Origin: Agapetus fuscipes
Lineage: Eukaryota; Arthropoda; Insecta; Trichoptera; Glossosomatidae
Reading direction: 5' to 3'
DNA: 64,000 bases
NCBI GenBank assembly: GCA_951799405.1
Contig: OX637356.1
Coordinates: 12,609,229-12,673,228, forward strand
Shown: piece by piece, positions 1 to 64,000 of the stretch
Numbering within the stretch: the first letter of the stretch is position 1
How the letters are laid out: each line of letters starts with the position of its first letter
Notes under the pieces: generated by a model
What the model was told of the DNA's origin: nothing
Seen by the model: only the letters and a program-made list of their open reading frames with translations
The model's database searches: none
Translations under genes and position numbers: made by a program

Positions 1-124
1 TATTTGTAAGTACACATTCAGCATTTGTAAGCGCGAACTACACGTATTGGTTTGTGGGCATACATCTGAGAGCTTTAAAAAAATATAGGTATCCTTGCAA
101 ATTAGATTATAGATTATTATAGAT
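1..124 (+). mobile_element. Family B element, 3' part, cut by window edge
   Basis: This is the 3' half of family B. It has the sequence from the 'GCATTTGTAAGCGCGAAC' block through 'GTGGGCATACATCTGAGAGC' to a TTATAGAT-rich tail. The same block recurs near 7.2, 51.5, 53.4 and 57.4 kb. The 5' part lies outside the window. It has no coding capacity. Confidence 0.8.
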
Positions 125-340
125 GTATACATATACATACAAAACAATTGTGTATTTTTAACTTGTTTGAATTCCCTAAATTAACATCACACATAAAAAA
201 AAACCGGTTAAATATTTTGTACTTTAATTTCAATTTTCAAGAATTTTTATCTTATACAATAATTTAAGCTCGTTCTTGCTTGTTACACAAAAATAAATTC
301 GAGAAAAATCCAAAAATATATTTCGAAAAAAATTGTTCAT

Positions 341-462
341 CACGAGTTGATTTATTTCATCGAGCGCTTTTGGTATCGTCACACCATTACCATGAAAACA
401 ACTAACAAATCTACAAATTACAAAAGTTGATTCCGGAGAATGTTTCATGTGGCGGAATTAAG
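341..462 (+). repeat. Family I repeat, one arm
   Basis: This segment runs from CACGAGTTGATTTAT to a GGCGGA block and matches 23309-23430 closely. At 23 kb the same arm is paired with an inverted arm, so this looks like half of a TIR element. No transposase is present. Confidence 0.65.
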
Positions 463-980
463 GTTGAAATATTCTTTCAGGGAAATCATATTTATTTCAG
501 TTTTTAGTTGATGTATGAAAAATTAGACAGTATGAAAAAAAAAAAAATTAAAAACCACAAATACCTGTTAACAAAATAATTAAGCAGATCATATAAGATG
601 TGTTAAAATACGAAACGTGCAGGGATGTAAAACATTTTCTAGGTTTAAGAAATAACACGCACGGTAATCTCATGAAATCCCAGCAAGTAATCTCTCGTAC
701 ATATTTGTGAAGGAGATGAAGGCTGTGTACTCTCGTGGTGACATGTTAGAACGGCACAGTGACAAAACGACACATGACATAACGATACTTGACAGAACGA
801 CCCATGACATAACACATGAAAGAACGACACATGACAGAACGACACATGAAATAACATTACAATGAGAGCATATCACATGACAAAACATCACAGATGACAA
901 AACAACACAGAGAATACATCACTATGACAAAACATCACACATCTTAAACATAAAATACCATAAACGGCACATGAAAAAAC

Positions 981-1068
981 TTTTTTTTTAAGAAATCCTA
1001 TACGGGCGACTCCCTTGATATCAGAGACTCCAGGGGTCTATGACACTTGTTGTAGTGCCACAGAGGTG
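981..1068 (-). repeat. Family F repeat with poly-A end
   Basis: This 88-bp block starts, on this strand, with a run of T (poly-A when read on the minus strand) and recurs at 39143-39232. The poly-A suggests the 3' end of a reverse-transcribed element. It lies inside foldback element 1 and abuts an E fragment in the same orientation, so it may be an alternative 3' tail of E. Confidence 0.6.
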
Positions 1069-1182
1069 TTTACGATCTTGATCATCGCTACAAAGCGCCA
1101 ATACTCAAGATAGATCCACTTACTCTAAGGCTGGATGGACCTTTAGTTACTGGTCTTTGGTAAAGGTTTTATGAGTCCTTTA
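1069..1182 (-). mobile_element. 5S-tRNA SINE (E), body fragment
   Basis: This matches the E body between the tRNA head and the tail: the GCGCCAATTCTCAAG block, the GGATGGACCTTT block and TGGTCTTTGGTAAAGG. Both heads are missing. It is part of the insertion that separates the arms of foldback element 1. Confidence 0.72.
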
Positions 1183-1363
1183 ATGAAATCACTTTGTGCT
1201 GTTTTGTCACAGCAATGATTTGTCGTATGATGTACTGTGATTGTGATGTTCTTTCGTGTGTCGTTCTGTCATGCGTTGTTTTGTCGCTGTGTCGCTCTAA
1301 CATGGAACCTACTCTCGTCAGTACAGTAACCCTAGTATCAAACATTACGTATTGCGTAAATCA

Positions 1364-1465
1364 AAAAAATGTATCAAAACTAAGTCACCCTCTAGGAGTG
1401 CCGTCGTTTATTGCATACACTTTAGATAAACGCAGTCGAGGTAAGACTTCCGCAATGCTTTATAC
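1364..1465. repeat. Family R small palindromic repeat
   Basis: This is a degenerate copy of R. It has an 'AAACTAA..CACCCTCTAGGAG' centre flanked by sequences like ACTCAACC/CAGCG and AAAACGC/GGTTGAG in inverted orientation. Other copies lie near 24.5, 48.4, 56.5, 59.2 and 63.7 kb. It is non-coding. Confidence 0.45.
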
Positions 1466-1796
1466 TCGCGTTACAGAGTTCCCCACCTGAAGGCGTCCCC
1501 CTCACATCCCTGTCTCTTAATTAGGTAAGAAAATTTAGTTTGAAGCCTTCATAGTAGAGATGTCGCGAATATATTTTTTTTTGAACATTCGTATATTCGG
1601 TCAAATAAAAGGTCTAATAATACGAAAAGGGCATGTAGATAGGTATGTATATCGGTAGGTAAATAGCAAGATAGAAGCAATTAAACACGACAACGCGTAA
1701 ATAGCTGATACATTTTTTATGGTACAGCGATCAGCTGTTTAGTTTTTGCAGTGTTTTATTGCTTGCTATCTTAAAATAAATATGGTCATATATCTA
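1466..1796. other. AT-rich spacer, nothing recognised
   Basis: I see short degenerate direct repeats (ATAGGTA-like) and no open frame, repeat family or RNA gene. Confidence 0.5.
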
Positions 1797-1930
1797 GCAG
1801 GAAACCCTACTTCAACTGAAGTGGTTGACGTAAGTCTTACCTGTACAGATACAAAAGGTCAACTCGACATATGCGAAACCCATCGGGGAAACGCGGCAAA
1901 AGTCACACTAATTGTGTAGCTTACTCACGT
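1797..1930 (+). mobile_element. tRNA-SINE C, 3' half
   Basis: This holds the C body from the GGGAAACC block through CACTTCAACTGAAGTGG and the Pol III SINE 3' end (TGTGTAGCTTA). The tRNA head is missing. A second 3' half follows in the same orientation, making a truncated tandem. Confidence 0.8.
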
Positions 1931-1943
1931 CACGTGATAACTT

Positions 1944-2130
1944 CAAACTCAAAATACCGTCAAGGTTTACTGAGCCTCCACAATAAATGAGTACCAGCCT
2001 TATCGGAAAACTTTCACTTTAACTGAAGTATTTGGTATAAGGCCAGCTCCCTTACCTGTAAAAATAAATAGTTTCCACTAGTCAAATGCAAGCCCATCAC
2101 TATGAAAGAAGTTACACTATGCGTGGTAGC
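1944..2130 (+). mobile_element. tRNA-SINE C, 5'-truncated copy
   Basis: This starts within the body at AAAATACCGTCAAGG and ends near the GTTACACTATGCGTG tail. It lies 13 bp after another truncated copy in the same direction. The palindrome that is conserved in other copies has decayed here. Confidence 0.78.
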
Positions 2131-2757
2131 AACAGAACGTACCTAAAACTGGCAGATATTCACATATTTCTATCAATAATTCTAAGCCTCAAATATTCTT
2201 GAATACTCTCGAATATTCGACACATCACTAGTCCACATGCTCGCGTCTTTTAACCCTCTAATGTCTGCCACGACATTCGTGCCAGCATGCGTTAATATAC
2301 GCAACAAGAGCGCCGCTATGTGGGCCTAAGTGATTTTCGGAATTCCTAGCGTGGAGTTAAAATACCGTCTACGCAAAAATTGAATTATAAAGGGTTTCCC
2401 TTACACTGCGTACAAGAGGTTTATTACAAGAGACAGTTTGTCATTTCGTAAGAACTACGAGTTTATGGTGTCATATTAATGAAGAGAATATTATCATATG
2501 AAGTCTTTAAACAAAGCATCCTCTCCGGGATTCTTGGCTTTGGCTGGGGAAGTCTTCTTGCTACAAAGGAAGAGACCAGAAGCGTTATTCTACTGAATTC
2601 CTTACACTTAGGATATCAATCCAAGTGGGAGCTTGCTAGCGCTTGCAAAAAAAACTCAAAAGATTTAAAATCATAGTACACCTTATTTTTGGACACGAAT
2701 CGCTATCTTGCCGTCTGAAGGTCGTAAAGAATTTAGAAGAACAACACCTCAGTTCTT
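2131..2757. other. Unassigned sequence
   Basis: No family seen elsewhere in the window is recognisable. A 65-codon open frame at 2479-2676 (+) has no recognisable motif and is of a length expected by chance. Confidence 0.5.
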
Positions 2758-2996
2758 GATGTTGTAGCAATGAGTGTTTGCATATCATTGCTGAGACCTT
2801 GGGTTCGAGTCCCAACAACGGGGATGTCAGAAATGATTTCACAAGAAATGAGTACAGAACTGGGAAACCACCACTATAACTTAAGTTGTTGGCGTCAGTC
2901 CGCTCTCTTTACCTGTAAAAATAAATACGCTGTTTGCCACATGTGACCCCTTCGTGGAAATGCGGCAAGTAGTTAAGCTATATGTGTAGCTTAGTA
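2758..2996 (+). mobile_element. tRNA-SINE C with internal deletion
   Basis: The B box (GGTTCGAGTCC near 2802) is clear and the A box region is degraded. The block after 'GTCAGAAATGATTTC' is deleted up to the CACAAGAAATGAGTAC block; the 3' end is intact to GTGTAGCTTAGTAAC. Confidence 0.8.
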
Positions 2997-3070
2997 ACAT
3001 TTTAATTAATTAATTTCGTATATTTTATTCATAACTCTGACTTTAGTCAAGGCATGAAAAAACACCATAC

Positions 3071-3162
3071 TGTTACTGTGACTCGCCATTACATTCCGCT
3101 AGGGATAGCCAGAGCCTCTGCAGAGCTGCCTCCATTCCTTATATTCTTATCCTTACATACCT
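3071..3162 (-). pseudogene. LINE ORF C-terminal remnant
   Basis: Read on the minus strand this resembles the end of the LINE fragments at 28040-28135 and 63220-63260. It has the lysine/arginine-rich KDR..KKW-type segment followed by CTCTGCAGAGGCTCTGG and CCTAGCGGAAT. Frames are broken. It is a 5'-truncated dead copy. Confidence 0.55.
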
Positions 3163-3756
3163 AATTCAATTCATTCATACATAAATGTTTGCTTTTTTTA
3201 CTCTATTATGAAACTGGATTAAAACTTGTAAGTTGAATATATTTTGCATAAAAATAAGTAAGTATTACCACAAAATCTTTTTACGAGACGCAACTCAAAA
3301 TTTCATAGACAAAAAACTGTTATAAATAATTCTGTTTACACACGACAATGTTGGCGACGAGTTTTATCTGTCGGCCCGACCGGAGATCCGCCATCAACTT
3401 TTAAACTCTGCCGGGAAAAATATGTTAAAGCCGCGAAATTAGTCTTTATGCTGAAAGTTTTAGGCCGAGAGATAACGGCGAATATTTCTTTGGGAAATGA
3501 ATATTTGAGAAATATTGTCGCAAGTTTGTTTGGAAGCGTACTCGCCAAGTTTAGAATTATGTTTGAAGAGCTTTAGATCAGCGGCTCTTAACCTGTTTCC
3601 GATCGAGGACCACTTTCGCTGATACGTTTCAACCATCCCTGGTTGAAGTTCATCAGGGGTGTAAGTCTCGACGGCCGTCGGTATATCTTACCTTACCTAT
3701 AACCGTTGGCCTCGATCAAACAACAATAATTCAACAGTTCGTGGTTCCTCCTTATA
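3163..3756. other. Mostly unassigned; hAT-end-like motif near 3580
   Basis: A GCGGCTCTTAACCTGTTTCC block near 3580-3600 resembles the ends of hAT-type elements. No matching opposite end was found. The rest is unassigned. Confidence 0.35.
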
Positions 3757-3845
3757 GAGGACACACGTCTCCTGAAGACGTCGAATATGACTCCGACGAA
3801 ACGTAGAGAAAATCGTTCTTATTTTTGCACGGTCAGTAAAATCCG
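3757..3845 (+). repeat. Family J arm with hammerhead-like hairpin
   Basis: This has CTGAAGA at 3772-3778, then a short pairable segment (GTCG/CGAC) and GAAACGT at 3798-3804. It is the same layout as the arms at 36829-36932 and 41883-42220. The flanks also match (GTTCTT and AAAATCCG), so it is a diverged J arm. Confidence 0.55.
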
Positions 3846-4189
3846 TTTTTTTTTCATTCTTTAAAAAATCTCACCGTATCTATTTGAAGATATGATGGTA
3901 TAAAACGAGGTGGTGCCTGAACAGCTAATCTTTGTTCCATATAAAATGTATCAGATATGAATATTCACATTTTTTAATCAACACCGTCAAGAGTCTGTAT
4001 CGCTCCATTGCTTTTCTATTCTGCAAACTGTGAACGCCCACAAACAATGAACCTTTCGAAAACACTCGTTATGTAATCTGTCTCCGTCGCACTTGCTTAC
4101 TAGCTGTAAATCCACCCATTTTCTTTACGATATCGACTCCAATCGAAATCAGGGCCCAGTTTATTTTTTTGGATTTGATTATATGTTAT

Positions 4190-4475
4190 AAACGTATGAG
4201 TTCGTGTGGACGAACTAGCACGCTGACTGGCGTGTGTGTGATGTCTCTGGTATAGTATCGAAAACCCCTAGTAGAAGTATTTACCGTGCTCGAGAGCATG
4301 CAAGAATTGTCTCTGCCACCCATATAAATACGAGCAAGTATTGGTGGGACAGAAGAGACGCTTTTACCATTGTAACATTGTAACCATTGTGACCTGTAAG
4401 CAGAGAGTGAAGAGTGAACACTACATTGTAGCCCATATTATGAAAAATAAATTTAAATTGCAATTTAATAAAAAG
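4190..4475 (-). repeat. Family U repeat, coding-like
   Basis: On the minus strand this aligns with 11345-11643 over almost its full length. In one frame both copies read a related peptide (MVKA, then L.S.Q, then IWV and TILACS here). It ends in a block around ACGAACTCATACGTT. I do not recognise the protein; it may be a mobile-element fragment or a multicopy pseudogene. Confidence 0.55.
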
Positions 4476-4849
4476 AACTCCAAGTCAAATCATAATGCTC
4501 GAGTGTTTTCTATCGTTATACAGTCATCGTCCGGGGGCAACTTCTTATGTAACACGCATGACCTTCCTGCGGACCTCTTTCAGGGCTCCTGTGAACCTCA
4601 GTTCAAGAAACACTGATTTACAGGGTGCCTAGAACCTGTGAAGAAAAGTTTTCTTTTGCTACAGAGATCTAAGGAACACAACACAACCCGAGTTTGACAT
4701 TTTATACTTGGAAGTTTCGCAAACAGGTTTATACGGCGAAATTTATAAGAGAGATGAATTAAGCTGGTAAAATGTTTTGTAACTATGTGACAAATATCTT
4801 AGAGGTAAAAGGAAGAACTTTCTGACAGGCACGCCTAGTAGAAAACATC

Positions 4850-4912
4850 ACGTAAATTAAAACAATGTACGAAAACTGAAGCACTCACTAAGGGCGCTGT
4901 TGTATGGTGGGG
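4850..4912. repeat. Family R fragment
   Basis: A GTACGAAAACTGAAGCACTC-like block followed by GGGCGCTGTTGTATGG matches the centre of R. It is short and diverged. Confidence 0.4.
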
Positions 4913-4921
4913 AGGTTTATA

Positions 4922-5233
4922 AAACGCAAAAAAACGCAAGTAAGCTACACATATAGTGTAACTTATTGCCGTGTTATCCCCAAAAGGGTCGCATGTGGCG
5001 AGTTGAACCTATTTATCAGGTAAGGGGCGCGGCCTCACGCCAACCACTTCAGTTAAAGTGGGGGTTTCCCAACTCCCGAGGGGGCTGGTACTCATTTCTT
5101 GTGAAAGCTGAGTAAATCTTACCGGTATTTTATTTTGGTGTTTGAAATAAATTATTTCTGACACCCTCAGTGGGATTCGAACTCGAGCTCACGGTATGGA
5201 GTGCAAGCACTCTACCAACTGAGCTATCGACCA
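4922..5233 (-). mobile_element. tRNA-SINE C, near full length
   Basis: On the minus strand this runs from the tRNA head (A box TAGCTCAGTTGG; B box GTTCGAATCC) to the GCGTT-rich tail. The central palindrome CACTTTAACTGAAGTGG is nearly kept. It ends 78 bp before an RTE-type LINE fragment on the opposite strand. Pol III transcription of the original element is expected from the boxes. Confidence 0.9.
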
Positions 5234-5310
5234 TACACTCGGGGTTAAAGCACATTATAAGGAAAGCATCAATTAACTATCATATAAATTGGTATGATAT
5301 TTTGAAAGGA

Positions 5311-5745
5311 GTAATGTGTTCTTTCAGTATCCATCTATGGCTTGGAAACAAAAGGGCTCACTCAGTACAGCGCCAAAAGATTGAGGACGTGCCAAAGAGC
5401 TATATTGAAACGAGGATGCTCGGAATCAGTCTCAGAGACAGGGTTTCAAACTAGGAGATCCGTAGACGTACTAGTGTCAGTGATTTCATACAGCGAGTGG
5501 CCTGCTTAAAGTGGCGCTGGGCTGGTCACGTCGCAAGGCAGGACCATGACAGGTGGCCGAGAAGGATCTTCAAGTGGCGGCCCAGAATGTCCAAGCGGAG
5601 AGTGGGGAGACCCCGACTGAGGTGGCTGGACGACATGAAGGGAACTGCAGGCAGAAAAAGACTGAACACAGTAGCCGATATTCAAACATGGAGAAGATTG
5701 GAGAAGGTTTCGTTCAGGAGTGGACTGAGAAATGCTGAGGAAATA
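5311..5745 (+). pseudogene. RTE-type LINE, reverse transcriptase C-terminal remnant
   Basis: The translation shows SIYGLETKGLTQYSAKR, then MLGISLRDRVSN, a stop, and LKWRWAGHVARQDHDRW, WRPRMSKRRVGRP and RWLDDMKG. This is the characteristic C-terminus of RTE-like endonuclease/reverse-transcriptase ORFs in invertebrates. At least one frameshift (around 5415) and one stop break it. The polymerase core and endonuclease are missing, so it is a 5'-truncated dead copy. The same family recurs at 13195, 30513 and 60131. Confidence 0.88.
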
Positions 5746-6375
5746 AGGAAGGATAAATTGACATTTAAGGGTTATATTCAATGCACGACCACAGGAAGAG
5801 AACTCAGAAACAGAACTTTAGAACCAGATGTAAGGGAGTTGCAATAAAAATTATATATTACTTTCTAAAAAGCTATTTCAACGCTGAAAAAAACACTCAT
5901 TTCGTACATTTTAATTTTATGAATACAACGGCACGAAGACCGGCTATAAAAATTAACTTTTAAATAACGGACAATGGCGATATAAAAGTTGGTCGGGATG
6001 CGTTGCGCTAAGTTGAAATTGTATTTTTCCGGAGCCTTTGTATTTGTGAAGCCGAACTGTAGCCTTTTGTAGAATGCAAAATAATACTATGCAAGTTATA
6101 ACCTTGTATAGTAAGTCTAGTAGTTGACGCTTTAAACTGGATATTAAAGGTAAATGGTTTGAACTGAAAAGGAGGTTTATGAGTAATCTCCAAAGGTCAG
6201 TCTGGTATTTTCAACGTTAGCATAGCGACTTTACACTGAATGAAAAGGGCGAACTTATGTTAATGTTTTGGCTAGTTTTTTTATCAGCTTAAAGACACAT
6301 AAGCTAACGTTACTAATAATATACCAGGTCTCAGTAAACGGGATTGATGAAACTATGAAGTCACTGTTTCATCAA
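5746..6375. other. Unassigned AT-rich sequence
   Basis: I see nothing beyond short chance open frames. A short inverted repeat (GATGAAACTATGAAG/GTTTCATCAAG) lies near the right end. Confidence 0.45.
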
Positions 6376-6490
6376 GATCATCTTCATCGTTTCACTTTTA
6401 CGCTGAAAAAGTCCATCGTAGACATGGGCGAAACGTACAGAAGCTCCAGCTTCCACAGACCACGGCAACAGATCCTGGAAAACATGATAC
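6376..6490 (+). repeat. Family K arm with hammerhead-like hairpin
   Basis: It contains CTGAAAA, a pairable segment GTCCAT/ATGGGC around the loop CGTAGAC, then GAAACGT. This is followed by AGCTCCAGCTTCC, CACAGACCACGG and CAACAGATC. It matches the right arm of the K palindrome at 21 kb. Confidence 0.7.
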
Positions 6491-6585
6491 TATATCTCTT
6501 TGCAACTTAGATTACAGGTTATAAATTATAGAAGTGAGATTTACGCGATATTTTTTATTAAGGGCACTGTTTCTGTGATTTATCG

Positions 6586-6640
6586 GAGCTGGAGCTCCCA
6601 GACGTTTCGTCCATGTCTGCGAAGGGCTTCTTAAGATTGA
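6586..6640 (-). repeat. Family K fragment
   Basis: The reverse complement has GAAGCCC, GACATGG, ACGAAACGTC and GGGAGCTCCAGCTCC, matching the hairpin part of K. It faces the K arm at 6376-6490, so the two may be remnants of one palindrome. Confidence 0.6.
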
Positions 6641-6944
6641 CAAAAAAGAAGAAGAAAGCAAAGTTCAAAAGTCAAGAGCGGTTTTAATCCAAAAATTGGA
6701 GGGTTGTATAATGTATAATTTCTCACGCGAGACGAGGAAAAGTGATCGAATAATCAGCAGGATTCCTAATCAAGTCGCGACAGGCCGCCGCAACTTCAGA
6801 CGGGGGTGGCGGAGGCAAAAGTTTCAAATCAAATTACTGGGCTAGCATTTGAAGTGTATGAGCTTTCGCAGGGCGGGCGGGAAAGCTCGCGGCTAAAAGT
6901 GTATAAACATCAATAAAAGTTTTGTAATACCCTTTGATTGGTTG

Positions 6945-7075
6945 ATGAAAATTTGATGCGTAGGTACCTACAAAATCAAATTTCTCCGCTTTTGAGCGAT
7001 TTTGCGCTTCGTTTTGCCAAGCTGCATCCGCAGCGGATTCACAGTAATCCTGTCCTTAGACTTTCATTATTATTA
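6945..7075 (-). repeat. Family T repeat, distal part
   Basis: The minus strand matches 47816-47935 (CTAAGGACAGGATTACTG, AATCCGCTGCGGATGCAGC, AAATCGCTCAAA). It continues from 7285-7560 and is separated from it by an inserted B copy. Confidence 0.75.
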
Positions 7076-7086
7076 TTATTACGTTC

Positions 7087-7280
7087 TATGTACCAATGTC
7101 ACCCCAGTGTCAGGGAAGGTCGGCAAAAGTTGTAGGGCTTATGTTCATTTGACGTTTGGATTTTATTTGTAAGTACACATTCAGCATTTGTAAGCGCGAA
7201 CAACACGTATTTGTTTGTGGGCATACATCTGAGAGCTTTTAAATTAATATATCCTTGCAACTTAGATTATAGATGTGTAT
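7087..7280 (+). mobile_element. Family B element inside family T
   Basis: This is B from CCAATGTCACCCC through the CAGGGAAGGTCGG block and the GTGGGCATACATCTGAGAG block to the TTATAGATG tail. The uninterrupted T copy at 47.5-47.9 kb shows that this is an insertion. Confidence 0.85.
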
Positions 7281-7284
7281 CATT

Positions 7285-7560
7285 CTTCACGCTACTCGTG
7301 ATCTAGCAACAATCCCATAAGGAGTGCCACCCGAGGTATGCTATTAGCTTCAATAACATCGAACCATTTACTTTTAGAGTCATGGGCACGCCTCTGACCT
7401 AGAGGTTATTGTTTTGTCGTGCCGTTGTTTATACTTCACGGGAAGGCCTTCCGCCACTTGAGAAAATATATAGCTTTGTATGAGCGTCCATGTGCTGTGG
7501 ATCCTTCTGACACATACATACAGGACGAGGAGGGTTTGAACATACTGTGGACCATATAAA
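7285..7560 (-). repeat. Family T repeat, coding-like part
   Basis: On the minus strand it shares the reading frame of 35164 and 47536: KPSS, CMYVS, AHGRSYKAI and KWRKAF. The later blocks (LWVRGVPM, LKVNGSM) need a frameshift. Three diverged copies with a shared frame suggest protein-coding ancestry. I do not recognise the protein. Confidence 0.6.
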
Positions 7561-7561
7561 A

Positions 7562-8003
7562 TTGTTACGAATATAAGTTGTGTTTTGTGGATTGTCTGTG
7601 TGAGTAAATAATAAAGTACATGAAGTCTACCTAAGAATAAATAGATGTAAGGTACTTCATAATATAATGTGATATTGATTTGTATTGTTCGAGATTGCGT
7701 GAGTGTTTGGTCGGTTGTTCTAGTGAGTCTCGCAAGTTACGATTCTCAAAGATTTGAGAACCATCTTTATTCTTGCTATAAAATAAAGACCGAACCTCTG
7801 TGTAGCTAGAGAAGTCAATCTACCGTTGGATTGTGCAAGTATACAGTGACTCTGTGTATCTGAAATAAATTGTGTAAATTAAATCACCGCAGTTTTGATT
7901 AAATTGAATGCGCGAACACTGTTGACTTTCAATATTTTCATTATAAAAAATTGTAAAAGTTTCGGCCCTCATATCATCATAATCTTATTATGATAAACAA
8001 TTC
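7562..8003. other. Unassigned AT-rich sequence
   Basis: Nothing recognised apart from a possible polyadenylation-like AATAAA at several places, which is uninformative in AT-rich DNA. Confidence 0.45.
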
Positions 8004-8266
8004 GCTGCCTTAGTTCTTGTTTGCCGTATACGCTATTGAGAAAATTTTACATGAGCAATGTTTGCATGTGTAGGTACTGGACCAATGTGTCGTATGAAAA
8101 CAATAAATTTATTTGAAAAATATTTAAAAGAACTCTCACATTATTGAGTTTTACGGGTTTTCTTAGCTCAGATTGTGTAGAATTTGATTCATAAGACAAC
8201 TGCATGAAAAAGTCATATTTGACAAGATTGGCGTCTACGATAAACAAGAACTGGGGGAGCGAATTG
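8004..8266. mobile_element. Family Q MITE, complete
   Basis: This element of about 255 bp has ends that are imperfect inverted repeats: CGCTGCCTTAGTTCTTGTTT at the left and, complemented, CGCTCCCCCAGTTCTTGTTT at the right. AATT flanks both ends. It is almost collinear with 32041-32301, which is flanked by TACT. It has no ORF of note and is non-autonomous. The 4-bp duplication would suit Sola or Chapaev-type elements; that is inference. Confidence 0.8.
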
Positions 8267-8324
8267 TGTGACTTCAACAAATAAATATTAGGAAAACTGA
8301 TATGGCAGTTCATGTTTTTCTGTC

Positions 8325-8384
8325 GTAGAAGAGACTTGTCTCTTGATGACGTCGGATACGACTTCTACAAAACGTCAATAAACA
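8325..8384 (+). repeat. Hammerhead-like motif, J-related, degraded
   Basis: TTGATGACGTCGGATACGAC then AAAACGTC keeps the order of the J hairpin (TGATGA, pairable GTCG/CGAC, AAAACGTC) with changes in the core. Low confidence that it is the same family. Confidence 0.35.
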
Positions 8385-8636
8385 CACTATTTTCTAAGTA
8401 ACGCGAATTTTGATACTAAACAAATACGAGTAATTCCTCATCTATCTTCAGAGAAGACCTCACATTTCTTGAGATAGACAAATTAGTGACGTCACACGGC
8501 TGGTTTGCTAGAAAAAAAAAATACTGGTTGCAAAGGTGTTACGTTTCTTTGTCCGCCGAGATTTTTTTTCCAAATTAATGTTGTATTTAACATAGAACAT
8601 AGACTTAGAGCTGACTAGGAATGGTAAATGATAAAT

Positions 8637-8715
8637 TTCGTGTTTAAATGTTTCGCTAATATCTGCGATGAACATCATCAGCGGCGTTCCGATCCGGTCG
8701 ACAGATACGACGCGA
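8637..8715 (-). repeat. Hammerhead-like motif, weak
   Basis: The minus strand has CTGATGATGTTCATC and, 12 bases on, GCGAAACAT. The stem between them is imperfect. Confidence 0.3.
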
Positions 8716-8724
8716 CTGATCATT

Positions 8725-9221
8725 GCAATGTCAGCAGAATAATTGAACTGTCATCGGTGTGAAGCCTGATACACATCGCCCGTCACTGTTTACATGCAGG
8801 ATAATATAATGTAATACGGATCTCCATTACACTATGCGGGCAGCGTTACATTGAGCTACATAGAAAGGTTGCGATCTTCTGATAGCAACGTTTAGGGATG
8901 TTTAACTATAAAGAATCGATAATTTCGATCGATAGCTAAATAAACATATAAAATCGCCACCTTAAAAGGAAAACTAAATAAGTGCTGATTTACTGATTTG
9001 AGAAATCATGGAACTAATTATAAGGAACTGTTCATGAAGAACTTCTAAACTACAGAATTTTCATACTGTTTTAGTAATTTCTATCATAGAAAATTGGAAA
9101 AGGTGCATTTATCTAAGAAACCCCTGTTACTTTCATATTCTTTTTACACTTGTCACTTATTCTTTTTTACCTTTAATTTATCGAAATATCGGAGTTTCGA
9201 TATTATTTACGACAATGTTTG
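8725..9221. other. Unassigned sequence
   Basis: I see no family copy and no open frame with a recognisable motif. Confidence 0.4.
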
Positions 9222-9700
9222 AGGCTGACACTCCATGCTGTACAAACTTGGTTTACTTATGCCGATGCCAACCCGGTTCCGGGGAGAGGCGGCAGGAGTT
9301 GCAAAGTTTATGTTCATTGATATGTGGTTGTCCATGGCAATGGAGATAGCTTGGAACGACTGGTTTTAATCGATGGCTTGGGAGTAGAAGAGAGGAAGTG
9401 GAAGATCCTCCATACAATGGACCAATCAAGTGAAGACAGCAGCAGGCACTTCGTGGTTAGAGCGCTGCGGGCAGCGCAGTCAAGAGAGGACTGTAGAAGA
9501 GAGTGGTTGCTTTCACATTGGTCATAACCCTCAACAATGAAGAACAGGTTTGAATTAATGAGAAAAAGAGGTGTGGTTTATTTGGTATATACACATGCAG
9601 CACGTGTAAGTGCGATATTACATGTGCCTGATTGTGGGCATGTATTAAACATGAGCATTATTACATCTTTGCAACTACGATTAAAGACTATAATCTAATT
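9222..9700 (+). mobile_element. Family A/B element split by a LINE tail
   Basis: The 5' part (GAGGCTGACACTCCATGCTG to GTTTATGTTCATTG) ends near 9329. The 3' part (TACACATGCAGCACGTG to the AACTACGATTAAAGAC tail) resumes near 9572. The interruption is flanked by TGTGGTT at 9323-9329 and 9572-9578. The outer copy is old and diverged. Confidence 0.75.
9330..9571 (+). pseudogene. LINE ORF C-terminal fragment inserted in A
   Basis: One frame reads RGSGRSSIQWTNQVKTAAGTSWLE and the next frame continues RAAQSREDCRRE. This is the familiar 'GRGRP..RW.D..K.AAG...AAQDR..WR' C-terminus of non-LTR retrotransposon ORFs. A frameshift lies between the two. The 7-bp flanking repeat supports insertion by target-primed reverse transcription. 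The clade is uncertain. Confidence 0.7.
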
Positions 9701-9706
9701 TAATTG

Positions 9707-9845
9707 AATCTAAGTTGGAAATATATGTTACATTGGAGAGTCACATTACCAGGCACGTACAAGTTCGCGCTTGCACATGCCGCATGTGTACCTACAACAT
9801 AAAAACCAAATCTCAAATGGACACACACCCTGCAACTCACCCTGT
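9707..9845 (-). mobile_element. Family A element, 5'-truncated
   Basis: The tail-side half of A lies on the minus strand, 7 bp from the tail of the A copy that ends at 9700. The two are arranged tail to tail. It stops after the CCCTGCAACTC block. Confidence 0.78.
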
Positions 9846-10024
9846 TACATGAAAAAACTTATTTACAAATTACGCCAAGGATATCGATGTTCACAGTTTG
9901 ATTAACTACTGTCGATATTCACTATCGATGTTTTCGCAACATCCTTGCTGCGACCGTGCGACACAACTATCTCGTCCTTTCGCGCCTCGTGGGAAATTAA
10001 AGCTCTCACTAATGCAACTCTGAG

Positions 10025-10105
10025 AGTTATCTGTCCGGTATTCGGCCGGCACACTCAGCCGGTATTCGACCGGTATTCGGGCAGGGTTAGTATCCGGGCT
10101 TTTTA
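10025..10105. repeat. Short GC-rich tandem of CCGGTATTCG units
   Basis: About four imperfect copies of CCGGTATTCG(G/A) are separated by short spacers. It stands out by GC content. Origin unknown. Confidence 0.6.
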
Positions 10106-10250
10106 AGGGAATCCGGTATGCGGCGTGGAGATGGCTGGCGTGAAATATTGTCACAGAGATGCGGTGCGGAATGCAATATACAAAGTATTTTATGCGGAGA
10201 GAAACTCTGTAGACAGTGGCGGAGAGATCACATTGGCTTGCCTTTGGAAG

Positions 10251-10447
10251 TCTAATCTAATCCAATCCGAGTTGCAAAGATATGTAACATTGGGGATTCG
10301 CATTATATACAGTCGCATGTGAACCTACAACATAAAAACCAAATCTCAAATGAACAAACACCATGCAAACTTCGCCAACCTTCCCTGGTAAAGGGGTAAC
10401 ATTGGCAAAGTGAACCATTTTCTAAAGCGTGGGTGGTAAGCCGCATA
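10251..10447 (-). mobile_element. Family A element
   Basis: This runs from a degraded TCTAATCTAATCC tail through GAGTTGCAAAGATATG to GTGGTAAGCCGCATACCAAC. Part of the central CACATGCGGCATGTG region is deleted. Confidence 0.82.
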
Positions 10448-10542
10448 CCAACTTAATCACTAGTGAAGCTTAAATGTAATTAAAAAAGTGTATAAGAGAT
10501 TTACCTATAACGTTTATTTCTCTACTGTATTTACACGGGTCA

Positions 10543-10631
10543 TAAAAAACGCAACTAAGCTATACATATAGTGTAACTTCTTGCCTGGGCTATCCTCGAA
10601 GGGATTGCGTTTGGCGATTCGGGACCTATTT
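10543..10631 (-). mobile_element. tRNA-SINE C, 3' end only
   Basis: This is the tail-side 90 bp of C (AACGCAACTAAGCTATACAT, then the CCTCGAAGGG hairpin region and GGGACCTATTT). The head is absent. Confidence 0.75.
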
Positions 10632-10639
10632 GGGACACG

Positions 10640-11344
10640 GGATTTGTACTAATCGTTAAAAAAGTAACGTTACTTTCGATTTCGTGTAAAACCGACCGAC
10701 TTATTGCTGATATGAGATATCATACTATGATTTAAGAGAGAGAGAGAAGGTTGTACACTTGAACAGCGGGAAAGAACGAGGTGTGTAAGCTTCTAAAAAG
10801 TCAGTAAAAAATCAAGTCAAAAATATTTGTATATTTATATGGATTTAAATTTTTTTTTCAATCGGGTCACCTTTTAAAAAATCTCAAACTCCGCCACTGG
10901 TACCTACCACAAGTATAAAATATTTCGTTTACCAAACGTTTACCATAAAAATGATTCAGAAGTAAAATAGCACCTCTAGGTAGCGTTTAAGTTTTCGTAG
11001 ATTTTTTGGGAAAACGCTATGATTTTGCAGTATTTTATGCGGACTAAATCTGCAGACTCCTCCCCGCCCCGTGAAATGCGAATACAATTTGATTTTCCGT
11101 CTAGACGTGGGAGACTCTGAGTGCATCATTTTGTTTATCGCGGCTACGTGTTCCTCGCAATGCAATGCTTTTATTTTAAGTAATGTTGTATCTAGACGCC
11201 ATTACGCTGCGAGAGGCCAGTACCTCTGCAGATGCGCCTTCTCTTAGTACTGTCCTTGCAAACTTCATTTATCTCTTAAACGTTCATAATATCTCTCTTC
11301 ATACATGTTCTTCTCTTTTTCCATTTTAAATATTTATTTATTTA
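10640..11344. other. Unassigned sequence
   Basis: It holds a GA-rich patch near 10735-10750 and a TATTTTATGCGGA phrase near 11034 that also occurs near 10190. The rest is unassigned. Confidence 0.4.
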
Positions 11345-11643
11345 TTTAGATTTTTTTCACAAAATCGTTTACAATATATGTACATACTTGTTAACTCTTC
11401 ACTTTCTGGTTACAGGTCTTCGAGTTGCAATGGTCAAAGCGACTCTGTTCTCCCCACAAAATCTTTGCTCGTATTTATATGTGCGGTAGATACGATACTT
11501 GCATGTTCGATAACATGGTAGATACTTTCACTAGGATTGTTCGACACCATTCCAGATTGTTCGACACTATACTGGAGACATAATACACACTAATAAGCTT
11601 GCCTAGGCTTACGTGCACACGAACTCATACGTTCGTAACACTA
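11345..11643 (+). repeat. Family U repeat
   Basis: This is the plus-strand partner of 4190-4475. One frame reads VAMVKATLFSPQ, matching MVKASLLSHQ of the other copy. It ends with the block holding CACGAACTCATACGTTCG, which also occurs at 19128-19212. Confidence 0.6.
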
Positions 11644-11750
11644 TAATTTAAGTTGCAAATATATATTGACATTTCAGGCTTATATTTAATGCATGCCCAC
11701 AAACAGACACGTATAAGTTCGCGCTTACAAATACACCGAGTGTCAAAACT
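11644..11750 (-). mobile_element. Family A/B element, tail half
   Basis: TTTAAGTTGCAAATATATAT, GCATGCCCACAAACAGACAC and GTTCGCGCTTACAAAT follow the family order on the minus strand. The promoter-side half is missing. Confidence 0.75.
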
Positions 11751-11914
11751 TTAGTACTAAATTGGGTAGATAGTTCGAAAATACACTAAAGCGTTTCCAT
11801 ACTGAACGTATGGAAATCACGTCAACTGCATACCTACAGTTTCATAAAAAAATCTAATACGATGAGTGACGTCATAATGGCCGAGAAAATTTAATTGCGC
11901 AAAGTTCATTGCCT

Positions 11915-12070
11915 ACGTTCGCTTGGACGTAAGCACTCATTTTGCTTTCGTTCGCTTGAACGTTGGCGTTGCACTGGCCTACAGTCGCTTGAATGTTGGT
12001 AGATATTCGCTAGAATGTTGGCCTCAGAATGGCCCATAGTGGCCTGAATGTTGGCCTCACAAAGGCCATT
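11915..12070. repeat. Degenerate tandem repeat (CGCTTGAATGTTGGC units)
   Basis: Five or six imperfect units around TCGCTTGAACGTTGGC, with spacing varying between about 20 and 40 bp. Non-coding. Confidence 0.55.
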
Positions 12071-12299
12071 GTGGAGGCGGCGCAGTTTATATTCGTCCGT
12101 GCAATTTATGTGCCCGGGCACAATCGCACTCGGAGCACGATTATCTGTGCGAATGTGTGCCCGTAATTTCCTGGCACTCGCTGTATGGAGAACTTGGCAC
12201 TATCTGGTGTTAGCATGTGAGGCTGGTGACTCATCAAGTGTGCGACAACAGGTGGAGCGGGTGCGGGTAGTGCATACAGGCAAATAGATCTATCTATCT

Positions 12300-12660
12300 G
12301 TAATCTAAGTTGCAAAGATATATAAACATTTAAAATTCACATTACATGCATGTCCACAAACAGACAAAACACCTCCTCTCAGGGTCAGTCTCCCCTCCAC
12401 TGACCCACGCCCTGTATATCCATCCCATTCGGGGATGTGTCACAGGACTCGCATGCAAAAATTATGTGAGATGCGAGTGGCAGAAAGCCCTCCCGTGAAG
12501 CTACACACAACCCCATAAACATACATGAGTAAATTCGAGCTAACACATGCCGCGTATGTAACTCTTGCCGACCGTCCCTGAAACAGGGGTGACATAGGGA
12601 AAGTGAACCATCTTTGAACAGTATGTTGGTCAGCTTCATACTTACCTATAAGTCAAGGAA
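12300..12660 (-). mobile_element. Family A element split by D
   Basis: The A tail side lies at 12300-12366 and the rest at 12513-12660, where it ends CCTATAAGTCAAGG. The interruption is family D. Part of the middle is also deleted. Confidence 0.8.
12367..12512. mobile_element. Family D insertion
   Basis: This 146-bp block (ACCTCCTCTCAGGGTCAG to GTGAAGCTACACAC) also occurs at 60292-60435. It carries a hairpin GGGTCAGT/ACTGACCC. Imperfect direct repeats (CCACAAACAGACA and CCATAAACATACA) flank it at 12354-12366 and 12513-12525. No Pol III box or ORF is seen. Class unknown. Confidence 0.7.
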
Positions 12661-12670
12661 TACTGTATTC

Positions 12671-12745
12671 TGTACCCATACTGTAAAAAATGTTAACATT
12701 ACCAATGTAACCCCTGCTTCAGGAAAAGTCGGCGAAAATCTCCCT
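12671..12745 (+). mobile_element. Family A element, 5' fragment
   Basis: CCCATACTGTAAAAAATG, ACCAATGTAACCCCTGC and TTCAGGAAAAGTCGGC follow family order. It starts 11 bp after a minus-strand A copy ends. Confidence 0.65.
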
Positions 12746-13194
12746 TACATGCAAGAATAACAACAATCCATAGATCAAACGTTCTGCAAATAACACTGCT
12801 TGAAAAAATAGGTCTTCAGTCCTTTGCAAAATACAGGCTTAGTCTTCAGCTCTCTGAGGGTCAATTGCAAGAATTTAACACCTTACCATTCGTAAATCAA
12901 GCTCTAATTTTTAAGGTGTTTGAAAATAAATTATTAAGAAAATTAAGACTAAAGCGAGTTTAGTTGGATGTACATTTAATTGGATTTGTAGCCAACTGTA
13001 CGAGATGTGTACCTGTGACCGTAGCTCGGCGCCACTGCTCTAGTTTCACACAATAGGCGAGAACGTTCTAGATAATACGTGCACCGTACATAATACAAGA
13101 GGTAATTTCACTAACTGTACTCTGAGAGTTCTACTGGTACATGATGTATGTACGTGGAAAAAAAATATTATTCATTTATGTAAAAATACGAACT
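12746..13194. other. Unassigned sequence
   Basis: No family copy or convincing open frame. Confidence 0.4.
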
Positions 13195-13698
13195 CCTTCT
13201 TCTTCTTCTTCAGCCTTTCTCAGTCCATTGCTGGACGTAGACCTCCTCCAATTTTCTCCATGTTTGTATATCGGCTGCTGTGTTCAGCCATCCTCTGCCT
13301 GCAGTTCTCTTGATGTTGTCCAGCCACCTCAGTTGGGGTTTCCCTTCTCCCCGCTTGGACATCCTGGGCCGCCATTGGACGATCCTTTTCGGCGACCTGT
13401 CATGGTCCTGCCAGTATGACATAATTGACACTAGTGCGTCTACGGATCTCTTGGTTTGGAACTCTGTCTCTGAGGCTGATTCCAGCGTCCTCCTTTCCAT
13501 GACTCTTTGGCACGTCATCAATCTGTTGGCGCTATACTGAGTGAGCCCTTTTGTTTCCAAGTCATATGTAGATATTGGAAGCACGCATGACTCAAAGACC
13601 CTGCGATTCCGATTAACAGGAATTTTCATGTCATTGACAATGTAGCCCAAATTAAATAGTTTGGTTGTCGTTACAGAGCGCCACCTCAATCCATCCAA
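13195..13698 (-). pseudogene. RTE-type LINE, C-terminal fragment with GAA tail
   Basis: A 162-codon frame remains open because deletions and shifts compensate. It reads NRRVFESCVLPISTYDLETKG, SANRLMTCQRVMERR, then a shifted stretch, then QDHDRSPKRIVQWRPRMSK, RWLDNIKRTAGRGWLN and WRKLEEVYVQQWTEKG. The segment expected before QDHDR (LKWRWAGHVAR) is deleted. The 3' end at 13195-13210 is a (GAA)n run, typical of RTE elements. The upstream polymerase domain is missing, so it is not functional. Confidence 0.9.
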
Positions 13699-13814
13699 AA
13701 ATTCTCAAAAGCTAGGTGAACCTTTATCACAGATTATAAAATAAGATCATTCATTTTCAACCAATGACGAAGTTGTTCTCAAAAATTTTTTTTGCTCTAT
13801 TCATTTCCTTTGCT

Positions 13815-14050
13815 AAGAGATTGGTGTGAGGCTTAACACCTATACTGTAAAAAAATGCTGAATTTGACAATGTCATCTCTGTTTCAGGGAGGGTCAGCAA
13901 GAGTCTATGTACATTTGAAGTTAGGGTTTTATTATTTTGTAAGTTCGCAAGCGACATGTGCAAACGCGAACATATACGTTCCCGCTTGTGGGCGAACATG
14001 CAATATGAAATCTAAATGTAATTTATCTTCTCAACTTAGATAATAGATTT
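13815..14050 (+). mobile_element. Family A/B element, diverged
   Basis: GGTGTGAGGCTTAACACC, TTTCAGGGAGGGTCAGC, AGCGACATGTGCAAACGCGA and CTTGTGGGCGAACATG are in the right order, ending TCTCAACTTAGATAATAG. An E copy with a 5S segment starts about 20 bp further on. Confidence 0.78.
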
Positions 14051-14073
14051 AGTTATTGTATAATAAGATGTTA

Positions 14074-14147
14074 AGAAGAAGTTAAGCAACATTGGGCACG
14101 GATTTTACCTGGATGAGTGACCGCTAGGTACACCGCGTGTTGTTGGC
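14074..14147 (+). pseudogene. 5S rRNA-derived segment (3' half)
   Basis: This matches the 3' half of animal 5S rRNA, including the internal promoter's C box (GGATGGGTGACCGC here as GGATGAGTGACCGC). It is part of a SINE, not a 5S gene: the 5' half is missing and a tRNA-like head follows. Confidence 0.85.
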
Positions 14148-14337
14148 ATTTCTTGGACCGGTCTATGGTCCAGTGGCAACATTTAGGATTCATAAATGGA
14201 ACATATGCAGAGCTAAAAAGAGCCACACAAGACAGGGAGGAACGGAGATCAAGAGTACAAGAGGCTTTTGAGGTGTGATACACACAAAAACAGCGCTGAC
14301 CAAATAAATCATCCTAATATTACTATTTTTATTATGA
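14074..14337 (+). mobile_element. 5S-tRNA SINE (E), internally deleted
   Basis: 5S-derived sequence (AAGTTAAGCAACATTGGGC, GGATGAGTGACCGCTAGG, CACCGCGTGTTGTTGGC) at 14074-14147 is followed 6 bp later by the E tRNA head (GGACCGGTCTATGGTCCAGT). The body is mostly deleted and the tail (GAGGTGTGATACACAC, GCGCTGACCAAATAAATCAT, ATTATT) is kept. The 5' half of the 5S head is lost or scrambled. Confidence 0.85.
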
Positions 14338-14750
14338 GGTATGTCAAAAAGTTAAATGAAAATTAGCACCCTCAGTGGAATGAAACGGGGCTGAAAGAAA
14401 ATATACAAAACGTAATCATTGTACGGGTTTGAATTAAGGATTTTCTGTAGAATCTAGATCGATTAAGTTATAGATCGTGCGATTCAGTTTCCAATAGACC
14501 CAGGTAATATTATAATTAGGATCTCGCTTTGTATACTAAATAGGAGGAAGGTATTCCGAAAAAGGAATAAGGGAGATCGGACCGAATTGTTAATTTGAAT
14601 TAACATAAAACTTCGCTTAGCCCGACTGAAAATTAAACCGGTCTACAGTCGCTATAAAAGTAAGGTTTTTACCATTTCCCACGAAGGCAATTATTCGCAC
14701 GTTACGCCACTGGCGGAGTAATTGCTCGTAAAAGTAAAAATGCTGAGTTT
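14338..14750. other. Unassigned sequence
   Basis: Nothing recognised. Confidence 0.4.
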
Positions 14751-15007
14751 CCTTGACTTATAGGTTGGTATGCGGCTGACCACCCATGCTGTAAACATGG
14801 TTCACTTTGCCAATGTCACCCCTGTCTCAGGAAAGGACGGCAAGAGTTGTAGGGGTGTATGTCCATTTGAGATTTGGTTTATGTGTTGTAGGTTCACATG
14901 CGGCATGTGCAAGCGCGAACTTGTACGTGTCTGCTTGTCAGAATGCATGTGATGCGAATGCCTAATATCACATACGAGTATCTTTGCAACTTAGATTAGA
15001 TTAGATT
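14751..15007 (+). mobile_element. Family A element, full length
   Basis: This runs from CCTTGACTTATAGGTTGG to ACTTAGATTAGATTAGATT. It has the conserved hairpins CCCTGTCTCAGG and CACATGCGGCATGTG. The 5' start matches most solo copies, although flanks differ. Confidence 0.92.
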
Positions 15008-15235
15008 CAATGACATAGAATGAGGTAGGTATACCTCGATGATTTTTCCAGACAAAAATCTCCATTAGTTTTTAAAAGATTTTTTTTATATTCCATCAGA
15101 AAATTCCTTGTTCACAGCTTCCTGCATTAAGGGTGCAAATCCCATAAGACACAGAGGGTGTAGGCACCTCCTAGGATCCTGTCTACTCCATAATCACTGT
15201 CTGGGCACCAAGTTACAACCACCAAGGTCACACCA

Positions 15236-15335
15236 TTCCTAAATAATGTATGCAAACTAAAACAGCACTTCCAGTGAGTGTTTTACTTTAGTTATGTTTT
15301 AAGTACAAACGATCTGGTTGAGTTTAAACGCCACG
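15236..15335. repeat. Family R element
   Basis: GTATGCAAACTAAAACAGC, ACTTCCAGTGAGTGTTTTA and GGTTGAGTTTAAACGCC match the R consensus. Confidence 0.5.
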
Positions 15336-15530
15336 TTGGGGTACTGGGTGGTTAAATATTTAAAGAAGGCTTGTCAGTGGCTAGAGGGCAATGACCTAAG
15401 ATACAAACTTGACAATGCAAGTAGCTTCATCCTAGCAAAGTGAATTATACATGACTCTAATGTAAAATGACTGGCTTTGTGGACGAGAAATGATGAAGTC
15501 TCCCCGTTTTTGTCTTGCCACAAATGATCT

Positions 15531-15832
15531 TATAGTGTAACTTCTAGCCGGCGTTATCCTCAAAGGTGTCGCATGCGGCAAATTGGGACCTATTTTTTTT
15601 ACGTGTAAGGGAGCCGGCCTCATGCAAACCACTTCTGTTGAAGTGTGGGTTTCCCAGCTCCCGAGGGGGCTGGTTTTCATTTCTTGTGAAGGCTGAGTAA
15701 GCTTTGCCGGTGTAAATTTTGAGTTTGAAATAAACACTGACATGGGAAACCATTTCTGGCACCCTCAGTGGGGAATGAACTCTTGCTCTTGGCATCGAAA
15801 GTAAGCATTCTACCAACTGAGCTATCAATCGG
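15531..15832 (-). mobile_element. tRNA-SINE C, near full length
   Basis: On the minus strand: head TAGCTCAGTTGGTAGAATGC, body, CACTTCAACAGAAGTGG palindrome and 3' end. The B box is damaged (GAGTTCATTCC). It directly follows an E copy on the same strand. Confidence 0.88.
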
Positions 15833-15841
15833 AATATTTAC

Positions 15842-16048
15842 TAGCTTGTTCGTTGCAACAAAGCACCAATTTTCGAGCAGACTCGATGTTTTGGTGACCG
15901 GTCTTTGATAAACATCCATAATTTTTTTTAACCCAGCGAAGAGCATATTTGAAAACATTAATGATATCCATTTGTGCTCCACAGAGATTCGAACCCACGA
16001 CCTTCCATTTACGAACCCGTCACATTACCACTAGACTAAAGACCGGTC
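15842..16048 (-). mobile_element. 5S-tRNA SINE (E), tRNA head and body
   Basis: It has a B box (GGTTCGAATCT) and a tRNA-like head ending near ACCGGTC, then the AAATATGCTCTTCGCTGG body block and GGTCACC. The 5S head and the 3' tail are absent. Confidence 0.8.
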
Positions 16049-16600
16049 GATGAGCATCTAGACTAGTTCACTCTCTTTCAGAACATCAGATACATTCTTA
16101 TCAAATCCGCGTTGAAAACGGAAATTTCCCCGTTGAAAAACTAGCTTCTTTTTCCTTTTTGTGTTGAGGAGGTAGTCATGTCCTGCATATAAGAACATGG
16201 CAAAAGACTTTAATGTGGTTCGTCTCGCGCCATAATTGGACGGCGGGGAAAGGAGGCTTTTTTCATGAAGCCTTTATGACTCTCACCACCCTCTTGCTTT
16301 GTTTCCCTTATACTCTGATTTAATGTGTATTATAAGAAAATTTAAAATTTTAAGGGAAATACACCTAAGATTTTCTTAATGAAATGTGGGACTTTTATAG
16401 AGGCGCTGCCTGGTTTTCTTGCAATTTTTTTAAAACTACCTTATGTACTTACATCAGGTAAAAACTCACTATGCAAACTATTGTTATAAAATAAAGTTAT
16501 GCTAAGTATGGTTTACGTATTATAACTGAAATCTGTTTTTACTTAAAAATAATAAATAAAACTGAAAATTCATATTTAATCTTTACAAAATTTTGATTAA
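16049..16600. other. Unassigned sequence
   Basis: A short stretch at 16385-16440 (AGAGGCGCTGCCTGG) recalls family R. Otherwise unassigned. Confidence 0.4.
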
Positions 16601-16604
16601 CGCA

Positions 16605-16942
16605 ACGCAACGCAAAAAAAAAACGCAAATAAGCTACACATATAGTGTAACTTCTTGCCGCGTTATCCCCGAAGGGGTCGCATGTGGCGAGTTGAACCTA
16701 TATATTTTTACAGGTAAGGGGGCCGGCCTTACGCCAACCACTTCAGTTGAAGTGGAGGTTTCCCAGCTCTCGAGAGTGCTGGTACTCATTTCTTGTGAAG
16801 GCTGAGTAAGCCTTGCCGGTATTTTATTTTGGGGTTTGAAATAAACACCGAAACGGGAAATCATTTCTGACACCCTCGGTGGGATTCGAACCCGAGCTTT
16901 CGGCATGGAATGCAAGCACTCTACCACCTGAGCTATCGAGCG
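16605..16942 (-). mobile_element. tRNA-SINE C, full length
   Basis: This is one of the best C copies. The head has TAGCTCAGGTGGTAGAG (A box) and GGGTTCGAATCC (B box). The body keeps CCACTTCAACTGAAGTGG and a CCCCTTCGGGG hairpin with a UUCG-type loop. The tail is a (GCGTT)n-like run. A short ATTAAC occurs near both ends and may be a target duplication. Confidence 0.93.
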
Positions 16943-16988
16943 GACTTATTAACAAAAACAATATTATTAAAACACTGTTTTACTTTCA

Positions 16989-17242
16989 TTCTAATCTAAT
17001 CTAATCTAAGTTGCAAAGATATGCAACATTGGGGATTCACATTACATGCATTCTCACAAGCAGACAAGTACAACTTCGCGCTTGAGCATGCCGCATGTGA
17101 ACCTACAACATAAAAACCAAATCTCAAATGGACATACACCCTGCAACTCCTGCCGACCTTCCCTGAAACAGGGGTGACATTGGCAAAGGGAACCATTTTC
17201 TACAGCATGGGTGGTCAGGCGCATACCAACCTATAAGTCAAG
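16989..17242 (-). mobile_element. Family A element, full length
   Basis: This runs from a (TCTAA)n tail through GTTGCAAAGATATG, CACATGCGGCATG and CCTGAAACAGGGG to CCAACCTATAAGTCAAG. Confidence 0.92.
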
Positions 17243-17698
17243 AAAGTCAAAACATTCTCGATATAATTTTTCAGGAATCAAAAATATAATAAACACAGAG
17301 TTTTTAATATTTTTGTTCATTTCATGATAAGGTCATAATTTCTACGCAATCAAATTTGCAAATAAACGAAAGCTAAGATAAGCGAATGAATTGCCTAAAT
17401 GCGGGGAATAAAAATGTTACTTTGCATGCTTACAATATAATTACTCTGGTTGTTCAAATAACCAACGAATTAATTTAGCATTGTGGCAAATAAAATAACG
17501 GCAATAAAAACCTTGATAAAACCTAATTCCTACGGCGAACGTTTATAATTGTGGCAAACAAAAATAATCTGAAGTTCTGTATTGGATTTAATGATGCTGA
17601 AAGCCTGTATTGCTCTACTGTAACTGTTTTTGTTTTCAGCTATGATTCCGCTAGGGGTGGTTACATGCCAGTATTTTTACTTTATTTGTAAGTGAAAG
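17243..17698. other. Unassigned AT-rich sequence
   Basis: Nothing recognised except a TTCCGCTAGGGGTGG phrase near 17648 that recalls the LINE tail at 28100. Confidence 0.4.
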
Positions 17699-17805
17699 TC
17701 GCAACCAAGCCACACATATAGTGTAAATTCTTGCCTGCGTTTCCTCCGATGGGGTCGCATGTGGCGCTTCGGGACCTATTTATTTTTACACGTAACCCCC
17801 TTACG
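17699..17805 (-). mobile_element. tRNA-SINE C, 3' end
   Basis: CGCAACCAAGCCACACATAT, TCCGATGGGGTCGCATG and the CCTATTTATTTTTACACG block are in order. It stops abruptly at a C-rich tract. Confidence 0.75.
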
Positions 17806-17862
17806 TCCCCCCCCCCCCCGGCCGGCCCGTCTCCCGGCCCCCGGCCCCCCCGACACATGTTA
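17806..17862. repeat. C-rich low-complexity tract
   Basis: Long C runs with GGCCGGCCCG interruptions sit between a SINE fragment and a foldback arm. The base composition is unlike anything else in the window. It could be real low-complexity DNA or an assembly artefact. Confidence 0.7.
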
Positions 17863-18316
17863 TAACGACATATGACAGAACGACACATGCAAGAACGATT
17901 CATGACAGAACAATACATGACAGAACTTCACAATGACAGTACATCAAATGACAAAACCTCACTATGACAAACAACACAAGGACAAAACATTACAATCCTA
18001 AAGCAGAGCATACCATAAACGGCACATGAAAAAACATCACAAAAATAAAGCCTGTGATCTTTTGTTATTGTGATTTTTTATCATTTGAAGTTCTGTCATG
18101 TGTCTTTTTGTCACTGCGTCGTTCTGTCATGTGTCGTTCTGTCATATGTTGTTCTGTCACGCACCGTTATGCCATGTGTCGTTTTGTCATTTATTGTTCA
18201 GTCATGTGTCATTTTGTCAAGTGTCGTTCTGTCATATGTTGTTCAGTCATGTGCCGTTCAGTCATGTGTCGTTCTGTCATGTGTCGTTTTGTCACTGTGT
18301 GTTCTACAATGGAACC
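17863..18316. mobile_element. Foldback element 2
   Basis: The left arm (about 17863-18035) and right arm (about 18050-18316) are inverted arrays of the same 15-bp unit as foldback element 1. The uninterrupted centre reads ACGGCACATGAAAAAACATC. The right end matches element 1 (CTACAATGGAACC). The left end abuts the C-rich tract and no duplication matching the right flank is seen, so the left boundary is altered. Confidence 0.8.
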
Positions 18317-18635
18317 ACCGCTGATATAGAGCCCTGTCGAAGCAAACGCTTATCGAAACGAAAAATACTGTGAAATTCGGCATTGGGCGCAGATCTCTAT
18401 CTGCAGCAAAACAAACTCCGCTGCGGAATTAATCGGACGTTATCGATTCCGTTAACAAATTGAAATGGCAGCAGGTGGAGTGGCTGTATCGCCAACACAA
18501 AACTTTGCGTTTTAACTAAAACAAAGCGTTATCCAAACATAGCGTTATGATTTTACCGGGTTCAATTTAATAAAAATTGTGGTTATTTATTTTGCACAAT
18601 TTATTTTTTATTTATTTTAAGATACGGTTCACATC

Positions 18636-18722
18636 CGTACCGACCGATCCGTAGTCTAGTGGCAACACTTCGGACTCGTAAATAAAAGGTTGTGGGTCGA
18701 ATCCCGGTGGAGCACAAAAAAA
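18636..18722 (+). mobile_element. E-type SINE, tRNA head only
   Basis: A box TAGTCTAGTGGCAAC, anticodon loop region GACTCGTAAAT and a B-like GGTCGAATCCCGG are followed by GGAGCACAAAAA. It then stops. It is too degraded for a tRNA gene. Confidence 0.75.
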
Positions 18723-19127
18723 GCCGCTCATATGGATACAGTTTATTTGGACGTTTCTCGTGTATTCCAGATTCTTCTTTAGTGGATTGTTCCAGAGCAG
18801 TCTACTATCATCAGTTTCATCATTATGCTAGCTGTTTGAGACTATTCCAGTTACGTGCACCAGCAAGCTAGGTGCCTAGGAACCAGGCGCGTGCATAGGG
18901 TATATGCAAATACATTTCAAAATAAATATTTTCTCCCATTCCTTTAAAATAACTCATCTGAAATTGACTGAGGCGCTAACGATGGCTCCAACCGAACTTA
19001 AATTTGGAATTTTAAATCTCATTATTGAACTTATATGCGTTTGTACTATATATTTCCTAACTATCAAACATCTGTGCGTGTATGGGATGCACGCCTCTGC
19101 TAGGTATCACGTACTAATACTCCTATA
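18723..19127. other. Unassigned sequence
   Basis: Nothing recognised; a 74-codon open frame at 18904 lacks motifs. Confidence 0.4.
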
Positions 19128-19212
19128 ATGGATCATACTAGAGCCAGATTGTTCGACACACACAAGCGTGCTTAGGCTCACGTACGAATTCATATGTTCG
19201 TAACAATATAAA
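19128..19212 (+). repeat. Family U fragment
   Basis: CAGATTGTTCGACAC, AGCGTGCTTAGGCTCACGTA and TTCATATGTTCGTAAC match the end of U at 11560-11643. Confidence 0.65.
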
Positions 19213-19344
19213 ACGTAAAAATCAATCTTGAATCGCAGCTGTATTTCTGATAAGAAATTCGTTAGGGGCGAAAACCTCCCCGTAACTTCCACCCTTTCGT
19301 GAAACAATGAAATTTTCAGCGAGTATTGGCCGTGTGGGGTAGGG

Positions 19345-19953
19345 CATGGGTCAGCAACCTGCAGCCCGCGAGCCGCATGCGGCCCTTGAGGCGTCTTGGT
19401 GCGGCCCGCAAGATATTCGCCGCAACGCATGTGCCGGACGATATCATACACATACACAATGGAGTAAAAAAAAACAACAAATGTCGAAAAAATGGACAAA
19501 AAGCGTTTTATTTTTATAACTTAAATATTTTTATACAACTAAAATATTTGTACAAAAATTTTTAGGCAATGACATGTGCTCAGCGTAGGGGCGGATCTTA
19601 GACCCGAAAGGTGGTCAAACTTATCCAAAAAGCGGAATAGAATTTGTGGGTAGATTTCTCTATGCAGGCCGGTGTCGTTTCGCGTGGAATTCCTTGAATT
19701 GCGGGATTCCCAAATTGAATTGGCGGGGATTCTACAATACATATATGACTTATTATGGGGGGTAGAATCAATATTGAATTTAATTTGTAGTTTGTAAGTC
19801 AATTTATTAATGTTGACGATACATGACGCGGCAGGGGGTAGTCAGCATGGGCTAAAATGCTGACCGTTAGATCCGCCACTGCCCAAGTGAGGCCCACACT
19901 AAATCCCACGTAAACTATTTGGCTCTTTTACAACAAAAGGTTGCCGACCCCTT
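19345..19953. mobile_element. hAT-like non-autonomous element
   Basis: The left end CATGGGTCAGCAACCTG and the complemented right end CAAGGGGTCGGCAACC are inverted repeats. They are flanked by GGTAGGG on both sides (7-8 bp). The left end continues into a CCCGCGAGCCGCATGCGGCC block, familiar from hAT elements. No transposase frame is evident. Confidence 0.78.
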
Positions 19954-20267
19954 GGGTAGGGTATGAAACCGCAGGGGGGTTGAAGTCGCCTATCAGCTCT
20001 TTAGTTCAATACTTCCGGCCGATGTATTATGTACGACCCATACATTATTGTATACCTTCTCTAATCCGCACCCCTAACTATTACCAACGGACCGGTACTT
20101 GGGTTTTAAGTCGGAGCCCAAGTTGCTTCCGTGCTGTGAAATCCTTTCTCGATTATCCGATCGTGAGAAATTTTGTACAGCTTAGACTATTATAAACAAT
20201 GCTTAAGTCTCGCCTAAAAGTGTAAGCATTGTAAAACTTAGAAGGTATAAAGCAATGCAACTAAGCT
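19954..20267. other. Unassigned sequence
   Basis: Nothing recognised; an 84-codon frame at 19941 partly overlaps the hAT end and has no motif. Confidence 0.4.
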
Positions 20268-20520
20268 ACATCTAAATCTAAGCTGCAAAGATATGTATAA
20301 TTTAAGATTCATATTAAACGCATTCCCACAAGCAGACATGTATAATTTCGCGCTAACACATGCCGAATGTGGACCTACAATATAAAAACCCAATCTCAAA
20401 TGAACATAGGCCCTGCAACTCTTGCCGACCTTCCCTGAAACAGGGGTGACATTGGCAAAGTGAACCATTTTTTTACAGTATGGGTGGTCAGCCTCATACC
20501 AACCTATAAGTCAAGGAATA
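20268..20520 (-). mobile_element. Family A joined to LINE 3' UTR
   Basis: This is a full A unit. On the minus strand it is preceded by LINE 3' UTR and ORF sequence (20521-20770), so here A forms the 3' end of a LINE copy. Confidence 0.88.
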
Positions 20521-20770
20521 CGAATAATAAATAACATTTAAGTATAAAAAAGAACAAAACCTTAAAAAGAAATGTATACAAATATTTCCAAAACAAACAA
20601 TGTAGCAAATTAATACACCAACATTGCAGATTAGCCGCCACTTCTTCCTGTCCTTGCATACTTCTTTCATTTCATCCAGAGTCATAACCTTTTTCATACA
20701 AGTCCTCCTTTTATTATGACTTATATTCCGTGATCTGTGATTATGACTTTGGATATTATACGTAGGGCTA
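20521..20770 (-). pseudogene. LINE ORF C-terminus upstream of A
   Basis: The minus strand reads SHNKRRTCMKKVMTLDEMKE and VCKDRKKWRLICNVG, then a UTR leading into A. It matches 51676-52042. A duplicated or shifted patch lies at the upstream end (NIQSHNHRSRNISHNK). Confidence 0.82.
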
Positions 20771-20782
20771 GAGTTCGATTTT

Positions 20783-20850
20783 AGACGTAACATAAATCAA
20801 AGTACCGGCAAGGTTTACTCAGCTTTACAACAATGAAAACCTCTCCTTTG
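20783..20850 (+). mobile_element. tRNA-SINE C fragment
   Basis: AAAGTACCGGCAAGGTTTAC and TCAGC match the C body, then the match fades. Confidence 0.55.
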
Positions 20851-21277
20851 GGAGAAGATTTTTTTTATATAAATAACAGCGTTTGTTTTATTTTTATAAA
20901 CAAAACAAATGGCATTCCGATTGATTCGATTTTTTATTTGCAATACAGCTTTATACAAATTCCATTTTCATCGGACGTGATTGGCTGACATTTTCCAGGA
21001 ACAATTAGAATTAATTTGTAAAAACATACATGTTATTTTATGCCCCCGATGTGCCGAAAAAAAAAACTCAATTGAAATTTATTTACTGTGAATTAATCGT
21101 TTGTTATTTTTAAAAATATACTCGTTTTAAATATCAAATGAGAATTATAAAACAATGTTTTTAAATTGAAACAAAATATATTTTTAACAAATATACTGGT
21201 AAAACACTGGTTTGCTAACAATTCCGTTTTTTTTAAATTATGTTGAATTTCTCTCGGCTGTCACAGTCGACAAATAC
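20851..21277. other. Unassigned AT-rich sequence
   Basis: Nothing recognised. Confidence 0.4.
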
Positions 21278-21537
21278 AACTGGATTTGAATAAGAGTTTA
21301 AGGCTTACACGGCCGGCTGATGATGCCGGAGTGATGTTTTCCGAGATCTGTTGCCGTGGTCTGCGGGAGCTGGAGCTTCCGGACGTTTCCTCACAGTTCT
21401 CATCAAGACCATCTTCATCATCATACTTCACGCTGAAGAAGCCCATCGTAGAAATGGGCGGAACGTCCGGAAACTCCAGCTCCCACAGACCACGGCAACA
21501 GATCACGGAAAACATCACTCCAGCAAAACTGGATTTG
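21278..21537. mobile_element. Family K palindromic element
   Basis: Arms of about 60 bp (left about 21329-21388; right about 21463-21524) are inverted copies containing GATCTGTTGCCGTGGTCTG and GGAGCTGGAG. The right arm carries CTGAAGA, a GCCCAT/ATGGGC stem and GGAACGTC. AACTGGATTTG occurs on both sides (21278-21288 and 21527-21537) and may be an 11-bp target duplication. No ORF of note. Confidence 0.78.
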
Positions 21538-22151
21538 TAGATTCGTGGAGGAACATTCTGGAATGAACGATACCTACTGAAGACTGTGGAGGAGTTATTC
21601 AGAGCTGCCCCGGACAAAAAGCCTACTCTCAAGTTATAGTTTTAACGTTGGAGAGACAAGAGACAAGGCAAAGAAGAATATGAAATTTGTGCCGGGTCGA
21701 TTCTGAAAGCCAACGGAAATTCAGAATTCATAAACGGAGGCAAATTTAACTTAAGCTACGATATTTTTACAGGGTGTATTCACAAAGCAAAAAAAAACTG
21801 TAAGAGCAAATACATTTTTAAAAGGTTCTGCTTTTGTACTCTATATCCAAGGGCAATTTATGGAGCCGTAAAAAAGAGTGAAATAATTTTGTTTTCGTCA
21901 ATTACGCGCGAAAATGGAGTTTAGTGAACAATCTATTCTCGTAATACCCTTTTTGGATAAACGTTCTCAGTCTAGACAGCCTTATTTCAGTGTTGCGCCA
22001 TTATTCCATTAGTGTGATCAAATAATGAAATATGAATTTTACAATTGATGCTTAAATATCCATAAATTAGTATAGGACAGCTTTTATCTCGATTAGATTT
22101 TCGTGAAAATTTGAGAAAAAATAATTGATTTAATTGTACCCTTTGTTCATC
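21538..22151. other. Unassigned sequence
   Basis: Nothing recognised. Confidence 0.4.
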
Positions 22152-22310
22152 ACTTGACTAATAGGTTGGTATGAGGCTGCCCGCCATGCTATACAACTTG
22201 GTTAATTTTATCTAATGCTGCTCTTCTCCGGTTTCAGGGTTTTTTTTTCATAAAGTTTAGTTTATTTTGTATGTACAAACGCAGCATATCTTTAGTACCT
22301 AATCTACAGG
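22152..22310 (+). mobile_element. Family A element, diverged
   Basis: ACTTGACTAATAGGTTGGTATG and GGTTTCAGGG start an A copy that decays and loses its tail region. It abuts a minus-strand A copy at 22311. Confidence 0.65.
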
Positions 22311-22507
22311 TAATCTAAGTTGCAAAGATATATTACAATAAAAAAATATATTAAATACATTCCCACAAGGTGACACGTATCAATTTGCGCTTAAACATGC
22401 CGCATGCGAACTTACAATACAAAAACCAATCTCAAATGAACGTAAGTCTTGAAACTCTTGCCAAGCTTCTCTGAAGCAGGGGTGACATTGACAAAGTAAA
22501 CCATTTA
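22311..22507 (-). mobile_element. Family A element
   Basis: TAATCTAAGTTGCAAAGATA through CATGCCGCATGCG to GACATTGACAAAGTAAACC. The 5' hairpin block is missing. Confidence 0.82.
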
Positions 22508-22568
22508 AAAAATGTGAATTCCTCAAAAAATTTTAAACTATAACATTTAAAAAATGTTTTATTAGTTT

Positions 22569-22818
22569 CTTGACTTATAGGTTGGTATGCGGCTGACCAC
22601 CAATGCTGTAAAATTGGTTCACTTTGCCAATGTCACCCCTGTCTCAGGGAAGGACGGCAAGAGTTGCAGGGTGTATGTCCGTTTGAGATTTGGTTTTTAT
22701 GTTGTAGGTTCACATGCGGCATGTGCAAGCGAAAACTTGTACGTGTCTGGTAGTTAAAATGCATGTAATGTGAATCTCCAATGTAACATATCTTTGCAAC
22801 TTAGATTAGATTAGATTA
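22569..22818 (+). mobile_element. Family A element, full length
   Basis: CTTGACTTATAGGTTGGTAT to AACTTAGATTAGATTAGAT; close to the copy at 14751. Confidence 0.92.
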
Positions 22819-23308
22819 TTAACCATATGTAAACTTAAGTGTGTCTACTTGTGGGCCAATATATCGTCAATATATGTAAATTTAGATGAAAGAGTTTTGC
22901 AAGAGATTGGAAGAGTCAGTTTTGACTACAAAGAACCCGCAAAAAAAGTAGTATGCTTTCACATATGAATGTACATCATTTTATCTAAAAATACACTTAA
23001 AACATTATAAACTCCGCTCAGCGTGAAGCACTCTGAATATTTTTAAATAATGTCTCCTCTACAATGAAGATTATGGCTCACTTCGGGGAGACGGCTGACG
23101 TTTCGTCAGAGTCTAAAAAAATACACTTAAAACTTAACCGAGCGATGTTTTATTCATGAAAACACGCTGAAATATAAAGAAAAGTTCCAATAGAGACGTG
23201 GCCCTTAAGATTATAGGTCGTTTCCTTTTGCTTTCTGCGATGAAAAATTCATTGGCGGACTAAAAGTAGTCCTTTAATAATGTAAAAAAAAAACACAAAG
23301 TTTTTTTT
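22819..23308. other. Mostly unassigned; weak J-like motif near 23085
   Basis: GGGGAGACGGCTGACGTTTCGTC at 23077-23100 recalls the J hairpin region read in reverse. Nothing else recognised. Confidence 0.35.
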
Positions 23309-23660
23309 CACGAGTTGATTTATCTCCTCGAGCGCTTTCGATGTCATCACATCATTATCAAAAGGACAACCAACAGATCTACAATTTCAAATGTGAATTC
23401 AAGAGAATGTTTTAGGTGGCGGAGCTATGGTGGTGTGAGGGAAGGGGTAAAGATCTAATATAAGTTGCAAGGATATGTTACATTGGAGATTCACATTACA
23501 TGCATTCTCACAACCAGACACGTATAAGTTCGCGCTTGCACATGCCTCATGTGAACCTACAACATAAAAACAAAAACAAAACAAAAGATAATATTTAAAA
23601 AATGTAATAGGCGCTGAGGGGAACGTTTCGAAAGCGCTCAAGGAAATAAATCAACTCGTG
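23309..23660. mobile_element. Family I TIR element split by A
   Basis: Inverted ends of about 33 bp (CACGAGTTGATTTATCTCCT at the left; its complement with minor changes at 23628-23660) bound a 352-bp element. A minus-strand A fragment sits inside. No transposase is present. Confidence 0.72.
23455..23575 (-). mobile_element. Family A fragment inside I
   Basis: GATCTAATATAAGTTGCAAGG, CATTCTCACAACCAGACACG and CATGCCTCATGTGAACCTAC; the element is 5'-truncated. Confidence 0.82.
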
Positions 23661-23873
23661 GAGAACAAATATGTTTTATTTTTACATATCTGATTTAAAT
23701 TAATCTTTACATGTCAATACACAAACCCTTAAACTTTTAAAGTTAGTCCTATTTTTGAAACTGTGTATTGAAATATATAATGAGGTCCGCACATTAAAAA
23801 AAATTTACAATAAATCTCTGACGTCACACGCCCGGGTTGCTGGACGAATGTGAAATAATATTTTGTTGTTGTT

Positions 23874-24050
23874 TGATTGATTAATAGATTAATATGAGGC
23901 TGACCACTCATAGCTTTCCTTAAATTTTGCCAATGTCACCCCTCTTTCAGGAAAAGTAGGCAAGAGTTGAAGACTGCTGGCTCATTTCAGGTTTGCGTCT
24001 TAATTTCTAGTAACTACACATGCAGCATGTGTTAGCGCGAAAGTACCCTT
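23874..24050 (+). mobile_element. Family A/B element, truncated
   Basis: GATTAATATGAGGCTGACCAC, CCAATGTCACCCCTCTTTCAGG and CACATGCAGCATGTGTTAGCG. The tail is missing. Confidence 0.78.
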
Positions 24051-24404
24051 GTTTTTTTTGTAGACGTTCATTAAATAATAATTTTAATGTTAAATGGTTT
24101 CCAAAAAATGATAACCGGCTTGCACTATATGTGTTGCATAGTTGCGTTTACGATATATCCATTGTATTTGATTAAATGCAGCAGGTAAGTACTTTCGAAA
24201 CCTCAGTTTCTAATTTTATTATAATAATTCTTGTTTTATTAACCAGGGCCGGAGTAAGGTGAATGCGAGTTGTAAATTTCAAATGAAAACTTTTGTCACC
24301 GCACGCTATGAAACGCAGTCTAAATTAGGAGGAGCACTAGGTGCATTCAAAAGTTCTTCACCCTTAGTAAAAACAAATACATTTGAAAAAACCGTTGCGT
24401 TTAC

Positions 24405-24680
24405 TTAAAAAGTGTATGGAAATTTAAACATCACCTCTATTGAGAATTGTATGTTCTTTACATTTTTGGTTTCAATGTTCCATAGCTTTTTACTTTTAAA
24501 GTGTATATAAATTAAAACAGCGTCTCTGAAAAGAGCTGTAGTTTTCATATTATATTTGATATAGAATTTTGCTCTGCGTTTTCTCAAAAAGTGTATGGAA
24601 ATTTAAACAGCGCCTCTAATGGGAGTTGCAGTTTTCATACATTTTTAGTAAAACACTATGATTGAGTTAAAGTTTTTAGC
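24405..24680. repeat. Family R, tandem copies
   Basis: AAAAAGTGTATGGAAATTTAA occurs twice and a related GTGTATATAAATTAAAACAGCG lies between. Each is followed by a GCG/CACCTCT centre, then CATACATTTTTAGTAAAACAC-like sequence. Successive R units stand head to tail. Confidence 0.55.
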
Positions 24681-24845
24681 AGACGAGGTGAGACTGCGGC
24701 TAGTGCTTGCAGCCTACGTGCCAGCAGAGAGGCTGCGGACTATAAATCTAATTAAATACGTCGCTACGTGAAAATATTACCAAACGAAATAATTCCCAGT
24801 CCGCGCCTGCATTTGCAGTGATAAAATTAATTTGTAAAGATTGCA

Positions 24846-25145
24846 CCGGTTGATAGCTCAGGTGGTAGAGTGCTTGCATTCCACGCCGAAAGCTCGGGTT
24901 CGAATCCCACCGAGGGTGTCAGAAATGATTTCCCGTTTCGGTGTTTATTTCAAACCCCAAAATAAAATACCGTCAAGGTTTACTCAGCCTTCACAAGAAA
25001 TGAGTACCAGCCCCCTCGGGAGCTGGGAAACCCCCCACTTCACTGAAGTGGTTGGCGTAAGGCCGGCCCCCTTACCTGTAAAAATAAATAGGTTCAACTC
25101 GCCACATGCGACCCCTTCGGGGGATAACGCGGCAAGAAGTGACAC
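24846..25145 (+). mobile_element. tRNA-SINE C, full length, intact boxes
   Basis: A box TAGCTCAGGTGG at 24853-24864 and B box GGTTCGAATCC at 24897-24907. The central palindrome reads CCACTTCACTGAAGTGG, with one base lost. The 3' end has CCCCTTCGGGGG and stops within the tail. Confidence 0.93.
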
Positions 25146-25339
25146 AGTGTGAATGGAGTGCATGAGGTGGTTTAATGAATTTTATAAATTGAGTGAGGAA
25201 ATCTAATCTAAGTTGCTCTTTTCGTATCATGCTCAAAACAGGAGCGGGCATCGCGTACAGGCATATGTATCTCAAATGTAGGCAACACACAAATGCTGAA
25301 AAAGCTACAAATAAGTGATGCAACCCTATGGAATCACAC

Positions 25340-25400
25340 GGTAAGGGCCTTACGTCAACCACTTCACTTGAAATGGTGGTTTCTCTGCTCACTTTTAAAT
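25340..25400 (-). mobile_element. tRNA-SINE C fragment
   Basis: AAGGGCCTTACGTCAACC and CACTTCACTTGAAATGGTGG match the central palindrome region only. Confidence 0.5.
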
Positions 25401-25581
25401 AATGGATTGCAGGGAAAATTATTAAATGATTTTTTTTGTTTATGTAATTGTAATAAGACTTATTAAAGAGTAAAAAAAATGTCGAAGATATATTTATTCG
25501 GACAAGAATCTATTCTTGAAAAGAGCACCACAATCATCGTGGTTGGTGTCTCCGCTGGTTAATAAAAAAGTTACCACCACG

Positions 25582-25660
25582 GTCGCCAGATCGCTGCCTT
25601 AGTGCTTGTTTACTGTAAACGCCATTGAGCTAATTTTACAGGAGCAATGTTTTTGTGTTT
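25582..25660 (+). repeat. Family Q, left-end fragment
   Basis: TCGCTGCCTTAGTGCTTGTTTAC and GCCATTGAGCTAATTTTACA match the left end of Q. A related end (TTTTAGTGCTTGTTTACTC) lies near 25881. Confidence 0.6.
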
Positions 25661-26179
25661 TGTTATTGTAATTGACAAAATCGTAATTCAATTGCCTATT
25701 TTACCGAAAGTACTGCAGGTCTGGCACTATAATAATCGGTAAAAATCATAATAATGTTACGTTTAATACTAAAAAAAGGCGTTTTAAAATGGATATACGT
25801 CAAAGATGCGCAACGGAAATTTCGTAAAGTGGATATACAGTAAAACGATCTTGAGATTGACCGGACGCTCGCAACAATCTTTTAGTGCTTGTTTACTCTA
25901 TGCGCCAAATCACATATAAAGGCTGTTCCAGTCACTTCTTCACCGCACATTATATTTGTTGTACTTATTTAATTCATATTACACAGTAGGCTATTGAACT
26001 TTCATTTGACTTTTATTTATTTCTTTACTTCCTTCCTTTCCTATTAATACTCTAGTGTTACCAAAGAGATGGAAGAGAGAAGTTTATTATCAAAATATTT
26101 TTTTATTTTCTTTAAGGTTTTTTTTGTTTTTTACTTTCTTGCTCTAGCTGAAGACTAAAAATTTCATTTTTTTTCACGA

Positions 26180-26895
26180 AACGGCGCTATAAAGAAATCA
26201 TCAACTCATCATCATCATAAAGAAAGTATTGATTTGGTGTGAAATTTTTTTTTCGAGGTTTTCACGGAAATGAGTTGTCCTGGTGCAGGACATGCCAAAA
26301 AACACTATCTTTCAAAAACGTCCGTCTGTATGTGTGTGTGTGTGTGTGCGTGTGTATGTGTGTCACTTTCCAAAGTATTAGACTTAGAGATACCATATTT
26401 TGGCTACATCAACTCTTTTGAACATATTTTAAATATGAATTACACGGCATTACACCAACTTGAAAATTCAAGATGGCTGCCATACAAAAAAAAACATAAA
26501 ATTTCAGATGGCAACCCATAGACCCAGGTTTGCAAGAGTGTTGCCACACCTAATTTTTTTAGTAAAAATTTGAGCAACGACCACACTGAAAAAAATAATC
26601 TTGGAGCCGTTTTTGAGAAAAGTGCAATTGTATGTTTTTTTTGTATGGCAGCCATCTTGATTTTTCAGGGTGATCCCATGCCGGTCGGCTCATCAAAATT
26701 TGTGGTTGTCAATTCTCTAAATCTAAAAATTGGTGTCTCTGTGATTAGTAGTATCGGCTGGGACATACACACATACGGACGGACAGGTTCGACAAATTAG
26801 GTTTTTTTGCACGTCCTGGCGCAAGACAACTCATTTCCGTTGAAACCTCAATTTTTTTTTCGGACGAATACAATACTTTATAGCTCCTTCTGACT
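26180..26895. mobile_element. Family V, large palindromic element
   Basis: Inverted arms lie at about 26226-26304 and 26801-26880, with GGAAATGAGTTGTCCTGG.GCAGGAC at the left and its complement at the right. Inside is a second inverted pair (AAGATGGCTGCCATAC at 26470 and GTATGGCAGCCATCTT at 26643). A TG-rich microsatellite lies at 26328-26365. No transposase. It is about 700 bp and non-autonomous. Confidence 0.72.
26328..26365. repeat. TG microsatellite
   Basis: A (TG)n run interrupted by C and A. Confidence 0.9.
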
Positions 26896-26905
26896 GCTAT
26901 AAAGT

Positions 26906-27235
26906 AAAAATATATTGAAAAGTTCTCAGCAGTTAGAGTGTTAATAAAAAAATACTTTTTAGAAAATTTAAGACAATAATGATAACTTATATGATGTCAT
27001 CATTATATTTTCCAAAAAGTGAATCACATACAAAGTGAGAAATTTCCAGACAAAATGTTTGGTAATAATCAGAGGGTTAAAATTAGATAAAAAGGCTGCG
27101 ATTCTTAAAACTTTCTAAATAGCAATAATAATCAGTCGTTACTTTTTCAAAACATGACAAAAAAGTTTACCCACCATACAAAGTCCAAGTTTGCATACAA
27201 AAGCGTTCAATGACCATCTATGTACATATGTATAA
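26906..27235. other. Unassigned AT-rich sequence
   Basis: Nothing recognised. Confidence 0.4.
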
Positions 27236-27465
27236 TAATCGAGAATCGTAGTTGCAACGAAATATTAACATTCAAAACTCAGATCAATTGCATGCCCACA
27301 AACATAAACTTGTAAGTTCGCGCTTGCAAATGCTGAGTGTGTACTTACAAATTGAAACCAAATCTCAAATAAACATTAAGCCTGCAACTCTGACATTGAC
27401 AAAGTGAATTATTTTTTACACTATAGGTGGTCAGCTTTATACCAACCTATAAATCAAGGTTCTTT
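27236..27465 (-). mobile_element. Family A/B element
   Basis: GTAGTTGCAACGAAATATTAAC to ACCAACCTATAAATCAAGG; nearly full length with a short deletion around the CAGGGG hairpin. Confidence 0.82.
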
Positions 27466-27477
27466 CTTGTGTAATTG

Positions 27478-27572
27478 GCGTTTTTTTCAGAGACGACCAA
27501 CCTCGCAGAGGGCTCTTGAGGTGTGATTCACACAAAACGGCGCTCACCAAATAATCTTTTTTTTCTTCTTGA
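27478..27572 (+). mobile_element. E SINE, 3' tail
   Basis: GAGACGACCAACCTCGCAGAG, GGCTCTTGAGGTGTGATTC and GCGCTCACCAAATAAT. No head. Confidence 0.75.
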
Positions 27573-27872
27573 AACAGCATAAACTGGCAAATGATTCTAG
27601 CTTTAAATTCGTCATACAGTGAGTTAATTTATGCAAGAAAGTCGAGTGCAGATTCTGTGCATTTTTTTTTATTATTTTGAAGAAAACATCAATTATATAT
27701 CAGAAAATATGTTTTTTTAGGACAAAAGTTGTAGCTTTCTATCTCTTGTATAAAATGTTTACGAAAGTAAGTCTGTTTTTATTTTGAATTTCCAAATAGT
27801 GCGTGAACTACGTTATTGAAAGATGGAACATTTTTATACGTTTCAATGTTTTGATGTTTGCTAATGATGCTC
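27573..27872. other. Unassigned sequence
   Basis: Nothing recognised. Confidence 0.4.
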
Positions 27873-28005
27873 CTTGCCTGATAGGTTGGTATGAGGCTGA
27901 CCCCCCATGCTGAAAAAATAGGTTCGCTTTTGCTTACGCCACCCTGATTTTACGGATATGTGACAGGAGTTGCAAGGTTTATGTTCATGTGAGATTTTGT
28001 TGATT
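27873..28005 (+). mobile_element. Family A element, 5' half
   Basis: CCTTGCCTGATAGGTTGGTA to TTTATGTTCATGTGAG; the tail half is missing. Confidence 0.75.
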
Positions 28006-28039
28006 TTAATTTTAAATTTAACGTCAATTTCAATTTTCA

Positions 28040-28135
28040 GTAAGGATAGGCAGAATAAGAAGAAATGGAGGCAGCTCTGCAGAGGCTCTGGCCACCCCTA
28101 GCGGAATGGCGACAGAATTACAGTTACAGTTACAT
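28040..28135 (+). pseudogene. LINE ORF C-terminal remnant
   Basis: AAGAAATGGAGGCAGCTCTG can be read KKWRQLCRGSGHP followed by a stop, the end seen in several LINE tails. It is about 30 codons, 5'-truncated, with non-coding sequence after the stop. Confidence 0.6.
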
Positions 28136-28182
28136 ATATACATAAATACTTGTTCAGATTATATTAAATTTTTATGAAAATA

Positions 28183-28240
28183 TAATATGATCTGTAATTT
28201 CGGCTGGTACATGCATACATACATATACGGACGGACGGGA
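28183..28240 (+). repeat. Family V fragment
   Basis: CTGTAATTTCGGCTGG.ACAT and ACGGACGGACGGGACA resemble 26740-26795. Confidence 0.5.
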
Positions 28241-28796
28241 CATTATGTCTTGGGACATTTATCGGTGGGCATTTTGTCGTGGTACCAAAAATATACTGTA
28301 AGTTATCCACGTACGTGTCTAATTAAGCATTTTGTAATCTCGTATGGCAATTATTGTCTATTAATAATTACCTACTGTTTCACGAACTAAAAATGTAGCA
28401 ACCTGTATGTTAAAATGCCATTACGTTCATTTCAACATATAATCGACTAACCGTTCACATTGAACAATGCAATGGCAGAAATTGTTTTTGCAGATGGTCG
28501 GGAGATGTTTTTCTTCCTATGAACTATAATTTTTAAAGGATTTATCTCAGGAATCCCTTGAAAACTTAAATATTCATCTCAAAATTCCGAGCGGGCTACG
28601 GTTAAAAAACGATGCTTAGGTGTGACGTCACACCCACGCGCGTCTGTGATTGGCAGATACGGCAGCCACTCGTCAGCCACGCATGCGCATCAGCGTTTGT
28701 GGCGTATCCAGTAAACAAGCACTGAGTTGAAATTTCGAACACAGAATATCGTCTGTGAAAATGTTGAATAACTCGCACATTTGAAGACAAATACGT
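28241..28796. other. Mostly unassigned; Q-end-like piece near 28700
   Basis: TTTGTGGCGTATCCAGTAAACAAGCACTGAG at 28695-28725 resembles an inverted Q end. Otherwise nothing recognised. Confidence 0.4.
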
Positions 28797-28905
28797 ATTT
28801 TTTTTAGCTCAGATTGTGTAGAATTTTATTCTTAAGACAACTGCATCAAAAAGTCAGATTTGACAAGATTGGCGTATACAGTAAACAAGAACTGGGGGAG
28901 CGAGA
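28797..28905. mobile_element. Family Q, right half
   Basis: AGCTCAGATTGTGTAGAATTT through GACAAGATTGGCGTATAC to GAACTGGGGGAGCGA matches the right halves at 8165-8266 and 32205-32301. Confidence 0.82.
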
Positions 28906-28962
28906 TGTCAACAGTTCGGAACACATACATTTTCTTTTGCATACGCAAAAACTGAGTACATT

Positions 28963-29165
28963 CTATAATCTATACTCTAAGTTGCAAGGATATATTCATT
29001 CAAAGCTCTCAGATGTATGCCCACAAACAAACACGTGTAGTTCGCGCTTACAAATGCTGATTGTGTACTTACAAATAAAATCCAAACCTCAAATGAACAT
29101 AAGCCCTGCAACTCTTGCCGACATTCCCTGAAACAGGGGTGACATTGGCAAAGTGAACCATTATT
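28963..29165 (-). mobile_element. Family B element
   Basis: TATAATCTATACTCTAAGTTG, GCTCTCAGATGTATGCCC, AAATGCTGATTGTGTAC and CCCTGAAACAGGGGTGAC. It ends just before the 5' hairpin. Confidence 0.88.
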
Positions 29166-29599
29166 TTTAAATATTATATTTACGACTGAGTTTTGATGCA
29201 GAGATGAAATATTAAAGGCTTGAACAAAAAACATGACATTCTAGAGCCTTTGTCAGCGCTTCAGTCGCTTTGAAGTATCTGTGTTTATTTCGTTTTGGTT
29301 GTTAAAAGGATCAACAAAGTTGGAACGTTCCAGCAACAGATTGTCATCTCGACCAAACCCAAACACTAACGCAAGTTTTAATTTTACGATAAAATAGCGT
29401 TTAAACAAAACTGTATGAAAACTTTAACGTACACCATGCGCGCTGTCTCATTTTCTTTATATTTTTGGACGAGTTGAAACGTGATGGTTTGCACTTTGGA
29501 GAACAGACAGAACTCTCTGCATTAATTATTGCTGCAGCATTTGTGCACACAATTTGCATTGGGTTTAAAATAAGCCACCTTAGCCCCAAGTATGTGGCA
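29166..29599. other. Unassigned sequence
   Basis: A possible R-type end near 29385-29420. Nothing else. Confidence 0.4.
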
Positions 29600-29715
29600 T
29601 TACGTTTTAAATAAACCAAAGAGTTAATCAAATAATGTATTAAAATGAAACAGCACATCTGTTGTTCGTTTGAGTTTTAATACATTTTTGGTAAAACGCA
29701 ATGGTTGAGTTTAAA
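29600..29715. repeat. Family R element
   Basis: ATTAAAATGAAACAGCAC, TTTGAGTTTTAATACATTTT and GGTAAAACGCAATGGTTGAG fit the R consensus. Confidence 0.5.
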
Positions 29716-30512
29716 CTGGTAGGTACTAGTTATCAAACTGAGAGCATTGTATGGCTGAAAGTTTTCACGCTAAGAGAGATGTTTATTGTAAGGATTGTGC
29801 TTCATTATCCCAAATATGATTCTGTATTTATAAATATAGAAACAAAGAAATATGATGATAGTTTTCCTTTGAATAAAGAATATTCCTGAAAATTGCTAAT
29901 GAACTTAATTTTTTTAATGATTTTTAAACTTTTTTTCTCGGAAAGCAAACGCCAGTCTTGTATGGGACTGCTATACATATTTAGCAAACACTTTCATCTT
30001 TTATTTGCCTTTTTCCTTGCAACCCTCCAGTGAGACGACATAATTTTGTGTATGTCAATTCACGTGCGAACCGCATGCCGGTTATTAATTAATGCATTAT
30101 GTTAGATTAGGATTGTTAAAAACCCCCTTCGCTGAGACTTGTAAACAAATTGGAACAATCCAGTCTTTGTTTCTCCAAGTTTTGACTTTAAAATGATAAT
30201 TCAATGACAATCACAGGATGAATTTATTAAAATATGTTTGTGTCATGCATTACAGATATTCTATTAATCCCAAGTAGCATGAAATAATATGAATGACATC
30301 CAGATTGCATCCTGTAAAATATTGAATGCAGTTATAAATTTATTCACATTACAACAATACCAAAGTGTTTAATAATCTTGTACAGAAATAATGCGAAGGT
30401 GCTCTACGTTTCGTAGACCCTACAATATAATAGTATACTCGTAACATTTTACATTCAAACTTAATCAAAACAATAGTTTAATTTTTGCACATTTATTTGT
30501 AAAAGCCATAGC
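29716..30512. other. Unassigned AT-rich sequence
   Basis: Nothing recognised; a 62-codon frame at 29701-29889 overlaps R and has no motif. Confidence 0.4.
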
Positions 30513-30745
30513 TTAGAAGAAGTGGTCATGGGCAGGACATGTTGCCAATTTCAATGACCAAAGATGGACCTAGTGTATAGTGGAGTGGGGACCTCGTGAG
30601 GACAAGAGTAGTAGAGGAAGGCCTCTAACACGATGGTCAGACGACATGAAGAGTATTTCAGGTGACTGGATGTAGAAGGCCTAGGATAGAGATGTCTGGA
30701 GAGATATGGGGGAGGCCTATGTTCAGCAGTAGACAAGAATGACTG
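30513..30745 (+). pseudogene. RTE-type LINE, C-terminal remnant with stops
   Basis: One frame reads KKWSWAGHVANFNDQRWT, stop, CIVEWGPREDKSSRGRPLTR, WSDDMKSISGDWM, stop, KA, stop, DRDVWRDMGEAYVQQ, stop. The order matches the other RTE-type tails. Four in-frame stops show long decay. Nothing remains of the polymerase core. Confidence 0.88.
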
Positions 30746-31012
30746 CCTAAATAAGTAATGGTTGAACTTAAACTTTGAGTTTTTAAACTTGGGTAGTATT
30801 CTCGAATAATAAGCTTAATTTTAAAATACGGGAATAAGGTGGGGTAGCCTAGTCTACAGTCTCGGCGAACAGTGGCGGAAACGGATTATGGGCGGCGGAA
30901 ACGTGGCGTGGTTTCTGATGAGCTTTTTCACAAGAGCTTTTAGCGAAGTACGGTACTAAAAGTCGGCAAATGTCTAAGGACACAGAGTGAAAACTCAATT
31001 TAAAATTAGATT
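30746..31012. other. Unassigned sequence
   Basis: Nothing recognised. Confidence 0.4.
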
Positions 31013-31066
31013 CCTTAACTTACAGGTTGGTAAGAGGCTGACTACCCATTTATAATCTATAATATG
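31013..31066 (+). mobile_element. Family A, 5' end fragment
   Basis: TTCCTTAACTTACAGGTTGG and GAGGCTGACTACCCATTTAT, then it runs into a tail-like TATAATCTATAATA. It faces the copy at 31075. Confidence 0.65.
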
Positions 31067-31074
31067 GCACCCTT

Positions 31075-31290
31075 CGCCACTGCTGCAAAGATACATTAAC
31101 ATTCCAAATTCATTATCAAATGCATGCCCACAAACAGACACGTGTAAGTTCGCGCTTACAAATGCTAAATGTGTATCTACTTACAAATTAAAATCCAAGC
31201 CTCAAATGAATATAAACCCTGCAACTATTGCCGACCTTCCCTGAAACAGGGGTGAAATTGGCAAAGTAAACCATTTTTTACAGTATTCCT
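31075..31290 (-). mobile_element. Family A/B element
   Basis: CTGCAAAGATACATTAACATT through AAATGCTAAATGTGTATC to ACCATTTTTTACAGTA. Confidence 0.85.
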
Positions 31291-32014
31291 GAACTTATAA
31301 GAAAAACGTGTGTCAAACAAATAAATGTAGGTATCAATTTAACTTTCTGGCAGAAACGATAGAAAAAAGCATGAATGCAGTAATTTTTCAGTGAACTGCT
31401 GATAGATTTTAAAGCTTGCGTGATTTGGTGCTATAGAATTTAATCTAGCAAACATCAACCATTTGACACACAAATTAACTGCAAATAGCAGGTAAACAAA
31501 ATACTGATGTTTTATAAAGTTACAGAAAACAAAACACATCTATTCCTAATAATAATTTAAAACAAAAATATCAAATTTTTCAGACGAAAACAGAAATAAC
31601 TTTCGATGGTATAAAAATAGTACATAACCTGCCAAGTGAGTTTATTTTCACTCATTCATTTGCATAAACACTGTGGTTATATTGTACGTCAAAAAAACAT
31701 CGTATTTTCCACGGTCGTCACCCCATATCTGCCCTTACTGTATTTTTCATCCCCCATAGCGTATTTCGCTAGTCAGTCGTGTCCCGGCCCATCACACACA
31801 CTAACGCAGATATAGTGGCGTATATTTGCACTCACACAATGACGAAAAATGCTTGCTACACAAATTTTATACTTTCATTTATACAACGTGTAAGCGTTAA
31901 CTTACACGTGTTTGATAGTGAGTGTGCATGAAGTGTGACTTCTTAATATTAATGCACGTTAGCTACATACGTAATTTGACTCTAAAACCGCATCTAAACT
32001 GTGAATATATGATG
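31291..32014. other. Unassigned sequence
   Basis: Nothing recognised in about 720 bp; open frames are short and motif-free. Confidence 0.4.
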
Positions 32015-32040
32015 ATGATTTTTATAGCGCCGTTTCGTGA
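32015..32040 (-). repeat. Family V end fragment
   Basis: TTTATAGCGCCGTTTCGTGA is the complement of the sequence at 26174-26193, and directly precedes a Q copy. Confidence 0.45.
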
Positions 32041-32301
32041 ATACTCGCTGCCTTAGTTCTTGTTTATCATATACGCCATTGAGAAAATTTCACATGAGCA
32101 ATGTTTGCATGTGTACTGGACCAATGTGTCTTATGAAAACAAGAAATTTATTTAAAAAATATTTAAAACAACTTTCACATTATCGAGTTTTGCGGTTTTT
32201 CTTAGCTCAGATTGTGTAGAATTTGATTCATAAGACAACTGCATGAAAAAGTCATATTTGACAAGATTGGCGTATACGATAAACAAGAACTGGGGGAGCG
32301 T
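32041..32301. mobile_element. Family Q MITE, complete
   Basis: This has the same ends and body as 8004-8266, with several indels. TACT flanks both ends. No coding capacity. Confidence 0.85.
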
Positions 32302-32435
32302 ACTGTCACTGCAAGTGCGCTTTCAGGCTTGACGCGGCGGTGAAGAAATGTACGTACGTAAGAATATAGTACGATTTCTCACAGCACCATCAGCGCTATC
32401 AGTTGCGTGTGGAATCTATTCACTTTAGTAAGAAA

Positions 32436-32628
32436 GAGAGCCGGACTTACGCCAACCCCTTCAGTTAAAGTGGAGGTTTCCCAGATCCCGATTTAATCTT
32501 AATTTAAAAAGCTTAACGTACACCTTTTGATTATAGGTTTGAAATAAGCACCAGTACGGAAATTCATTAATGATACTTTTGGTGGGAACTGAACCATAGC
32601 TCTGTGCATAAGCACTTGAGCTTTCGAT
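32436..32628 (-). mobile_element. tRNA-SINE C, diverged
   Basis: GCCGGACTTACGCCAACC, CTTCAGTTAAAGTGGAGG and TGAAATAAGCACCAGTACGG, then a degraded B box (GGTGGGAACTGAACC) and head. A long block is replaced. Confidence 0.72.
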
Positions 32629-32754
32629 CGAATTCAAGCCAATATGAAATATTCTTTACTTTTCATACTAGTTTATTTTAATCCTAGAGCTACAGATAAC
32701 TACAGATAAGTAATTGACTATTTCATACATAATTCGAGATAACATTTTATAGCA

Positions 32755-33000
32755 GCCTATCTTTGCTTCTCTGGAATGTCCGTCACTTGTTTGATGGGGG
32801 CGAGACTGGAGCGAGCTTTGGAATCTCCCCTCAGGTAGCGTTCGGCATATTTGCGTGTACGGGATGGCCGACTTTTTGTACCATTTCGCTGGCGTCCATA
32901 ATTTACGACATTTCCGTGTTTGTACCGTTGTGCCACTGTACCGCCGCACATTGCGGTATTTATGCAAGCTAGGCGGCCAAAATTATTTTTGTGGTGCTTC
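32755..33000 (-). other. GC-richer patch with two open minus-strand frames
   Basis: Two minus-strand frames (99 and 81 codons) and two plus-strand frames overlap without stops in a patch that is GC-richer than its surroundings. One frame reads RPSRTRKYAERYLRGDSKAR, basic and possibly DNA-binding, but I do not recognise the family. It could be a transposon fragment or chance. Confidence 0.3.
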
Positions 33001-33365
33001 AATGATGTTTACACCCTTCACACGACCAAAGTTGAGTTAGTTTGAAATAAATATAAGGAAAATTTTCGTTTATTCTGCGACTGAATAGGTATTCGCGAGT
33101 TACAATCCTAGAATTTGAGGCATCTTGGGAATTTAAAACAAAATATTAAAATAAAATTGAGAGTTGGAAATTGAGTAGAAAAGTTGTTTAGTATGAAATT
33201 CTAATTCAAGTCATAGCCGTATGTACATCGATATAACATAACAAATATCTTTGTATACAAAAATTAAAAAACAAACATTTAAGAATAGTTTTTACCAAAT
33301 AAATAAAATGTATATTTTTTTTTTTATTGATTGTAGAGGCATTAACTTTGTAATCGTTCATCATA

Positions 33366-33514
33366 AATGATAAAAGAAAAACAGTTTTGTTTTCGATTAC
33401 ATGAGTATATTTTTATATACCACAACCGGTTTCACAAACATCCGTTCGAACCGGTTGTGGTATTTAAAAATATACTCATGTAATCGAAAACAAAACTGTT
33501 TTTCTTTTATCATT
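33366..33514. mobile_element. Near-perfect long hairpin (MITE)
   Basis: Arms at 33366-33432 and 33448-33514 are about 67 bp and nearly identical in inverted orientation, with a 15-bp loop. Each arm contains AACCGGTT and ATGAGTATATTTTTA. The low divergence suggests a recent insertion or ongoing homogenisation. No clear flanking duplication. Confidence 0.85.
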
Positions 33515-34017
33515 GTATATTTTTTAATTATTTTGTTTTTAATTCTTTATTATAATTAGTAACTTTATTACCTGCTGCACAAGAATCCATCAAAAATAAT
33601 TCTTTAAATTAAGTCTTAATGAAAAATATTAACTCTCAAATCGTAGGGTTTTTATAAGACATCAGGAACATATACGTGCACATTAAGTTGAAACCATCAC
33701 ATTCAGACTGTCGGTACCGGTAATAATATAATAGGGTGTGTACTGCGGGGGTGAAAGTAATTGGGTTTTGCCTCAGTCTCATCCCCTAAAATAAACATAC
33801 ATTTTAAAGAATTGCATTGTTACTTTGATGACAGGTATTTTGGCCGCTTAGATGTCAGAAATACCGCACTGTGCGCTGGTGTGGTGTTTAGGCTACCGCT
33901 CGCTACCTTGTGATTAGCGGTAGAAGAGACTTAAAAACAAAGTTTCTCATGGTTTTGTGTTGCAACTGAATAAAAAAAAACATATATTTGTTTTTTTTTA
34001 AGTATTATGTTGTGTCA
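33515..34017. other. Unassigned AT-rich sequence
   Basis: Nothing recognised. Confidence 0.4.
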
Positions 34018-34290
34018 TATAAACGCTACTAAGCTAAACATGAAGTGTTACTTCTTGCCGCGATGTCCCCACAGGGGTCGCTTGTGGCGACTGGAACCTA
34101 TTTATTTTTACAGGTAAGGGGACGGCCTTGCGCTAACCACTTCAGTTGAAGTGGGGGTTTCCAGCTCCCGAGGGAGCTGTTACTCACATCTTGTGAAGGT
34201 TGAGTAAAGCTTGCCGAGATTCTTTTTTGTGATTGATATTAACACCGTAACTGGAAATCATTTTTGACACCCTCGGTGGGACTCGAACGA
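34018..34290 (-). mobile_element. tRNA-SINE C, head truncated
   Basis: This runs from the 3' tail to the B box (CTCGGTGGGACTCGAACG), where it stops; the A box half is missing. The CCACTTCAGTTGAAGTGG palindrome is perfect. Confidence 0.88.
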
Positions 34291-34559
34291 TTAACAAAAT
34301 ATAAAAATAATATATAACTCATTGCGTGTTTATCTTTCGAAAGATCTTAAAGTTGGTTTTTTGTATGAAGTCATGGGAGTTAAGTTGTTTTCAAAAACAA
34401 AATAATCTGTATAATTTTTGTGCCAATTTTTTTCACATAAAATTAGTCGTCTTTTTCGGGATGTGAACTATTGCTTACAAATTTTAACAAAACGCTACCG
34501 GGGATGATTTATGGTCTCGGGGACACACTGCCGTTGTCATTTTGCACTGAAAAAAAGAA

Positions 34560-34860
34560 CACCTCTCGAACAAAAGACTGGCCGGGTCGCTAGGAAGAAT
34601 ATTGGCTGAAAAACACTCGTCGCGCTGAAGAGGTCGGATCCACGGCAAATCGGTCACAGAAAGCTAGACCATAGATAAATCGGTCACACGAGAGTACATC
34701 CACATGATGTTTTTTTCAATCACATTTCAGTCACTAACAATTCAACCACAGATAGCTCGTACACACACTACGGTTTGTTCACAAGACTCTTCGGTCAACG
34801 ACGTTTCGGTCACATACAACAAGGGTTCAAAGACAGCTCCATTACAGAAAATTACAATTA
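34560..34860. repeat. Decayed repeat with recurring CGGTCAC phrases
   Basis: CGGTCAC or TCGGTCA recurs about five times with variable spacing. The phrase TCGTCGCGCTGAAGAGGTC occurs at 34617-34635 and again at 35432-35450. The block may be an array of a very decayed repeat. Confidence 0.45.
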
Positions 34861-34913
34861 AATAAAACTACAGTCATAACAAAGGTTTTTTGGAAAACAA
34901 GTTTGAGCAAGAG

Positions 34914-35123
34914 CGGTGTTTATTTCAAACACAAAAATAATGCCAGCAATGTTTACTTAGCGTTCACAGGAAATGAATACCAGCTGGGAAACACCCACTT
35001 CAACTGAAGTGGTGGTCAGCTCCCTTACCTGTAATAATAAAAAGGCTCCACTCACCACATGCGAATCCTTTGGAGAAAAAGCGTCAAGAAGTGACATTAT
35101 AGGTGTAACTTGGTTACGTTTTT
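34914..35123 (+). mobile_element. tRNA-SINE C, 5'-truncated
   Basis: GCGGTGTTTATTTCAAACAC to GTAACTTGGTTACGTTTTTA. The CACTTCAACTGAAGTGG palindrome is kept and the heads are missing. Confidence 0.85.
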
Positions 35124-35163
35124 ATCCATGATGAAGCTGTATGTAGGCCTATATTGTATGTGA

Positions 35164-35365
35164 CAAAAAATATGCTCAAACCCTCTTCACACCTGTCCTG
35201 TATGTATGTGTCAGACCGACCCACAGCACATGGACGCTCATACAAAGCTATAGATTTTTTCAAGTGGCGAAAGGTCTTCCGAGAAGTAAAAGCAACGGTA
35301 CGAAAAAACAACAACCCCTGGGTCAGAGACGTGTCCATGATTCTTAAAGTAAATGGTTCGGTCGT
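35164..35365 (+). repeat. Family T repeat, longest shared frame
   Basis: The frame reads MLKPSSHLSCMYVSDRPTAH, GRSYKAIDFFKWRKVFREVK, then NNNPWVRDVSMILKVNGSVV without stops. It matches the frame of 47536 and, with shifts, 7285-7560. The function is unknown. Confidence 0.6.
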
Positions 35366-36022
35366 GTGGATGAAATGTCGTGTGACCGATTTATCGGTGC
35401 CCCAAGTGGATGAGTTATCTTTGACTGATTTTTCGTCGCGCTGAAGAGGTCACTATAATTACTCATCTTGGAAACGGGCTCCTGAAATTCAGTGAAGCCT
35501 TTTTGAAAAAGAAGCTGCCTCAGTGTACATCACGACAAGGTGAAGAGGGTTCTGGGAGAATTGACAAAGTGGCAGACGCTGGATGATGACGCAGATGAAA
35601 TATGAAGTGGATTTTGTGTTGAAAATAATTTGTCAGTGGGTATTTTTGTTCGAAATAATTAAACTAAAAATGTACGAAAAATAGTGATGAGTTGAAATTT
35701 TTCGTCAATTGAATACATACATATTTTTTATCATTTAAAAATTGCATTTTAACTGTAGAAATTTTGTAATGCTTTTTTATTCCTCTCACAATGTATTTGA
35801 TTCTATACGACTCATAAGATTATAACGCATTTAGGTATAAATTTACAGAACCGTATAGAATCAAAGCGGCAATTCAGGATTTTTTAGAAAATGAGACAAA
35901 TATATATAGAAATGGTGAGAAATTTATTTGAAGCGTTTCCATACATTTAAATATTAAAGAAAAAATCTAGATTGCCGTTTTTTTATTCTATTTAGAGAAT
36001 TTTGGTAAAGAAAATGAGATTC
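35366..36022. other. Unassigned AT-rich sequence
   Basis: The first 85 bp repeats phrases from 34560-34640. The rest is unassigned. A phrase AACCGTATAGAATC... near 35850 recurs near 36385, suggesting an old duplication. Confidence 0.4.
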
Positions 36023-36238
36023 CCTTGCTAACTGGTTGGTAAAGGGCTGATCACCCATGCTTCACTTCACCAATGTCACCCCTGTTTCAGGGAAAGGTTG
36101 ACAAAAGTTACAGGGTATATGTTCATTTCATGTTTGGACTTTAATTTGTAAGTACACATGCAGCATTTGTAAGCGCGAACGTGTAAACGTGCATTTCAGA
36201 TGAATTTTAAAAATGTTCATATATCTTAGCTACTTACA
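36023..36238 (+). mobile_element. Family A/B element
   Basis: CCCTTGCTAACTGGTTGGTA, CCTGTTTCAGGGAAAGG and CACATGCAGCATTTGTAAGC; the tail is poorly kept. Confidence 0.78.
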
Positions 36239-36828
36239 GTTTACATTATAGAGACGAATATATGAAAATGATGAGTAATTGATTTGACGCGTTTCCATAC
36301 ATTTAAATCATATTCGAAAAAATCTAAATTAACGTTTTTGATTCTATCCTACTTAAACAGAATATAGGTATAGATCTACAGAACCGTAAAGAATCAAAAG
36401 CGGCATTAAAGTATATTTTAAAAAATTATATAAACACATGGAAATGATGAGAAAATTATTTCCTTCGTTTCTGTAGATTTAAATAATTTTCAAAAATAAT
36501 CCAAGATCGCCATCTTTGGTACACACGACTCACATATTGACAGAGGTTTTATGTGAACTATCGGGGGATGAACTGAAAGGCTGCGTGAGACAGATAAGGC
36601 TCAGTGTTGCCAGAGCGGTTTCATTCACTTTTATTGGTTGAAACGGGGAAATTGAACAACACTAGCGGAAAATTCCGCTGAACTTTCAACAATGGGCCAG
36701 TCATTAGTTATAACGGTTAGCCTGGTATCGAAATCGTACAAAAACTGTGCGAAAAAATTACAATTTTTTTATTTCATGTAAGCACTATATCGAATTCAGA
36801 TTGTTTTCAAATTCACTTCATCCTCAGT
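36239..36828. other. Unassigned sequence with internal duplication
   Basis: Sequence around 36260-36330 (TATGAAAATGATGAG, TTCCATACATTTAAAT) resembles 35905-35975 and 36435-36480. This suggests degenerate direct repeats of several hundred bp spacing. Unidentified. Confidence 0.4.
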
Positions 36829-36932
36829 CGTCGTGCAGAGAGGATGTTCTCCTGAAGACGTTGGCTACGTCGCCGACGAAACGTCGAGAATGATGTAAGT
36901 TCTCTCTAAACGGTTCGTAAAATATCCGAGTT
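36829..36932 (+). repeat. Family J arm with hammerhead-like hairpin
   Basis: TTCTC, CTGAAGA, a stem GTTGGC/GCCGAC with loop TACGTC, GAAACGTC, then GAGAA. TTCTC and GAGAA could pair as an outer stem. The order resembles a hammerhead core (CUGANGA, stem II, GAAA), but one extra nucleotide follows CTGAAGA and no stem III loop is present. It ends in AAATATCCGA, like the J TIR. Confidence 0.65.
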
Positions 36933-37101
36933 AAATTAAGTTTTGAAATTTGTTGAGTTTTAAAATTAGTATAATTGTCAAAATGTCAAACGACTGTAAT
37001 TCTAACTTAATCCTAACTAAGCAGTATATCTTCTAAATGATGCACATATGTAGATAAATTGTGATGGACAAAATTGGGACGTTGCACGGCTGGCTTGATA
37101 G

Positions 37102-37585
37102 GGCTACCCTTCAAGATTCACATTACTTAAATACATGCCCAAAAGCAGACACGCATAAGCTTTCGCTTACGCATGCTGCATGTCTATTATCTACAATCTA
37201 AGTTGCAAAGATATATTAACATTTAAAGCTCTTATCAAATACATGCCCACAAACAAACACGTCTGCGCTTACAAATGCTGAATGTGTGCTTACAAATAAA
37301 ATCCTAACCTCTAATGAACATAAACCCTACAACTTTTGCCGACCTTCCCTGACACAGGAGTGACATTGGCAAAGTGAACAATTTTTACAGTATGGGTGGT
37401 CAGCCTAATACCAACCTATAAGTCAAAGAATGTGCACTTGCAAAAAAACAACCCAGATAACAAATGAACATACGGTACATAGCAACTCTTAAAAAAATAC
37501 CCTGAAACACGTGTGACGTTGGTCAAGTGAATCAATTTATACAGTCTGGGTGATTTGGTACTTCGTGCCAAACAATAAGTCAAGG
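37102..37585 (-). mobile_element. Outer family A copy, split
   Basis: The tail side is at 37102-37197 and the promoter side at 37430-37585 (AAATGAACATACGG, CCCTGAAACACGTGTGAC, ACAATAAGTCAAGGAAC). A second A copy fills the gap. Confidence 0.75.
37198..37429 (-). mobile_element. Inner family A/B copy nested in A
   Basis: A nearly full unit from AATCTAAGTTGCAAAG to ACCAACCTATAAGTC, in the same orientation as the copy it interrupts. Confidence 0.85.
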
Positions 37586-37921
37586 AACTTTTTATTTCTT
37601 TCTTCTTGATTACGTTTCGTTACCACTATGAGTAACTTCTCCGGAGCTCTGCTCAATCGATAAGTTTACAAAAACTAACAAAATTGAGTTTGTGGTTTTT
37701 TGTTAGTAGATCTCTGAATTGGTGAATATTTACATCATCATTTTATGGAACAAAGAGTCCAAATCGCAAACAGCGCGCGATTAGGGCAAATTTATGGCAG
37801 GAAAAACCACCGCTGCACTTTCAGGGTTTCATTTTGAAAATTCAAAATACAAATTTCAGGTTTCAGATATAAAATGCTCAATTATATAGGTGGTTTTATC
37901 ACGTATATTGTTCAGCTTTTA

Positions 37922-38040
37922 GTTTGTGACGATTGGAACCTATATATTTATTTTTGCAGGTAAGGGGACCAGCCTCACGACAAGACTTCATTTATGTGGA
38001 GATTTCCCTACTCTCGAGGGATTGCTGCACAAATTTTGCA
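37922..38040 (-). mobile_element. tRNA-SINE C fragment
   Basis: TTGTGACGATTGGAACCTAT, GGTAAGGGGACCAGCC and CTCTCGAGGGA match the 3' half. It continues directly into a second C copy. Confidence 0.7.
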
Positions 38041-38310
38041 ACTTTGTACCGCGTTGTCCTTGAAGGGTTGCTTGTGGCTTGTGGAGCCTTTTTTTTTCAT
38101 GGCTACAGGGGCCAGACTTACGCCAACCACTTCACTTGTAATGGGGGTTTCCCAGCTATCAAACGGGGTGGTTCTCATCTCTTGCAAAGGCTGAGGAAAG
38201 CTCGTACTAGAGTTTTGAAATAAGCACTGAAACGGGATATCATAACTGACACTATTCGTGGGAATGGAACCCTACCACTCTGGCATAAAATACAAGCATG
38301 CTTCCAACTT
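38041..38310 (-). mobile_element. tRNA-SINE C, diverged
   Basis: CGCGTTGTCCTTGAAGGGTTG to a degraded head (GTGGGAATGGAACCC). Its head lies directly against the head of an E copy on the other strand. Confidence 0.75.
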
Positions 38311-38615
38311 GGACCGGTCCGTAGTTCAGTGGCAACACTTCAGACTCGTAAATGGAAGGTTGTGGATTCGAATCCCGGTGGAGCACAAAAATATACCATT
38401 TATATTTCCAAATGTGCTCTTCGCTGGGTTGAAAAATTCATAAACCTTTACCAAAGACCGGTTACTAAAAGGTCCATCCAACCTTACAGCAACTGGGTCT
38501 TGCTTGAGAATTGGCGTAATCTACAGCGACGTCCAAGCTTGCAGAGGGCTCTTGAAGTGTGATGCACACAAAAACAGTGATCACCAAATAAATCATCCTA
38601 TATTATTATTATTTA
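38311..38615 (+). mobile_element. E SINE, complete from tRNA head to ATT tail
   Basis: A box TAGTTCAGTGG at 38322-38332, anticodon region GACTCGTAA (CGT, Thr-like), B box GATTCGAATCC at 38365-38375. The body follows (AAATGTGCTCTTCGCTGG, AAAGACCGGTTACTAAAAGG), then CTCTTGAAGTGTGATGCAC and a (TATT)n tail. No 5S head: the 5' end abuts a C copy. It gives the reference order for the E body. Confidence 0.92.
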
Positions 38616-39142
38616 ACTGAGGTGTCGAACGATCTCTTGCCAGTAATTTTATTTTGCACCAAAATGGCACACCCTTGATGGAGATCAAACCCTAATCCTA
38701 TTGTTTTGAATGAAAGCTTTTTTTCAACTGACCTATCTACCATACGTAGAATTTCCAAATGAGATAAACAAAATTTCCAGCGATTTTCTCGTGGAATTTC
38801 CAAACGAGATAAACGAACAAATTTCCACCGATAATGAATGCGATAGTGCAATCATTTTGTTTTGGAAATAATTACGGGGATCGAATTTCCAAAATGGAAT
38901 GTGTAACGTGGTAATAAACTGGAATTGATTATCCCGAAAAAGCGGGAAGCTTTTGTTCTGTTTGCATTTACATATTGCATGCACAAAATCCAATTAAAAG
39001 ACCTAGTCCCTTCTATAAATACAAGTACATTTAAAGTTTAGATAAAACGAAAATTTTGATGGAAAAAAGAATTAATCGTACACTGAAATAGTTCTTTCGG
39101 TTTTACCGTGGTCTATTGCTTTTTTTAAGAGAAATAAATACA
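38616..39142. other. Unassigned sequence with short direct repeats
   Basis: AATTTCCAAATGAGATAAAC / AATTTCCAAACGAGATAAAC at about 38753 and 38797 form a short degenerate repeat. Otherwise unassigned. Confidence 0.4.
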
Positions 39143-39232
39143 TTTTTTTTTTAAGAAATCCTGTGCGGGAGACTCCCTAGATTCTAAAGACTCTAGGGGT
39201 CTATGACACTTGTTGTAGTGCCGCAGAGGTGT
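39143..39232 (-). repeat. Family F repeat with poly-A end
   Basis: Matches 981-1068. Here no E fragment is attached, so F can occur alone. Confidence 0.6.
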
Positions 39233-39399
39233 AATAATTCGAATTCAATCAGAAGGTAACAGGGATCTAATGAATTTACTCGCAGCTTAATAACGAAACG
39301 AAAGCAAGAGAAAAAAGAAGAAAATGGAAGACAAAAAAGAGCAATGGACGCCGGTCAAGAGCTAGAATAACAATTTCTTGCATCTGAATAAAAAACTGC

Positions 39400-39722
39400 A
39401 ACTACATAAGCTACACCAACAGCGTAACTTCTTGTCGCGTTCTCCCCAAGGGGATAGCATGTGGCAAGTAAACCTATTTATTTTTACATGTAAGGCAGTA
39501 TTACATCAACCACTTCAGTTGAAATGGAAGTTTCCCAGCTCCCGATGGTGGTAGTATTCATTTCATGGGAAGACTGAGTTTTGAGTAAGCCTTGGCGATA
39601 TTTTATTTCGGGTTGGAAATAAACAGCGAAAACGGGAAATCATTTCTGACACCTTTGGGGGGATTCAAACTCGAGATTTCGGCATGGAATGCAAGCACTC
39701 TACCAACTGAGTTATAGACTGG
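39400..39722 (-). mobile_element. tRNA-SINE C, near full length
   Basis: Tail to head (B box GGATTCAAACTCG damaged; A box TAACTCAGTTGG). It carries a small insertion near TGAGTTTTGAGTAAGCC. Confidence 0.88.
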
Positions 39723-39969
39723 ACAATCGTGCAATCAATTCAAGCAAGAAAATAAGCCGCACCGACATCAAGCAATGAACCGAGCGTCTACAATTCCTTT
39801 TGCACACTCCCACGGCTTCCGTTTTACAGAGAACCTCTAGTTTACGACACCAAACTCTGCGCAGTTCTCAAAGGGAGATAGTATGTACATAAGTACACGG
39901 AAGAGAGAGCTTCCTATCAAATGGCAGATCTACAAGTATTACGAGTAACGACTGAAAATCTTCAGCCAG

Positions 39970-40078
39970 AACCCGAGTTATGTTTAAACTTAACGCTAGC
40001 GTTAAACAGCCTTTCTAGGGAATGTTTCAGGAACCATACATGTTTTGGTGGAACGCTGTGGTTTAGTTTAAATTAAAC
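39970..40078. repeat. Family R element
   Basis: ATGTTTAAACTTAACGC, GTTTCAGGAACCATACATG and GGAACGCTGTGGTTTAG match the palindromic R layout. Confidence 0.5.
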
Positions 40079-40207
40079 GTTTCATACTTGGGGTACAGCT
40101 TCACAGAGCTTCAAGCGATAACAATGGTGGCTGTTGTCGCATTAGGAGAGTAAGAAGAGTGTCAAGTGACAGACTGCAAGAGAATTGGCGAAGTTTTTGT
40201 TGCAAAG

Positions 40208-40298
40208 ACTTTCTTGTGAAGGCTGAGTAATCCTTTGAGATCGAATCCTTGATCCTCGGCATGTAATGCACGCATTCTACCAATTGAGCTATCGACCT
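40208..40298 (-). mobile_element. tRNA-SINE C, head with large body deletion
   Basis: CTTGTGAAGGCTGAGTAATCC joins directly to the head (ATGTAATGCACGCATTC, TAGCTCAATTGG complement). Confidence 0.72.
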
Positions 40299-40324
40299 TT
40301 TACGAGCTTGATCGTCGTCGCTAC

Positions 40325-40360
40325 TAATCTAATCTAATCTATCTAATCTAAGCTGCAAAG

Positions 40361-40391
<31 letters not shown>

Positions 40392-40600
40392 ATTTAAGAT
40401 TTATATTAAATGCTTTCCCACAAGCAGATATGTATAATTTCGCGCTAACACATGCCGCATGTGGACCTACAATATAAAAACCCAATCTCAAATGAGCATA
40501 AGCCTTGCAACTCTTGCCGTCCTTCCCTGAAACAGGGGTGACATTGGCAAAGTGAACCAATTTTTTACAGTATGGGTGGTCAGCCGCATAACAACCTATA
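40325..40600 (-). mobile_element. Family A joined to LINE 3' UTR
   Basis: (TCTAA)n tail, an (AT)n run at 40362-40387, then the full unit to ACAACCTATAAGTCAAGG. The LINE UTR follows in the same layout as at 51.9 and 62.5 kb. Confidence 0.9.
40362..40387. repeat. AT microsatellite within A
   Basis: (AT)n run replacing the GATATATATC block of A. Confidence 0.9.
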
Positions 40601-40768
40601 AGTCAAGGAACATACATGACAAATTACATTTTTTTTAAATCAATAAATAACAATATATCCATGGACATAAAAAAACTAAATCATAAAACCAATTTTACTT
40701 TAACAAACCCCAGCCGCCAACATCACAGATCAACCGCAATTTCTTTCTATCCTTACATACTTCTTTCA
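40601..40768 (-). pseudogene. LINE 3' UTR and ORF end
   Basis: The minus strand holds the end of the KKWRLICDVGG-type ORF (here with changes) and the UTR that precedes A. It is cut by a 5S-tRNA SINE. Confidence 0.8.
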
Positions 40769-41112
40769 TTCCAAAGCGACAATTCTCAAGCAAGGCCCAG
40801 TTGCTGTATGACTGGATGGACCTTTGGTGACAGGTCATTGGTAAAGGCTTGATGAATTTTTCAACCCAGCGAAGAGCAAATTTGAAAATATAAATGGTAC
40901 CTATGTTTTTTGTGCTCCGCCAGGATTCGAATCCACGACCTTCCATTTACGAGTCCGAAGTGTTGCCACTGGACTACGGACCGGTCCAAGAAATGCCAAC
41001 AACAAGCGGAGTAACCTAGCGGTCACCCATCCAAGTACCATCCGCGCCCAATGTTGCTTAACTTCGGTGATCTGATGAGAACCGGTGCTTTCAACATGGT
41101 ATCGTCGTTGAC
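40769..41112 (-). mobile_element. 5S-tRNA composite SINE (E)
   Basis: On the minus strand: 118-bp 5S head, short linker, tRNA head (TAGTCCAGTGGCAACAC; B box GGATTCGAATCC), body to GGTCCATCCAGTCATAC, ending inside the body at a LINE remnant. Both Pol III internal promoters (5S A/C boxes and tRNA A/B boxes) are present in order. It is truncated at its 3' end. Confidence 0.92.
40995..41112 (-). pseudogene. 5S rRNA-derived SINE head, near complete
   Basis: It is colinear with animal 5S rRNA over the whole length: AACGACGATACCATGTTGAA, ACCGGTTCTCATCAGATC, CCGAAGTTAAGCAACATTGG and GGATGGGTGACCGC. It is not an independent gene, because it runs into a tRNA head and SINE body and lacks a T-run terminator after the 5S part. 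Confidence 0.92.
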
Positions 41113-41282
41113 ATGTTTTCCTAAGTAAAGGTGAGGGTGAGCGGGCGGAAACTTATGCCAACGGGGGGTGGTGCTGTCAAGAAGATGCAGCCTCGCCGTC
41201 AAATACGCACTAATTTTGAGGACCGTGCTTTCTGAATTGCGAGATAAGGACACCTCATGTACTAACTGGCCCTCTGACTTCG
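41113..41282. repeat. Sequence beyond the 5S head, shared with window end
   Basis: GCACTAATTTTGAGGACCGTG near 41207-41227 recurs at 63963-63985. Whether this is an upstream extension of E or an unrelated repeat cannot be told. Confidence 0.4.
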
Positions 41283-41327
41283 CAAGTAATCTACCAATAC
41301 AAGCATTTTACGAACTGAGCTATCAAC
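41283..41327 (-). mobile_element. tRNA-SINE C head fragment
   Basis: ATCTACCAATACAAGC and AACTGAGCTATCAAC are a head remnant of C. Confidence 0.5.
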
Positions 41328-41640
41328 AAGATTAAAAATAATGTTTTTTTTTTTAGCTGAAGATAGCCAAGAAACCGTTTAAACTCACTATTTGTTTTAT
41401 CAAAAAGTAAAAAAAAATATCAGTAGAATTAAGTGTTTTTTTCACAATTTCAAACATGATTTTTTTTTAACAAATTAAATGAAAGGCTCCCCAAATATCT
41501 TAATTAAATTCCCTAGAATGGTTCGCGTCCAGGATTACTTCGACGCGGTCATTCCATAGTCCTTTCAGACCTCTGCCAGAGGTCCCACCACTAAATCAGG
41601 CTTTCGGGCCGGACCCTAATGCTGAATTGTGTATTCTCGC

Positions 41641-41681
41641 ATTCGGCCGAATATGGCCGAATATGGCCGAACATAGCCGAC
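41641..41681. repeat. Short tandem GGCCGAATAT
   Basis: About four 10-bp units around ATGGCCGAAT. Confidence 0.75.
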
Positions 41682-41882
41682 GTGATTTACGGAGCTAACA
41701 AAAAGCGAACTGTGAAATACGATAGGATCAACCTGACTTATGGACAGGCCGCGGCAAATCTGACTTGACTTATAAAGATGGCAGGTCATAACGTGTAAAT
41801 ATGGCCGATATCTCAGTTTTTATGGCGTTTTTGGTTTCATTTCTTCATATTCACTATAAAAACTACATAGTTAAAAATAAAT

Positions 41883-42220
41883 TCGGATATTATCCGAACC
41901 GTTATTAGAGATCTTGCATTATTCTAGACGTTTCGTTGGCGACATAGCCAACGTCTTCAGGAGACACCCTTTCTGCACGACGACTGAGGATGAACTCATG
42001 AGAGGGTGAAAATGTTTTCTGATATTATCCAAACCGTTATATAAGAGATCTTGCATTATTCTAGACGTTTTGTTAGCGACATAGCCAACGTCTTCACGAG
42101 ACACCCTCTCTGCACGACGACTGAGGATTAAATTAAGAGAGGGGAAAAACGTAGGCTACTTTGCTTTAACAACGTCGAGAATAATGTAAGTTCTCTTATA
42201 ACGGTTCGTCTAATATCCGA
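41883..42220. mobile_element. Family J TIR element with internal duplication
   Basis: Ends TCGGATATTATCCGAACCGT and, complemented, TCGGATATTAGACGAACCGT are inverted repeats of about 50 bp. Inside, a unit of about 135 bp is duplicated directly. Each unit carries, on the minus strand, TGAAGA, a GTTGGC-type stem and AAACGTC. The first unit reads CTGAAGAC, GTTGGC/GCCAAC with loop TATGTC, GAAACGTC. No transposase. Confidence 0.8.
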
Positions 42221-42232
42221 TTTTTTTTAACT

Positions 42233-42265
42233 TCGAAAGCGCTTGAGGAGATAAATCAACTCGTG
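42233..42265 (-). repeat. Family I end fragment
   Basis: TCGAAAGCGCTTGAGGAGAT then AAATCAACTCGTG matches the I terminal repeat. Confidence 0.65.
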
Positions 42266-42326
42266 AAGAAAAACTTTGTTATATTTTAAAATTTTAATGA
42301 AAAAATTTGTTTATACAACTCACATG

Positions 42327-42962
42327 TCACCTTTGTCTCTGCCATGCATTTTGGGCTGAGGAGGTCAGAGTATTGAGCAGCGACAGTGCGCGCACTACCC
42401 AAGACTGACGGAGAACATTGGTTCGGCAGGCGGGGATCATGAAAAGGTCATTACTTCTTGCTCTATTGTAATTGCTGGGGGCGTAAAGCTGTAGAGTCCG
42501 TCCCAACAGTGGCGAGCAATCAATTTTTCCACGAAGTATGTTAATTATAAATTTGAGTAAGGCCATATCTCGTCTCAACTCTAATGAATAGAATCCGAGA
42601 TGACCTTGAAGAAACTTTGTGGGGTATAAAAAGGGATAATACCCAAAGTTGTTTTTATAGAGGTGTCTTAAAAATGCTTTTTGCACCTGTTCTAAAATCA
42701 GAATATAATAGGACTCATGAGGACTCCATAGGAAGCTATTCATCTCAAGGATACTGCGCACCAGAGACGCGTATAGTGTTTTGGTGGCAGCACAGGAAAG
42801 GGCAGTGGAGTTTCTGATAACAAAGCCCAGTCTTTGGTACGCCATGTCTCTAACATGTTGGGTGTGCGCTCTGAAATTGAGTTGTGCATAGAATAATGTG
42901 CCCAAATCTCGAATTTCGTGCACTCTTTCGATATGATCACCATTTATAAGATAGTGATGGCG
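42327..42962 (-). pseudogene. Jockey-type LINE, reverse transcriptase C-terminal fragment
   Basis: An uninterrupted frame reads INGDHIERVHEIRDLGTLF, FRAHTQHVRDMAYQRLGFVI, LYASLVRSILEM, LEQVQKAFLRHLYK and LGFYSLELRRDMALLKFI, and ends WQRQR. This is the region after the catalytic core in Jockey/R1-like reverse transcriptases: 'I..VGEIRDLGV', 'LVRS.LEY', 'E.VQ..FLR'. The YxDD motif and endonuclease are absent, so it is 5'-truncated. The frame has no stops over about 210 codons, so it is younger than the RTE-type copies. Codons upstream of about 42962 belong to a different element. Confidence 0.88.
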
Positions 42963-43090
42963 GATTGCCGTGCAGTGGGAATGTGGGACTGGAGGAGGAA
43001 GACGTTGGATAGACAGCGCTGGCAGCGGTTGCTGAGGGAGGCCAAGACCCACCCCGGGTTGTCGTGCCAATGATAATGATGATGATAAGG
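42963..43090 (+). pseudogene. LINE ORF end with TGATGA tail
   Basis: The plus strand reads GMWDWRRKTLDRQRWQRLLR, then EAKTHPGLSCQ and a stop. A (TGATGA)n-like tail follows (43070-43085). W..LLREAK.HPG is typical of the extreme C-terminus of some non-LTR elements; the clade is uncertain. It abuts the truncated 5' end of the Jockey-type fragment on the opposite strand. Confidence 0.72.
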
Positions 43091-43469
43091 AGCCAAAAAA
43101 ATGGTAGAACTATGGTTATTGAATAAGTAAAAAAAATAATGAACAACCAGTTTAATGAACAAGCTTCACATCGTAAGGTGAAAATCGTGAAAATCATCAC
43201 TTTTTAATTAAAGTTTATTTTCCGCGAAGAAAAAATTACAAGACAAGCCGTCAACTTGTCTTTCATTTATCCGTACCAAACTTCAAGCGGAACCTTCTCA
43301 AACAAACTGCAACTCCTCTGGCTTGACTGGCATTAGCGTATTTTCAATGTTGGAGCGAATGATCGCACGGAGACTTGTGCAAATTTCTGGGAAGTGCGCT
43401 TGGTATGCTGGTTAACGTGTTAACCGCCGGGGACGAGGTATCTGTAATCTAAGTTGCAAAGATACCTAT

Positions 43470-43889
43470 AATAATAATAATACTAGGATGATTTATTTGG
43501 TGAGCGCTGTTTTTGTGTGTATCACACCTCAAGAGCCCTCTGCGAGCTTAGTCGTCGCTGAAGAAAGCGCCAATTCTCTAGACCCAGTTGTTGTAAGGTT
43601 GGATGGACCTTTCAGTGACCAGTCTTTGGTAAAGGTGTATGAATCTTTCAACCCAGCGGAGAGCACATTCGAAATATAAATGGTATATTTTGTGCTCCGC
43701 CGGGATCCGAATCCACAACCTTCCATTTACGAGTCCGAAGTGTTTCCACTACGGACTACGGACCGGTCCAAGATGCCAACGACACGCGGTGTACCTGAGC
43801 GGTTACCCATCCAAGCACTGACCACGCCCAATGTTGCTTAACTTCGGTGATCTATGGGAACCGGTGCTTTCAATATGGTAACGTCGTTG
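43470..43889 (-). mobile_element. 5S-tRNA composite SINE (E), complete with target duplication
   Basis: The 420-bp element is flanked by ACCTAT (43464-43469 and 43890-43895). On the minus strand: 5S head (43775-43889); linker; tRNA head ending at the B box GGATTCGGATCC; body (GAATGTGCTCTCCGCTGGG, AAAGACTGGTCACTGAAAGG, GGCGCTTTCTTCAGCG); GAGGTGTGATACACAC; then an (ATT)n tail. The duplication shows the 5S start is the true 5' end. It presumably used a LINE reverse transcriptase in trans. The A box region of the tRNA head has small changes. Confidence 0.94.
43775..43889 (-). pseudogene. 5S rRNA-derived SINE head
   Basis: CAACGACGTTACCATATTGA, AAAGCACCGGTTCCC, ATCACCGAAGTTAAGCAACA and GGATGGGTAACCGCTC follow the 5S rRNA order over 115 bp. 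The internal promoter boxes are mostly kept. Confidence 0.92.
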
Positions 43890-43916
43890 ACCTATGTATT
43901 GACATTTAAAATTCAT

Positions 43917-44113
43917 TATATTTTTTATGGTTTGTATATTAACACTGTGAAAAAACATGGTTAATCTTTTTTACAAATTTATAGAATAAAGTAGTATTTT
44001 ATAGGAAACACTGTTTTTTATTTCACTTGTATGGTTAAATAAACGAGTGAAATTAAAAAACAGTGTTTCCTAAAAAATACAACTTTATTGTATGAAGTTT
44101 TAAAAAAAGATTA
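43917..44113. mobile_element. Hairpin MITE with 9-bp target duplication
   Basis: Arms (about 43961-44027 and 44046-44113) are inverted copies around AGGAAACACTGTTTTTTATT. AAAATTCAT flanks the element at 43908-43916 and 44114-44122. A related TATTAACACTGTGAAAA phrase occurs near 57805. Confidence 0.82.
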
Positions 44114-44145
44114 AAAATTCATATTAAATGCATGCCAACAAACCT

Positions 44146-44240
44146 TGGTGCTTGTTTGTCTTATCTCCAACGGAGATAATTTCACATAAGCAATGTTAGT
44201 GTGTGTTCTGGACGAATGTCTCTTATGAATGCTGGGAATT
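44146..44240 (+). repeat. Family Q, left-end relative
   Basis: TTGGTGCTTGTTTGTCTTAT and AATTTCACATAAGCAATGTT match the left half of Q with changes. Confidence 0.6.
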
Positions 44241-44290
44241 GATTTTGCGTATATTAAAAAAAAACCTCAAATTATCGTGTTTTACTTTTT

Positions 44291-44595
44291 TTCGCGTTAT
44301 CCTCGAAGGTTTTTGCATGTGGCGAGTGAAGACTTTTTTTTTTTACAGGTAAGGGGGCCGACCACAGGTCATGGAATATGGGCCCTTACGCCAACAACTT
44401 CAGTTGAGGTGGGGGCTTCCCACGGAGGCTGGTACTTATTTCTTGAGAAGTCTGAGTAGACCCTGGCGGTATTTCATTTTTGGCTTTGAAATAAACATCG
44501 AAAACGGGAAATCATTTCTGACACACTCGGTAGGGGTCGAACCTGGGCGCTCGGCATGGAATGCAAACACTTTACCACCTGAGATATCGACTAGA
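44291..44595 (-). mobile_element. tRNA-SINE C, near full length
   Basis: Tail lost; from the CCTCGAAGG hairpin to the head (A box TATCTCAGGTGG). It contains a short extra block near ACAGGTCATGGAATATGG. The B box is damaged (GGTTCGACCCC). Confidence 0.87.
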
Positions 44596-44630
44596 CTCAG
44601 ATTGTGAACAATGTGATTTTTAAGGCCAGT

Positions 44631-44887
44631 CCGGTCGACAGGTCAGGTGGTAGAGTGCTTGCATTCCATGCCGAAAGCTCGGGTTCGAATCCCACCGAGG
44701 GTGTCAGAAATGATTTCCCTTTTCGGTGTTTATTTCAAAACCCAAAATAAAATACCGGCAAGGTTTACTCAGCCTTCACAAAAAATGAGTACCAGCACTC
44801 TCGGGAGCTGGGAAACCTCTTCGGGGATAACGCGGCAAGAAGTTACACTATATGTGTAGCTTAGTTGCGTTTTTGCGTTTTGCGTTC
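44631..44887 (+). mobile_element. tRNA-SINE C with internal deletion
   Basis: B box GGTTCGAATCC at 44682-44692; the A box is altered to CAGGTCAGGTGG. The segment from the central palindrome to GCGACCCC is deleted. The tail is the longest seen (GTTGCGTTTTTGCGTTTTGC). Its head faces the minus-strand copy 35 bp away. Confidence 0.92.
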
Positions 44888-45397
44888 ATTGAATTTAAAG
44901 GTTATCTTTGAATCAAATGGTGGATAAGTCGTCCTCTGTTTCACTCTGTCCTCTCATCTCAGTCACGTCGGAGGCAGAGAAATGGTTTAAGAAAATTTAC
45001 ATTAAGACATCAAAGTTCCCGATGCGCCGCGCTCCCGAACTTGGCGCCTGCCTCGCCTTAATCCCATATTTTATGCTCAGACGCTTTCTAACAGAAAAGT
45101 GAGAGTGGCAAACGCTGGAAACTTCCAGACACCCACCGTAAACTTACGGCCATTCCAGAAGATTCCATATTGGATTAGTTTCAATTAGAAGAGAGCTCCG
45201 CGTGTGTATTTTAAAGTTTTTTTTTCTTATTCAAGTCGTCTTCATTCTTGGAAAATGTAGTCTAATTCTGTCACATATAAGACCGGCTACAAAGAATTAC
45301 AAACTTTTTTTTAAGTGTATCTACAAGCAAGACGGAGAGGATATTTAAAAAAAAAAATTTTTTAAAAAGAAAAATATTGTTTTATTTTTTTGTGCTC
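44888..45397. other. Unassigned sequence
   Basis: Nothing recognised; a 64-codon frame at 44908 has no motif. Confidence 0.4.
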
Positions 45398-45650
45398 CTT
45401 GACTGATAGGTTGGTATGCGGCTGACCACCCATACTGTAAAAAATGGTTCACTTTTCTAATGTCACCCTGCTTCAGGGAAGGTCGGCAAGAGTTGCAGGG
45501 CTTATGTTCATTTGAGAGTTGAGTTTGTTTATATTGTAGGTCCACATGCGGCATGTGTAAGCGCGAAATTATACATGTCTGCTAGTGGGAATGCACTTGA
45601 TATAAATCTTAAATGATTTATATCCTTGCAGCTTAGATTAGATTAGATTA
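45398..45650 (+). mobile_element. Family A element, full length
   Basis: CTTGACTGATAGGTTGGTAT through CACATGCGGCATGTG to CAGCTTAGATTAGATTAGAT. Confidence 0.92.
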
Positions 45651-45749
45651 CAAACTTCTTTTGAAGAAAACCAATAAGACGAGGCCATTTTTACAAATAA
45701 TTAAAAACTTTTTTTATTACAATAAAGTATGCAAATAAAATCAAGTATT

Positions 45750-45940
45750 TGCCGGCTGTGGTCAAAATGGTAACGCTTAAGACTTATAATCAAAAGGTAG
45801 TGTGATCGATTCTTAGAGGACATAAACAAAAAATGCTCTTCGTTGAGTTAAAAAATATATCTACCAGTATCAAAGACCGGTCACTAAAGTGAATCCAGCC
45901 TTACAGCAACTGGATCTCGCTTGTAAACTTTGCACTGATT
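45750..45940 (+). mobile_element. E-related SINE, diverged
   Basis: GCTGTGGTCAAAATGGTAAC through a B-like GTGATCGATTC, then ATGCTCTTCGTTGAG, CAAAGACCGGTCACTAAAG and TTACAGCAACTGGAT. It is strongly diverged in the head. Confidence 0.7.
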
Positions 45941-46009
45941 TGCTTTTAATAACAGCCTGAAATTTATTATTTATTTGTTTCTACCAAGTGCAAGCATCTG
46001 AATCAAGTA

Positions 46010-46336
46010 TTTTTAGTAACAATTTATGAAACATTCCAGCGGAAACATTGTAGAATTAAGTAGAATAAAACAGTGTTTTTTTTTATAATTAAGTTTTTTC
46101 TGGACATGTTCTAAAATAGCGCTTCCATATAGCTTACTTAAACAGTTAAACTTTAAACGGTTATGAAGTAAAGTGAGTCTTGACGTCAAAATGAGGTTGT
46201 AGGTAGGTTTGTTTTTGAGATTGCAATAAGCCTTGAATTGCTTTAAATTTACGAGATCACCCCCTGCAGAGGCCGTTTGATTTCGGCCGTATAAAGGCCG
46301 TAAAAGACCGGCTGGGGGGCGGAACACATTATGCAT
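46010..46336 (-). other. Open frame with weak LINE similarity
   Basis: A 107-codon minus-strand frame contains AILEHVQKKLNYKKKHCF, which recalls LEQVQKAFLRHLYK of the Jockey-type fragment. The rest (NLILTSRLTLLHNRLKF) is not recognised. It may be a decayed LINE piece or chance. Confidence 0.3.
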
Positions 46337-46660
46337 GCAAATACAGTAATTCCGTCGCGCTGTTTCCGTCCTGCGAGGAGAAAAACAAAAAGGACACTAA
46401 TTAACCCGAAGATTTTCAGCAGGCAACTTTCAGCACCTGAAAAGGTTAACAAAAAACCCTACCCTGCCTTTTATTTATCAAAACATATGTGACAATTGGA
46501 ATACACACAATATTTTTTATTTGGTTTGATCCTTTATTTAGGGTTTTTTAGTCCAAGTGTCATACGGCGAAGAGGTATTAAAAATAAGAATGCAATTTAT
46601 TGAGTTTTCATTCTATATTATTTACAACATTTAAAAGTTATTTAACTTAACTTTTCTAAG

Positions 46661-46815
46661 AGGTCTGGTTCTCATTTATTGTGAAGGCTGCCAGAGTTTT
46701 ATTGTGGGTTTGAAATACACACCGAAACGAGAAATAATTTCTGACATCCACGGTGGGATTCGAGTCCGAGCTCTCCGCATGGAATTCAAGCACTCTACCA
46801 ACTCATCTATCGATC
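46661..46815 (-). mobile_element. tRNA-SINE C, head and part of body
   Basis: B box GGATTCGAGTCCG; TTGAAATACACACCGAAACG; the 3' half is missing. Confidence 0.8.
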
Positions 46816-47008
46816 AATTTCAGCACATTACTCGGATACCTAAAAGAATGATGAACGGCTCTTTGCACGGATGAAAAAGAATGAGAAAATGGAGGAATGA
46901 AATAGGGAAAGATGTGGCATAGTTTTTGCAGGTTGCCAATTACTGGAGAACAGCGGTGGAGAAGAGACAAAAATTGAGGAGAAGAGGCAAAGTTGGGCTG
47001 TAGCGCCA

Positions 47009-47252
47009 TCTAATCTATGTTGCAAACATATGTAACATTGTGGATTCACATTACATGCATTCTCACAAGCAGACACGTACAAGTTCGCGCTTGCGCATGT
47101 CGCATGTGTACCTACAATATAAAAACCAAATCTCAAATGGACATACACCCTGCAACTCTTGCCGAGCTTCCATGAAACAGGGAAATTGGCAAAGTTAACC
47201 ATTTTCTACAGCATGGCTGGTCATCCGCATACCAACCTACATATAAGTTAAG
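47009..47252 (-). mobile_element. Family A element, full length
   Basis: TCTAATCTATGTTGCAAACA to ACCAACCTACATATAAGTTAAGG. Confidence 0.9.
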
Positions 47253-47535
47253 GAATAAGCCATCGAAAAAAAAAGTAAAGTTTCTGACTGAGAAAAACCT
47301 GAGCATTGTAGGGTTAAGGCACAGGACACTGCCTTATTCTAACACTTGCAAGTAAACGCTCAGCTCTCGCCGAGTAGAAGCGGAACAAGTTTCCAGCAAA
47401 CTCCAAAGTTTAATTCAATTTACTTTTCGGTCTGCAGTCTTTGCATTCGGTTTGCGATTTGTTTTAATTTATGTTGGTGTAAATTTGCATGCGTTTGTGT
47501 TTGTGCAAAAGTGTGTATGTGTGAAACATGCATTC

Positions 47536-47935
47536 AAGCTTCTACTAGAATAGAGGGGTTGCTCAAACCCTCCTCATATCCCTGTATGTATGTGTCAGAA
47601 GGACCCGTAGCGCATGGACGATCATGCAAAGTTATATATTTTCCAAAGAGACGAAAGGCATTCCTGTGAATTAAAAGCAACGGCACGACGAAACAACAAC
47701 CTCTAGGTCCGAGGCGTGCCCAAGACTCTAAAAATAAAAAATTCGATGTTACTGAAGCTAGTAGCACACCTCGGGTGGCTCTCCTTATGGGATTGTTAGA
47801 TCACGGGTAGCGTGAAGTATACACAAAAACTAAGGACAGGATTACTGTGAATCCGCTGCGGATGCAGCTTGGTAAAAAGAAACAAAAAATCGCTCAAAGG
47901 CTGAGAAATTGTATTTGGTATCAATACAATCTGCA
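47536..47935 (+). repeat. Family T repeat, longest uninterrupted copy
   Basis: The coding-like start (LLKPSS..CMYVSEGPVAHGRS) is followed by sequence that ends GGTGGCTCTCCTTATGGGAT. A non-coding part follows (AATCCGCTGCGGATGCAGC). The reading frame stops after KAFL here. The function is unknown. Confidence 0.6.
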
Positions 47936-48351
47936 AATACCACATTGTAGGTAGGATGAGAACGTAAATAAAGTAAAAATAATAATGCATCGATGTACTG
48001 GAATGCTCTTCACACGCCGAATAGACCTTTCTGGCAAATGTGTCATTTAATTTAAACAAAAAACATTATCAAATAAGCTTATACAATGATGAATTTTGCA
48101 TGGTGGGAGAAAAACGGGGAAAACATCCAGATATTTTTTACCGTAAATGGACTCTAGAAATATAACAGTATGTTAAGTACGAAATTATATAAATTAGTTG
48201 AAGCTACCATTTACAAGTTTATTTAAACTTTGTGCCAACAAAATGTTTCTAGTTGTACTCCCTGTTAGTTCTAGGTTTAACATGTTGGTTCGTAGCCAGA
48301 CCGGCTCATTCAAGTCTTTATTTATCATTGAGATCCAGTACATCCAAGTTT
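47936..48351. other. Unassigned sequence
   Basis: Nothing recognised. Confidence 0.4.
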
Positions 48352-48455
48352 AAAACTTCACACAGCGTTTACCAAAAAATGTACGTAAACTAAAACGAAA
48401 CTCCCATTGAACGTTTTAGTATCAATACATTTTAGTTTAAACGCTGAGGCTGAGT
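48352..48455. repeat. Family R element, clear palindrome
   Basis: CACAGCGTTTACCAAAAAATG at the left and ATACATTTTAGTTTAAACGC at the right are inverted partners around AAAACGAAACTCCCATTGAA. Confidence 0.6.
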
Positions 48456-48589
48456 TAAAGCTTTCTACTTACACTACAACTACGTGTTAAATTATTTAAG
48501 TATCAGTACATACAAAAGTTCTAGGGAATCTGCAGTCTATACCCCACTACGTTAAACTCAATCGTATACGTTTTCCCAGAATATATAAT

Positions 48590-48665
48590 GAACAATTTAA
48601 CACTCAATAGAGGTGCTTTTATAAATTTAATACATTTTTTTGGTAACGATAGAGTAGAGTTGTTT
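48590..48665. repeat. Family R fragment
   Basis: ACTCAATAGAGGTGCTTTT, AATACATTTTTTTGGTAACG and AGAGTTG match the right half of R. Confidence 0.45.
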
Positions 48666-49005
48666 TTTTATACTTGGGGTGCTTGCGATGCAGTGCACGG
48701 GAAAATAGATGGGTCTTGCTTGGTTTTGCGAAAATGGGAAAGCATTAATACAAATGTAAAGTTTCGAGTCTTGAGTCTAACTTGTAAGCAATCATTCTGC
48801 CTTAACGATGCTGACTTATTCCCTGCCTTGTACTTGAGTTTTTACTTAACATTGAAGTAAGTGAGTATTACAAATTTTGTATGAAAACTGTTGTAGAATT
48901 TCCCTATAGAATTAAGAATCACTTTGGTGTCGTAAATGTGTCTAAAATCTAAAGAACCAAATTTGGCAATCTAGGTATTTGTAAAAATGAGATAATGCTT
49001 GATAT
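48666..49005. other. Unassigned sequence
   Basis: Nothing recognised; the 90-codon frame overlapping 48588-48860 has no motif and starts in an R fragment. Confidence 0.4.
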
Positions 49006-49256
49006 TCTTTGACTTACAGTTTGGTATGAGGCTGACCACCCATTATGTAAAGAAACGGTTCATTTTGCCAATGTCAATCCTGATTCAGGTAAGATCGGTA
49101 AAACTTGCAGGGTTTATGTTCATTTGGGTTTTGGTTTATAATTTGTATGTACACATGCAGCATTTGTACGCGTTAACTTGCACATGTCAACTTATGGAAA
49201 TACATTTAATATTAATCTTAAATGTTATGTATCTTTACAACTTGGATTATAAATAC
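49006..49256 (+). mobile_element. Family A/B element, full length
   Basis: TTTGACTTACAGTTTGGTAT to CTTTACAACTTGGATTATAA. Its tail faces the tail of the next copy. Confidence 0.88.
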
Positions 49257-49280
49257 ATGAAAATACAGGAAATCATTTTC

Positions 49281-49521
49281 TCATCTATAATCCAAGTTGC
49301 AAAGATATTCTGACATTTAAGGCTTGTTTATTTAATGCACGCCCACAGATAGACACGTGCAAGTTAACGCTTACACATGGTGCATGTGTCTTTACAAAAA
49401 AAAACTCACATGACATAACACATGCAACATCTGCCGTCTTTCCCTGAAACCGTGGTGGCATTAGTAAAAGTAGTTTTTACAGCGTGGGCGGTCAGCCTCA
49501 CATCAGCCTATTAGTCAAGGA
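49281..49521 (-). mobile_element. Family A/B element, full length
   Basis: TATAATCCAAGTTGCAAAGA to CATCAGCCTATTAGTCAAGG. With 49006-49256 it forms a large inverted repeat with a 24-bp spacer. Confidence 0.88.
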
Positions 49522-49848
49522 ACATTGTCATAAATTAATGCCATTTTTGAGAAAAACGTAAATTTCTGCTTTTGGTTATCTTAATATTATTAATGTTGTA
49601 AAAACAAACCTTTTTGGTATCTTGTATTTTTGCAGCTAAATTCGACGTCTTCTATTCTGAAACAAAAAAGAAAAGATAAATTAGTAAAAATCAATAAAAG
49701 TATAATTTATTCAGCCTTTAAATACAAAGAGATTAACTACTCGTATATTCTATATTTTTATGATAAGCAAAGCTTCGGAAAATGAGTGTATGGCAGTCGA
49801 AAGCGCTTGGGTGTTATACTCAAAGTTTTTTTAAAGTAATAGTGTAAA

Positions 49849-49983
49849 AATGATTTTCCACTGCGCAACTAATAATATGCACTTAATTTCAGCCTAGTTA
49901 CGCGGAGGGTGCAATACGTGACCAAACAAATAAAATTATTCAAATAACGTATATACAAGAATAAATAAAGTATAACAATATTA
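49849..49983 (+). repeat. 135-bp direct repeat, left copy
   Basis: This matches 50241-50376 at about nine bases in ten (ACTTAATTTCAGCCTAGTTA, GTGCAATACGTGACCAA, AAGTATAACAATATTA). An A element sits between the copies. Confidence 0.92.
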
Positions 49984-49989
49984 GAGTTC

Positions 49990-50234
49990 CTTGACTTATA
50001 GGTTGGTATGCGGCTGACCACCCATACTGTAAAAAATGGTTCACTTTGCCAATGTCAACCCTTTTTCAGGGAAGGACGGCAAGAGTTGCAGGGCTTATGT
50101 TCATTTGAGATTGGGTTTTTATATTGTAGGTCCACATGCTTAACGCGAAATTATACATGTCTCCTTGTGGGAATGCATTTAATATAAATCTTAAATGATG
50201 TATATCTTTGCAGCTTAGATTAGATTAGATTAGA
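49990..50234 (+). mobile_element. Family A element flanked by 135-bp repeats
   Basis: Full unit with a short deletion removing GCGGCATGTGTAAGC. The TTAGATTAGATTAGAG tail is intact. Confidence 0.92.
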
Positions 50235-50240
50235 GATAAC

Positions 50241-50376
50241 AATGATTTTTCACGGCGTAACTAATAATACTGCACTTAATTTCAGCCTAGTTACGTGGAG
50301 TGTGCAATACGTGACCAACCAAATAAAATTATTCAAATTACGTAAATACAAGAATAAATAAAGTATAACAATATTA
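50241..50376 (+). repeat. 135-bp direct repeat, right copy
   Basis: Partner of 49849-49983; single-base differences are scattered and only a few 1-bp indels occur. Confidence 0.92.
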
Positions 50377-50689
50377 AAGAAAATATAGTACCTAATATGA
50401 AAAAAGTATACCTACGTAAAAAATGGAAAAAAGGGGACAATTACTAAGAAATAGGAGATACGTAAGCACAAGGAGATTATTGAAAAAATTGAGAGTATAA
50501 TTAATAGACTTGTATTTCTGCCCGTTTTATCGTAGAATGCATTGATTAGTACAAATTATCGACAGGAAATTGGCGTGTACGACAGTTTATAAGGCAGTTA
50601 GCAGTAAAAATGCATTTTACACCCGGCAGTAAAAATGTACTGCGACAGTGGGTACCGGCAACTCGCTGATTAGCGGTAGCATTTCACAT

Positions 50690-51195
50690 TACGTGGGGAC
50701 AGTTAGTTACGCTAGTTACAATGGCGAGTAAATTAGGCTAGTAAAAGTTGCTAGCACGTTGAGATAGTTTAACTGGCAAGGTTTCCGTTCGCAGTCTAGT
50801 GGTTAACGATACAGACTTGTAATCGGAAAGTCGTGGGGTCGATTCCAGACACAAAAAAATAATCAAATATTATGCTCTTCGCTGGGTCAAAAAATAAATT
50901 GACCTCGTGAGGGCTCTTGAGGTGTGATTCATGCAAAAAGAGCGCCCAGAAAAAAAAAGAACAATTATTTATAGCAGATTTATCCTTTCAAAATGGCAAT
51001 TTAAAGTGGCTAGTTGGAATGGTTAGTCAAAGTGGCTAGTAAATATGGCTAGTTGAAATGGTTAGTCATAGTGGCTAGTAAATATGGCTAGTTGAAATTG
51101 CTAGTGAAAATGGTTAGTAGAGTAGGCTAGTAAAAACAACCAGTACTTTGGGAAAGTCAAAGAGGCTAGTGACATTGGATAGTGGATTGGACTAG
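50690..51195 (+). repeat. Minisatellite of (A/T)GGCTAGTAAA-type units
   Basis: Degenerate 13-14 bp units form a higher-order period of about 39 bp, clearest at 51010-51110. An E SINE interrupts the array. Confidence 0.85.
50785..50973 (+). mobile_element. E-related SINE inside minisatellite
   Basis: GCAGTCTAGTGGTTAACGAT, GACTTGTAATCGGAAAGTC and GGGGTCGATTCC form the tRNA head. Then come ATGCTCTTCGCTGGGTC, GAGGGCTCTTGAGGTGTGAT and the end of the element. The body between is deleted. Confidence 0.8.
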
Positions 51196-51380
51196 TAAAC
51201 TGTACATTATAGTGTGGTTAGAGAATCGCAGTGAAATATGAAGGTGTTAGGTTCAGAGACAAACACAGAAGCTTCCCGGCAAAGCTTGATAAATTCTGAA
51301 ACATATGACGTATATTGTAACATTTTAAACTTTGTATAGTTCACACAAAATCCGCAAGAATATTATTCGTATTATATCTC

Positions 51381-51588
51381 CTTGACTTATAGGTTGGTAT
51401 GAGGCTGACCACCCATACTGTAAAAAAATATTCACTTTGCCAATGCCACCCCTGTGTCAGGGAAGGTCGGCAAAAGTTGTGGGGCTTTTGTTCATTTGAG
51501 GTTTGATTTTCGAACTACATGTGTTGGTTTGTGGGCATAAATCTGAGAGCTTTAAATGAATATATCCTTGCAACTTAGATTATAGATA
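51381..51588 (+). mobile_element. Family B element
   Basis: CTTGACTTATAGGTTGGTAT through GTGGGCATAAATCTGAGAG to CAACTTAGATTATAGAT; a central deletion removes the CATTTGTAAGC block. Confidence 0.9.
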
Positions 51589-51675
51589 AGAGATATCTAA
51601 TGATTTTTTTTAATAGGTAGGTACCTACTGTTGTATTTTATTAAAGAAAATAAGAAAAAATGTTTATAGATTATA

Positions 51676-51936
51676 AGATGGTTTGGGCATATGGAGAGAA
51701 TGAATGAGGAAAGACTGACGAAGAAAGTATATGTTGGTAGAATAGATGGATGTCGTGGTAGAGGAAGACCGAGAAAGGTATGGATGGACCAAATATCCGA
51801 AATTGCGAATGAATGGAATATCCAGAGTCATAATAAAAGAAGAGCTTGTATGAAGAAGGTTATGACTCTGGAGGAAATGAAAGAAGTATGCAAGGATAGA
51901 AAGAAATGGCGGTTGATCTGTGATGTTGGCGGCTAG
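51676..51936 (+). pseudogene. LINE ORF C-terminus (A-tailed LINE), best copy
   Basis: 86 open codons end at TAG: RWFGHMERMNEERLTKKVYV, GRGRPRKVWMDQISEIANEW, KRRACMKKVMTLEEMKEVCK, DRKKWRLICDVGG. This is the basic C-terminal tail found after the reverse transcriptase in many invertebrate non-LTR ORFs. The polymerase core is missing (5' truncation). The 3' UTR and an A unit follow. The other A-tailed loci end in the same residues. Confidence 0.88.
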
Positions 51937-52300
51937 GGTTTGTTAAAGTGAATTTGGTTTTATGATTTAGTTTTTTATGTCCATGTATATATTGTTATTT
52001 TTATTCTTTGATTTTAAAAAATGTAATTTGTAATGTATGTTCCTTGACTTATAGGTTGTTATGCGGCTGACCACCCATAATATAAAAATTGGTTCACTTT
52101 GCCAATGTCACCCCTGTTTCAGGGAAGGACGGCAAGAGTTGCAAGGCTTATGTTCATTTAAGATTGGGTTTTTATATTGTAGGTCCACATGCGGCATGTG
52201 TTAGCGCGAAATTATACATATCTGCTTGTGGGAATGCATTTAGTATAAATCTTAAATGATATATATCTTTGCAGCTTAGATTAGATTAGATTAGATTAGA
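51937..52300 (+). mobile_element. LINE 3' UTR ending in family A
   Basis: The UTR (51937-52042) leads into TTCCTTGACTTATAGG at 52041 and a full A unit ending in (TTAGA)n. The same UTR-A junction occurs at 20.5, 40.6, 56.1 and 62.5 kb. Confidence 0.92.
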
Positions 52301-52791
52301 CAAAAGGATGACGCTAATGCACAAAAAACAAGTAACTTTTTTCTCTTTCATTAACAAAATAGATTAAGTTACGTTTAACACTTCCGATTTCTGTATCCCA
52401 TTTCATATTTTGCCTTCTCGTGTTATTTTCTTTACTGCATAAATCTAGATTATAGCTCCCCCGGTTGTTTTATTTTCCTATGCTGAATGTTTCAGGCCCG
52501 AATTATCTCGTGAGAACATCATAAATTTATAATCCTCCCTTAGCTACAAATCAACAGATGGAGGAAATATAATATGAGTGTATTAAATACGTAAAGAGAA
52601 AAATACCTGTATTACTTTCCTTATACATAATTACGTGTGAACCTGTCAAATACTTACGAAAATAAATAATTCTCTTCGACGAAGACATTAAATATTATAA
52701 TTTTCTTCGTTATCCATACCATGTTATTAGGAAAGGCTTAAGGGTTCGTGTATAAGCATTGTCTCGATTCGCATTAAATTATTCCTTAGGG
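52301..52791. other. Unassigned sequence
   Basis: Nothing recognised. Confidence 0.4.
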
Positions 52792-53342
52792 CATAGCTTA
52801 TAAGTTGTTAGGAGGCTGACCGCCTATACTGTAAATAATATGTAGTTCACGTTGCCAATGTGACCCCTGTTTCAGGGAAGTTTGGCGAGTGTTGCAGCAA
52901 CGCAACTAAGCTACACATATGGCGTAACATCTTGCCGTGCTAGTCCCGAAGGGTTTCGCATGCGGCGAGTGGAACCTTTTTATTTTTACAGGTAAGAAGG
53001 CCGGCCTTACGCCCACCACTTCAGTTAAAGTGTTGAATTCTCAGCTCCCGAGGGGGCTGGTACTCATTTCTTGTGAAGGCAAGAGTAAACCTTGGCGGTA
53101 TTTTATTTTGTGTGTTTTTTTAAATAAACACCGAACCGTTCATTTATGACACCTTCGGTGAGATTCGAATCCGAGCTCACGACATGGAATGCAAGCACAG
53201 GACTTATGTTTATGTTTATTTGAGGTTTCGACTTTAATTTTTAAGCACACGTGCAGCATTTGTAAGCGAGAGCTTACACGTGTCTCCTTGTGAACATGCA
53301 TTTAATATGAATTTAAAATGAAATTTAGATTGTAGTCAAGGA
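52792..53342 (+). mobile_element. Family A/B element split by C
   Basis: The 5' part is 52792-52894 (GGAGGCTGACCGCCTATACT to GTGTTGCAG). The 3' part is about 53201-53342 (GGACTTATGTTTATG, GTGCAGCATTTGTAAGCG). Confidence 0.82.
52895..53200 (-). mobile_element. tRNA-SINE C inserted in A
   Basis: Minus strand; tail AACGCAACTAAGCTAC, body, CACTTTAACTGAAGTGG, B box GGATTCGAATCTC, stopping before the A box. The head is 5'-truncated, consistent with incomplete reverse transcription. Confidence 0.88.
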
Positions 53343-53379
53343 ATGGACGAATGATTCCGATAATGTATTTTTTTTTTTT

Positions 53380-53470
53380 TGGTACTACAATTGTTGGTTT
53401 GTGGGCATACATCTGAGAGCTTTAAATGAATATATCCTTGCAACTTAGATTATAGATATATTATAGATTA
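53380..53470 (+). mobile_element. Family B, tail fragment
   Basis: GTTGGTTTGTGGGCATACATC, TGAGAGCTTTAAATG and CAACTTAGATTATAGAT. Confidence 0.85.
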
Positions 53471-54118
53471 TTATAGTATAAGACTGACATACATCTCGTC
53501 AGGCTAGAAAAAATAATGCGGAACCAACTGTTTATATCCAACGGATACACACTAGGGCATGATACTTTATGTAAGTCTATAATAAGGCCCGTGATTTAAA
53601 ACCTGTATTGAATTTCAGAAAGAAAGTAACTTAAATGCAAAAAACGTTGGGTAGGTATACCTCCGGAAGGGAAGAAATCACATACATTCTGTTTTTTTTT
53701 CGCTGACTTCCTTTATTGTTGCCAATTACGTGTTAACGTTAAAAAATAAAGTATTATCTCTACTCTTGTTTGTAGTTAAGTGTTTAACGCGTGTTATTGA
53801 TGATCGGAAGCCATTGAGTTCGAAACTCCAGCAGAGTTCAAGTATATAAATTAAAAAGATTCTGGGAATGATTCATAAACACAGCGTAGGCAGATTACTA
53901 ATTCAATATATACTCGTACGTAAACGCGAAGGGACAAAATAGGTATACAATAAGAAAAGAGAAAATATTATAGCGTATTTTGTTTGATAGTCCTTGTTGA
54001 CGGTAGCCTGAAAACTGATTACATAAAAACCTCGCTGACTCTTTAGACGTCAGCGAAGATTTGGCGCGCCAAACCACTCCCTTTTTTTTCATTGATGAAC
54101 ATCGCATGCAGCTTACAA
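53471..54118. other. Unassigned AT-rich sequence
   Basis: Nothing recognised. Confidence 0.4.
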
Positions 54119-54192
54119 TGAGTACAGAATCGCCACATCGATCCCTTCGAGGATAACGCAGGCAAGAAGTGATACTACATGTGCAGCTAAAA
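54119..54192 (+). mobile_element. tRNA-SINE C, 3' end
   Basis: CCACATCGATCCCTTCGAGG, ATAACGCAGGCAAGAAG and GTGCAGCTAAAATGCG. Confidence 0.7.
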
Positions 54193-54326
54193 TGCGAAGA
54201 AGACCTCGTGGAAGACTTTTGAGAAGAGATAGCGTAATAGCAGACCGTCTAGCTCACACGAGATGGAAATAACGGCACAAAAACATCCAGAAAATCTATA
54301 AGAGATGGCGGAAGAAAATATTCAAT

Positions 54327-54451
54327 GAATAAGAGTTTAGGTCTTACACGGCCGGCTGATGATGGTGAAGAGATGCTTTCCGGGATCTGTTGCCGTGGTC
54401 TATACGAAAATAGTGGTCTACTCCGACCGCGGAAAACATCTCTCCAGCAAA
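54327..54451. mobile_element. Family K element, internally deleted
   Basis: AATAAGAGTTTAGGTCTTAC, ACGGCCGGCTGATGATGG and GATCTGTTGCCGTGGTCT match the left arm at 21289-21360. GCGGAAAACATC and TCTCCAGCAAAA match the right arm. The hairpin centre is lost. Confidence 0.72.
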
Positions 54452-54462
54452 ATAGACACTTG

Positions 54463-54861
54463 CTGATTAACGAGTGAAACTTCAAATTCTAGATATTTTT
54501 CGCACAGCAAGGACACAATTGCGAGAACTCACTTGGCGCACGTCATGGATTATGAAAAGTGAAACGCCTAGGTGCGCTGGGGTATGTGGGACTTGCATAA
54601 CGCGTTGCGCTGGTCGGTGCTATCGCCAAGTATGTGGAGGCCTTGCTCGACCAGTGGGTGACACGGCAGATGTAATCATTGCGTTAGTTACCTATAGATG
54701 ATCCTCGGATGACGTTATTCACTCTTTATGTTTATACTCCAGTGTTAACTTAAAAATCAAGGCCTGAAGTCTCAAAAGGTGTTAGTAGATCTTACTGTAA
54801 TGAAGATCTCGTTTTTTCTTTTGCTCGTATTTGCTTTAAAAGGTATCGATGAATCATTCAT
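54463..54861. other. Unassigned sequence, GC-richer centre
   Basis: A 75-codon frame at 54474-54701 has no recognisable motif. Confidence 0.4.
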
Positions 54862-54982
54862 CTATAATCTAAGTTGCAAGGAGATATTCATTCAAACCTC
54901 TCAGATGTATGCCCACAATCAAACACGTGTAGTTCGCGCTTACAAATGCTGATTGTGTACTTACAAATAACATAAGCCCTGA
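54862..54982 (-). mobile_element. Family B, tail half
   Basis: TATAATCTAAGTTGCAAGGA to TGATTGTGTACTTACAAATAA; truncated. Confidence 0.82.
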
Positions 54983-54984
54983 AA

Positions 54985-55135
54985 TTCATCATCATGGGAA
55001 TTTTGGCGAGAGTTGAAAAGTTTATGTTCATGCGAGGTTTGTTTAATTTTAAAGTACACTTGCCTATGCCCAAGCGCGAAATTACACGTAACTGTTAGTG
55101 GGAATATATTTACCTTCTTTTATTTTATTGATGTT
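54985..55135 (+). mobile_element. Family A, internal part
   Basis: GGCGAGAGTTGAAAAGTTTA, GTTCATGCGAGGTTTG and CCAAGCGCGAAATTACACG. It meets the minus-strand copy 5'-side to 5'-side. Confidence 0.72.
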
Positions 55136-55547
55136 TATTTATTCATCCATTATTGAGAACAAAGAAATCGTCATGAAGACATTTTAAACTTTTTTTTATT
55201 TTCATATATTTATAGAAAAGTACTGAAATTGCATTAAAATTAACCTGTTCATGCAATACTTCCACAGTTTAGTTTACTAAATCCTGAAAGTGTTTATTAA
55301 GTACGTGTTATTTGAGGACTAAAAAATCATATAATATGTAAGTAAGAATATACTCGTCCAGTACACCAGTCGAGCGCAATGACCCCCTCATACCTGCGGA
55401 CAGTGTTGGTTGTACGATTCACACTGGTACCGGTATTCATAAACGTTGCTATGAGACTTTAGCGTATTGTCTAAGTTCGCGCTCTAATATGCTGCATTTG
55501 TAACATAAAATTTAAAAAACACTTACTTATTGCTAGCTTAGACATTT
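55136..55547. other. Unassigned AT-rich sequence
   Basis: Nothing recognised. Confidence 0.4.
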
Positions 55548-55684
55548 TGGTCGTCCGTTGAGCCCACGCTTTGACAAACTAATGATGCTTGGGCTGGATG
55601 TCTCATCACCACGGTTATTCTTACCTACCGAATTTTGGTAATATTTGTATAAAGGCTAATCAACTGTTCACTTGCGGCCATCTT
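55548..55684 (+). repeat. Family N repeat
   Basis: GTCGTCCGTTGAGCCCACGC, TTTGACAAACTAATGATGC, GCTGGATGTCTCATCACC and TTGCGGCCATCTTGGA. It matches 62757-62870 (minus) and 62226-62282 (plus). M abuts it at 55685. Confidence 0.75.
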
Positions 55685-55899
55685 GGACCAAACTCCAATC
55701 AGACGAAAATCAAAATTAAGTGGGATTACTCCCATCAAATAAAAAATTTGGTTGCATATACGTACATCAGCTGATGTCCATCATCTTTTCTGTTCGAATT
55801 CCACCATATTATAACCCATTTCCGAGTAATATTCAACCGAAATCCCATCTAATTTAATGTGTCAACCAAATATTGATTGAGTTTGGTGCAACAGGCCCC
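55685..55899. mobile_element. Family M palindromic element
   Basis: GACCAAACTCCAATCAGACG at the left and GATTGAGTTTGGTGCAACAG at the right are inverted partners. The full end GGGCCTGTTGCACCAAACT is seen at 57485 and, complemented, at 55899. No ORF of note. Confidence 0.72.
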
Positions 55900-55942
55900 T
55901 AAACATTCTTATCTTCTTTTTGCGCCTTTTCAGTGCAGATTG

Positions 55943-56072
55943 GAAAGAAATGGCGGTTGATCTGTAATGTTGGCGGCTAGGGTTTGTGAAATTATTAAAT
56001 AATTTGTTTTCTGTTTAGTTTTGATGTATTATTATTTACTGATTTATAAAATGTAATTTGTCGTGTATGTTC
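55943..56072 (+). pseudogene. LINE ORF end and 3' UTR upstream of A
   Basis: GGAAAGAAATGGCGGTTGAT reads KKWRLICNVGG then a stop, followed by UTR like that at 51937. Only about 15 codons remain. Confidence 0.82.
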
Positions 56073-56230
56073 CTTGACTTATAGGTTGATATGTGGCTGA
56101 CCACCCATGCTGTAAAAAATGCTTCACTTTGCCAATGTCACCCCTGTTACAGGGAAGGACGGCAAGAGTTGCAGGGTATTTGTATATATTTGTAGTATTT
56201 ATTTGCAACTTAGATTAGATTAGATTAGAT
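56073..56230 (+). mobile_element. Family A with central deletion
   Basis: CTTGACTTATAGGTTGATAT to GAGTTGCAGGGTATTTG, then the tail ACTTAGATTAGATTAGATTA. Confidence 0.88.
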
Positions 56231-56494
56231 AGGAAATCAACAAAGCAATTTGCTTCTTAAATTGGAATTGGAAAACTTTCAATAAACTCTGCAAATCTCG
56301 CCATCTTTATCCTGTCAAGGAATTATTAGTGTTTGGTTTAAAATCATCAACTCATACGCATAGCATTTGCCAGGTCTCATAGCACTGACTCTGAATACCA
56401 ATATAATGTTCCGTAACATGTCAGTGTATCCGCTTCATACGACAACTTTCACAGCGAAAAATGGAATACCACACACGCAAGCCTTTACGTGTAA

Positions 56495-56590
56495 ACTCAA
56501 CCACAAAGTTAACAAAATAACAAGCAGTAATTAACGCTCAGTAGAGGCGCTGCGTTAGTTTTCATAGATATTTTAAGCGTGAAGTTGTAT
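56495..56590. repeat. Family R element
   Basis: GTAAACTCAACCACAAAG, CTCAGTAGAGGCGCTGCG and TTTTCATAGATATTTTAAGC. Confidence 0.55.
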
Positions 56591-57341
56591 ACTCGTTTTC
56601 ACTTTTGAGTGATTCATATCTAATTAGGAGAGCATTATGACCAACCGGAATCCATTATTTTAACATATTATACTTAATTTGGTCGTTCATAATGTGAAGA
56701 GATAATGAAGTATTAGGAAATGGGTGATTTAATCTAATCAAAGTTGCAAAAAAATACGTCATGCACTGATACATATTGGTGTTATGGCCGAACGGTCTAT
56801 GTTGATATTACCAACGTACGAGTACGTATGAGGAGTCTATATATCCGAGCATATGGGTAGATAGAAAGCGATAAAACTCTACAGCACGTGAACAGCTGAT
56901 CTTACGGTCAAATGTTTTCCAAGCATTAAAAGTACTTTTTTATTTTGCGATGGTTTTGATAACCTCTTAGTAATATTTTTATTTATTATTGGTTTTAATT
57001 TATCTATATTTATGTTTGTAATTCTACTTTTATAATTAAAAAAATGTTTGAACTTGTAAATAATATACCTACAAACAAAAAGGAATAACATGAAACGTGT
57101 CACATTCAATTTGCTACGCGTCACAATAAGTTTGTTCAATGTGTGTGTAAACACGATTTAAAAATTAATTGTAAACGTCGTTTATAAGGATCTTAATAGA
57201 GAAACATGCGACATATGACGAATAGGCACGCAACGGAAATACACAAAGGGAAATTAATCAAATAAAACATTTAACGCAATAAATATTTCAATCCATATTA
57301 TGCTACTAAATTTCACTTTATTTATCATCAGATAAATCATC
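56591..57341. other. Unassigned AT-rich sequence
   Basis: An A-tail-like AATCTAATCAAAGTTGC occurs at 56733-56750. A 91-codon minus frame at 56879 is low-complexity and motif-free. Confidence 0.4.
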
Positions 57342-57482
57342 AGGGAAGGTCGGCAAAAGTTGTAGGGTTTATGTTTATTTGAGGTTTGGATTTTATTTGT
57401 ACGTACACATTCATCATTTGCAAGCGGGAACTACACGTGTTTGTTTGTGGGCATGCATTTGATATGAGCTTTAAAATAATGT
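57342..57482 (+). mobile_element. Family B, middle part
   Basis: CAGGGAAGGTCGGCAAAAGT, GTTTATTTGAGGTTTGG and GTGGGCATGCATTTGATATG; both ends lost. Confidence 0.85.
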
Positions 57483-57484
57483 AA

Positions 57485-57660
57485 GGGCCTGTTGCACCAA
57501 ACTCCAATCAGACGAGAATCAAAATTAAGTGTGATTTCTCCCTTTCAAATCAAACAATTGATCGCATATTATACGTAAGTCAGCTGATGTGAATCATATT
57601 TCCTGTTCAAATTCCATCACATTTTTACCAACTTTCGAGAAATATTTATTTAATTTGTGT
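57485..57660. mobile_element. Family M element, right end lost
   Basis: GGGCCTGTTGCACCAAACTC then GAATCAAAATTAAGTG, closely matching 55685-55870. The match fades before the opposite end. Confidence 0.7.
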
Positions 57661-57779
57661 CGAGTCCGTTGTTCATGGCCACCTAAGATTTAAATCGCTT
57701 ATATTTCATATTTAATTATAATGAAAATCTTGTGGCCAAAGAAAATTAATTTTCCTTTTGTGCTAAACTCCAAGTATAA

Positions 57780-57965
57780 AATTTTTATATTTTGAATTGT
57801 TTGTGTATTAACACTGTGAAAATTCATTTTGTTTCAATTTATAATTTTTGGATGAAATTTTTCAAGCAAAACACTGTTTATTTTCACTATAGACTTTATT
57901 TAAAAGATTAAAATCTTTAAAACAAAATTACGAACGTTTTCGACCTAGAAGGTCATCATCAGGTA
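57780..57965 (-). repeat. Family L with hammerhead-like hairpin
   Basis: On the minus strand CTGATGA (57962-57956), one T, the stem GACC/GGTC with loop TTCTA, then GAAA and ACG. The flank contains AACACTGTTT and GTATTAACACTGTGAAAA phrases shared with the hairpin MITE at 43917-44113. Confidence 0.55.
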
Positions 57966-57980
57966 TGATTTGATTACAGA

Positions 57981-58674
57981 AATTAATTTTATTTTATGAA
58001 ATTTTGTCAATAGGCACAAATGATGTCAGGTAGGTAAAACACATACAGTAAGATTTTAAATTAATGAAATAATTAAATAAATTAAACAAGTAAGAGAAGA
58101 TCTATTAGGTAATAACTAATTAATTAATTATAAGTCCATTTTAATAATAAAATAAAATAAATAAAATAAAATTGGTCAAAAGGTATAAAATTCAGTTTGG
58201 TAGGTAAAATATTCAGTAAAAATTCTGTTAACATTAAATTAGTTTTATGGCAATTATGAAAGAATAAGAATTAATATTAAACGTCATTTGGTGAGACATT
58301 ATGTATACAAGATAAAGGATAGATTGAAATAAGTATAAATCAAAGTTGGAGGCTAAAACGGTCAAAATTATCAAAAATAGATCAAAAAACATCAGAAGGA
58401 TAAAATTAAAAAGCTAAAAAGTAACAAATAAAACAATTAAAAACAAGAAACAAAGACAAATGCACCACTACACCAGTCATCTCGAAAAATCAAACAGCAA
58501 AACCAGTAAACCAGTGTCATCCTACACAAGGACATAATAAACAATGTAATCAGACGGTCTTGTCCTCGCACATAAGCAGCGGGGAGACAGGAGGGATCTG
58601 GATATTCACGACCACTTCTCTGTGTCTGTGGATCTGAAGTGATATAAAATTTTTGTTCAAAAAGGTTTTCCCAT
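57981..58674. other. AT-rich, low complexity
   Basis: AATAAAATAAA-type runs lie at 58140-58175. A less AT-rich patch at 58545-58640 is unassigned. Confidence 0.5.
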
Positions 58675-58755
58675 AATATATGGAAACTGAAACAGCGCCT
58701 CCACTGAGCTTTATATGTTTTCTATATAATTTTGGTAAAACGCTCTGTTTTAGTG
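58675..58755. repeat. Family R element
   Basis: GGAAACTGAAACAGCGCCTC, CACTGAGC and TTTTGGTAAAACGCTCTG. Confidence 0.5.
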
Positions 58756-59147
58756 TAACGTACAGTTTTAACTACTGTTCGTATGAAATGAGTCATTTAA
58801 AAATCAAAGTCGTCAATCTAGAATTTTCTCAAAAGTGAAATAAATATATGCAAATGAATAGGAAACGATTTCCCATATTTCTATACATTTACCTTATTTT
58901 CTTAAAAAATCGCAGATTGCCGGTTTTGATACTATATTAGTGAAAGTCTGTGTGTTTACAGAGATTGTGCGGCTAAGGAGTAAATTGAATTATATCCAGT
59001 ATCTTGGGCGGAACAATGGGCAGCTAATTAAACTTCAGTAGACGCGGTGGACTGAAATGGATTACATTCCATTGGTACTTCCGTCTACCGCTGGTACTTT
59101 TTCAAATTCAATAGAATGCTTTTACCCCCACTATAATCCTTGACGTG

Positions 59148-59247
59148 TACACTCAACCACAGCGTTTTCTAAAAGTGTAAAAAAATAAAGTGCACATCTT
59201 GCGAGAGTTTTAGATTCTATACATTTTTTTAGTAAGCATTATTTTTT
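59148..59247. repeat. Family R element
   Basis: GTGTACACTCAACCACAGCG, TTTTCTAAAAGTGTA and ATACATTTTTTTAGTAAGC. Confidence 0.5.
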
Positions 59248-59265
59248 TTGCAGGGCTTATGTTAA

Positions 59266-59515
59266 TTTCTAATCTAATCTAATCTAAGTTGCAAGGATAT
59301 GTATCATTTGAGATTCATATTAAATGCATTCCCACAAGCAGACACGCATAATTTCGCGCTTACACATGCCGCATGTGGACCTACAATATAAAAAACCCAA
59401 TCACAAATGAACATTATCCCTGCAACTCTTGCCGACCTTCCCTGAAGCAGGGATGACATTGGCAAAGTGAACCATTTATTTTTTTGCAGTATGGGTGGTC
59501 AGTCGCATACCAACC
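59266..59515 (-). mobile_element. Family A element, full length
   Basis: (TCTAA)n tail to GTCGCATACCAACCTTG; only the last 5' bases are missing. Confidence 0.9.
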
Positions 59516-59730
59516 TTGTGTGACAAATAGCCGAATAAGTACACCGAGTATAAAATATTGCGTCAATTCTCATCGATCGCGTTAGTTGGAAATGAATAAG
59601 ACAACTAAATCACTCACTAGGTTTGCTGTTGTATCTACCGTACATTTTTCTAATTACGCTATCGAACGGAATTAACGCAATGTTTATACTAGGCGTAGAG
59701 ATTAGAATTTTTTTTTTCGATATTTGGTAC

Positions 59731-59915
59731 CTTGACTTATAGGTTGGTATGAGGCTGAGCACCCAAACTGAAAAAAATGGTTCACTGTTGCAGGAAAGGT
59801 CGGCAAAAGTCACAGCATTCGTAAGCGCGAACTTACATACACGTGAGCATGAACTTAACATGAATCTTGAATGTTATTATATCTTTGCAACTTACATATA
59901 TTATAGATTATAGAT
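59731..59915 (+). mobile_element. Family B/A element, internal deletions
   Basis: CTTGACTTATAGGTTGGTAT, CAGGAAAGGTCGGC and GCATTCGTAAGCGCGAAC to a TATAGATTATAGAT tail. Confidence 0.82.
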
Positions 59916-60130
59916 GGGTTTGGTCGATAGAAGAGTTGGATTTATCAACTTTACAAATTATGGCCAATCAGTTCACTCTTGAATGTCTCGTTGATTTGGG
60001 CAAACTCTGTCTTCTCAAGCAAAATGCTTCCTTTTTTAAGCGTATTTATATTGCCAGAAAGGTCTATTTAGTCCACTTATCGAATTATTATTTATACATA
60101 AAGCCATATATCATTCTACTAAGGTATTGA

Positions 60131-60291
60131 TAATCACATCTCAAGGCAGGACCATGACAGGTGGCCGAAAAGAACCATCTAGTGGATCCCCGGATGTCCA
60201 AGCGGGGAGTGGGGAGACCCCAACTGAGGTGGCTGGATGACATCAAAGGAACTGCAGGCAGAGGATGGCTGAATACAGCAGCCGATAGACA
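60131..60291 (+). pseudogene. RTE-type LINE C-terminus, left part
   Basis: Codons for RQDHDRWPKRT are followed by a disrupted stretch with the RMSKRGVGRPQLRWLDDIKG frame and TAGRGWLNTAADRQ. The reading continues at 60601 after a D insertion. Confidence 0.88.
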
Positions 60292-60600
60292 ACAACCTTC
60301 TCTTAGGGTCAGTCTCCCCACCACTGACCCACGCCCTGTATATCCATCCCATCTGGCGATGTGTCACAGGACTCGCATGCAAAAGCTATGTGAGATGCGA
60401 GTGGCAGAAGGCCCTTCCGTCAAGCTACACTTTCCCAAGTGCTTACACAAAGTAAAGAGGCTCAGAAATCACTGAAAGATTATAGCCGTGAGGGTTTAGT
60501 GCTCGAGGATTTTAAATTTACAAACAAAAATGCAAAGTGATTCTGAGCGTCTTAACATATTATGACTTAAGGCCTAGAATTCGAGATGCTACTACTGAGA
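60292..60600. mobile_element. Family D insertion, long form, with 13-bp duplication
   Basis: The first 145 bp match 12367-12512, including the GGGTCAGT/ACTGACCC hairpin. The remaining 165 bp are unique in the window. CAGCCGATAGACA flanks it at 60279-60291 and 60601-60613. Class unknown; the long duplication suits retroposition. Confidence 0.75.
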
Positions 60601-60690
60601 CAGCCGATAGACAGGAATGGAGAGGATTGGAGGAGGCCTACGCCCAAGACTGGACTGAGAAATGCTGGGGAAGAAGAAGAAGAAGTTCTA
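60601..60690 (+). pseudogene. RTE-type LINE C-terminus, right part with GAA tail
   Basis: TADRQEWRGLEEAYAQDWTEKC and a (GAAGAA)n run complete the LINE interrupted by D. Confidence 0.9.
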
Positions 60691-60974
60691 ATCATAACAG
60701 CGACCATAATGCACATTTAAAGTTTTGATACATCTCTTGGTGAGCGCTACGGTTTCATACTTAGGTTAGTCTGAGGATGAACGGCGGAACATCTGCGGAT
60801 TAGGCGCTGTATCGGGATTGACTGGCTGCTAATCCCGTCTTAGCACATAGGATTGGATAACGTGGGATTAGCCCGAGATAATGCCATTATTCAACTCTAT
60901 ACGCTAAACTTTTTACCTAAGGTTTCAAGTGAAAATCGTAGAAGCAAAACAAGTATTGAGGTGGGTAGTTCCTT
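60691..60974. other. Unassigned sequence
   Basis: Nothing recognised. Confidence 0.4.
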
Positions 60975-61180
60975 ATACTATAATCTATAATCTACGTTGC
61001 AAAGATATATTACATTTAATATTAAAATCACATTAATTCGCATAAGCAGACACGTATAAGTTCGCACTTACAAATGCTGCATGTGTACTCAAAAATAAAA
61101 ATTAAAACCTCAAATGAATATACACCCTGAAAATTTTGCAGACCTTCCCTGAAACAAAGGTGACATTGGCAAAGTGACTG
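60975..61180 (-). mobile_element. Family A/B element
   Basis: TATAATCTATAATCTACGTTGC to GTGACATTGGCAAAGTGA; the 5' hairpin is missing. Confidence 0.85.
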
Positions 61181-61261
61181 ACCTAATGGAGGGTCATGAT
61201 GGAGCGGTGGAGGTTGCCCAACACTGGGCAAAAATAGTGTAGCGTCTGACTCGATGAAGTA

Positions 61262-61567
61262 ATAATAATAATAATATTAGGATGATTTATTTGGTGAGCG
61301 TTGTTTTTGTGTGTATCACACCTCAAGAGCCCTCTGCGAGCTTGGTCGTCACTGTAGAAAGCGCCAATTCTCAAGCAAGACCCAATTGTTGTAAGGTTGG
61401 ATGGACCTTTCAGTGACCGGTCTTTGGTAAAGGTTTATGAATTTTTCAACTCAGCGAAGAGCACATTCGAAATATAAATGGTATATTTTTTGTGCTCCGC
61501 CGGGATCCGAATCCACAACCTTCCATTTAAGAGTCCGAAGTGTTGCCACTGGACTACAAACCGGTCT
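61262..61567 (-). mobile_element. E SINE, tRNA head to ATT tail
   Basis: Minus strand: head TAGTCCAGTGGCAACAC, B box GGATTCGGATCC, complete body and (ATT)n tail. AAGTA flanks it on both sides (weak, 5 bp). No 5S head: it starts at the tRNA part, so headless copies can end exactly there. Confidence 0.9.
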
Positions 61568-61919
61568 AAGTAGAAAGTATAGTAGGTATACGGCAAAAGA
61601 GTTTTTCTACACTTTAAAAGAGAATAATTCAAGACAGACAAGACACCCTTATTCCTGGTAAAGTTGATTAAAAAGCAAACTGACACGGCTTCCATCATTC
61701 AAGAACGTAAATACTTAATACCACGTCTTGTCTGGAGCTTCCACTAGTGACTAGACACAACGGTTCACGTTGCAGGCATCAACAAGTCTGGCAGAATGCA
61801 GACAGCGGATCAGGTTGCATTTGTATAGTGGCATTATTCTGTCTGGTTCAGTTGTCTGGAACCTTTCGTCGCAAAATCAACTCGCTTTAAGGTTTTGTTG
61901 TGTCTAAAGTAGAGGTTGC
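61568..61919. other. Unassigned sequence
   Basis: Nothing recognised. Confidence 0.4.
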
Positions 61920-62178
61920 CAAACTTTTATTACTCATAGACCCCTTCTTTATAGATTTCAAAATTTTGGGGGTCTGGTAGACCCCCTAAAATTTTTTGCG
62001 GCTTTTTGTCTAAAATATCGCCCACGGGGGGGAGGGAAGGTAGGCACGCGATTTTCAAAGTTTATAGACCCCCTCTTCCGACTTGTAGACCCCCATTTTA
62101 ATGTTACGTCAATATAGACCCCCATAGAGTATCCGTAGACCCCCCGGGGGTCGATATCGACCACTTTGAGAATCACTG
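61920..62178. mobile_element. hAT-like MITE with 8-bp duplication
   Basis: Ends TAGAGGTTGCCAAACTT and, complemented, CAGTGATTCTCAAAGTGG. GTCTAAAG flanks at 61912-61919 and 62179-62186. The interior repeats TAGACCCCC about seven times. TAGAG/CAGTG ends with 8-bp duplications are typical of hAT. No transposase. Confidence 0.88.
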
Positions 62179-62225
62179 GTCTAAAGCAACAGTATTCATA
62201 ATAAATACTGTGCTGTTCTTGAACA

Positions 62226-62282
62226 TTTTAGTCGTCCGTTGAGCCCACGCTTTGACAAATTAATGATACATTTGTATAGAGA
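62226..62282 (+). repeat. Family N fragment
   Basis: TAGTCGTCCGTTGAGCCCAC and GCTTTGACAAATTAATGAT. Confidence 0.7.
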
Positions 62283-62283
62283 C

Positions 62284-62540
62284 CTAATCTAATCTAATCT
62301 AATCTAAGCTGCAAAGATATATATCATTTAAGATTTACACTAAATGCATTCCCACAAGCAGATATGTATAATTTCGCGCTAACACATGCCGCATGTGGAC
62401 CTACAATATAAAAACCCAATCTCAAATGAACATAAGCCTTGCAACTCTTGCCGTCCTTCCCTGAAACAGGGGTGACATTGGCAAAGTGAACCAATTTTTA
62501 TATTATGGGTGGTCAGCCGCATAACAACCTATAAGTCAAG
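62284..62540 (-). mobile_element. Family A joined to LINE 3' UTR
   Basis: (TCTAA)n tail to ACAACCTATAAGTCAAGG, then the LINE UTR. It closely matches 40325-40600. Confidence 0.92.
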
Positions 62541-62742
62541 GAACATACATGACAAATTACATTTTTTAAATCAAAGAATAAAAATAACAATATATACATG
62601 GACATAAAAAACTAAATCATAAAACCAATTTCACTTTAACAAACCCTAGCCGCCAACATCACAGATCAACCGCCATTTCTTTCTATCCTTGCATACTTCT
62701 TTCATTTCCTCCAGAGTCATAACCTTCTTCATACAAGCTCTA
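62541..62742 (-). pseudogene. LINE 3' UTR and ORF C-terminus
   Basis: Minus strand: ACMKKVMTLEEMKEVCKDR-like, KKWRLICDVGG, stop, then UTR. It is truncated at an N repeat. Confidence 0.85.
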
Positions 62743-62756
62743 CCTGTGAATCCAAA

Positions 62757-62870
62757 ATGGCCGCAAGAGAACAACTGATTAGTCTTTATACAAATATTCG
62801 GAAGGTAAGAATGACTGTGCTGATGAGACTTCCAGCCCAGGCATCATTAGTTTGTCAAAGCGTGGACTTA
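62757..62870 (-). repeat. Family N repeat
   Basis: TCCAAAATGGCCGCAAGAG to TTTGTCAAAGCGTGGAC; the inverse of 55558-55684. Confidence 0.75.
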
Positions 62871-62984
62871 AGCAACGACTTAAAAGTCTAAAAATAGCAC
62901 CGTTGAAAAATTTTTTTTAGACACTTAAATGGGAGAAAACGGGAGCTTCAATAGAAGTGATTAACTGGAAAGACATTGAATGGT

Positions 62985-63245
62985 AGAGTTCGCAATGATT
63001 GGGTTATGAACGAGTGTGGTATAAAAGAGAATATGAGAATGAAAGTACAAAAAAACAAGTGTACAGAAAAAAACGCGGAAAGGGAAGACCGAGAAACGAA
63101 TGAATTTACCAAATAGGTGAGATTGCGAAATAATGGAACCTGCAGAGTGAGAATAAGAGAAGAGTTAGTATGAAGAAAGTTATGAATGTTGAAGAGATGA
63201 AAGAGATATGCAAGGACAGAAAAAAATAAAAGACACATCTGCGGA
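62985..63245 (+). pseudogene. LINE ORF C-terminus, decayed
   Basis: GRGRPRNE with a stop, QIGEIAK, stop, WNLQSENKRRVSMKKVMNVE, EMKEICKDRKK, stop. It is the same protein tail as 51676-51936 with several stops, and is followed by the CGGAGG/CCTAGTGGAAC block seen at 28080. Confidence 0.82.
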
Positions 63246-63292
63246 GGTAGAGGCCACACCTAGTGGAACGACGGCAGGATACAGTAGCAGTG

Positions 63293-63406
63293 TAATGCCG
63301 GTCCCCTTACCTGTAAAAATAAAAAAAAGGTTCCACTCGCTACATGCGACACCTTGGGGGAAAACGCAGCAAAAGGTTACACTATATGTGTAGCTCAGTG
63401 GCGTTA
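63293..63406 (+). mobile_element. tRNA-SINE C, 3' end
   Basis: GCCGGTCCCCTTACCTGTAA, TCGCTACATGCGACACC and ACACTATATGTGTAGCTCAG. Confidence 0.82.
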
Positions 63407-63654
63407 CAAAAACAAGAGAGCTGTTTACGTTGTTTCATAGGTTTTTCGAGAGATGCGGTAAAAACCTGCATACGTAATATTGAGTGCACCGCTTTACTTT
63501 CTATAGGAACATAATATATAAGTACGTGTAGGTTAACCAGTTTGCCCGGTCTGGGAATTGGAAACGGGTTTTCTTCCATTCCTGCCTCGTGAGTCACACG
63601 GTGTCACTAGCGGTATTCCAACAATAACTTTACGTTATAACTTAACCATTTCGT

Positions 63655-63740
63655 TCAACCAAAATTGTATCGAAACTAAAACACTCCCTAGAGGCGCTGT
63701 ATTTGCTGCCATACAGTTTTTTGTGAACCGGGTATTTTAT
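63655..63740. repeat. Family R element
   Basis: TGTATCGAAACTAAAACACTC then CCTAGAGGCGCTGTATTT. Confidence 0.5.
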
Positions 63741-63954
63741 ATTATGGAATGTTCGAGAAACGTATTAAAATTGCATACAAATATGAAGCTACCTACGTCA
63801 TCGCGTGTTGCCGAATTTTTGCAGTTTATTACAATGTTCCGTTAGTTTTATTTCATGTTTGTACCGTATACGTCAGTCAGGTCAAACTCCTATGATATTG
63901 CCGGCCACGTGATCTATTTTTTTAGTTGTACCTACCATGACACTTATTTTGCAC

Positions 63955-64000
63955 AAATAATTGCACTAATTTTGGAGACCGTGCTTTCCGGTTTGCGGGC
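63955..64000. repeat. Repeat cut by window end
   Basis: TTGCACTAATTTTGGAGACC then GTGCTTTCCGGTTTGCG matches 41204-41240, which lies beyond a 5S-tRNA SINE. Confidence 0.5.

Follow-up and report, generated by a model that had tools for sequence, protein, structure and literature searches.

Study of the 64-kb window (the whole stretch of DNA that was analysed) and of copies fetched from the genome revealed an element of ~422 bp, E1, in which a 5S rRNA head is followed by a short linker, a tRNA-related segment, a body and an (ATT)n tail. It is short, without evident gene and dispersed in many copies, i.e. it is a SINE. The 5′ ends of the copies examined are bimodal: they fall either at 5S base 1 or within the seven bases immediately behind the 5S. 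The explanation that we favour as a whole, with a probability of about 0.63, is that a host 5S gene was joined to an older tRNA SINE, which would have placed two Pol III starts in series.

The unit at 43470-43891 and related loci in the window

The sequence-only reading had described one unit here, with 5S-like and tRNA-like segments, a body and an (ATT)n tail between ACCTAT direct repeats. This unit is present where it was placed, with all of these parts, on the minus strand (Table 1). Its 5S head (43891-43774) aligns with positions 1-120 of the Rfam 5S_rRNA model (RF00001) at 83.2 bits, the gathering score being 38. The target duplication abuts 5S base 1 and is 4-6 bp long, depending on whether 5S bases 1-2 are counted as shared (ATAGGT) or not (ATAG). 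Since a repeat of at least 4 bp is found in ~5% of random boundary pairs, E1 alone proves little, and it is the genome copies that carry the proof. When joined, the flanks of E1 show a weak likeness to the 3′ end of an older LINE: the match reaches 13 bits (E 1.6e-5) and has a gap of 7 bases close to the junction; by blastn it is 84% over 51 bp. Judging from this weak match, the element that received E1 in its 3′ end seems to be a LINE family B copy.

Table 1. Positions of the SINE copies, of their parts and of neighbouring elements in the window
Feature	Position	Strand	Basis or remark
E1, complete 5S-tRNA SINE	43470..43891	(-)	5S match 83.2 bits, window copies, genome matches
E1 5S rRNA head	43774..43891	(-)	RF00001 positions 1-120; first base G = 43891
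E1 linker + tRNA-related segment	43690..43773	(-)	relaxed B box GATTCGGATCC; boundaries approximate
E1 body	43484..43689	(-)	alignment with C38 and C61
E1 (ATT)n tail	43470..43483	(-)	
E1 target duplication, 5′ side	43890..43895	(-)	ACCTAT on + strand; overlaps 5S bases 1-2
E1 target duplication, 3′ side	43464..43469	(-)	ACCTAT on + strand
E2 5S head	40994..41112	(-)	88.9 bits, full 5S
E2 linker, tRNA segment, body to LINE insertion	40773..40993	(-)	A box TAGTCCAGTGG, B box GATTCGAATCC
LINE family B 3′ fragment inside E2, foreign to the SINE	40328..40770	(-)	
E2 body resumed, then head of SINE family C	40240..40327	(-)	as in 20/20 fetched composite copies
C14	14078..14340	(+)	5S cut at ~base 47, then half of the tRNA segment, 63 nt from a LINE coding sequence and the SINE tail
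C38, without 5S, tRNA-side start	38310..38614	(+)	target duplication AACT at 38306-38309 and 38615-38618
C61, without 5S	61262..61567	(-)	target duplication ACTT or TACTT
C16, old, without 5S	15839..16052	(-)	family C element directly behind
C18, tRNA segment only, without 5S	18642..18726	(+)	
SINE family C copies	4928-5232, 16617-16945, 24846-25151, 39397-39721 and others		
LINE family B fragments	14749-15007, 17002-17245, 40328-40770, 51841-52299 and others		

No tRNA was called by ARAGORN in the tRNA-related segment, and cmscan with the Rfam tRNA model gave none for the head of E2, even at E<=10; the segment is called tRNA-related because A and B boxes lie in it at tRNA spacing. With a B-box pattern that was relaxed after the copies had been seen, there are seven such pairs in the window and none in 60 first-order Markov resamples, four of them belonging to the 5S-tRNA SINE (C18, C38, C61 and E2) and the other three to family C, which is likewise a SINE with a tRNA head. 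The A box of E1 is interrupted by a 2-base insertion, so that E1 has no intact A box. The head as a whole appears to come from Pol III genes, its 5S part by the full-length match to RF00001 and by the host gene, its tRNA part by the A and B boxes only. A 5S head with putative boxes A, IE and C stands at the 5′ end, as in SINE3 elements: in what we take to be the positions of these boxes, A and IE are unchanged relative to the host 5S in the majority line, and box C differs at 96-97 and varies at 89.

A junction pattern, GTTGGCA-N(0-12)-GACCGGTCCG, occurs twice in the window, in E1 and E2 (mean 0.00 in 100 shuffles), and a profile search with the 5S head matched E1, E2 and C14 only, the next matches having E >=0.41. 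Chance adjacency of 5S and tRNA is ruled out, the same junction being found at three window loci and in genome copies. E1 and E2 are 87.3% identical in the 5S and 88.7% in tRNA plus body. In the 150 bases before C38, C61, C16, C18, C45 or C50 there is no match to the 5S profile. Eight more loci of the window have tRNA or body parts and no 5S, two of which (C1 and C27) are also without the tRNA part and are uninformative on the 5S. C38 lies inside a family C SINE, whose sequence continues gap-free across the junction when the flanks are joined (E=7.7e-54), with AACT as the duplicated site.

C14 is a chimera of more than one template: half of a 5S-tRNA head, 63 nt from the 3′ part of a LINE coding sequence and the SINE tail. 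The LINE piece ends where the SINE tail begins, and it provided the sole candidate for a partner LINE that was tried. The idea that the SINE tail derives from this LINE was withdrawn, since two LINE copies, L115 and L116 (open frames of 1056 and 1048 aa, the last 60 residues identical), match the 63 nt only and have different 3′ ends; with this one candidate, no partner LINE was found for the 5S-tRNA SINE. A DNA search of the genome with the piece gave, over its coding part, only C14 itself among 40 scored matches. The C-terminal peptide of the L115/L116 LINE has 73 matches among 150 scored in the genome, and the LINE of the C14 piece is an abundant one.

The window also contains many 3′ fragments of LINE family B, which carry a (TTAGA)n tail; a profile was built from an alignment of 15 of them. 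A 15-base unit (ACACATGACAGAACG type) forms arrays at 741-939 and 17851-18305, where it is found in both orientations, and two inverted repeats, at 43961-44114 (near E1, 85% self-complementary) and 33366-33514 (91%), are possibly hairpin transposons. Pfam found 0 families in eight ORFs of the window, and pattern scans of viral contigs and of genome contigs gave 0 matches. Protein searches returned 13, 0 and 9 matches; those with an organism name are lepidopteran, which points to an insect-like host, perhaps one of the Lepidoptera.

Genome copies and their two classes of 5′ end

The genome (G000, 618 Mb in 148 contigs) was searched with a 426-base E1 query, which gave 6638 first-look candidates, unverified as copies. 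Further full-length copies, as expected by the sequence-only reading, do exist: the best 40 of these candidates, which were scored and include E1, all span at least bases 9-416 of the query, with 95-100% identity and on many contigs. A full or near-full 5S is present at 45 of 60 fetched loci (E1 included), 30 of the 60 having been picked with a 5S-containing query; like all our copy samples, these came from the top-ranked 40 for each query. The proposal that this lineage has a 5S-tRNA SINE of its own is supported by these loci.

The ends of the copies are precise and carry target-site duplications. In 55 copies with full 5S (E1 included) the end repeats have a mean length of 3.2 bp versus 2.4 bp when permuted, and none of 500 permutations reached as high a value (0/300 in an earlier count of 45 copies). 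Where present, the duplications are of 3-7 bp, which is short for a SINE; no repeat of at least 3 bp is found in 13 of the 55. For 16 copies without 5S (one of 17 was dropped, its tail not being found), 8/500 permutations were as high with wide slack and 1/500 with narrow slack. This significance was reached only after the tail rule had been mended, earlier counts of 49/300 and 94/500 (with tail ends misplaced in newer loci) being not significant. Joining the flanks shows an older repeat that can be followed across the insertion point at 7 of the 60 loci; the 5S is full at four of them (L002, L006, L030 and L035), truncated at two (L040 and L041) and absent from one (L036). The copies examined are thus true insertions from 5S base 1, with short and variable duplications, and the 5S is the real start of the element, as had been claimed for E1.

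The positions of the 5′ ends were studied in two kinds of samples, which overlap in a few loci. One was obtained with the 3′ half of the C61 body as query: 40 matches were scored, the 39 others were fetched, and these became 32 when eight loci with one flank in common were counted once. In this sample 14 copies start at 5S bases 1-9, 6 at 10-118, 9 at 119-125 and 3 later. Scattered truncation would be expected to put ~0.25 starts in the seven bases 119-125 (P=8e-12 for the nine observed), and is ruled out by this hotspot as the cause of the short copies. The eight loci counted once (L077, L081, L082, L083, L086, L087, L090 and L099) are all cut at reference base 54; since they have one upstream flank in common, their SINE copy is apparently carried within a larger repeat.

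The other samples were chosen on tRNA plus body. The C61-like sample has 38 copies (a 39th row, near a contig end, was dropped); 19 are full, 8 are cut within the 5S and 11 are short; for 39 E1-like copies the numbers are 24, 4 and 11, two of the four cut ones starting at 116 and 118, so that they could count as short. The two samples together have 77 non-self copies, of which 43 run through the whole 5S, 12 are truncated within it and 22 have a tRNA-side start. So the 5S and tRNA parts are joined in many copies, as the sequence-only reading had it, but not always. The A box bears the 2-base insertion in most E1-type copies and is intact in 36 of 38 of the C61 type. A link between A-box damage and the 5S start had been expected and was not borne out (Fisher 0.44 and 0.79, the latter for short versus full starts, 11 and 24 in the E1 type against 11 and 19 in the C61 type).

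Counted on the reference sequence, the short start is located 10-16 bases before the A box; in termite SINEs, the part of the literature available to us gives a start 5-11 bp before it (PMC9191728). The short 5′ ends also lie at the edge of the 5S fold, whose helix I has, on average, 8.7 of its 9 pairs in the SINE copies.

For the copies examined, the tRNA and body sequences indicate that both discrete 5′ ends arise repeatedly from the same sequences. A tree was made of 62 tRNA+body sequences, in which six copies with truncated 5S were treated as 5S-bearing. It takes 9 changes to account for the ten 5S-less rows (9.2 when shuffled), and a single clade for them is rejected (p-AU 0.0004), most branches being weak (41/51 open). 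One 5S-less copy, L048, has exactly the tRNA plus body of five copies whose 5S is full or near-full; another, L036, is identical in this part to two copies with truncated 5S. The scatter of the rows and these identities argue that the short form was repeatedly made from long-form sequences.

Source of the 5S head and an older relative

In the genome, 47 matches to RF00001 were scored, at 98.0-114.1 bits; the highest-scoring of them, L061, is a SINE copy. Fifteen of the loci were fetched, L061 and 14 that read as host 5S genes; in the fetched loci 19 identical reads of the host 5S were obtained (some genes lay in two loci that overlap and were read twice). Most of them are followed by T-rich sequence, as working genes are. 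Between 6.42 and 7.05 Mb of contig C28 the 5S matches are scattered on both strands, often as facing pairs, with no evident single tandem array, and further ones among the 47 are on several other contigs.

The SINE heads of E1, E2 and L012 score 82-89 bits against RF00001. Changes of the SINE 5S relative to that of the host were scored in 45 full copies, which are of one class because each had been chosen for its resemblance to E1 or C61, and the changes fall into layers. Common to the 45 copies, E2, C14 and L061 are 111T (44/45) and 119A. Found in the 45 and in E2 are 2T (42/45), 10G, 37A, 40A (44/45) and 100T, and present in 45/45 each and absent from E2 are 11T, 35C, the loss of 39, 96C and 97A. 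C14, which can be read from base 47 on, has 100T, and 97A in an ambiguous stretch. The change 111T restores the helix I pair A8-U111, which is A-C in the host. L061 (contig C26, 7490393-7490511) has a 5S that is 98.3% identical to that of the host, followed by a tRNA segment and body, and its 3′ end is of a third kind, like that of the window copy C1; by its sequence it is an early form of the 5S-tRNA SINE. The shared, layered changes, together with the host-like 5S of L061, suggest that the fusion took place once and that the head was then altered stepwise, i.e. the 5S head seems to have been taken once from a host 5S gene and then changed in layers. For the copies examined, the sequences thus point to one family, one 5S origin and descent of the head within the family. 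Differences of E1 and E2 from fly and human 5S at positions 17, 19, 59, 61 and 63 had been considered as proof of common descent and were discarded, being features of the host.

Family C is a SINE of ~300 bp with 31 profile matches in the window, weak ones included. The body of E2 and that of C16 are joined at the same base (..GTAAA) to a family C head, in minus-strand composites that occupy 40240-41112 and 15525-16052, respectively. This junction was thought to be rare, which proved wrong: in a search with the C16 junction 40 matches were scored, and all the 39 others cross into family C, having begun in the body at query bases 1-24 of its 68-base body part. In 20 fetched composite copies (L153-L172) the body precedes family C in 20/20. 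A 5S match was found in 0/20, and since these copies were picked by likeness to the 5S-less C16, this number is no measure of how frequent the 5S is in that composite. In 11 of the 20 the alignment starts at E2 bases 120-127, eight bases that correspond to the tRNA-side start. Such 5S-less composites indicate that the tRNA-side start was in use without any 5S. Judging from these junctions, the body/family C composite is an abundant and older unit with two tRNA-type heads, and E2 is a 5S head placed on it; with the 5S before the composite, E2 would have three Pol III heads.

Competing explanations and comparison with known SINEs

In the mechanism proposed here the element would be a short retroposon, presumably copied by a LINE, whose 5′ end combines a host 5S rRNA gene with an older tRNA-headed SINE. 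Pol III would make a long RNA, starting at 5S base 1, from the 5S-type internal promoter, and a short RNA from the tRNA-type A/B-box promoter; the two would have the body and the (ATT)n end in common, and both would be inserted by the LINE reverse transcriptase. Two Pol III promoters in series are what the sequence-only reading had seen, and it is likewise from the sequence that we infer them. For the more demanding version, that one SINE has two working Pol III promoters of different types as alternative starts and yields two retrotransposition-competent RNAs, the 5S module having been added before an older and still active start, we would give even odds. The two-promoter mechanism is weakened because E1-type copies, most of which have the A-box insertion, show the short start no less often than the C61 type, where a simple tRNA-promoter model would lead one to expect it less frequently. 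The changed box C of the 5S, the 13 full copies lacking an end repeat of at least 3 bp and the negative result for a partner LINE also speak against it. That A-box damage leaves the share of short copies unlowered is in favour of the main rival, which is possible, though in our opinion unlikely, namely that there is one long Pol III transcript from the 5S and that the folded 5S halts the reverse transcriptase at its 3′ base, or that the RNA is cut at this point. Short starts at reference 119-125, just past the well-paired helix I, are consistent with it, and stops do occur, given the 12 of 77 copies truncated within the 5S. However, 43 of the 77 read through the whole 5S, and the older 5S-less relatives (C16, C18 and the family C composite) begin nearby and would need a start of their own. 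As for a cut in the RNA, the starts precede the predicted base 1 of the tRNA (~reference 128 by our own count), where a cut by RNase P would fall.

Another possibility is that a tRNA SINE and a 5S-tRNA SINE exist as two separate families, which have the body in common but are copied from different masters. The 5S-less relatives (C16, C18, C45, C50 and the family C composite) could be taken in this way, but we consider it improbable, because the 5S-less label is random over the E1/C61-class tree, weak as most of its branches are, and because the tRNA and body of L048 are exactly those of 5S-bearing copies. A new joining of the 5S each time, by template switching from the host 5S rRNA, is what the available part of one report suggests for the insect SINE HaSE3 (PMC3272025), and the nearly host-like 5S of L061 might be read along these lines. 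Yet L061 already has 111T and 119A, and the nested changes, common to SINE 5S heads and absent from host genes, are not predicted by independent capture; repeated capture is rejected for the copies examined, and as an explanation of the family we find it barely credible. The favoured explanation, a host 5S gene joined to an older tRNA SINE, is of interest in that the gain and swap of Pol III heads in SINEs have mostly been reconstructed from old, decayed families, while here one genome holds host 5S genes, an early copy with near-intact 5S, an intermediate, a young abundant form and an older 5S-less relative. The copies record the start of an RNA or cDNA and would therefore provide a readout of the choice between type 1 and type 2 Pol III promoters in one unit.

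SINEs with fused heads made of two small-RNA-derived parts include the Tu type and GarnAlu, whose parts, as far as the accessible text goes, involve 7SL RNA and not 5S (PMC7245038). A 5S-derived head in an insect SINE is known from SINE3-1_TC of Tribolium (PMC7245038, PMC3272025), from HaSE3 of Helicoverpa and from PxSE4 and PxSE5 of Plutella (PMC3272025, PMC8010984), again according to the portions of these papers available to us; the likeness of SINE3-1_TC to the present element is by description. HaSE3 has its body and tail in common with the tRNA SINE HaSE1; the part of the report at hand describes it as composed of a 5S part and the 3′ region of HaSE1 and attributes this to template switching (PMC3272025). 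By this description the two elements are set apart: in HaSE3 the 5S replaces the tRNA head, whereas here the sequence indicates that the tRNA head was kept behind the 5S. In the literature searched, as far as its text was accessible, there is no description of an insect SINE that has a 5S head and a tRNA head in series.

The 5S-tRNA order itself is known from AmnSINE1, reportedly the subject of Nishihara et al. 2006, and what is uncommon here is the bimodality of the 5′ starts. This amniote element has, according to the sections available, a 5S rRNA-derived promoter, a tRNA-derived region, a body and a 3′ tail in this order (PMC3234267; it is also covered in PMC12015672), so that the 5S and tRNA parts are in series and in the same order as in the SINE described here; two classes of 5′ end are not reported for it in the portions of the literature examined. 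AmnSINE1 has the vertebrate Deu-domain as its body (PMC3234267, in the part accessible), whereas the present element has an (ATT)n tail, resides in an insect-type genome and is represented by copies that are near-identical and, for this reason, recent.
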